Of a stretch of DNA of 29,000 nt, positions 1 to 29,000 are shown in pieces; position 1 is the first letter of the stretch, and each line of letters opens with the position of its first letter. The DNA is from a virus: positions 1 to 29,000 of the IMG/VR virus record IMGVR_UViG_3300024255_000110. One strand, 5' to 3'. The translations under genes and the position numbers were made by a program. Under the pieces are notes generated by a model that saw only the letters and a program-made list of their open reading frames with translations, was not told the DNA's origin and did not search any database.

Positions 1-378
1 AAGACTGAGAGCTCCAACATGAGTTGAGTCAATCGCATCAGTAGCAATAATAATACCTGTGACAGCATCAAGCTGAAGCTTTAATGTACCTACTGATCTT
101 GCTTGAATGGCATTTGAATCAACTGCTAAATCCCCAAGATTAATTGAATCTACTGGAAAATATAAACCGTAAAAAGAATCTAAGTTTGAATCAATCATAC
201 GATTGATTTCAGCAGAGTCCTTAGAGTTAAGGTTGATTTCGTTAATAGCTTCAACGAGGTCAGAGTCTGCATCTGTTGCAAGCTCGTCAAGATCGCCAAA
301 GTAATTACTTAACGTATTGGTTTTGGTGCGCCAATCATCTACGAGATCATCAATTTCAATTTTAATTCTACGTGCCAT
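1..378 (-). CDS. Tail-fibre-like virion protein, N-terminal part (runs off the window)
   Basis: The frame is open from an ATG at 376-378 to the window edge (126 codons, no stop), so only the N-terminus is seen. It begins MARRIKIEIDDLVDDWRTKT and continues with a stretch of the type DL..AINEIN, common near the N-termini of phage fibre and other virion proteins. Asp and Ser are frequent, as in the other structural proteins of this operon. Its start overlaps the end of the upstream 76-residue gene by 11 bases, and a perfect late promoter lies about 60 bases upstream inside that gene. This suggests a late virion protein, possibly a fibre or baseplate-attached component. The family cannot be named from the N-terminus alone. 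Confidence 0.7.
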   Translation of the reverse strand, partial: MARRIKIEIDDLVDDWRTKTNTLSNYFGDLDELATDADSDLVEAINEINLNSKDSAEINRMIDSNLDSFYGLYFPVDSINLGDLAVDSNAIQARSVGTLKLQLDAVTGIIIATDAIDSTHVGALSL

Positions 379-598
379 TTTTATCTACCAATATTTTGAG
401 CAAATTTTTTATCTCACCTATTTCATTCTTTAAGTTATTTATATCATTTTCCATTTGTTTTTTTTTCTTCTTAGCAGCCCTGGCAACGTTACCATCTTCA
501 CTTTTAGATCTAACAATAGCATTAGATCTCATATCTCTTTTCCAGCCAGGATGACCTTCAATGTCAACAAATCTTCCAAATTTATTTTCTGCGTTCAT
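368..598 (-). CDS. Small conserved-type protein with basic patch and C-terminal coiled coil
   Basis: A 76-residue protein whose start codon overlaps the stop of the giant virion gene by one base (TAATG), so it is probably translationally coupled. The N-terminal half has a pattern of the form GHPGWKRDMRSNAIV, which I associate with small proteins of marine T4-like phages. A run of lysines (KKKKK) follows, then a heptad-like segment from about residue 48 to 70 (I..L..EI..I..LL..L) that looks like a short coiled coil. The function is unknown. Its place between two virion genes suggests a structural or assembly role, which is inference only. Confidence 0.65.
   Translation of the reverse strand: MNAENKFGRFVDIEGHPGWKRDMRSNAIVRSKSEDGNVARAAKKKKKQMENDINNLKNEIGEIKNLLKILVDKNGT
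436..443 (-). promoter_or_regulatory. T4-type late promoter (TATAAATA)
   Basis: The minus strand reads exactly TATAAATA, the T4 late-promoter -10 element. It lies inside the 76-residue gene and about 58 bases upstream of the ATG of the partial fibre-like gene, so it could give that gene extra late transcription. There is no separate -35, as expected for promoters read by the gp55/gp33 sliding-clamp system. Confidence 0.55.
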
Positions 599-3500
599 TA
601 TGCGCTCAGTGCTATCACTCTTAAATCAGTAAATTGAGGAACCAACGCATTGTTAGAACTGTTCATAACAATCTTAAGCATAAACTTCGAGAATGGTGTT
701 GATAGTCCGTCTTCTCCACCCACTAAATATTCATAATCTCTAAAGATTGAAGGATTTTCATCTGTTGGTTGATCAACTTCTTTTATAACTTCTGTCCAGG
801 CAGTATCCGAAAATAGTATATCTTCACCAATTGCTTTATAGTAAACTCTAAAGCTAGAGGCTGAAGGCCGGTTAGCTGCTAGCAAAATTTTAAGGCCAAT
901 GGCATCATTTTCTAGAGTTACTGGTCTAGTAATATGCTTAGCAAGAGACGTTCCGTTTTGAGTGTTAGTTTCATCAACATACGTTATAGGATTATTTCTA
1001 TCAGCAGAATCACCATATTGGCTTTGGAAATCAATTCTATTATGAATTGTCCACATAGAAGCTCGTTGCATATCAATCACTGGAGAAACATCAGGACTTT
1101 GTGATAACATATTTAGTTTTAGTGTTATAGCTTTTTCAAGTCCTAGGTTATTAACTCTTTGTTCTTTAGAAGGAATAATTTGAGGAACGTTAAAGTAATT
1201 GTTTTCTCTTCCTGCCAAAGTTAAATATGTAGTTGCCTTTGTGTATTTTGTTTCATTACCAGCAATAGACCGTCCTGTAGTAAATCTACCGGTAGGTGTA
1301 ATCCTAGTAGAAGTAGGCACCAGAGTATCGATAGCTGGAACAACTTGTTCAAATAGTTGCTGTTTTGACATTGCTACTAAGTTGTTACCAATAATTTCAC
1401 TATTGGTTGCATCTGAATCAAAGTCTACTTTGAAGAAATCATTATCTGCACTATCGACTGCGCGGATACCCATAATAGAAGAACCTAAGATTCCTGCGTA
1501 TCTAGCAGATGAGTCAAGTCCGGTGATCATAACCTGATCACCATCAGTAAACCCATGATCAGGGTGGAATACTATAGCTGCTGGTGACCCACTAGTTACA
1601 TCAATAGGATCAGTTGTTAAAAGGTTTATTGATGGATCTGCATTTTCCAATATTGCTTCAGCTGTTGAATGTCTAAATCTAGCTGTGTGCAATTCAAACG
1701 CCATATCAATTGTTTGATCTGGTTCCCAAATAAATGAGTTTTGAGATTTGAAAAATGAACCTAGTGTTGGTTGTTGTGTAATTCTTCTTTCAGTAGATCC
1801 AAGAATAAATTCACCTGTTTTACCAATGTAAACGTTATATTCAATTGTTTCAGCTTTTAGAACAAATGCATATTCAGTATACGAATTCAGGTAAATAGGC
1901 TCATCAAATTCAAAGTAGGTAATAGCAGTACCATCAGCAGATATATTCACATCAGCCGGATCCTTAAATACTACACCTCCCGGCAGTACTTGGTATGCCG
2001 CAGGAGCACCTTCAACAGCAGGCCTTAGTTCTAGTTGAACCGGAACAATTGGATCTTTTGAAGCAAATCTTATACCAACCTTTGTACAGAAAATACCATC
2101 TGGCCTTGGAACATAGAATGTTTGAGCGATAGGATCACCACCGCCGCCACCATCACCACCTTGGTTGCCGTCATCAGGTGGATCTGGAATTCTTCTTACA
2201 GATCTTGCAGTACGTGTATCAGTTCTAATATTTAAGCTTCTTGTTGATCTAATAGTTTGTTGTCTAGTTTCAAGAATACCGTTTGCCTCATATGAAGCAA
2301 ATGCTCTTGAAGTAGAATCTGCAGGCTTTGGAACTGTAATGTCCAAAAGCATAAACTCTCTTCTACCTGTTCTAAATTTTTGAACGCCATTAGGAAGGAA
2401 GAAAGATCCTTCAATTTTACCAGTCTCATCTGTAATAAGAGTAGACTTACCTTCAGGATGCTCAGTTGCATTATTGTGTCTAGACCCAAATTGAGTAGGA
2501 TCATCTGAAGTTCTTTGGAATGTTTCTTCTCTTACCCATTGAGAAATATCTTTTTCATCAAAGTAAGGGAATAGTCTTGTTTCCGGTTTTAAGCCTTCAG
2601 CCTTAAAATAAATTTTCCTAGATCTCATAAACGGAATAACTGCAACATCTAAAACTCTATCGCCAATAACTTCACGAATAGTTTCACCTTGAACAATTCT
2701 AGTAACTGAAGTCGTAGTTGTAGTGGTTATAGTACGACCGCTTTGACTAGATCCTGACGAAACTGAACGACCTAGTTGTCTACCAGCAAGATTAGAAAGA
2801 TCTGTTCCACCCCACTGCCATTCCCAGTTATTCCAAAGATTTTGCTGTGCAGGATTAAGTCTGAATCCTCCATCTACAATTCTTGGTGGTACTCTTTTTA
2901 CTTCACGCCAATCGTCTGATTGTGGTGAAAGAAGAACTCGACCTGTATGAGTAATAACTGCAAACGGGTTAACGTTAATTGTACCAGAATATAAAGGCTG
3001 ATCAATAAACTTTAGATCATCATATTTAATATAAACGTTATCGCCTTTTTTAATTGTATTGGTTGACTTATCTGAGTCATAAACAAAACCGATTTGATCT
3101 TCATTAAACGAAGGTCTAACTATTCCTTCTCTTGGATCAATCGCTGCAGCGTATTCTGGATTATTAACTGCTGATGCTAATTGATCAGAAAAGTTATCAA
3201 CTAAAAATCCAGCTTTAGTTCTATCAGCACCTGTTGAATCAAAAACACTAAATGTTCTTAGATTTGTTTCTAAAGCATTAAGCGTAGCTATTTCTTCTAA
3301 TTGATCGATACGAGTTTCAAGTTTACCAATGTCTGCCATTGTAAATACTTTTGTCTCAATAAGATCAGTGTCAGTGTCTGAATCATTTAGAGTAAAAGGA
3401 TTTAGCTTAAGCTTATAAAGCTCTAATGAATTTTCTGGTGTTTCTGGAAATCTTGGTGAAAGATCTGATTGACCAGGAATGATTTCAATCATTCCAGTTT

Positions 3501-5781
3501 CTTTGATAATGAGTTTATCATATCTTGGCATATAAGTTTCTTGATCAAATCTAATCAAAGAGTTAGGCTTTGGTAGCTCGTTAATACGAGCAGTACCACC
3601 AGCAAAGTCAGTTCCATCATCAGTCAATCGAGGACGGAAGTCTAATACATCTCTTAAATTAACTATAGTTCCATTTGACAATTCGTGGTTTGGAATGTCA
3701 GCATAATCTACTTGTCCAGTATATGAGTTAACTGCAAAGAAATCGCCAGATGCACCATGTGTAAAATATGAAAATGAGCAGAAAACGTTACCAGCAGGTT
3801 CCGCCGCACCTTGCTTAAGAATTAGTCTAGCTGGCGCATAAAAATTGTCTCTTTGTCCATTGTCAACAATAAATCTACTTGAAATATCTGTGCCATCAGA
3901 TTCACCATCAGCAACAAGCAATACCTTAAACAAATCTGGTTTTTCAAGATTTAGAGCAAGAACTCCAGCACCTGTACCATCTGAATCCAATGTAGTTCTA
4001 ATAAAGGTTCCATTGGTTGCTAAACCCTTTGGTCCAGTTGTAGGAGGAGAATTTAGAGTTTTAGATCTAACAGTACCTTGAGATTTATCAACTTTAGTTA
4101 ATAACTCAAAGTTTGTTGTTGTTGGTCCGCCTGAAATATTAATAGTTGCTGTGCCAGTACCAGTGATAGTCACATCATTATTAGTAAGCATTTTACCACT
4201 TGAATCAAGAGTAAAAATCCACTCAGATGGAGAAGCGAAAGTTTCACCTGATGCTGTTAACGTAAGTGTTTCTGATCCAGAAAAGTCAAACTGTCCAGTA
4301 AAGTATCTTTGTACTTCAAGACTAATATCTGTAATTTGCTTAGGTCGACTATTTGGAAGAGGGAATAGAAGATTATTATTAATAGCTCCTTTAAGTTCAG
4401 TTTCACCTCGTGTTTGCTTAACGTTAACATAGTCTGAAGTTGAGCCACCAATTGATTTGACATCACGAAATGATTTATCGCTATTCATTGAAATATCAAA
4501 AAGATAGTACTTATAATCTGCACCATCTTCTTCAATATATCTTGCTCTTGCAGTACCGATTGTTGTGCCTAAGTGATTAGCAGAATCTCTTAAATTTCTA
4601 GTTTGATAGGCGTTTAGATTAGGAAGCCTCTTAAACATCACCTCTAGTCTTGGATCGTTTGTTGAGTCAAGTTCAACATAGTTGCCAAAGTTTGCAGCAA
4701 CAACCTGGTTATTAAGATCAGTAGTTTCTTGTGCTTTATCAATAGTAATTGTTTTAGGAATCATGCTTTCAGCACGATAGCCATTAACATAAGCCACACC
4801 AGCAGAAATATCTACATCAAGTTTAGTGTTATCAGAATCATTCTCGTCAAATTTAACTCTAAACTGCTTAGCACTAAAGTTACCATTTGTTTCATATGCT
4901 CTTTGTGAAACATAATCTGCAATTTTTGCATATTGATTTGTTCCATTTGCAAATTCAGAAACGGAACTATTAATTACATTAGCATAAAAAACAAAATTTT
5001 CATCAGAATCAACATTGGCTTTGTCAATTAACTCTAGTCTAATTCTATATCGATCAGCACCTGCTGCTGCCTTATTAGGAATTGATCCTTGATTATCATA
5101 TAAAGCTTCATTGTCTGAAGCTTTTACAATATCTTGAATTACCTTGAATCCAACAGTCGCTGTTACATTATTGCTGTATTTTGAAAGAATGATTGATTGG
5201 TCTTCAAAGAAAACGAAGTGGCCTTGTACAAAGAATGATCCGGTATTAACAGAAGCTCGGGTACCCATACCTGATGACGGATTAGCAACAGTGTTTGTTG
5301 TTTGAACTGTAAGAGTAAATCCTCCTCCAGAAATTTCCTCACCAGGAGTAAATCTAATAGGACTAGTAGATGAAGTTCCTGTTGAAGTTTTAGTGTATCT
5401 AAGATATAGTGTTGCAGGATCGACTGAACCCGCGGCAACAGCTTCAATGACTACAGCTTTAACTCCTGAAGTTGCTCCTGTAAATTCTATGTTATTATAA
5501 TCGTTAGGGTCTGTTCTAAAAATATTTACAGAAGTATCTAGCTTAATAAACTCGTATTCTTTGTTAACAGTAATTCCACCTGGATTTACTGCAGCACCTT
5601 CTTTGAAAATGTTTCGAGCAAACATTTCAATTTCTCTTTGTATAATAGTCTGCATTTGCGTAAGCTCTCTAGCTTGCAATGCTCGACCCGAGTTAAAGAG
5701 AATACGATGATAGTTATCGCTATCTCTGAAATCGTCTCTATATGTATCCGAAAATATTTTTTTCGTAAAATCAACAGCCAT
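598..5781 (-). CDS. Giant DUF4815-type virion structural protein (1727 aa)
   Basis: The N-terminus contains a pattern of the type YHRILFNSGRALQARELTQM followed by Q..I..E....IFKEGA, the signature I associate with DUF4815 virion proteins of marine T4-like phages. The rest is beta-rich and acidic, with many DSD/DTD motifs. A low-complexity segment around residues 1010-1020 has a run of six Thr, and a Gly-rich linker (GGDGGGGGDP) lies near residue 1210. These may be hinges between modules. No membrane segment or catalytic motif stands out. It starts 15 bases after gp8 ends, which puts it in the wedge operon. Likely roles are a peripheral baseplate component or fibre/adhesin base. Large size and modularity would fit host recognition, but this is not shown. 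Confidence 0.85.
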   Translation of the reverse strand: MAVDFTKKIFSDTYRDDFRDSDNYHRILFNSGRALQARELTQMQTIIQREIEMFARNIFKEGAAVNPGGITVNKEYEFIKLDTSVNIFRTDPNDYNNIEFTGATSGVKAVVIEAVAAGSVDPATLYLRYTKTSTGTSSTSPIRFTPGEEISGGGFTLTVQTTNTVANPSSGMGTRASVNTGSFFVQGHFVFFEDQSIILSKYSNNVTATVGFKVIQDIVKASDNEALYDNQGSIPNKAAAGADRYRIRLELIDKANVDSDENFVFYANVINSSVSEFANGTNQYAKIADYVSQRAYETNGNFSAKQFRVKFDENDSDNTKLDVDISAGVAYVNGYRAESMIPKTITIDKAQETTDLNNQVVAANFGNYVELDSTNDPRLEVMFKRLPNLNAYQTRNLRDSANHLGTTIGTARARYIEEDGADYKYYLFDISMNSDKSFRDVKSIGGSTSDYVNVKQTRGETELKGAINNNLLFPLPNSRPKQITDISLEVQRYFTGQFDFSGSETLTLTASGETFASPSEWIFTLDSSGKMLTNNDVTITGTGTATINISGGPTTTNFELLTKVDKSQGTVRSKTLNSPPTTGPKGLATNGTFIRTTLDSDGTGAGVLALNLEKPDLFKVLLVADGESDGTDISSRFIVDNGQRDNFYAPARLILKQGAAEPAGNVFCSFSYFTHGASGDFFAVNSYTGQVDYADIPNHELSNGTIVNLRDVLDFRPRLTDDGTDFAGGTARINELPKPNSLIRFDQETYMPRYDKLIIKETGMIEIIPGQSDLSPRFPETPENSLELYKLKLNPFTLNDSDTDTDLIETKVFTMADIGKLETRIDQLEEIATLNALETNLRTFSVFDSTGADRTKAGFLVDNFSDQLASAVNNPEYAAAIDPREGIVRPSFNEDQIGFVYDSDKSTNTIKKGDNVYIKYDDLKFIDQPLYSGTINVNPFAVITHTGRVLLSPQSDDWREVKRVPPRIVDGGFRLNPAQQNLWNNWEWQWGGTDLSNLAGRQLGRSVSSGSSQSGRTITTTTTTSVTRIVQGETIREVIGDRVLDVAVIPFMRSRKIYFKAEGLKPETRLFPYFDEKDISQWVREETFQRTSDDPTQFGSRHNNATEHPEGKSTLITDETGKIEGSFFLPNGVQKFRTGRREFMLLDITVPKPADSTSRAFASYEANGILETRQQTIRSTRSLNIRTDTRTARSVRRIPDPPDDGNQGGDGGGGGDPIAQTFYVPRPDGIFCTKVGIRFASKDPIVPVQLELRPAVEGAPAAYQVLPGGVVFKDPADVNISADGTAITYFEFDEPIYLNSYTEYAFVLKAETIEYNVYIGKTGEFILGSTERRITQQPTLGSFFKSQNSFIWEPDQTIDMAFELHTARFRHSTAEAILENADPSINLLTTDPIDVTSGSPAAIVFHPDHGFTDGDQVMITGLDSSARYAGILGSSIMGIRAVDSADNDFFKVDFDSDATNSEIIGNNLVAMSKQQLFEQVVPAIDTLVPTSTRITPTGRFTTGRSIAGNETKYTKATTYLTLAGRENNYFNVPQIIPSKEQRVNNLGLEKAITLKLNMLSQSPDVSPVIDMQRASMWTIHNRIDFQSQYGDSADRNNPITYVDETNTQNGTSLAKHITRPVTLENDAIGLKILLAANRPSASSFRVYYKAIGEDILFSDTAWTEVIKEVDQPTDENPSIFRDYEYLVGGEDGLSTPFSKFMLKIVMNSSNNALVPQFTDLRVIALSA

Positions 5782-5796
5782 CTTATTTTTTACCTA

Positions 5797-7197
5797 TTAG
5801 AGTTGAATCACAACTTTAATGTCCTCTGTTTGGTCATTAGACCTTTCAATTGGTGATCTATTATCAATATATAGTAACTCCCCTGAAAAGGGATTTACGT
5901 CTGGGAATCTATATGCAAATGTATCAGAATCAGTAGCAGCGTTTTCAATAATGCCATCTCCATTACCATTTTGTTCAGTGAGGACTTCTCCTTCTTGGAA
6001 AACTCCAAAGCCGGTTACTTCTGATTGATGGTAATAAATTCTACTTGAATCTACAAAATCAACTAAACCTTTAGCTGAGGATGAGGCTCCAAGGATTGTT
6101 CTATCAACAGTAAATGGTGTTGATACAGTTGAAAGTTTTAGATAATTCAACGTGTTTCCAACATCTGCAACGTATAGTGGTCCATCTCCACCAGCACTAT
6201 CTGCTTCGACATTTTTAAGCAATAGTGTTTGTCTAAAGTCGTTACCAACTTTTAGAATATCATTTTCATCGCCAGCAATTCTTGAGTTAAACATTAATGA
6301 AAATGATCTTAAGTCTTCTCTTGGATCTGCACCAACGCCAGCGGCTGGTCCAAAGACTGCTCTAGCAGTAGCACCTGTACCACCGCCACCATTAATTGCA
6401 ATATCGGCTCTAGTGTATCCGGATCCAAATGCATGTCCTGTTTTAGAACCTGATCCGGAATCATTCATTTCAATTTTAGTTACTATTCCATTTGAAACTG
6501 TAGCTGTCGCAGCAGCCTGCTTGCCAGAGTTATCTCCTGTAATTTGTATTGTAGGAGTTCCTGTGTATCCACTGCCAGCACTTAATAACTGTATAGAAAT
6601 AATTTCTCCCTGAGTTGCTGCTTCTTGCACAAGTCTTTGGTTAACCTGCAAAGCAGATAATCCTGGAGTTCCTGCTGAATCATTAACTTTAGTTACAGGA
6701 ATGAAATTTGCTGAAGTAAATTTAGTACCATCAAGCGCACCGATAGTGTATAAGTATTTCCAAATGTAACCATCCGCAGTCGAAATTGGTCTAGAATTTG
6801 TACCGGTTGGTTTAACTGTTGATGTCACTGACGATCCAGCTGCGTTTCGACCTGGTTGAATACACATATACACAGAGTTTTCATCTGTAAGAACATAATA
6901 TGGATTGGTTGGATATGCAGCATACGCATCATCAAATGCGCTGTAAATAGTACCAGACGACCAGTTATGCCGAGGAACAACAAAGGAAACTGTTTCAGCA
7001 GTCTTTACTGCTTGCATTCCTAAGCGTGCATTTCTTTCATCTCTTTGAGACTTAATTGGTGTAGGTGCAGCATCGGATGAATCCCAAGGTTCAGATCTTC
7101 CAATCCCAACATAATAGTTGTTACTAGAGTCTAACACATCATCAAATAAATGATTAATGAATTGTCTTTTAAGTCTATCTGTAATAATCGCAGCCAT
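5797..7197 (-). CDS. 8: Baseplate wedge subunit gp8
   Basis: A 466-residue homologue of T4 gp8 (334 aa), a baseplate wedge component. Motifs shared with T4 gp8, from memory, are GRSEPW near residue 33, a (V/I)(V/I)PR..W motif near 75, DGY(I/V)W.YL near 140, and the C-terminal GE.(L/I)Y..NR.PI....DQTE.I.......F/L. The extra length relative to T4 lies mainly in the middle (about residues 200-285). There a Gly-rich beta segment has two copies of a GSGYT-type motif and a GGGGTGATARAV motif, like the short beta repeats of many marine phage virion proteins. It sits nine bases after the gp10-like gene. Confidence 0.88.
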   Translation of the reverse strand: MAAIITDRLKRQFINHLFDDVLDSSNNYYVGIGRSEPWDSSDAAPTPIKSQRDERNARLGMQAVKTAETVSFVVPRHNWSSGTIYSAFDDAYAAYPTNPYYVLTDENSVYMCIQPGRNAAGSSVTSTVKPTGTNSRPISTADGYIWKYLYTIGALDGTKFTSANFIPVTKVNDSAGTPGLSALQVNQRLVQEAATQGEIISIQLLSAGSGYTGTPTIQITGDNSGKQAAATATVSNGIVTKIEMNDSGSGSKTGHAFGSGYTRADIAINGGGGTGATARAVFGPAAGVGADPREDLRSFSLMFNSRIAGDENDILKVGNDFRQTLLLKNVEADSAGGDGPLYVADVGNTLNYLKLSTVSTPFTVDRTILGASSSAKGLVDFVDSSRIYYHQSEVTGFGVFQEGEVLTEQNGNGDGIIENAATDSDTFAYRFPDVNPFSGELLYIDNRSPIERSNDQTEDIKVVIQL

Positions 7198-7205
7198 GTT
7201 TTATC

Positions 7206-8192
7206 CTATACTACCGTAGCACCGTATTGGCCAATAATCTGCCAATTGGTATTATCCCAAATTAAAATGCAACCATCGTTTTGGTCCAATACAATATCAG
7301 CGCCTGCACCGAATGAGGTAGGTGTGATAGTTGCTATACCAGCACCTTTGTTTGTAAAAATCTTTTGTTCTCCAACAGTGGTTCCATCTGCTAGACCAAT
7401 TGCTGAAGCAGTTCCTATATTAATAATTACATAAGAAGTTGCACTTGGTGCAGTACCAGCAGAAGTCATTTCAGTAACAGTTGTAGCAATCTTTTGTACT
7501 TCAACTGATCCTAAGCCTTTAGGTGAAAGCTTTAAGTTAATATTTGTATCGCTTCCTGACGCAGCTAGTTCAGGTTTTCCTGCAGTTGCAGCATTACTTA
7601 GTGTGACTTCATTTACTGCTGATGCTGTAGCCGTTATCTTTAATAGCTCAGCGCCGTTAACATCATTTATTTTTCCAGTAATAGCTGGGTTGTTAATTGT
7701 TGCAGAATCTAAAGTTTTATTTTCTAAAGTTTGTGTAGACTTCAAAAATGTAAATGTATCACTATCAGTAAGTGAAGGGATGTTAACATTATGATTTGAT
7801 GTTAGTGAACCTGCTTTAAGAATATATTGATGAGAGGAATCTAAATCATGAATTTGAGGTGCACCAAGAATTGGAGAAATAAGAGTTTTATTAATTATTG
7901 TTTGAGTTGCAGAATCAGTAATAATTTCACCATCTGCATTAGGTAACCTAATTGTTCTATCAGAATCCGGATCAACTGCTTTTAGTGTAGTTTCAAAGTT
8001 ATCATCAGTAGTGCCTTCAAACTGAATACCGTTTGCTGTAACAGATAACTCACCTGACAATAAATCAGAATCTCCACCAAGCTTTTGGTAAAGTTCTACA
8101 AAGTTCGAATTAATTTTAGTGGCAGCTGCTCGGAGTGTATCTCCTGTACCGTCATTTGCGGTACTGCCAGTGCCTAAGTTTTGCCGTGCCAT
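7206..8192 (-). CDS. gp10/gp9-type baseplate wedge or fibre-connector protein
   Basis: A 328-residue protein. Residues about 5-40 (NLGTGSTANDGTGDTLR..A.KINSNF.ELY..LG) match the N-terminal motif of T4 gp10 (DDGTGDYLRKGGIKINENFDELY) and, more weakly, gp9. In T4 this region helps trimerisation and wedge attachment. The rest consists of repeated beta segments (QTIINKTLISPIL, QTLENKTLDSATI) typical of fibre shafts. The C-terminal domain of about 90 residues ends in D.CI.IWDNTNWQIIG, reminiscent of the small beta domain after the gp10 N-terminus. It is much shorter than T4 gp10 (602 aa), so tail-pin domains are missing or replaced. It has its own late promoter at 8221-8228. Confidence 0.75.
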   Translation of the reverse strand: MARQNLGTGSTANDGTGDTLRAAATKINSNFVELYQKLGGDSDLLSGELSVTANGIQFEGTTDDNFETTLKAVDPDSDRTIRLPNADGEIITDSATQTIINKTLISPILGAPQIHDLDSSHQYILKAGSLTSNHNVNIPSLTDSDTFTFLKSTQTLENKTLDSATINNPAITGKINDVNGAELLKITATASAVNEVTLSNAATAGKPELAASGSDTNINLKLSPKGLGSVEVQKIATTVTEMTSAGTAPSATSYVIINIGTASAIGLADGTTVGEQKIFTNKGAGIATITPTSFGAGADIVLDQNDGCILIWDNTNWQIIGQYGATVV

Positions 8193-8220
8193 TCAATCAC
8201 CTATTGAAAATTCTTATTGT

Positions 8221-8228
8221 TATTTATA
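8221..8228 (-). promoter_or_regulatory. T4-type late promoter (TATAAATA)
   Basis: Exact TATAAATA on the minus strand. It is placed directly after the stop codon of the 322-residue wedge-associated gene and 29 bases before the ATG of the gp10-like gene. It restarts late transcription inside the wedge operon. Confidence 0.75.
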
Positions 8229-9197
8229 TCAACTATCATACAGTTCGAAGCGATCAAGATCCATTGTTTCAATCGCATTGGATATTTTAATTAATCCAGG
8301 AGTTCTTCCTGTATCTTCATCTAATGTTGGAGAGTTAACGTCCAAAATACCGTCAGTTCCAGGTGCAAAGTTTCCATAAGAATTTATAAGCTCTTGAATA
8401 GACATATTTGAATATCTATTAATCTGTACAAACCTTGCTCTAGTCACATCGCTATCTCCGTCAATACCATCTTCAAATTCACCGACTACTTCATGGAATG
8501 CTTGTGGAGCATCCAATGTTGCAAACGCTTCGCTTGTTCTTGCCAATGAGGCAGAATCAATAAGCACAACTGTTGGTTGTGTTCCATTAACATCAAATAT
8601 GGATTGCGCCTGCAATTCAAGTGAAACTTCACCTCCAAGAAAAAATCCTGCAGGGTGTACAAACCTTCTATATAATTCTTTCCATCTAATAATTGGAACA
8701 GAAGATTTAATTAACACAGAAAAAATTTGATATAATCCTGCGTTTTGTATATATTTAAGAGATTCAGCACCAATTAAAGAATCATCTATTCTAAACATTT
8801 GTTCTTTTGGAAATTGAATTTCTACTGTTTCATTAAAAAATGCTCTAAAAAAACCTTCGGCAGAATATAAGCTACCTTTAACTCTAAAAAAGTTAGCAAA
8901 GTTTCTTAATGCTTCTCGCGAATCTGCAAAGTATGAAGCTGATGCGCCTTGAGCAATTTCTGCAAATATTTGATCTAACTGTTTAGCAGAAGAAGATTCA
9001 ATATCTCTAATCGCGTATAAGTCTTTAAGAGAATCTGTAAGCTCATCTGAATCCATAAATGAGTAATAAGCATTCATGAATTTTATAAGATTAGGATAAT
9101 CTCTTTGAAAATATTCTGGCAATACTTGTTCAACCACGTCTGTATGGAAAACAAGATTACGTCTATTAAAAAATACTTCTTCTGTTTGTGTTGTCAT
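8229..9197 (-). CDS. Baseplate wedge-associated protein (gp7 position)
   Basis: A 322-residue protein whose start overlaps the gp6 stop by one base. The N-terminal region has VLPEYFQRDYPNLIKFMNAYYSFM, a pattern (P.F...YP.LI.F...YY.F) shared by baseplate-associated proteins of marine T4-like phages. Helical sequence follows with FANFFRVKGSLYSAEGFFRAFF. The middle carries aromatic and Arg-rich segments (WKELYRRFVHPAGFFLGG). By order it sits where T4 has gene 7 (after gene 6), but it is about a third of T4 gp7 length (1032 aa) and I cannot show homology by eye. A wedge role is inferred from position and operon. Confidence 0.7.
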   Translation of the reverse strand: MTTQTEEVFFNRRNLVFHTDVVEQVLPEYFQRDYPNLIKFMNAYYSFMDSDELTDSLKDLYAIRDIESSSAKQLDQIFAEIAQGASASYFADSREALRNFANFFRVKGSLYSAEGFFRAFFNETVEIQFPKEQMFRIDDSLIGAESLKYIQNAGLYQIFSVLIKSSVPIIRWKELYRRFVHPAGFFLGGEVSLELQAQSIFDVNGTQPTVVLIDSASLARTSEAFATLDAPQAFHEVVGEFEDGIDGDSDVTRARFVQINRYSNMSIQELINSYGNFAPGTDGILDVNSPTLDEDTGRTPGLIKISNAIETMDLDRFELYDS

Positions 9198-11035
9198 TAC
9201 AGTGTCACATCAACCGTTTGTCTATCAACTTTACCTGAAGCAAACGATGCATCAGTATCCAATAAAAGGATATAATTTCTTAAGGGTTTAATTACTGATT
9301 GATCTCTCGGAGTAACAGAAAGTTTTATGTAGGTTTGGCCAGAAGTAATACTTTCTGGAATAAACCCATTTAGTTCTACCTTACCTCTATCAGGATCGTA
9401 TTGTCCAAGATTATCAACTTCAACGTTTCCAAGAGTATCTGTTATAACAAGCTTTGTTGAGTTAAGTTTATTTTTGATTAAACAAACTTTATTGTTAAAT
9501 CTAAATGTAGATGAAGTTACAGTTTCAATTATATCGTCTGGTGCTTGAAGTGTAACTGGAAAATTAATTTCATATGAAAGAGATTGATTTAATATTGGCT
9601 CAAATCTCTGTTGAACTTTAATAGCAACTGATGAGTTAATAACAGACTCTTCTATTTGGTCTACTGTCGTTAACAAATTAGATCTTCTAAATATACTACC
9701 AAAAAGTCCTAAGTTACTTTCGAAAAATTGTCTGACCTTACTATAAACAACAGATTCCGTAGATTGTAATGTCACACTTGTTAAGTTTGGATCGAAGTTA
9801 AATTCAACAACTGCCTCAATAAATGTTTCAATTGGATCAACATATATCGTACCAATAGATAACACTGAAAGAAAATCTGTAATATTACTTGTAATAGAAT
9901 CTTTTGTTGAAGTTTTTTCTGCTTCAGTAATACCATCTTGAAATTTTAATCCAACATAAACGTTTCCGTAATTTGCTGGAATGTTATCTTCACCTCCCCA
10001 AGCAATTGCATCAACGATGTTAGAATAGTTAGCAAGAATAATAGCTTTATAATCTTCTGCTGTAACAAGTCTTTGTTGTGCAGCAAATGCCAATGGAGCG
10101 TTTGATCTAATACTTTCAACCGTTTGTCTATCTGATCCAGATGTAGAATTAGAAACTGTAGTTACAGATAAGTCATAGCCTTGTCCGTTAACAGTATACT
10201 GTGAACTTGGAGAAAACACTTGTCCACCATTAGCATCTGCTCCTACAGTAGAAAGATATTCTACTTGAACTACAGTACCTGTTTCTGGTGCTTGACCAAA
10301 TGATATACCATCACCAAAGTTTAATTCATAAAATCCATTAGGAGCTTCTGTGATTTGATAAAATTTAGAATTTTGATCTACTCTAATAGCTTTACTAATT
10401 GGTGTGTACGGTTCAAACTCTGTAGTTGAAGGATTAGCAAAAACCTTTACAATTGTGGTAGCAGTGTCCATTGTTGAATCTGGTATAACATAAATTTGTC
10501 TTTCACCAACTTTACCAACATAAAACTTTTTAGTTCTTTTAGTACCTTCAAATAGAATGACATTTTTATTTCCATTAACGTCAGAAAATTCATATAGACC
10601 TGAGCCATTATCTGTAGCAGTTAAAGATTCAGTTGTTTGAAACGTATAAGTTATGTCATTAATAGATGTGGTAAATAGCGTAAAGGCTGGAAGAGTATAT
10701 GTAGTGTTTCTATTAGAAACACCAGCAAGATTAAGAGTAAGATTTACATTTGTTTGAGAAGATGTTTTGGATCTAGGTGAGTAACCTAATCCTTGAGCAT
10801 GAGAAACAATTGAAGATCTAAGTTGAGCAGTATTAAGGAATGCTTCATTCAAAGCAAAGTTTGCAATAAGACCATTAAAGTGTGTGTTGTATGCAAGAAC
10901 ATCAAGAATATTGCTTAGCCCTGAAGCTTCAAAATTATAATCTTGAAACTCGTTATCGGAAGCAAGATATGTTTTTAATCTTTGCTTAATTTGTTGAAAA
11001 TCTAGCTGGGTAGATTCAATGTTAGTTACTGCCAT
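9197..11035 (-). CDS. 6: Baseplate wedge subunit gp6 (Baseplate_J-like)
   Basis: A 612-residue protein (T4 gp6 is 660), the wedge component that forms the inner baseplate ring in T4. The N-terminus (FQQIKQRLKTYLAS..EFQDYNFEASGLSNILDVLAYNTHFN) is typical of gp6/J-like proteins. A central FGDG motif with G..VQVEYLSTVGADANG, followed by ES.R.NAPL.FA.Q.R.VT..DY, is the strongly conserved core of the baseplate J family. It lies immediately downstream of gp25 with no spacer (gp25 stops at 11036), and gp25 and gp6 contact each other in T4. It probably shares the late transcript that starts at 11502-11509. Confidence 0.93.
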   Translation of the reverse strand: MAVTNIESTQLDFQQIKQRLKTYLASDNEFQDYNFEASGLSNILDVLAYNTHFNGLIANFALNEAFLNTAQLRSSIVSHAQGLGYSPRSKTSSQTNVNLTLNLAGVSNRNTTYTLPAFTLFTTSINDITYTFQTTESLTATDNGSGLYEFSDVNGNKNVILFEGTKRTKKFYVGKVGERQIYVIPDSTMDTATTIVKVFANPSTTEFEPYTPISKAIRVDQNSKFYQITEAPNGFYELNFGDGISFGQAPETGTVVQVEYLSTVGADANGGQVFSPSSQYTVNGQGYDLSVTTVSNSTSGSDRQTVESIRSNAPLAFAAQQRLVTAEDYKAIILANYSNIVDAIAWGGEDNIPANYGNVYVGLKFQDGITEAEKTSTKDSITSNITDFLSVLSIGTIYVDPIETFIEAVVEFNFDPNLTSVTLQSTESVVYSKVRQFFESNLGLFGSIFRRSNLLTTVDQIEESVINSSVAIKVQQRFEPILNQSLSYEINFPVTLQAPDDIIETVTSSTFRFNNKVCLIKNKLNSTKLVITDTLGNVEVDNLGQYDPDRGKVELNGFIPESITSGQTYIKLSVTPRDQSVIKPLRNYILLLDTDASFASGKVDRQTVDVTL

Positions 11036-11479
11036 TTATCTCAACCTCGACAATGCGGTTTCAAATTCTACGACCTCGTTGAGGTTTTTTACAAGAAAAG
11101 TAACCTTTACTTTTAATTCATTTCTATCAAGCTGTGCATTAGATTCTACCTTTAGAATTTTAGCACGCGGCTCAAAGTTTTCTACTGCTCTTATAATTTG
11201 TTCTTCAACATCGTAATCAATATCTTCATCAGCCAATTCAAATAAAAGATTATTTAGATCTCCACCAAAGTTAGGCCTAAAAGGTTTTTCATTAAAGTTT
11301 GTTAAAAGTAAATTTTTAACAGCTTGTTTAACTGCCGCGGCCGCAGACTTTTTGAAAATGTCACCGCTTGGCTTATTATTAAACGTTAAGTCAATGTCAC
11401 CATATTCTTGAGATCTAGATCCTATCAGCGTACCACCTGATAAGTTTCCATCTTCTCTTGATAATATTTTAGTTGCCAT
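11036..11479 (-). CDS. 25: Baseplate wedge subunit gp25
   Basis: A 147-residue protein close to the 132 residues of T4 gp25, the small wedge protein that links the sheath to the baseplate. Near residue 104 it has NFEPRA, the EPR motif conserved from gp25 to type VI secretion TssE. FRP.FGGDL..LLFE.ADE upstream is also a family hallmark. It begins the gp25-gp6 unit behind its own late promoter. In T4, gene 25 precedes gene 26 instead, so the gene has a different neighbour here. Confidence 0.95.
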   Translation of the reverse strand: MATKILSREDGNLSGGTLIGSRSQEYGDIDLTFNNKPSGDIFKKSAAAAVKQAVKNLLLTNFNEKPFRPNFGGDLNNLLFELADEDIDYDVEEQIIRAVENFEPRAKILKVESNAQLDRNELKVKVTFLVKNLNEVVEFETALSRLR

Positions 11480-11501
11480 ATTGAACTCTCTGATTTTGTA
11501 C

Positions 11502-11509
11502 TATTTATA
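11502..11509 (-). promoter_or_regulatory. T4-type late promoter (TATAAATA) with embedded stop codon
   Basis: Exact TATAAATA on the minus strand, 22 bases before the gp25 ATG. The TAA stop codon of the upstream beta-helix gene (11505-11507) lies inside the promoter octamer, so the two signals share bases. Confidence 0.8.
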
Positions 11510-13568
11510 CTATAATTTCAATGAGTTCTTTGTTTGTTTGTACCTTATTATTAAACACTGTTTCTAAATTCATACCATATACACAGTCATAGTCTTCACC
11601 TACTTTAGGCATGTCAATAATAATTTGTGCATTAATTAATCCACTAGGATCAAAGGTGTCGTAATCAAGGGTTAACTTATCGTAAAATAAAAAGTCTTTT
11701 AGGTACACTGCCAAATCAAAAGTTTTTTCGCTAGCCTGGCTTCCAGTTTCATCTATAAGTTCATATACTACACGTCTTCCTTTAGACGCAAGCCAATTAG
11801 GAGTATCAGTTTGCAAAGTTTCGCCAGGACCTGCTCTATACACACCTTCAACTACTACTAATCTAAAATCTCTAAATCTTCCTTCGTCATTAGAAATCTT
11901 TTTAAGAACTTCTCCGTGCAAATATAATTGTCTTGCTAAATCAAGCTTATCACTTTCTTTTGAAATATGATCAAGGGTTACTTGGTCACCTCTACCTCCT
12001 AAGAATTTAGCAAGAGATATACCTCTATTTAGTTTTGTTTTAGAAGTAATTTTTCCTGCGTTGTTTGGATTAAAAACTGGATCAGGAATAATAGCTATAG
12101 CTCTAGGTTTAGGTACAACTCTTTTAGAATTTTCTGAAGGATTCCTTTGACCAATCTTATCTATCCCTAAGATTTTCGTCGGTTTTTTACTTTCAATCCT
12201 ACCAATTTTCGGAGGAGTGGTATTAGCGTATGTGCTAGAAAGAACCGAAGAACCAATCGCAGTGCCAATGAATTTCTCGTTGTTTTGGACATCTGGATCC
12301 CTCAATTTACTTCTTACTTCTCTTGTTGTTAAAGGTTTTTTCGAAACCCCGCCTGTTTTTTCTTCGTAATTAATTGCATTGAAAAGATCTTTATTATTAT
12401 CAATTTTTACTTTTGCTACTCCGTATGCAGATTTATTTAGATAATCTGTCAAAAGAGTTTCAGTTGGTAAAGCTGTGGCTTTAGGATCTACTGGTTCTGC
12501 AGTATGTGTTTCGGATGTTAATGTTCCACCACCTGAACCAGGACCTAACGGAGCTGACCCAGCCTCATCTGCTTGTGCAGCAAATGAAGCTTTACCTACA
12601 AGAGAACCATGGAATGTTGTGGCATGCATAGATGTCGCATTCACTCGTTGAGTATATGCAGTGTTTGTCGTAATAGTATCTGTTGCTGTAATAGAATGTC
12701 CTGTGTACATGTTATAGTTGTACATCACGATGTTCTGTCCACCTATAGTTCCGGTATCACCAAACACTGACATTACTTGAGCTGCAATATTTATGTCAGG
12801 AGCTGATACAATAACCTGCTTTTCAGAAGTTGCTTTTATTTGGTCTGATGCAGAAATAGAAACCTTTCCTTCAACACTTGTTCTATAATTACCTTGGACT
12901 ACGTTGTTATAACCTTTAAGTGATGTTTCGCTTGAAGTTCCTGTTGTAGTTGAGCCTTTATTGCCATCAATAATAGTATTATGATTTCCATGGACTCGCT
13001 CTCTATAATTTCCATCAATTTCTTTTACTTCATCGCCAGCAACATTAATATTATAGTTGCCTCCAATTTTTAAGTTATAATCTCCTGCAACATCTAAGTT
13101 TAAGTTGCCGTTGTATTGGAGATCAGCATCACCTTCAATAATTACTTTACTATCCCCTTGCACAACAGTGATGTGATTATTTTTAGTTGCAATAAGAATA
13201 GTTCCATCAGCACGCATTTCAACTCCAGCACCAGTTTTATGCCGGATAAGAATACGTTCTCCTGAAGGAGTGTCATCTATTTCAATTACATGCCCGCTTC
13301 TAGATTCATTAACCTGATTAAAAGGATATTGAGAAACTGGAGGCTTATCTAAATCTAAGCTTAAATCTAAATTACCGCCACCAACATATAAATCATTCCT
13401 AGTAATTCCTCTAGCAGCTGTGTTAATGCTTGGACCAAAAAAGTAATTGGCTCTTGGATATTTACCTGTGACATCATGGAATCCTGTTTTATAAACGCCT
13501 AACGAGTTTTCTCGGCCTTGGCCAAGAGTATTTTCGCGATCTTTTAGTTCATCGTTTTCTGTGCTCAT
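11505..13568 (-). CDS. Spike protein with gp5-type beta-helix (gp5 C-terminal counterpart)
   Basis: A 687-residue protein. Residues about 92-270 are strings of short beta strands with regular Gly turns (HVIEIDD.PSGERILIRHKTGAGVE, then VAGDYNLKIGGNYNINVAGD, IDGNYRERVHGNHN). This is the octad-repeat pattern of the T4 gp5 C-terminal triple-stranded beta-helix and of VgrG spikes. In T4 this helix is the central membrane-piercing spike. Residues 1-90 and roughly 290-687 are additional and of unknown fold. The Pro/Lys-rich middle around 430-500 looks disordered. No lysozyme motif is present. It overlaps the amidase gene by one base. The extra C-terminal 400 residues are unusual for a spike and may form an additional hub domain. 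Confidence 0.8.
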   Translation of the reverse strand: MSTENDELKDRENTLGQGRENSLGVYKTGFHDVTGKYPRANYFFGPSINTAARGITRNDLYVGGGNLDLSLDLDKPPVSQYPFNQVNESRSGHVIEIDDTPSGERILIRHKTGAGVEMRADGTILIATKNNHITVVQGDSKVIIEGDADLQYNGNLNLDVAGDYNLKIGGNYNINVAGDEVKEIDGNYRERVHGNHNTIIDGNKGSTTTGTSSETSLKGYNNVVQGNYRTSVEGKVSISASDQIKATSEKQVIVSAPDINIAAQVMSVFGDTGTIGGQNIVMYNYNMYTGHSITATDTITTNTAYTQRVNATSMHATTFHGSLVGKASFAAQADEAGSAPLGPGSGGGTLTSETHTAEPVDPKATALPTETLLTDYLNKSAYGVAKVKIDNNKDLFNAINYEEKTGGVSKKPLTTREVRSKLRDPDVQNNEKFIGTAIGSSVLSSTYANTTPPKIGRIESKKPTKILGIDKIGQRNPSENSKRVVPKPRAIAIIPDPVFNPNNAGKITSKTKLNRGISLAKFLGGRGDQVTLDHISKESDKLDLARQLYLHGEVLKKISNDEGRFRDFRLVVVEGVYRAGPGETLQTDTPNWLASKGRRVVYELIDETGSQASEKTFDLAVYLKDFLFYDKLTLDYDTFDPSGLINAQIIIDMPKVGEDYDCVYGMNLETVFNNKVQTNKELIEIIV

Positions 13569-15310
13569 TATGCAATTCCTGTATTAATTTCTATTGATGC
13601 TTTAGCTAATTGTCTAGGTGACAATGGCCGGGTTTTACCGGTAGCAGAAACATTCACTTTTCCAAATTTATTAAATACGTATTGTGGGACATCAAAACCT
13701 GGATCTTGTTTTCCTTTATCGTCTGTATCAACATGGCCCCAAGCTTGAGATCCTGGGAATACATCATAAAAACATTTCATAAACTTATCAAAGGTTTTCA
13801 TTTGTTCTTCATTTATAGATTCAGATCCTACGTACCTATCTCTGTTTGGAGTACCACTTAAACAATTATACCCACCTACAAAACAAATACCTACGCTAAA
13901 TAGGTTGTGACTATTATCTTTAGCGTGACTTCCTCGTTTACTAATAGGACGACCTCTTTGTATTCTTCCATCTTTACGAATAACGTAATGATATCCACAT
14001 CCAGAAAATCCTCTTTGAGTATGCCATTCATGGATTTCTTCAGCACCAATATCTTGATCTAAAAATGTTGCTGACCAATGAACTACAACTTCAGTTATAT
14101 CTCTAGTAACAGATCTTAGCTCTGCTTCAAGTTCTTCCATACTTGAAACATACGTAAAACCATATAAAGGTTTTTGTCTTGTATATGTTGTAGTGCCTCC
14201 GCCGGTGACAATGCTTTTTTCTACTGAGGTTTTTTCAGTTGTAATTTTTGTAGTAGATCCAGTCTTTTCATTTCTTATAACAATGTTTTCAGTATCAGTG
14301 TCAGTTACAGATAAAATTTCTGAGCGTTGAGCTACAATTTCAGGACTAGCTCTTACAGTAGCAGTATTAGCGATAGGAGTATTTGCATCATCCCATGCAG
14401 CAGATCCTGCTCCAATAATTTCTGCTGGTACTGTTGAAGTTCCAAGATCTTCATCTAAAGGATCAAGGACAACCGCATTGCTTACAGACGTAGATAAACC
14501 TGAAAGTCCTTCTTCAAAATTATCTACAGGAATATCAGGAGCTATTGTCTTCAAAAGATTAACAGCCTTTTCAATTTCTGTAGGAAGTTCAAGAGAAATG
14601 TTTTTAGTGATACTATCTAAATTTACAGGACTAATTCCAGCGCCACCAACAAGTTGTTTTAACGTTGTGGTTATTGTTTTGTCTATTTCTAAAACGACTG
14701 CTTCTAAAATATTAGGTGCACCTGTACCTTGTGTAGCCGCTAGTCTTTGTTCTAATTTTACAACATCGCTTTTGAATTCAGATGCAATAGCAGCTGCAGT
14801 ATCAAGACCCTTTTTAATAGTGTCAGTTAAAGTTGCTCTTAATTCAGGTGAAGTAAGATCGTCAATAGCGTCTGTAAGTTGATCTTCTGTTTTTCCTGTA
14901 GCTTCAACTAAGCTTTCTTTAATTGCTTTAGGATTACAAGCTTGAGCAAACTCCTTTAAGAATCCATCTTTAATTTCACCGTCAGATGGTCCTTCACTTG
15001 CACCAACAATTGCGTCCAAAGAAACTTTATTATCAACTGTTTCAACTAAATCAGCTGCTAATCCTGGAACATTTTCTGACATAAAACAAACGGCATCACC
15101 TGGAACTAAGTCATAGCTATGGTCAGCAGATTGTGTTATAGGAACAAATCCGTTAAGCTCATTTAAGTCTTGACCTAGTTTGGTTTGGTTCACTGCGTTA
15201 AATCTATTGATTGCAGCCTGAGCTGCAGCGTCTACTTCTGCAGACTGTGATCTAGCTCTGGTTCTTAAAGTTTCTATAGATGAATTTAATTTTTCTTTTG
15301 TAATACTCAT
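13568..15310 (-). CDS. Baseplate protein with C-terminal N-acetylmuramoyl-L-alanine amidase domain
   Basis: A 580-residue protein. Residues 1-340 are Ala/Asp/Glu-rich, largely helical and of unknown fold. Residues about 403-550 form a type-2 amidase/PGRP domain like T7 lysozyme. Candidate zinc ligands are H411 (VVVHWSAT), H526 (AWGHVD) and D536 (KQDPG). The candidate catalytic Tyr is Y440, 29 residues after H411, the same spacing as H17-Y46 in T7 lysozyme. A Lys (K534) precedes the third ligand by two, as in T7. The enzyme would cut the bond between the glycan strand and stem peptide of peptidoglycan. It lies between the gp5-type OB protein and the beta-helix protein, with coupled junctions on both sides, so it is probably virion-borne and used for wall penetration rather than host lysis. 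Confidence 0.85.
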   Translation of the reverse strand: MSITKEKLNSSIETLRTRARSQSAEVDAAAQAAINRFNAVNQTKLGQDLNELNGFVPITQSADHSYDLVPGDAVCFMSENVPGLAADLVETVDNKVSLDAIVGASEGPSDGEIKDGFLKEFAQACNPKAIKESLVEATGKTEDQLTDAIDDLTSPELRATLTDTIKKGLDTAAAIASEFKSDVVKLEQRLAATQGTGAPNILEAVVLEIDKTITTTLKQLVGGAGISPVNLDSITKNISLELPTEIEKAVNLLKTIAPDIPVDNFEEGLSGLSTSVSNAVVLDPLDEDLGTSTVPAEIIGAGSAAWDDANTPIANTATVRASPEIVAQRSEILSVTDTDTENIVIRNEKTGSTTKITTEKTSVEKSIVTGGGTTTYTRQKPLYGFTYVSSMEELEAELRSVTRDITEVVVHWSATFLDQDIGAEEIHEWHTQRGFSGCGYHYVIRKDGRIQRGRPISKRGSHAKDNSHNLFSVGICFVGGYNCLSGTPNRDRYVGSESINEEQMKTFDKFMKCFYDVFPGSQAWGHVDTDDKGKQDPGFDVPQYVFNKFGKVNVSATGKTRPLSPRQLAKASIEINTGIA

Positions 15311-16128
15311 CCAAATCTCTCCATAATACCTTCAGCAGTTTTAATTCTAAGATCATCTTGAACTCTATCTTCTTTCATATATTTTTCTCTAAAAATATTA
15401 ACAGCGGAAGATACAGTATTCATTTTAAGTAATTGACCTAAGCCAAGGTTACTGTGAGATCTCAATTCATAGACAATGAATTGTAATTGTGTATCAAACA
15501 ACTTAAAGTCTAACGCTCTTTGGCCAGCAAAAAACTTTAACCTTTCGTATCTACTACCAACAACCTCATCACTATTCCAACCAGCTAAACCAAATCTTAA
15601 ATTTCTACTAGAGGCAGGATCTAGCTTTTTACTTGAAAACACAGAAAGACATCCTATTATTGCTGCTGCTTGCACTGCTGAAAAATTAAATGCTAAGAAA
15701 AAGTTGTATGCCTTTTCTCCAGGAGAGTTTCCTACAATATAAGATCCTTCGTCACTTGATTGAGTAAGAGCATTTTCATTTCCTGTTAAAGCAAGAAGTT
15801 GCTGTTTATTTGGATCTTCAGTGTTAGGAACGGTTCCCATAATAAAAGGAATTTGAGATGACTCACCATCAAGGAATATTCCAAAAACTTTTGCACCTTC
15901 AACTATTTGCGGCATCCTACCAATTCCTGAAATTCCTCCTTCTGTAGTGGGAAGAAGACATTGAGCCCAAGGCAAAGATTCAGAAGGAAGGTTTGTGATA
16001 GTGTCTGGATGGATTCCATAAATTCTAACTTGCACGCGACCAAGTTGCAAAGGGTCATTGGAATTAATTGCAATACCAAGAAACCATCTATTATTATCGC
16101 CGTAATAGAAACTTTCAATATTTTTCAT
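15307..16128 (-). CDS. gp5-like OB-fold protein with degenerate tail-lysozyme domain
   Basis: A 273-residue protein. Residues 10-105 match the gp5/VgrG N-terminal OB fold (WFLGIAI...DPL.LGRVQVRIYGIHPD, then LPWAQCLLP, G..V.GIFLDGE.S..PFIMGTVPN). In T4 this domain sits against gp27. Residues 137-222 resemble a phage tail lysozyme domain (KAYNFFLAFNFSAVQAAAIIG, FGLAGW in place of GIAQW, D.QLQFIVYEL). The expected catalytic Glu of the GNLxxE motif is absent: the aligned string is GCLSVF (159-164). The domain is therefore probably inactive or structural. The protein has no beta-helix; that is in a separate gene. Junctions to both neighbours are 4-base ATGA overlaps. Confidence 0.82.
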   Translation of the reverse strand: MKNIESFYYGDNNRWFLGIAINSNDPLQLGRVQVRIYGIHPDTITNLPSESLPWAQCLLPTTEGGISGIGRMPQIVEGAKVFGIFLDGESSQIPFIMGTVPNTEDPNKQQLLALTGNENALTQSSDEGSYIVGNSPGEKAYNFFLAFNFSAVQAAAIIGCLSVFSSKKLDPASSRNLRFGLAGWNSDEVVGSRYERLKFFAGQRALDFKLFDTQLQFIVYELRSHSNLGLGQLLKMNTVSSAVNIFREKYMKEDRVQDDLRIKTAEGIMERFG

Positions 16129-17504
16129 ACTACAGTTGTTCCTTCATCATTAGCTATTTTGACAAGTTCTAATACACAGTCGTGTCTAAACTTACCTTTG
16201 TTTTGCCTAATCATATGACGACATGCTTGAATTAAATATGTGCCAGTTCTTTTAGCGTCTGGCATAATCTTAGCTGCATTAGTTCCTGCATCAAAAGCTT
16301 TTGATTCTTGAAATTCTACTTTAATGGTATTACCAATAGTAAAGTTAGGATACTTAGTAGAACCAGGTGATAAAAAATTTCTACCAGCAACTACTATATC
16401 TATTTTAGATTTAGACATAAATTCTTTTAGTGCTAAATGAGTAGCCTTTGTTGAATGCCCAGCTGGATTTAATGATTCATGATATCCACTAATATCATTA
16501 TAAATTTTTGACGTAGATATATTTGTAATTCTAACACTAGAAAAGTCTTGTAAATTTTTATTATCTATTTCAAATGTTTTATCAAAGTTAGGAGTTTTCT
16601 TTCCTACATACAACCCAGAAGTTTTCTTTAGCTTTTCAAAGGTGTCAGTTACTTTATACTCAAATCTATTATTATAAAAGTTTTGAGTATCTAAAAAATC
16701 GAATCTTCCACTAATACCACCTCTATCAATAATATCATATATGTTTTCATTATCCTTTTGACTAAATCCTGAAATCATATAAGATTGATCATTGATTGTA
16801 TAGTTACTTGCTTCTTGAGAATATGATGTTGAATACCTATATGGTTTTGTAGATATATTAAGAGGGCTATTTCCAATCATAGCTGCCATATCAAAAAATC
16901 TAACATTGGTATCTTTGAAGCAAGAAAACGCAAAGTATGGTGTGCCAAATCTACACGTTGATCTTGAAGCTAGCCAATGAATAGCTTTGTGAGGCCTCCA
17001 GTTTGGAATAATAACTCTCATGCTTCTTTGATAAGTTTCACCAGGTGCTATAAGATCTCTACCAGTAAAATTATCTTTTAATATTTTACTTATAATTTCT
17101 TTAGGAGTTCCATTATAAACTTTATTAACATTTTTAAGATTGTCTAAATAAGACATTTCATCTTCAATAGACATACTAAAAGTTTCTGATGCATCATTAC
17201 CTTTAGCACTTTCTTGCAAAGACGTAACAACAAATCTTCTTTTTATAGGAGGAAGACCTGGATCTATAAATCCAATAGTAAGATCAAGATATTCTGAACC
17301 TTGCCAGTCAATAGCCTGAAATAATCCTGCATCATCAACGAGTATTAAATCTCCGCTAATGCCGAGGGTTTCAATATTTTCATAAATATTTAATTCGACT
17401 ATTGATCTTCTTATTTCAAATGTCTGATCACCTAATCTATTAGTTGATATTAGTGCAGACCTAAGATCAACATCAAATGGAGTGTTTGATCTAAGTTCAC
17501 TCAT
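16125..17504 (-). CDS. 27: Baseplate central hub protein, gp27-like
   Basis: A 459-residue protein (T4 gp27 is 391). The N-terminal segment IVELNIYENIETLGISGDLILVDDAG and the following EYLDLTIGFID are the usual start of tail-hub proteins (gp27/Mu gp44 type), in which the first tube-like domain is laid down. NWRPHKAIHWLASRS at about residues 170-184 is another typical hub segment. The hub caps the tube and carries the gp5 spike, and here its gene is followed by the OB-fold gene, as expected for the partner. T4 keeps gene 27 in the 26-51-27-28-29 cluster; here it has moved next to the spike genes. No zinc or enzymatic motif is seen. Confidence 0.8.
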   Translation of the reverse strand: MSELRSNTPFDVDLRSALISTNRLGDQTFEIRRSIVELNIYENIETLGISGDLILVDDAGLFQAIDWQGSEYLDLTIGFIDPGLPPIKRRFVVTSLQESAKGNDASETFSMSIEDEMSYLDNLKNVNKVYNGTPKEIISKILKDNFTGRDLIAPGETYQRSMRVIIPNWRPHKAIHWLASRSTCRFGTPYFAFSCFKDTNVRFFDMAAMIGNSPLNISTKPYRYSTSYSQEASNYTINDQSYMISGFSQKDNENIYDIIDRGGISGRFDFLDTQNFYNNRFEYKVTDTFEKLKKTSGLYVGKKTPNFDKTFEIDNKNLQDFSSVRITNISTSKIYNDISGYHESLNPAGHSTKATHLALKEFMSKSKIDIVVAGRNFLSPGSTKYPNFTIGNTIKVEFQESKAFDAGTNAAKIMPDAKRTGTYLIQACRHMIRQNKGKFRHDCVLELVKIANDEGTTVV

Positions 17505-18232
17505 GATGCTAAGGCTTCTTGAAACGCTCTATAAACTGTTTGCATTGAATCTGGTTTAATAATTCTTATTTCTTTTAGCTCATTATTTTGGTCGGCATAA
17601 TGATCCTCAACTGTAACAGGCGTATAAATTGCAGGAGGATCTTGAAAAGGATCAACATCTCTCCAACGCAAATCACCATCTACGTAATGATGTGTAGAAA
17701 GAAATTCTTTAGTTGCTGAAGATATAGTAGCTGTTTCTAATCCGCTTCCTGTGTCATGAGTAATAACTTCGTCTTTAACAAAATTTACACTACCAGTGTT
17801 TAGCTTTATAATTAGTTGACCTAAGTCTAAATTACGTTTGATAATAGTACCAACCGCGCCTGAACTATTTCCAGCAATTTGTTTTCCTACTAAAAGTTTA
17901 TCTGAAATATTATCTTTAGTCGTTACAACAAAATTAGGATGATTCTTTAATATCCTATCTTCTAAATCTCTAGAACTAAGAGGCCAGCCTCTTTCTCTTA
18001 TATTATCGTTCATCATATAAAAGGTAAAATAAAAGTCAGGAGATCCATATATTTTTTTAGATACGATGTCTGCTCTATCACCTTCTAAAATTGTGTACTT
18101 GATATAAAATGATATGTCATCTTTAATATTATCAATGATATCTACGTACGCAGAAATATCTTGAAACGTAACAGGATATGTCTCGCTTCCAAATTGATAA
18201 TTTATGAGAGGATAGTTATAAAAGTAAGACAT
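17501..18232 (-). CDS. 53: Baseplate wedge subunit gp53
   Basis: A 243-residue protein (T4 gp53 is 196). It starts MSYFYNYPLINYQFG and has YTILEGDRADIVSKKIYGSPDFYFTFYMMNDNIRERGWPLS. This is the gp53/LysM-like pattern shared with many T4-type wedge proteins (an EGDRADIVS..IYG..DFYF...MND segment). The extra length is a beta-rich insert around residues 110-175. The C-terminal part (DLRWRDVDPF) returns to the family pattern. It joins wedge to hub in the T4 baseplate. The gene is coupled to the gp48-like gene by a one-base overlap. Confidence 0.9.
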   Translation of the reverse strand: MSYFYNYPLINYQFGSETYPVTFQDISAYVDIIDNIKDDISFYIKYTILEGDRADIVSKKIYGSPDFYFTFYMMNDNIRERGWPLSSRDLEDRILKNHPNFVVTTKDNISDKLLVGKQIAGNSSGAVGTIIKRNLDLGQLIIKLNTGSVNFVKDEVITHDTGSGLETATISSATKEFLSTHHYVDGDLRWRDVDPFQDPPAIYTPVTVEDHYADQNNELKEIRIIKPDSMQTVYRAFQEALAS

Positions 18233-19281
18233 TAGTATCCCTCTGCAATTTTTGCTTTATCAAGAGTTTCTGCTTCAGTAAATGACATTGTAATATCAAT
18301 TTGGTTGAATCCACCATCTCTCATAAATGACATGTTTGAAGGATTGTATGTTGCAGCAAAGCTTGTTAAATAACACGGTAAAAATTTAGTAGCAATCGTT
18401 TTACTTCTATATCGAACTTGAATATCGAACTGATTAGGAAATTTGTATCCAATAGGAATTCCTTTTACAGAAATAGTTTCAGGATAAAGTTCATGTCTAA
18501 AAAATTTAATAATGTTTTTCATTGCGTCTTGTTCTTGCACTGAAGTTGGAATCATACTAAAAGTAAATGAAAAATTTCTAAGTTGAACAGACTTAAATAA
18601 AGATCGAGTATTTGGATTAGTTGTTACTTGAAATGCAGATCTTGCTGCACCACTAGCAGTATCGCTTACCACACCAGCTGCGCCAATTGCGCCAAGTCGA
18701 GCAACATCAGAATTAAGAGAACCTGTAAATAAATCTTTGAATCCAGATAAACCTTCCATTGCCGCTTTACCTACAGCCTCAGTAACACCTGACCCGGCTT
18801 GAAGCGCTGCTACTCCAGCGGCGCCTGATCTACCAAGATCTATATTTTCAAAATCAACACCGTCACTAATATTCAATGCAGCTGGAAGATAAAGTTCTGC
18901 TGTAGTGCCAACAGTTTTTTGTGTAATAGATTTATCTTCAGCTACACCTACGTCTGTAGCTCCACCCGGTCTATCATTGCCAACTGTTTGATCAAGAGCC
19001 TGAGTAGCCTTTTTGGTTGCATCTTCAATGTCAGCCTCAATCGCTGGTGGATCGACTCTAACAACAGTGAATCTAATTTTTGCTTTATAATCATCTTGGT
19101 TGTCAAGAGGAAATACTAATTTTTGTTTATTATCGAAATAAAGATTTGATTTGTTGGCTATGAGGCCAGTACCTAGAAACTGTTCAATACCAGCGGTTAA
19201 TCCACCTGCTTTGTCATTAATAAAGTCTTGAACGTTTCCAGCAATTCTATCACCAATATTCGAAAGATTGAGATCTGCCAT
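18232..19281 (-). CDS. 48: Baseplate tail-tube cap, gp48-like
   Basis: A 349-residue protein (T4 gp48 is 364). The C-terminal half has LRNFSFTFSMIPTS..EQ.A...IIKFFRHELYPE, followed by a YKFPNQFDIQVRY segment and LPCYLTSFAATYNPS. This is the tube-like fold segment of the gp48/gp54 family, which builds the platform where the tail tube starts. The first 180 residues are low in aromatic residues and Gly/Ala-rich. It is the first gene of the leftward operon, 40 bases behind a perfect late promoter. gp54 is an alternative name, since the two are paralogues, but the length favours gp48. Confidence 0.83.
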   Translation of the reverse strand: MADLNLSNIGDRIAGNVQDFINDKAGGLTAGIEQFLGTGLIANKSNLYFDNKQKLVFPLDNQDDYKAKIRFTVVRVDPPAIEADIEDATKKATQALDQTVGNDRPGGATDVGVAEDKSITQKTVGTTAELYLPAALNISDGVDFENIDLGRSGAAGVAALQAGSGVTEAVGKAAMEGLSGFKDLFTGSLNSDVARLGAIGAAGVVSDTASGAARSAFQVTTNPNTRSLFKSVQLRNFSFTFSMIPTSVQEQDAMKNIIKFFRHELYPETISVKGIPIGYKFPNQFDIQVRYRSKTIATKFLPCYLTSFAATYNPSNMSFMRDGGFNQIDITMSFTEAETLDKAKIAEGY

Positions 19282-19290
19282 AAATTTTCC

Positions 19291-19298
19291 AATAAATA
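19291..19298 (+). promoter_or_regulatory. Possible late promoter (AATAAATA, one mismatch)
   Basis: AATAAATA lies 30 bases upstream of the gp4 ATG in the divergent gap. It differs by one base from the late octamer that faces the other way in the same gap. It is a reasonable late promoter for the rightward block, but a single mismatch in AT-rich DNA is weak evidence. Confidence 0.35.
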
Positions 19299-19320
19299 AT
19301 AAGTCGAAACTATCTTTTGT

Positions 19321-19328
19321 TATTTATA
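19321..19328 (-). promoter_or_regulatory. T4-type late promoter (TATAAATA) of the leftward baseplate operon
   Basis: Exact TATAAATA on the minus strand, about 40 bases before the gp48-like ATG. It abuts the ATG of the divergent gp4 gene, so the octamer and that start codon share a base. It is the likely main promoter for the leftward operon. Confidence 0.8.
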
Positions 19329-19810
19329 TGGCTTATACCGGAAAATACACTATCAAAAACAAATCCAAGTATAAAGGAGATCACAGCAATGTGGTATATA
19401 GATCGCTATGGGAGAAAGCAGTATTTAACTGGTGCGACCATAATCCCAGCATCTTATATTGGCAATCCGAAGAAACCGTTGTTCCTTACTATTATGACGT
19501 TGATAAAAAATATCACAGGTATTTTGTTGACCTCAAAATTAAGTATAAAGATGGCAAAATAATTCTGGTTGAAATAAAACCTAAGGGGCAAACCGAGCCT
19601 CCTAAGCAAGGATCGCGAAAAACTAAAAGGTTTATTGGCGAGGCAATGGCGTATGTAAAAAATATGAATAAGTGGGAAGCTGCAGATAATTATGCAAAAG
19701 ATAGGAACTGGCAATTTCAAATATGGACTGAAGACACGTTACATGAAATGGGTATTATGAGAAAAAAGACTCTTGGCAAGAAACGCATAAAGCCTCTTAA
19801 AAAGTTATAA
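19328..19810 (+). CDS. 4: Head completion nuclease gp4 (gp50/65)
   Basis: A 160-residue protein beginning MAYTGKYTIKNKSKYKGD, close to T4 gp4 (about 150 aa). Features are RSLWEKAVFNWCD, a W..E...PY.Y..D...HRYFVDL segment, and a KIILVEIKPKGQT segment. The last two give the D...(I/V)E.K catalytic pattern of a PD-(D/E)XK-type nuclease. gp4 acts late in head completion, before head and tail join. An upstream ATG at 19268 in the same frame would overlap the divergent gp48-like gene and adds 20 residues outside the family pattern, so the start at 19328 is preferred. Its TAA stop lies inside the next late promoter. Confidence 0.9.
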   Translation: MAYTGKYTIKNKSKYKGDHSNVVYRSLWEKAVFNWCDHNPSILYWQSEETVVPYYYDVDKKYHRYFVDLKIKYKDGKIILVEIKPKGQTEPPKQGSRKTKRFIGEAMAYVKNMNKWEAADNYAKDRNWQFQIWTEDTLHEMGIMRKKTLGKKRIKPLKKL

Positions 19811-19813
19811 ATA
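19806..19813 (+). promoter_or_regulatory. T4-type late promoter (TATAAATA) overlapping the gp4 stop
   Basis: Exact TATAAATA on the plus strand; the gp4 stop codon TAA (19808-19810) is inside it. The next ATG is at 19819. With the usual late spacing, transcripts would begin at or next to that ATG, giving a leaderless or nearly leaderless mRNA for the following gene, or serving the genes further downstream. Confidence 0.65.
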
Positions 19814-19818
19814 GTGTT

Positions 19819-20403
19819 ATGAGTAACTTATTTCAAACATTAGAGTTAGAAGCTTTTCGTAAAGGTATTACACCTCGTACACGAGAATCAATGACGTGGT
19901 TTCGTCAAAGAGCACATCGCATTAGAAGAGTTAATAGACGTGCTTTAATGAAGGAAGAACCTATTGATCTAAAAAGTACATATAGGCCTGGCCAAATGTT
20001 TATGTTTTTTTACGATGCAAAGTATAAAGCAACTCTTCCTTATTACGATAAGTTCCCTTTAGTGATTATGATTGATAAAGCAAAGGGAGGATTCCTAGGA
20101 TTAAATTTGCATTATCTTTCTCCTGTTCACCGTGCTAAGTTTTTAGATGCACTATTGGATAATACTAATAACAAAAGATTTGATGAAGCAACAAGATTTA
20201 GACTATCATATAATATGCTTCAAGGTGCAGCTAAATACAAATACTTCCGGCCTGCTATAAAGCACTACCTGTTATCAAATGTACAATCACGATTTGCTCA
20301 TGTTCCAGCGTATGAATGGGAGATTGCTACATTCCTTCCTATGGCTGATTGGTCAGGTGCAAGTTCAGGCACGGTTTATAAAGATTCTAAAAGGAAGTAC
20401 TAA
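19819..20403 (+). CDS. Conserved T4-type protein at the gene 2 position (candidate DNA end protector)
   Basis: A 194-residue basic protein. The N-terminus is rich in Arg (FRKGITPRTRESMTWFRQRA). The core has MFMFFYDAKYKATLPYYDKF then PLVIMIDKAKGGFLGLNLHYLSP, a block I associate with a conserved T4-like family. The C-terminal half is aromatic and basic (KYKYFRPAIKHYLLSNVQSR, W at 343-350 of the second kilobase region near ADWSGAS). In T4, gene 2 (DNA end protector) lies next to gene 4, so the position and basic charge suggest that role. T4 gp2 is longer (274 aa), and I cannot confirm homology by eye. No Shine-Dalgarno sequence is evident upstream of the ATG. Confidence 0.6.
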   Translation: MSNLFQTLELEAFRKGITPRTRESMTWFRQRAHRIRRVNRRALMKEEPIDLKSTYRPGQMFMFFYDAKYKATLPYYDKFPLVIMIDKAKGGFLGLNLHYLSPVHRAKFLDALLDNTNNKRFDEATRFRLSYNMLQGAAKYKYFRPAIKHYLLSNVQSRFAHVPAYEWEIATFLPMADWSGASSGTVYKDSKRKY

Positions 20404-21015
20404 ATGGCGTACTCAGTAGATACATTTAAGTCAGAACTTCGCCAAGGCATTGCAATGAGCAATGTTTGGCGTGTATTACTACCCTCTCTTCCAGGGTCAA
20501 GTGGAAGACAACTTAATCTACTATGCAAAACCGCAAACATGCCTGGGAGACAAATACTAACGGCCGATCGTCAGTATGGCATGAAAATGCAAAAGGTTGC
20601 TTATGGATATGCTGTTGATGACGTATCATTATCGTTTCATCTATTAAATGATTACGGAGTAAAAAACTATTTTGATAACTGGGCAGCAATGGCTATTAAT
20701 CAAGAGAATCAAGAAACATCATACAAAAAAGAATATTGTTTTGATGTAGTTATACAACAACTAAGAAAAGATGCGATATTAGATCTTGGCTTTAGCTTTA
20801 GCTTTGGACCAATTAATATTAGTGGTGATATCATAACACCAGATCAAATATCTTATACGTGCGTTTTAGAAGACGCATTCCCAACCTCCATGAACGCTCA
20901 AGAATTTACGAACGATCAAGGTGGGCAAAGCGAACTGAGTGTGCAACTATCATACTCAAATTGGAAATCTCGGTCAGGTGGTCCACTTGGATTCTTGGCT
21001 AATCTCATACGATAA
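20404..21015 (+). CDS. Tail tube protein of the gp19 family (gp19 or gp54-type)
   Basis: A 203-residue protein that begins right after the preceding stop codon. The pattern of an N-terminal FKSELRQGIAMSNVWRVLLP, then LLCKTANMPGRQI, the Y.....VAYGY.VDDVSLSFHLL.DYGVKNYFDNW block and a C-terminal LEDAFPTSM segment fits the gp19-type tail tube fold. T4 gp19 is 163 residues. It could be the major tube subunit or a gp54-like tube initiator. The neighbouring gp26-like and tape-measure genes favour a tail-initiation role, while the length favours a simple tube subunit. No sheath gene (gp18) is in the window, so I leave the choice open. Confidence 0.78.
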   Translation: MAYSVDTFKSELRQGIAMSNVWRVLLPSLPGSSGRQLNLLCKTANMPGRQILTADRQYGMKMQKVAYGYAVDDVSLSFHLLNDYGVKNYFDNWAAMAINQENQETSYKKEYCFDVVIQQLRKDAILDLGFSFSFGPINISGDIITPDQISYTCVLEDAFPTSMNAQEFTNDQGGQSELSVQLSYSNWKSRSGGPLGFLANLIR

Positions 21016-21028
21016 ATTGGAGTAAATT

Positions 21029-21742
21029 ATGGCACTGCCAAAAATTAATTCGGCACCGAAATATACGATGACAATACCTTCCACTGGTAAGGAAGTTGGA
21101 TTCAGACCATTTTTGGTTAAAGAAGAAAAAATTCTTATGATGGCTATGGAGACCGGTGATCAAGCTGGTACTCTTAACGCAATCTTAGAAACATTAAAAT
21201 CATGTATCAGCGGAGAAGTTGACGAAAAAAAATTAGCAGCTTATGATGTTGAGTACATGTTCTTACAACTTAGATCTAAAAGCGTAGGTGAAACAAGCAC
21301 TGTTGCACTACCATGCTCTAGTTGTAAAGAGACGACTCCAGTAAAAATTCAACTGGACACTATTGAAGTTAAAAAAGATGATACGGTAGATGAAGTAGTA
21401 AAGTTAACTGATAATATTTCTATTAAAATGAAATACCCTTCATTCCACGATCTATTAGGTGCAGGTATTGATCCTGAAAAAATGAATGAAGTTGATACTA
21501 TATTTAAGATTCTAACAAGGTGTATTGATGGTGTCATGACAGATGATGAATTTCATCCTGCTCAAGACGAAACAGAAGAAGAACTGCAAGAATTTCTTGA
21601 ATCATTAAATAGTGAGCAGTTCAGTAATGTAAGAAAGTTTGTTGAGGCTATTCCACAACTTAAAACAAATGTTGAGTTTAAGTGTGAACATTGTGGTATT
21701 GAAAACAATCAAGAGATAAGCGGCATAGCAAATTTTTTCTAA
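21029..21742 (+). CDS. 26: Baseplate hub assembly protein, gp26-like (tail chaperone, 0-frame product)
   Basis: A 237-residue protein (T4 gp26 is 208) with a clear GGAG ribosome site. It starts MALPKINSAPKYTMTIPSTG, with FRPFLVKEEKILMMA, AYDVEYMFLQLRSKSVGE and KYPSF, all typical of the T4 gp26/base plate protein family (Pfam T4 baseplate, from memory). Two CxxC pairs, C96/C99 and C219/C222, may bind one zinc ion. The middle (residues 150-210) is acidic. It is likely a tail-hub or tail-initiation chaperone and lies before the tape measure. The last codons AAT TTT TTC TAA contain a slippery heptamer, so a second, longer product is predicted. Confidence 0.88.
   Translation: MALPKINSAPKYTMTIPSTGKEVGFRPFLVKEEKILMMAMETGDQAGTLNAILETLKSCISGEVDEKKLAAYDVEYMFLQLRSKSVGETSTVALPCSSCKETTPVKIQLDTIEVKKDDTVDEVVKLTDNISIKMKYPSFHDLLGAGIDPEKMNEVDTIFKILTRCIDGVMTDDEFHPAQDETEEELQEFLESLNSEQFSNVRKFVEAIPQLKTNVEFKCEHCGIENNQEISGIANFF
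21733..21739 (+). promoter_or_regulatory. -1 ribosomal frameshift site (T TTT TTC) at the gp26-like stop
   Basis: In the gp26-like frame the bases are split T TTT TTC, a perfect X XXY YYZ heptamer, directly followed by the TAA stop. A -1 slip moves the ribosome into the frame that stays open to 21933. Two competing stems lie downstream: 21755-21760 with 21769-21774 (ATGATT/AATCAT), and 21758-21764 with 21780-21786 (ATTCGTT/AACGAAT). Confidence 0.65.
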
Positions 21743-21933
21743 TAGCCCTTTCTCATGATTCGTTAGTAAATCATTATAAAACGAATTTTCATCTGATGCA
21801 GCATCATAACTATAGTCTTGGAGATCTGGAATCAATGATACCGTGGGAAAGGGAGTTATACGTTACTATGCTACAAGAACATCTTAAGGAAGAAAAGGCT
21901 CGATATGAGCAGGCTAAAATGAGGGGCAGATAA
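21739..21933 (+). CDS. Frameshift extension of the gp26-like protein (gp51 position, GT-like)
   Basis: A 64-codon frame in -1 phase to the gp26-like gene. It ends with TAA just before the tape-measure ATG (TAAATG). It encodes LIALSHDSLVNHYKTNFHL near the junction, then SMIPWERELYVTMLQEHLKE, then a basic, helical end. The PWERE.Y..ML..H...E pattern matches the T-domain type of tail assembly chaperones as I know it. No start codon with a ribosome site serves it: the first in-frame ATG (21796) has no Shine-Dalgarno sequence and would drop the first 19 residues. It is most likely made as a 301-residue fusion with gp26-like. T4 has gene 51 at this place, but its protein is 249 residues. Confidence 0.7.
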   Translation, partial: LIALSHDSLVNHYKTNFHLMQHHNYSLGDLESMIPWERELYVTMLQEHLKEEKARYEQAKMRGR

Positions 21934-23763
21934 ATGCCAAATCCAAACGCAGGCGTATTCCAAAAAATACGAGAAGAACTCGTAACAGCGAATGAACATC
22001 ATACAGCTGGTACTCAAGAGATAGTTCAATTAAGAACAACTTTTGAGAAAATGATGGACGTGGAAAAACAAGCTAAACTTGATCAGCTTGAAGCTATGCG
22101 TGAAAACACTAAAGAAAGTGTTAGTGGTGCAGGACTTGCAGGTGCTGGTGCTGAAATGGGTGGAACTGTCAAAGAAAAATCCGGTGGACTATTAGGAAAA
22201 CTTTTAGGTGGTGGCCTGATGATTGCAGCTGCTGCAGGTCTTGCAGCAATCGTAGCTGGTATCATGGCGTTTATGACACTTGATGTTGATTCTATCATAG
22301 GTAATGTTAAGAAGTTATTTACTATTGGCGATCTTGCCGATGGCATGGGTGATGCTTTTGAAAAGGGTGGCAAGTTTTTCTTGATTATGACAGGCCTTGG
22401 TGCTGGCCTCCTGGTCTTTGGTGTAGGTAGTGCTGTTGCTGGTGCATCTGATAAGTTTATAGGTATGGATGTTGATAGCATTAAAAGCAATGTTATACAA
22501 CTATTGTCTATTGGTCCTGAGGTTGAAGCTGGCGGTGGTTCCTTTATTGGTGGAGGTGCTAAGTTCCTATTAGCAATGACAGGCTTAGGTCTAGGTCTTG
22601 CTGTATTCGGCGTTGGCTCTGCTATTGCAGGCATGTCCGACAAATTGTTAGATAGATTCAACGGCGATTTTGCAACAAGCATTAAAAATAATGTTTTAAC
22701 TTTATTGTCTATTGGTCCTGCTATTGCTAAAGATGGAGCCAGCTTTATGGGAGAAGGTGCTAAGTTCTTATTAGCAATGACTGGCATTGGTTTAGGCCTA
22801 GCTGTCTTTGGAGGTGGATCTGCACTAGCTGCTTTGGCTACTGGTTTGGATGCTGGTGTTGCAGCTATGACAGGCCAAGGATTTGCTGAAAGTATAAAAC
22901 AAAGTGTATTCACTCTACTTTCTATTGGTACTGAAATTGAAGCCAAGGGTGGTAGCTTTATAGGAGAGTCTGCTGGTTTCCTATTAGCAATGACTGGATT
23001 AGGACTTGGTCTTGTAGCATTCTCTGCTGGCCAAGCGTTTTCCTCTGTTATTGGTTTCTTTACTGGAGACAACAGTCAAAAGGTTAAAGACAGTGTTCTA
23101 AAACTATTAAGTATTACAGATGCTCTTGGAGAAAACCCAAAGGCTACTGCAGCAAGCTTTAGAGATGCAATGCGTTATATGGGAGATGCATTATCTGGCT
23201 TTGCAAAAAGTCAAGCAGATGCTTCATGGTCTTCACTAAAAGATAATATTATGGGATTCTTTGGTGGAGGATCACAAGGACCAATGGATCAGCTTTTGAA
23301 GCTCGGTGAAAAACAAGAAGAATTATTTCTAGCTGGCATAGCATTAGATCAGTTAGCTGAAGGATTAGAAAGAATATCTAGTCTAAAGCTAGATGGCGAT
23401 TATATGAGTCTTAATGATTTTGCAGAGGATCTGCTTAAGTCAGTACCTGCAATTGAAACAGCTTTAATGGGTGGTACTGTTGGTGAAGGTTGGATTTCTT
23501 CAGGAACAAAAATCAAAGGCCTTGCTTCTCCTGATGTTGACTTCGAAAGGGCTGCAACAAATATTAAATTAATTCAAGCTGCATTAAAAGCAGAGCAGAC
23601 TGCAAATGCTACAGCATATTCAAACGACGCTCAAGCTACTGCAGCTCCTCCTATTATTAATAATATCACAAACAATTATTATTCAGGTGGCGGTAGTAAT
23701 ACTACAATGATTGCACCTAATGCTAGTGCTGTTCAAGATGCTAGGAAAAAATTAACAAGATAA
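21934..23763 (+). CDS. Tail length tape measure / hub protein (gp29 position) with internal repeats
   Basis: A 609-residue protein (T4 gp29 is 590). It lies right after the chaperone pair with a GAGGGG ribosome site. A helical N-terminus (1-60) precedes a Gly/Ala-rich hydrophobic stretch (84-114). Then come four to five tandem repeats of 62-71 residues between about residues 117 and 395. Each repeat has I(K)xNVxxLLSIG, then GGSFIGxGAKFLLAMTGLGLGLAVF. Such hydrophobic segments are typical of tape measures, which insert into or cross the host membrane at infection. The C-terminal part is helical, followed by a PPIINNITNNYYSGGGS segment. The length would fit a short to medium myovirus tail, assuming the usual rise per residue in a helix. 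Confidence 0.8.
   Translation: MPNPNAGVFQKIREELVTANEHHTAGTQEIVQLRTTFEKMMDVEKQAKLDQLEAMRENTKESVSGAGLAGAGAEMGGTVKEKSGGLLGKLLGGGLMIAAAAGLAAIVAGIMAFMTLDVDSIIGNVKKLFTIGDLADGMGDAFEKGGKFFLIMTGLGAGLLVFGVGSAVAGASDKFIGMDVDSIKSNVIQLLSIGPEVEAGGGSFIGGGAKFLLAMTGLGLGLAVFGVGSAIAGMSDKLLDRFNGDFATSIKNNVLTLLSIGPAIAKDGASFMGEGAKFLLAMTGIGLGLAVFGGGSALAALATGLDAGVAAMTGQGFAESIKQSVFTLLSIGTEIEAKGGSFIGESAGFLLAMTGLGLGLVAFSAGQAFSSVIGFFTGDNSQKVKDSVLKLLSITDALGENPKATAASFRDAMRYMGDALSGFAKSQADASWSSLKDNIMGFFGGGSQGPMDQLLKLGEKQEELFLAGIALDQLAEGLERISSLKLDGDYMSLNDFAEDLLKSVPAIETALMGGTVGEGWISSGTKIKGLASPDVDFERAATNIKLIQAALKAEQTANATAYSNDAQATAAPPIINNITNNYYSGGGSNTTMIAPNASAVQDARKKLTR
22280..23118 (+). repeat. Tandem repeats in the tape measure gene
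   Basis: Protein-level repeats with period 62-71 residues. LLSIG-type motifs occur near residues 128-132, 191-194, 258-261 and 329-332, with LLSIT at about 391. The FLLAMTGLGLGL-type motif occurs near 148, 211, 278 and 349. The DNA also repeats locally, for example GTCTATTGGTCCTG in the second and third copies and TATTAGCAATGAC in three copies. The repeats diverge enough to be old duplications. Confidence 0.75.
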
Positions 23764-23786
23764 AAGAAAAGGGAGCCGAAGCTCCC
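23761..23786 (-). terminator. Intrinsic terminator after gp32 (UUCG tetraloop)
   Basis: On the minus strand a GGGAGC stem, TTCG loop and GCTCCC stem are followed by TTTTCTTTTA. This is a strong, T4-like terminator with a C(UUCG)G tetraloop. It ends the leftward gp32 transcript and lies against the stop codon of the convergent tape-measure gene. On the plus strand no T-run follows the stem, so it is not a good terminator in that direction. Confidence 0.85.
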
Positions 23787-23892
23787 TGATCCCCGAACAT
23801 TCTAGCCTAAGCCGGAATGCCGTTCTCCTTTGTTGTTGCCAACTTTTGTCCGAATCTAATTCAGCGACTAGGCCCACGTGGGGTTGGTATAC
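23787..23892 (-). other. Structured 3' UTR of gp32 (possible small RNA)
   Basis: This is 106 bases between the gp32 stop and the terminator, with no reading frame. On the minus strand it can form GAAC(GG)CATTC paired with GAATGTTC (23795-23825), a bulged stem of nine pairs. It can also form a stem over 23848-23868 (CTGAAT/ATTCGG closed by GTC/GAC) with a TAG loop, and holds the palindrome CCCACGTGGG at 23873-23882. Three structures in about 100 bases before a terminator suggest an mRNA-stabilising element or a 3'-UTR small RNA. Confidence 0.45.
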
Positions 23893-24780
23893 CTATTCCT
23901 CATTAGCCAGCCTTGCAAAGTATGACAACGTATCGTCATCTCCGGTCGACCCACTCATTTGTTCGGCAGTTACTGGTTCTGCCATAGGAGCTGGATCATT
24001 CATTTGAATTTCCTGCTTCATAGTAGCTGCACCTTGATCTGCTTCTTCTCCAAGAACACGCATTAGCTTAGCTTTCAAATCACCATAAGACTTGTAATTC
24101 TTAGGATCATTGAATTCACTTAGATCGTGCATTTGATTATAAATCGCTTCAAGCTTATCATCTTCAGCCAGTTGACTAGTAGATGAAAACTCAGATTTAT
24201 CATAGTTACGATAACCTTCTACATTACGAATTTTAAGTTTGAAGTCAGCACCTGCCCACATATCATATGGGTTAACTGGTTCTTCGTCTGCAAAATCTGG
24301 TTGCATAACATCCATGATTTTGTCAAAGATTTTTTTACCAAACTGATAAAGAAATACTTTACCCTCATTTTGAGGGTTCGAAGGATCGGATACTACGTAA
24401 ATGTTTGATACATAGTGAAGTCTGCGCTTTTGGTCACGAGCTTTTTCTTTATCTGCATCATGTCCAGAATTCCATAGGCGACTATTCAATTCGCCAACAG
24501 GATCATTCTCACCGATGGAAGTTAAAGATCGTTCGATATACCACAGACCAGTTGGGCCTTTGAAACCATGATCCCAATATCTTACCCAAGGAAGTTCAGT
24601 ACCTTCGGCTGCAGGTAGAAAACGAATAACGGCATAGCCATTACCACTCTTATCTACTGTAGGCTTCCATTGGCGTTCATCCACATAGCTCTTCTTTTCG
24701 GAAGATCCACCTGCGCTTTCTGCTGCTTGGATTAGTTTGGAAATTTGGTCGCGGTTGCGTTTTAGATTGTCAAAAGACAT
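23893..24780 (-). CDS. 32: Single-stranded DNA-binding protein gp32
   Basis: A 295-residue protein (T4 gp32 is 301). The core GNGYAVIRFLPA....PWVRYWDHGFKG..GLWYIE, the NEGKVFLYQFGKKIFDKI block and GADFKLKIRNVEGYRNYDKSEF match T4 gp32. The N-terminal basic KRNR fits the cooperativity domain, and the C-terminus is acidic (STGDDDTLSYFARLANEE), as needed for partner binding. The T4 zinc ligands are gone: the string after YIE is RSLTSIGENDPVGELNSRLW, and the protein has no Cys at all. It coats ssDNA in replication and recombination. It has its own early-type promoter and a GAGG ribosome site, is made after gp33, and ends at a strong terminator. Confidence 0.96.
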   Translation of the reverse strand: MSFDNLKRNRDQISKLIQAAESAGGSSEKKSYVDERQWKPTVDKSGNGYAVIRFLPAAEGTELPWVRYWDHGFKGPTGLWYIERSLTSIGENDPVGELNSRLWNSGHDADKEKARDQKRRLHYVSNIYVVSDPSNPQNEGKVFLYQFGKKIFDKIMDVMQPDFADEEPVNPYDMWAGADFKLKIRNVEGYRNYDKSEFSSTSQLAEDDKLEAIYNQMHDLSEFNDPKNYKSYGDLKAKLMRVLGEEADQGAATMKQEIQMNDPAPMAEPVTAEQMSGSTGDDDTLSYFARLANEE

Positions 24781-24816
24781 ATGTTACCTCGTATTTGCTG
24801 AAATATTAACTGTATT

Positions 24817-24845
24817 ATTATACCATATATTTGTACTAATGTACA
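24817..24845 (-). promoter_or_regulatory. Early-type promoter of gp32 (TGTACA-17-TATAAT)
   Basis: On the minus strand TGTACA (24840-24845), exactly 17 bases, then GG and TATAAT (24817-24822). It lies between gp33 and gp32 and gives a leader of about 30 bases. The same layout recurs at three other sites to the right. Confidence 0.75.
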
Positions 24846-24854
24846 TACTATATA

Positions 24855-25106
24855 TTACTCTAATGCGATTGAATTGCTATCACTTGGCAGAAAGTTAAGA
24901 GATTCTGCTTCTGCTTGCAATTTGTTCTTAATGACGGGCGAAATAAATTTCGACACGTCTTCGGGTTCAATACCCTTTACATCACATACATCAAGGATTG
25001 CCTCCATGTATGGAATTTCTTTTTCAATGACAGTAGACTCTACCATCTTTGCGAATCTTGCTTTAGTCAAGAACTGTGTCTTTTCTTCTACTACAGTGCC
25101 TTCCAT
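24855..25106 (-). CDS. 33: Late promoter transcription co-activator gp33
   Basis: An 83-residue protein (T4 gp33 is 112). The pattern FLTKARFAKMVESTVIEKEI followed by Y..AILDVCDVKGIEPEDVSKFISPVIKNKL.AEAE.LNFLP matches the gp33 type of marine T4-like phages. It bridges host RNA polymerase to the sliding clamp so that TATAAATA promoters are used. Its neighbour gp32 supports the call (T4 order 33-59-32; gene 59 is absent here). It overlaps the upstream 87-residue gene by 16 bases, so the two are probably coupled. Confidence 0.82.
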   Translation of the reverse strand: MEGTVVEEKTQFLTKARFAKMVESTVIEKEIPYMEAILDVCDVKGIEPEDVSKFISPVIKNKLQAEAESLNFLPSDSNSIALE

Positions 25107-25354
25107 TTTACATTCACCTTTCCATCTCTTCTATCAGATACCCATTCATGCTTTTCGCTAATAGGTTCATAATGATCAAATACATGAAATGCAATCCTAT
25201 GACGATTGTGTTGTGGATTGTTCAGTATTTCTTTGAATTGTTTTAATGTCTTAAACCCTTTACGTTTAATAATGGTTTCAAACTCTAAGTCATTGATCTG
25301 ATATTTTTTACGAACAATAACTTGATGAGTTTCTTTTTTCATAACAGTAATCAT
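25091..25354 (-). CDS. Basic protein of unknown function (87 aa)
   Basis: A small basic protein, MITVMKKETHQVIVRKKYQI at the start and KWKAL at the end, with an EFETIIKRKGFKTLKQFKEIL helix and an Arg/His-rich centre (NPQHNRHRIAFHVFDHY). It couples to the 382-residue gene by an ATGA overlap and to gp33 by a 16-base overlap. In T4 the gene beyond 33 is dsbA (89 aa), but I see no resemblance to DsbA. Nucleic-acid binding is plausible from its charge, but it is inference. Confidence 0.65.
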   Translation of the reverse strand: MITVMKKETHQVIVRKKYQINDLEFETIIKRKGFKTLKQFKEILNNPQHNRHRIAFHVFDHYEPISEKHEWVSDRRDGKVNVKWKAL

Positions 25355-26499
25355 TTAAGAACTCTTAATATAATTGTATCTCCGTTAATCCTACCATTTG
25401 GAATACGAGACTTTGTAGTAAGCTCGCTCCACGCCTTATCAATTTGTTTTTCAGACTTAGTCGAAACAATTGGTAGGAACTCATTAGGTTTACGCAACGA
25501 GTTCTGTATAGATTGCTCAAGGTTTATATTCTTGAGAGTACTACCTGAGACCATGAGTCCTGTTTCACTCACGTACTTGGTAATGGTTTTATACTTGGTA
25601 TTGAACACGAATGCACACAGCGCACCGACTAACATTGCTGGCGCAATAGAAGAGATCTTATATTCATTATCTTCTTTCTTATATTTAAGCCTGCTAATTT
25701 GCTTATCAAGTGATGGTGCCTTTTTCATCTTTACAGTACGTGTAGCTTTTGTAGAAGCTTTTAACTTTTCAAGATCACCTAGCATTTTTTCACATTCGTC
25801 CATACGCCTTTTAAGCTCTGGTCTATTAAGATGTGAATAACCTTCTACAGCTTGTTCACAACGCTTGTGGTAAGCATCACTATAATCAAGTAACCAACCT
25901 TCTAGAAGAGAAGCAACTGGCTTTGTGGCAGAACCACCAAGACCATGGAACTTCATACGAAGGTATACATCAAGAACAGCTTTTTCGCCATTCATCCACG
26001 CATCTTCTAGATCGTCTAGTTCATACATAATAGTATTGTTAATTTTATTCTGTAGCTTTTGCATTGGAGATAATGTAATCACATTACCTTGTGCAAGCTT
26101 TTCAGCTTCTTTCTCAAGAAGAAGTGGCTTACCTTTTTCATAAAGAGTATCAATAAACTTATCAAGTGCATCATACCACATGCCACCAGTACTAATAACC
26201 ATGTCATCTTTAGGCATTGCTGAATTCAACCAGAACGCTGCAGCACAATAATGAGTGAACATAGTAAAGTTATATTCAGCATTTGCAAAGATAACTTTCT
26301 GATCTTCTTTCGATCTATTCTTTTTGATATATCGTTTCAGAATATCAGATAGATCTTTCTTATCGACCTCCACATGAAAGTAAGCTTGAACAGCGCCATA
26401 GCCTTTATCAAGTGGAGCGCCGGCAGTACCGGATCGAGCTCTTGCTCTAGCTATTTTTTTCTTTACAGCACGACCTGTAATCTTATTCACTTTAGCCAT
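25351..26499 (-). CDS. Conserved phage protein of unknown function (382 aa)
   Basis: The protein begins with a very basic stretch (KKKIARARARSG). It then has an HVEVDKKDLSDILKRYIKKN segment, a helical middle with Cys and aromatic residues (FTMFTHYCAAAFWLNSA), and a long charged helix (RPELKRRMDECEKMLGDLEK) that may form a coiled coil. The C-terminal 130 residues look like the most ordered part: a SSIAPAMLVGALCAFVFNTKYKTITKYV segment, then SGSTLKNI, and RIPNGRINGDTIILRVLK at the end. I recall similar proteins in marine T4-like phages but know no function. It lies in the early-type operon with gp33, so a replication or transcription role is possible. Confidence 0.8.
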   Translation of the reverse strand: MAKVNKITGRAVKKKIARARARSGTAGAPLDKGYGAVQAYFHVEVDKKDLSDILKRYIKKNRSKEDQKVIFANAEYNFTMFTHYCAAAFWLNSAMPKDDMVISTGGMWYDALDKFIDTLYEKGKPLLLEKEAEKLAQGNVITLSPMQKLQNKINNTIMYELDDLEDAWMNGEKAVLDVYLRMKFHGLGGSATKPVASLLEGWLLDYSDAYHKRCEQAVEGYSHLNRPELKRRMDECEKMLGDLEKLKASTKATRTVKMKKAPSLDKQISRLKYKKEDNEYKISSIAPAMLVGALCAFVFNTKYKTITKYVSETGLMVSGSTLKNINLEQSIQNSLRKPNEFLPIVSTKSEKQIDKAWSELTTKSRIPNGRINGDTIILRVLK

Positions 26500-26691
26500 T
26501 TACTTCTCCTCATCATAACGAATCATTTCAATTTCACCATTGACATTACGAGTCCTGAGAAACTTAAAGTTTATCAAAGCCTCGAGCGTGTCATTGATGA
26601 TTTGCTTCTTTGACCCTCTGCCGAGTTGATAGCAGCAAGCGCCAATCACAACAACTAATAATATATGAATAAGTTGTTGGTCAGTAGACAT
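26500..26691 (-). CDS. Small single-pass membrane protein (63 aa)
   Basis: A hydrophobic segment at residues 8-22 (IHILLVVVIGACCYQLG) is followed by a positively charged flank (RGSKK) and a polar C-terminal tail. This looks like an N-out, C-in membrane protein with two adjacent Cys. It overlaps the upstream DUF2693-like gene by one base and touches the next gene (TAAATG), so translational coupling is likely. The function is unknown. Confidence 0.7.
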   Translation of the reverse strand: MSTDQQLIHILLVVVIGACCYQLGRGSKKQIINDTLEALINFKFLRTRNVNGEIEMIRYDEEK

Positions 26692-26945
26692 TAAACGACC
26701 TCTTGTAAATTACGGAAAGACTTTACACTATCTATACGGAAAGATCTCCAGCCTTCTGCTTGTATATCCCATGTCGCGATTACGTCTTCATTCTCCTGTT
26801 TGGGAGGGACGACGATCGAAACATTCTCGGGGAGGAGAGACTCTTTCAGTGTACAGACCATTGTACGTGAATCACCATTCACCTTGACAAATTCGACTAC
26901 ACAGATTTCATTTTGTAGTGCATCTTTCATTTCTTTACGATTCAT
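26691..26945 (-). CDS. DUF2693-like SH3 beta-barrel protein (84 aa)
   Basis: A C-VVEFVKVNGDSRTMVCTL segment, then LPE, then TWDIQAEGWRSFRIDSVKSF near the C-terminus. The V.F.K..G..R.M.CTL and W.(L/I)....WRSFR.(D/E)S(I/V) pattern is the one I know from small SH3-barrel proteins (DUF2693 type) of marine T4-like phages. The role is unknown; nucleic acid or protein binding is possible. It is the first gene of a leftward operon with a strong T4-early-like promoter. Confidence 0.75.
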   Translation of the reverse strand: MNRKEMKDALQNEICVVEFVKVNGDSRTMVCTLKESLLPENVSIVVPPKQENEDVIATWDIQAEGWRSFRIDSVKSFRNLQEVV

Positions 26946-26975
26946 AATATACCTCTATGTTTTATTTGTAGATCT

Positions 26976-27004
26976 ATTATACCACAGTTTCTCACGATTG
27001 TAAA
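26976..27004 (-). promoter_or_regulatory. Early-type promoter (TTTACA-17-TATAAT)
   Basis: On the minus strand TTTACA (26999-27004), 17 bases ending CTGTGG, then TATAAT (26976-26981) and AGATCTA. This is close to the T4 early consensus (GTGGTATAAT). Its -35 end overlaps the last codons of the 2OG oxygenase. It drives the operon DUF2693-like to gp33. Confidence 0.85.
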
Positions 27005-27642
27005 CCGTTAGTTATTCTTTTTTCTACCTCAGTCTGAGAAAGGGAAGGAGGAACATGCAGATAACTCGATAGCATGTACTTATTCTTCTTTGTTACAGGC
27101 CAGCCGCGATGCGGAAACATCCACCACGGAGGGAAGATCACCAAGCGACCAGCCTTCGGTTCAATCTTCCAACTTGACGAAAGGTCTGGATCAAACTCTG
27201 TCCACCCCTCATTCTCATTCGTTGAGAGATAGATGAACATAGCGAGCTCTCGTTTACATGTATCTACCTTTGAAGAATCAACGTGAGTATCGAAACGATC
27301 TGTACCATTAGCTAAATAGCGTTTAATTCTTAAAGACTCGAGATACTCAGGTACATTGATATGTGTACCGGCATCTCCAAGATCTTCCGCATAAGCATCA
27401 ACCGTATTTTGGAAAAGGATTGTGAGCTTATTAAAGAGCGGATGATCTGGAGTGTCGGTATTCATATTGACCTGATGCCAGTTAGGATAACCTCTACGTT
27501 CCATTCGGTGTTTATCAGTAATAGTCGAGTCGCAAAGATCGATCAGAGTATTACAATCCTCTAGAGGGAGCACGTCGTCCACAACTCTAACGTACCTCTC
27601 GAGCAGTAATTTTCGCGTGAGAATTTTTTTTTCTAAATCCAT
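26992..27642 (-). CDS. 2OG-Fe(II) dioxygenase (prolyl 4-hydroxylase-like)
   Basis: A 216-residue protein with the double-stranded beta-helix signature: H120 and D122 (FDTHVDSS) as HxD, H178 (WWMFPHRG) as the distal metal ligand, and K188 (KKNKYMLSSYLHV) as a candidate 2-oxoglutarate ligand. REL.MFIYLS and GRLVIFPPWW are also typical of the family. Such enzymes hydroxylate a protein or small molecule using Fe(II), O2 and 2-oxoglutarate, and are common in marine T4-like phages; the substrate is unknown. The start at ATG 27640-27642 is chosen because AAAAGG lies seven bases upstream. A GTG at 27685-27687 would add 15 residues (MAILREYQNARKGFP) but has a poorly spaced ribosome site. Confidence 0.9.
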   Translation of the reverse strand: MDLEKKILTRKLLLERYVRVVDDVLPLEDCNTLIDLCDSTITDKHRMERRGYPNWHQVNMNTDTPDHPLFNKLTILFQNTVDAYAEDLGDAGTHINVPEYLESLRIKRYLANGTDRFDTHVDSSKVDTCKRELAMFIYLSTNENEGWTEFDPDLSSSWKIEPKAGRLVIFPPWWMFPHRGWPVTKKNKYMLSSYLHVPPSLSQTEVEKRITNGLQS

Positions 27643-27746
27643 AGGGAAACCTTTTCTCGCATTCTGATACTCTCTAAGAATAGCCACGACCCCTAAAGCC
27701 CCGGTCCAGCTATCCAGTCATTACGTTCTATTACTAGTGGGGTGGT

Positions 27747-27845
27747 CTATAGCTTAGTAGCTATACACTCCTGTACAGTCCCGAAGAATTCAGGAAACAG
27801 GTACATCGCACCAACACCTAGTATAATACCAATGATAATATTCAT
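27747..27845 (-). CDS. Tiny membrane protein (32 aa)
   Basis: The frame begins at ATG 27843-27845, two bases after the stop of the 88-residue gene (27848-27850), and encodes MNIIIGIILGVGAMYLFPEF followed by FGTVQECIATKL. The first 17 residues are a typical transmembrane segment with almost no charge. The tight spacing to the previous gene supports a real, coupled gene. The function is unknown. About 100 bases without a frame separate it from the oxygenase ATG. Confidence 0.5.
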   Translation of the reverse strand: MNIIIGIILGVGAMYLFPEFFGTVQECIATKL

Positions 27846-27847
27846 GT

Positions 27848-28114
27848 CTAGTTCCAACCCTCTTCAGATTCGTAATTCTTTTGATCAGCAAGACGATCAC
27901 CATAGTGCTCAGCGAGATACTTCTCACCATCTGTATAGTGATTGTGGTTCTCATCAAGAGATGCAAGATAAGCGTCATTGCCTGCAGCCTTACGACCACG
28001 CTCTGTGGTATTGCTCCATTTGCGAGCATCCATAGCAGCTTTGTTAGCACGCTTCTTAGCTACGAACCGAATGAGTTCTAATCTATCGGCCATTTGTTTT
28101 TCAGTCATTTTCAT
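27848..28114 (-). CDS. Small charged protein of unknown function (88 aa)
   Basis: A very charged, mostly helical protein: MKMTEKQMADRLELIRFVAK, then RANKAAMDARKW, GRKAAGNDAYLASLDENHNH and a Glu-rich end. A GGAA-type ribosome site (AAGGAAA) lies upstream of the ATG, and an early-type promoter is about 30 bases further. The overlapping 86-residue frame on the same strand (27790-28050) lacks these signals. No function can be assigned. Confidence 0.65.
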   Translation of the reverse strand: MKMTEKQMADRLELIRFVAKKRANKAAMDARKWSNTTERGRKAAGNDAYLASLDENHNHYTDGEKYLAEHYGDRLADQKNYESEEGWN

Positions 28115-28144
28115 AATGTATTTCCTTTTCCATTTTATAGATCT

Positions 28145-28173
28145 ATTCTACCATAGTTTGTACCGATTGTACA
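28145..28173 (-). promoter_or_regulatory. Early-type promoter (TGTACA-17-TAGAAT)
   Basis: On the minus strand TGTACA (28168-28173), 17 bases ending CTATGG, then TAGAAT (28145-28150) and AGATCTA. It is nearest to the 88-residue gene. The -10 has one mismatch to TATAAT. The downstream AGATCTA is shared with the 26976 promoter. Confidence 0.65.
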
Positions 28174-28261
28174 GGAAAAAGTGCAATTAAATATCCTTTG
28201 TTTTCAATGGCTTGTGATTTTTTTTAATAATAGTATATCCCTGCCCCTCACTACCTCTATT

Positions 28262-28290
28262 ATTATACCATAGAATGCCCTCTGTGTACA
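28262..28290 (-). promoter_or_regulatory. Early-type promoter (TGTACA-17-TATAAT)
   Basis: On the minus strand TGTACA (28285-28290), 17 bases ending CTATGG, then a perfect TATAAT (28262-28267). It points left into about 150 bases before the 88-residue gene, so it would make a long leader or an independent small RNA. Confidence 0.7.
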
Positions 28291-28408
28291 CTACTTTCTT
28301 TCTTTTTTGCTCTCAGTGCGGTCAGTAGGTCCACTGTGTCCAGCCCTTTCCGAACGGTATTCACCGAATTTCGAGTACTTTGTTCTATACAGAGCCTATG
28401 CACGGTCC

Positions 28409-29000
28409 TTATATGTAACCGCTCTGTTCTATAGCTCGATGGACTTCAGAGTCAAGCCAATAGTTGTTTACATCTTGAATGTATTTCTCGTTAGTGTCAT
28501 GTGAGAGTATTTCATCTATTTCTGGATGCTGATATGCTATTGGCCAATCGAGATCATGTTTTAGCTGTTCTAGATAGCTATGCTTATACAAATAGAGTAG
28601 CTCTAGACTAATAAATGTACGGTTATGTAGCTGTTGAAAAGCATCGAGAGCCATTGGTGTAGTATGTTTCTTCCTTACTCGTTGCTGTTGATACTGTAAT
28701 ATGTTACTATCTCTACCTAGTATAGCAACAGATACTTCACAATATTGACTAGCAATTTCAATAAACTTTTTATATTTTGGTATATGAGGCTGTTTATTGT
28801 TAACGTAAGGGCAACTAATCGATGTTACGTAGTGTTCTTTTTGTGTCCAATCAAACTCGTGTAGTAGCTCTGGATGAGTCCAATACTTTGCAAATGGTTC
28901 ATGATGATGTCCTTCCCAATATGTATTGAGTAGGCTTTTCCATCCGAATACCTTGTCGTGAAGTGCAAATATTTTACTAAAGAGATGATTGCCGCTGCCT
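28409..29000 (-). CDS. Unknown phage protein, C-terminal part (starts beyond the window)
   Basis: The frame is open from the right window edge to TAA at 28409-28411 (at least 196 residues). The internal ATG at 28652-28654 is not the likely start, because the frame has no stop upstream and reads as good protein. Recognisable pieces are SGNHLFSKIFALHDKVFGWK, EFDWTQKEHYVTSISCPYV, ILGRDSNILQYQQQRVRKKH and ELLYLYKHSYLEQLKHDLDW. I recall similar unnamed proteins in marine T4-like phages. The alternation of helix and strand could be a nucleotide- or sugar-related fold, but with the N-terminus missing no function can be given. Confidence 0.75.
   Translation of the reverse strand, partial: GSGNHLFSKIFALHDKVFGWKSLLNTYWEGHHHEPFAKYWTHPELLHEFDWTQKEHYVTSISCPYVNNKQPHIPKYKKFIEIASQYCEVSVAILGRDSNILQYQQQRVRKKHTTPMALDAFQQLHNRTFISLELLYLYKHSYLEQLKHDLDWPIAYQHPEIDEILSHDTNEKYIQDVNNYWLDSEVHRAIEQSGYI

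Follow-up and report, generated by a model that had tools for sequence, protein, structure and literature searches.

The window analyzed here (the whole stretch of 29,000 nucleotides) very probably carries the tail assembly chaperone (TAC) cassette of a T4-like (Kyanoviridae-type) marine phage, in which a -1 frameshift is predicted from the sequence to yield two forms of the chaperone, one of 237 and one of 301 amino acids (aa). For a large clade of marine T4-like phages, we also lean modestly toward the view that this chaperone frameshift is tuned by a long-range RNA stem, which closes a three-way junction and has arms that covary synonymously, and that other clades use different structures at about the same spacing.

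Organization of the locus

The gp26-like gene (nucleotides 21029 to 21742; all features of the cassette are on the plus strand) encodes the putative short form (TAC-N) of 237 aa. Direct reading of its 0-frame end gives GCA AAT TTT TTC TAA (21728 to 21742). The slippery heptamer T TTT TTC (21733 to 21739) is in the X XXY YYZ phase, and the TAA stop codon that closes the short form (21740 to 21742) follows directly, as had been claimed in the original prediction. The -1 frame from position 21739 reads LIALSHDSLVNHYKTNFHLMQHHNYSLGDLESMIPWERELYVTMLQEHLKEEKARYEQAKMRGR and comprises 64 aa, referred to here as the extension (TAC-C, corresponding to the gp51 C-terminal domain; 21739 to 21933 with its stop codon). 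Its TAA (21931 to 21933) adjoins the ATG at 21934, which confirms the 64 open codons ending at TAAATG that had been described. The gp26-like gene and the extension joined by a -1 slip amount to 301 aa, and both product sizes given originally are thus correct. On the 5' side, the -1 frame is open only as far back as a stop codon ~12 codons upstream of the gp26 stop. The earliest ATG, GTG, or TTG in this frame is extension codon 20, within a conserved block, in agreement with the earlier observation that the extension has no usable start or ribosome site.

The gp26-like protein matched the Pfam family PF12322 (T4_baseplate; E value, 2e-61) and the PHROG family phrog_150 (baseplate hub; E value, 2e-64). 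The extension matched phrog_634 (baseplate hub assembly catalyst, gp51; E value, 2e-26) and also the C-terminal end (last 47 positions) of phrog_150 (E value, 1e-6), meaning that the PHROG profile of gp26 itself continues into the extension. The gp26 part and the extension were modelled with AF2 separately, not as a fused protein. The model of the gp26-like protein was confident (mean pLDDT, 89.5), and three helices were predicted for the extension. When the gp26 model was compared with the PDB using Foldseek, the highest probabilities among the hits shown were weak and belonged to 3fgx (0.47), which we take to be a TAC-like protein, and to the HK97 TAC 2ob9 (0.44). Because the E values of both are above 1 (1.7 for 2ob9), this fold resemblance is a hint only. 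PDB sequence searches produced no match. Each of the two models, that of gp26 and that of the extension, matched the BFVD entry A0A8S0HX62 (182 aa), which therefore may be a natural in-frame fusion.

Directly upstream of the gp26-like gene, the window encodes a tail-tube-like protein (20404 to 21015; phrog_45 tail tube; E value, 2e-30). The 609-aa ORF that begins at the end of the extension (21934 to 23763) is in the tape-measure position. Its product has a polar N terminus followed by tandem hydrophobic Gly/Ala-rich repeats, as expected for a tape measure; there are several such repeats in tandem, of ~70 aa each and of the FLLAMTGLGLGLAVFGVGSA type. Pfam and PHROG searches gave no family match for this ORF, and it is a candidate tape measure, assigned by its position and composition only.

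In another region of the window, on the minus strand (11505 to 16128), a gp5-like hub/lysozyme seems to be split across ORFs. The ORF at 15307 to 16128 matches the start of phrog_430 (positions 15 to 111), and the ORF at 11505 to 13568 matches a later part (positions 332 to 586). Between these two is a 580-aa ORF with an amidase domain (13568 to 15310), which overlaps its neighbours by 4 and 1 bases.

Conservation of the slip site

Relatives of the locus were gathered on the basis of gp26 protein similarity, without reference to the heptamer, and annotated phages were included: S-PM2, S-SM1, Melnitz, AG-345-F15, Milchi, vB_OspM_OC, Ah1, RHph_I34, Marzo, X1, Cr30, nt-1, IG49, S-CAM4, S-PRM1, S-CRM01, and S-RIM14. 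One contig (L132), which ends upstream of the gp26 stop, was left out. The resulting 177 loci are partly redundant, with 103 left at a cutoff of <90% DNA identity across the slip region, and the first 94 loci form 48 clusters at 60% protein identity. Two IMG/VR contigs (L096 and L097) have a gp26 that is 99% identical to that of the window, with identical slip region and stem, and are probably more contigs of the same phage species.

An in-phase TTTTTT located zero to three codons before the gp26 stop, together with the same -1 extension, was present in all 177 loci, down to ~25% identity. Elsewhere in the gp26 genes, TTTTTT in the slip phase occurs ~9 times per 21,700 codons, and by chance it is expected within the last four codons of a gene in fewer than 0.2% of cases; a chance origin of the heptamer is rejected on this comparison. 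Conservation of the extension begins right after the slip site, and the synonymous sites around the heptamer vary. The alignment thus agrees with the original prediction, in that the heptamer and the -1 frame are kept while nearby synonymous sites change, and a search for relatives that have lost the heptamer found none among the 177 loci.

Codon choice at the slip site is similarly restricted. The codon ahead of the two slip-site Phe codons ends in T in all 48 clusters, whether it encodes N, S, D, A, or G (P ~1e-9 given codon usage). The first slip-site Phe (codon 236) is TTT in 48 of 48 clusters versus 72% TTT in the same genes, and the joint P value for the T-ending codon and the TTT Phe is ~2e-16 (48 clusters; uncorrected for phylogeny). 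In a per-codon scan, codon 236 was the sole scored column with zero codon entropy, and other conserved Phe positions used both codons (position 28, for instance, has 20 TTT and 18 TTC). As judged from these alignments, the constraint at the slip site is one that acts on nucleotides. U_UUU_UUC is an efficient frameshift motif in E. coli (PMC4066793).

A T run of six to eight is found in all sequences, and the fusion could accordingly be ascribed to transcriptional slippage on this run, not to ribosomal frameshifting. However, the run consists of exactly six T residues in 75 of the 94 loci, which is short for polymerase slippage, and most runs end in C, which breaks them. The X XXY YYZ codon phase is also under selection, and the covarying stem described below is at the spacing typical of a stimulator of ribosomal frameshifting. 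We consider slippage of the polymerase to be extremely unlikely and favor frameshifting by the ribosome.

An SD-like GAGG/AAGG element 11 to 15 nt ahead of the slip is overrepresented in the relatives (z, -1.15 ± 0.35 versus the synonymous expectation) and is seen, e.g., in L001, L018, L028, L059, and L093. This element is common in most relatives but absent from the window, and an upstream SD-like stimulator is therefore not part of the explanation for the window.

Annotation of the extension in public records

In the public records, the extension is either given as a separate gp51 coding sequence (CDS) with varying starts or is unannotated (S-CAM4, S-PRM1, and Ah1); none of the records opened has a joined frameshift CDS. 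Public cyanophage annotations accordingly imply a small, independent gene 51 whose product is the extension, translated by re-initiation or from its own start, and many records (S-PM2, S-SM1, Melnitz, RHph_I34, nt-1, and S-CRM01) do contain a distinct gp51 CDS past or overlapping the gp26 stop. Several observations argue against this: (i) in the window, no start codon precedes residue 20 of the frame; (ii) the annotated starts vary among relatives; (iii) conservation sets in immediately past the slip site, and the heptamer is kept even where a possible start exists; and (iv) the TTT constraint and the downstream stem are both left unexplained by re-initiation. We also looked for relatives that could initiate the extension independently, with a start codon and a ribosome site, and a start within 8 codons combined with an SD-like site was found for the extension in 1 of 94 loci versus 55 of 92 gp26 starts. 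A separate gene 51 is thus very improbable, and independent initiation of the extension, like transcriptional slippage, was considered and rejected. The earlier frameshift interpretation is supported, the fusion product being a predicted one.

The gp51 starts are inconsistent, or gp51 is not annotated, in L001, L002, L004, L087 to L095, and L176 to L179. In these records, from cyanophages and other T4-like phages, the gp51 entries appear to be misannotations of a C-terminal domain that would be encoded by frameshifting.

Long-range RNA stem downstream of the heptamer

In the predicted fold of the window, a 12-bp stem closes a three-way junction. Its 5' arm, CCCTTTCTCATG (21746 to 21757), starts 6 nt past the heptamer, and its 3' arm, CGTGGGAAAGGG (21842 to 21853), is in the codons of the P-W-E-R motif; both arms were assigned on the basis of the minimum free energy (MFE) fold, pair counts, and covariation. 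The arms are ~85 nt apart, and both are inside conserved protein motifs (A-L-S-H and P-W-E-R). Within the predicted junction, a first inner hairpin of 7 bp (21758 to 21786; 21758 to 21764 pairing with 21780 to 21786) and a second inner arm (21789 to 21838) come from fold prediction only. The norm for the spacer between heptamer and stimulator is 5 to 9 nt (PMC5009743), and the 6-nt spacer of the window falls inside this range.

The region from 21740 to 21865 has an MFE of -30.7 kcal/mol (z, -2.67 versus dinucleotide shuffles). Synonymous-codon shuffles, which preserve the protein and the codon pool, revealed excess folding just past the slip site (z, -1.28 ± 0.19; 48 clusters) and little excess within the body of the gene (z, +0.02 to -0.63) or farther along the extension.

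Covariation was analyzed in a clade of 48 sequences around the window, unfiltered. In this clade, a mean of 10.1 of the 12 stem positions pair versus 4.9 to 8.1 with one arm slid, and the fold has a z value of -2.74 ± 0.21 versus synonymous shuffles. Of 1021 site-pair associations, i.e., all complementary associations between variable sites in the clade, the top two are the variable Watson-Crick pairs of the stem (P values of 7e-7 and 1e-5, uncorrected for ancestry). These Y-R pairs, located at alignment sites 14-119 and 17-116, are at third codon positions and are synonymous on both sides, the covarying codons being GCC/GCT with AGG/AGA and CTT/CTC with GAA/GAG. C-G and T-A pairs swap several times on the tree of the clade. 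Between the window and a 72% relative (L098), there is one compensated T-A to C-G change, which is likewise synonymous on both sides. The arms of each sequence also pair better with each other than swapped arms do, none of 5000 permutations being as good. A separate set of 46 sequences, partly picked for the stem, scored 0.141 for covariation versus 0.103 ± 0.008 in shuffles.

The covariation might be an artefact of codon or GC bias and of ancestry, the stem being without a role; this reading bears on the stem only and not on the frameshift. The arms encode the conserved A-L-S-H and P-W-E-R residues, which alone favor pairing: the stem is present in ~21 of 48 synonymous-shuffled folds versus 38 of 48 real ones. 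The sequences are also related, and the stem is absent outside one clade. GC bias and ancestry, however, touch all 1021 pairs, yet it is the predicted pairs that occupy the first two ranks. The repeated C-G/T-A interchange on the tree, the compensated change relative to L098, and the outcome of the 5000 permutations similarly speak against an artefact, which we regard as unlikely. From the sequence comparisons, the long-range stem probably stimulates the slip.

The stem is confined to the one clade, with other structures or no clear structure elsewhere, and it emerged only once long-range arms were tested and this clade was taken alone. Folding 42 diverse relatives to a consensus yielded no common structure, the cyanophage clade showed no clear or convincing stem when scanned for covariation, and an Rfam search returned nothing above the gathering score. 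S-PM2 has a strong local hairpin past the slip site (-16.7 kcal/mol; z, -4.37), and in five other loci (L011, L020, L021, L055, and L077), the same 5' region pairs with codons located ~50 nt downstream. The downstream structures of L001 (2473 to 2535) and of these five loci differ and have their onset at about the same spacing.

Comparison with T4 and with frameshift systems

Genes 26 and 51 of T4 lie on opposite strands, and gene 51 is followed by genes 27, 28, and 29. T4 gp26 and gp51 both match phrog_150 as well as PF12322 (E values of 9e-64 and 4e-52, respectively). Only gp51 has the extension domain, with a match to phrog_634, which makes T4 gp51 an in-frame counterpart of the 301-aa fusion predicted for the window. 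In domain content, the short form of the window corresponds to gp26 and the long form to gp51. The two systems differ in that T4 devotes an individual gene to each form, one per strand, and needs no frameshift, gene 51 being fused in one frame, whereas the long form of the window is not a gene of its own in one frame, its extension being in the -1 frame without a start. The original prediction had equated T4 genes 26 and 51 with the lambda G/GT system. This equation stands for gp26 as the short form and gp51 as the long form, but not for the proposed layout, in which the two T4 genes were separate halves at these places: gene 26 is on the opposite strand, and gp51 already includes a gp26-like domain.

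The abstract of Vladimirov et al. reportedly describes frameshifting as conserved in several T4-like groups, the T4 group using genes 26 and 51. That work (Vladimirov, Gautam & Davidson 2022, Virology 566:9-15) identified the tail assembly chaperones of T4-like phages. It is cited in two later papers, for T4-like phages in which the short form and the fused long form each have their own gene (PRFect; PMC10885494) and for poly-T frameshift signals in T4-like TAC-N genes (phage Adele; PMC12846349). A 2016 review (PMC5009743) still gave T4 as an exception to G-T frameshifting. Because the 2022 work and the papers citing it cover TAC frameshifting in T4-like phages, our core finding is already of a published kind. 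The frameshift mechanism is known for this phage group, and the window is a divergent additional member, with the same proposed short/long chaperone pair as the T4-like TAC-N/TAC-NC of Vladimirov et al.

The locus is like lambda G/GT in having a predicted -1 slip close to where the first gene ends, an extension in the -1 frame, a location before the candidate tape measure, and a presumed short/long ratio. It differs in the slip site (G GGA AAG in lambda and U UUU UUC in the window), in the zinc-ribbon-like cysteines of its gp26, and in the conserved downstream stem, and family searches found no sequence relationship between the window proteins and lambda G/GT. In IS911, a three-way junction with constituent stem-loops also serves as a -1 frameshift stimulator (PMC5009743); the likeness is an analogy only, and in the window the 3' arm falls within a conserved protein motif ~100 nt downstream. 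The Vandenendeviridae and Andersonviridae (phage Adele; PMC12846349) likewise have, toward the 3' end of TAC-N, a conserved T-rich signal for a -1 slip and an extension that is often misannotated, whereas the Adele motif is GTTTTT and the phage families are others. The text of PMC12846349 does not mention a hairpin or other RNA structure at the frameshift site. Within the searchable literature, a scope that does not extend to the text of Vladimirov et al. 2022, no covarying stimulator was found for the tail chaperone frameshift of T4-like phages, and the conserved long-range stem as a promoter of the slip in these phages may be a new detail.

Proposed mechanism and implications

According to the mechanism that we propose, most ribosomes would stop at 21740 and produce the short form of 237 aa (TAC-N, gp26). 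The remaining minority, whose two Phe tRNAs sit on TTT TTC, would slip back one base to TTT TTT and continue in the -1 frame, giving the 301-aa TAC-NC, i.e., gp26 joined to the gp51-type C-terminal domain. The 12-bp stem six bases past the slip site, closing the three-way junction, probably holds the ribosome and would in this way set the rate of frameshifting and the ratio of the two forms. As in lambda G/GT, the putative chaperone function would be divided, the short form coating the tape measure protein and the extension of the long form recruiting tail tube subunits.

The reading in which tail chaperones solve the puzzle of T4 genes 26 and 51 was published in 2022. Our results support the view that the frameshift route to tail chaperones has been kept in marine T4-like phages as well as in the diverged Ah1, nt-1, Cr30, rhizobial, and Stenotrophomonas phages; in T4, by contrast, a separate fused gene encodes the long form. 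The covarying RNA element offers a directly testable handle on how the ratio of the short and long forms is set.
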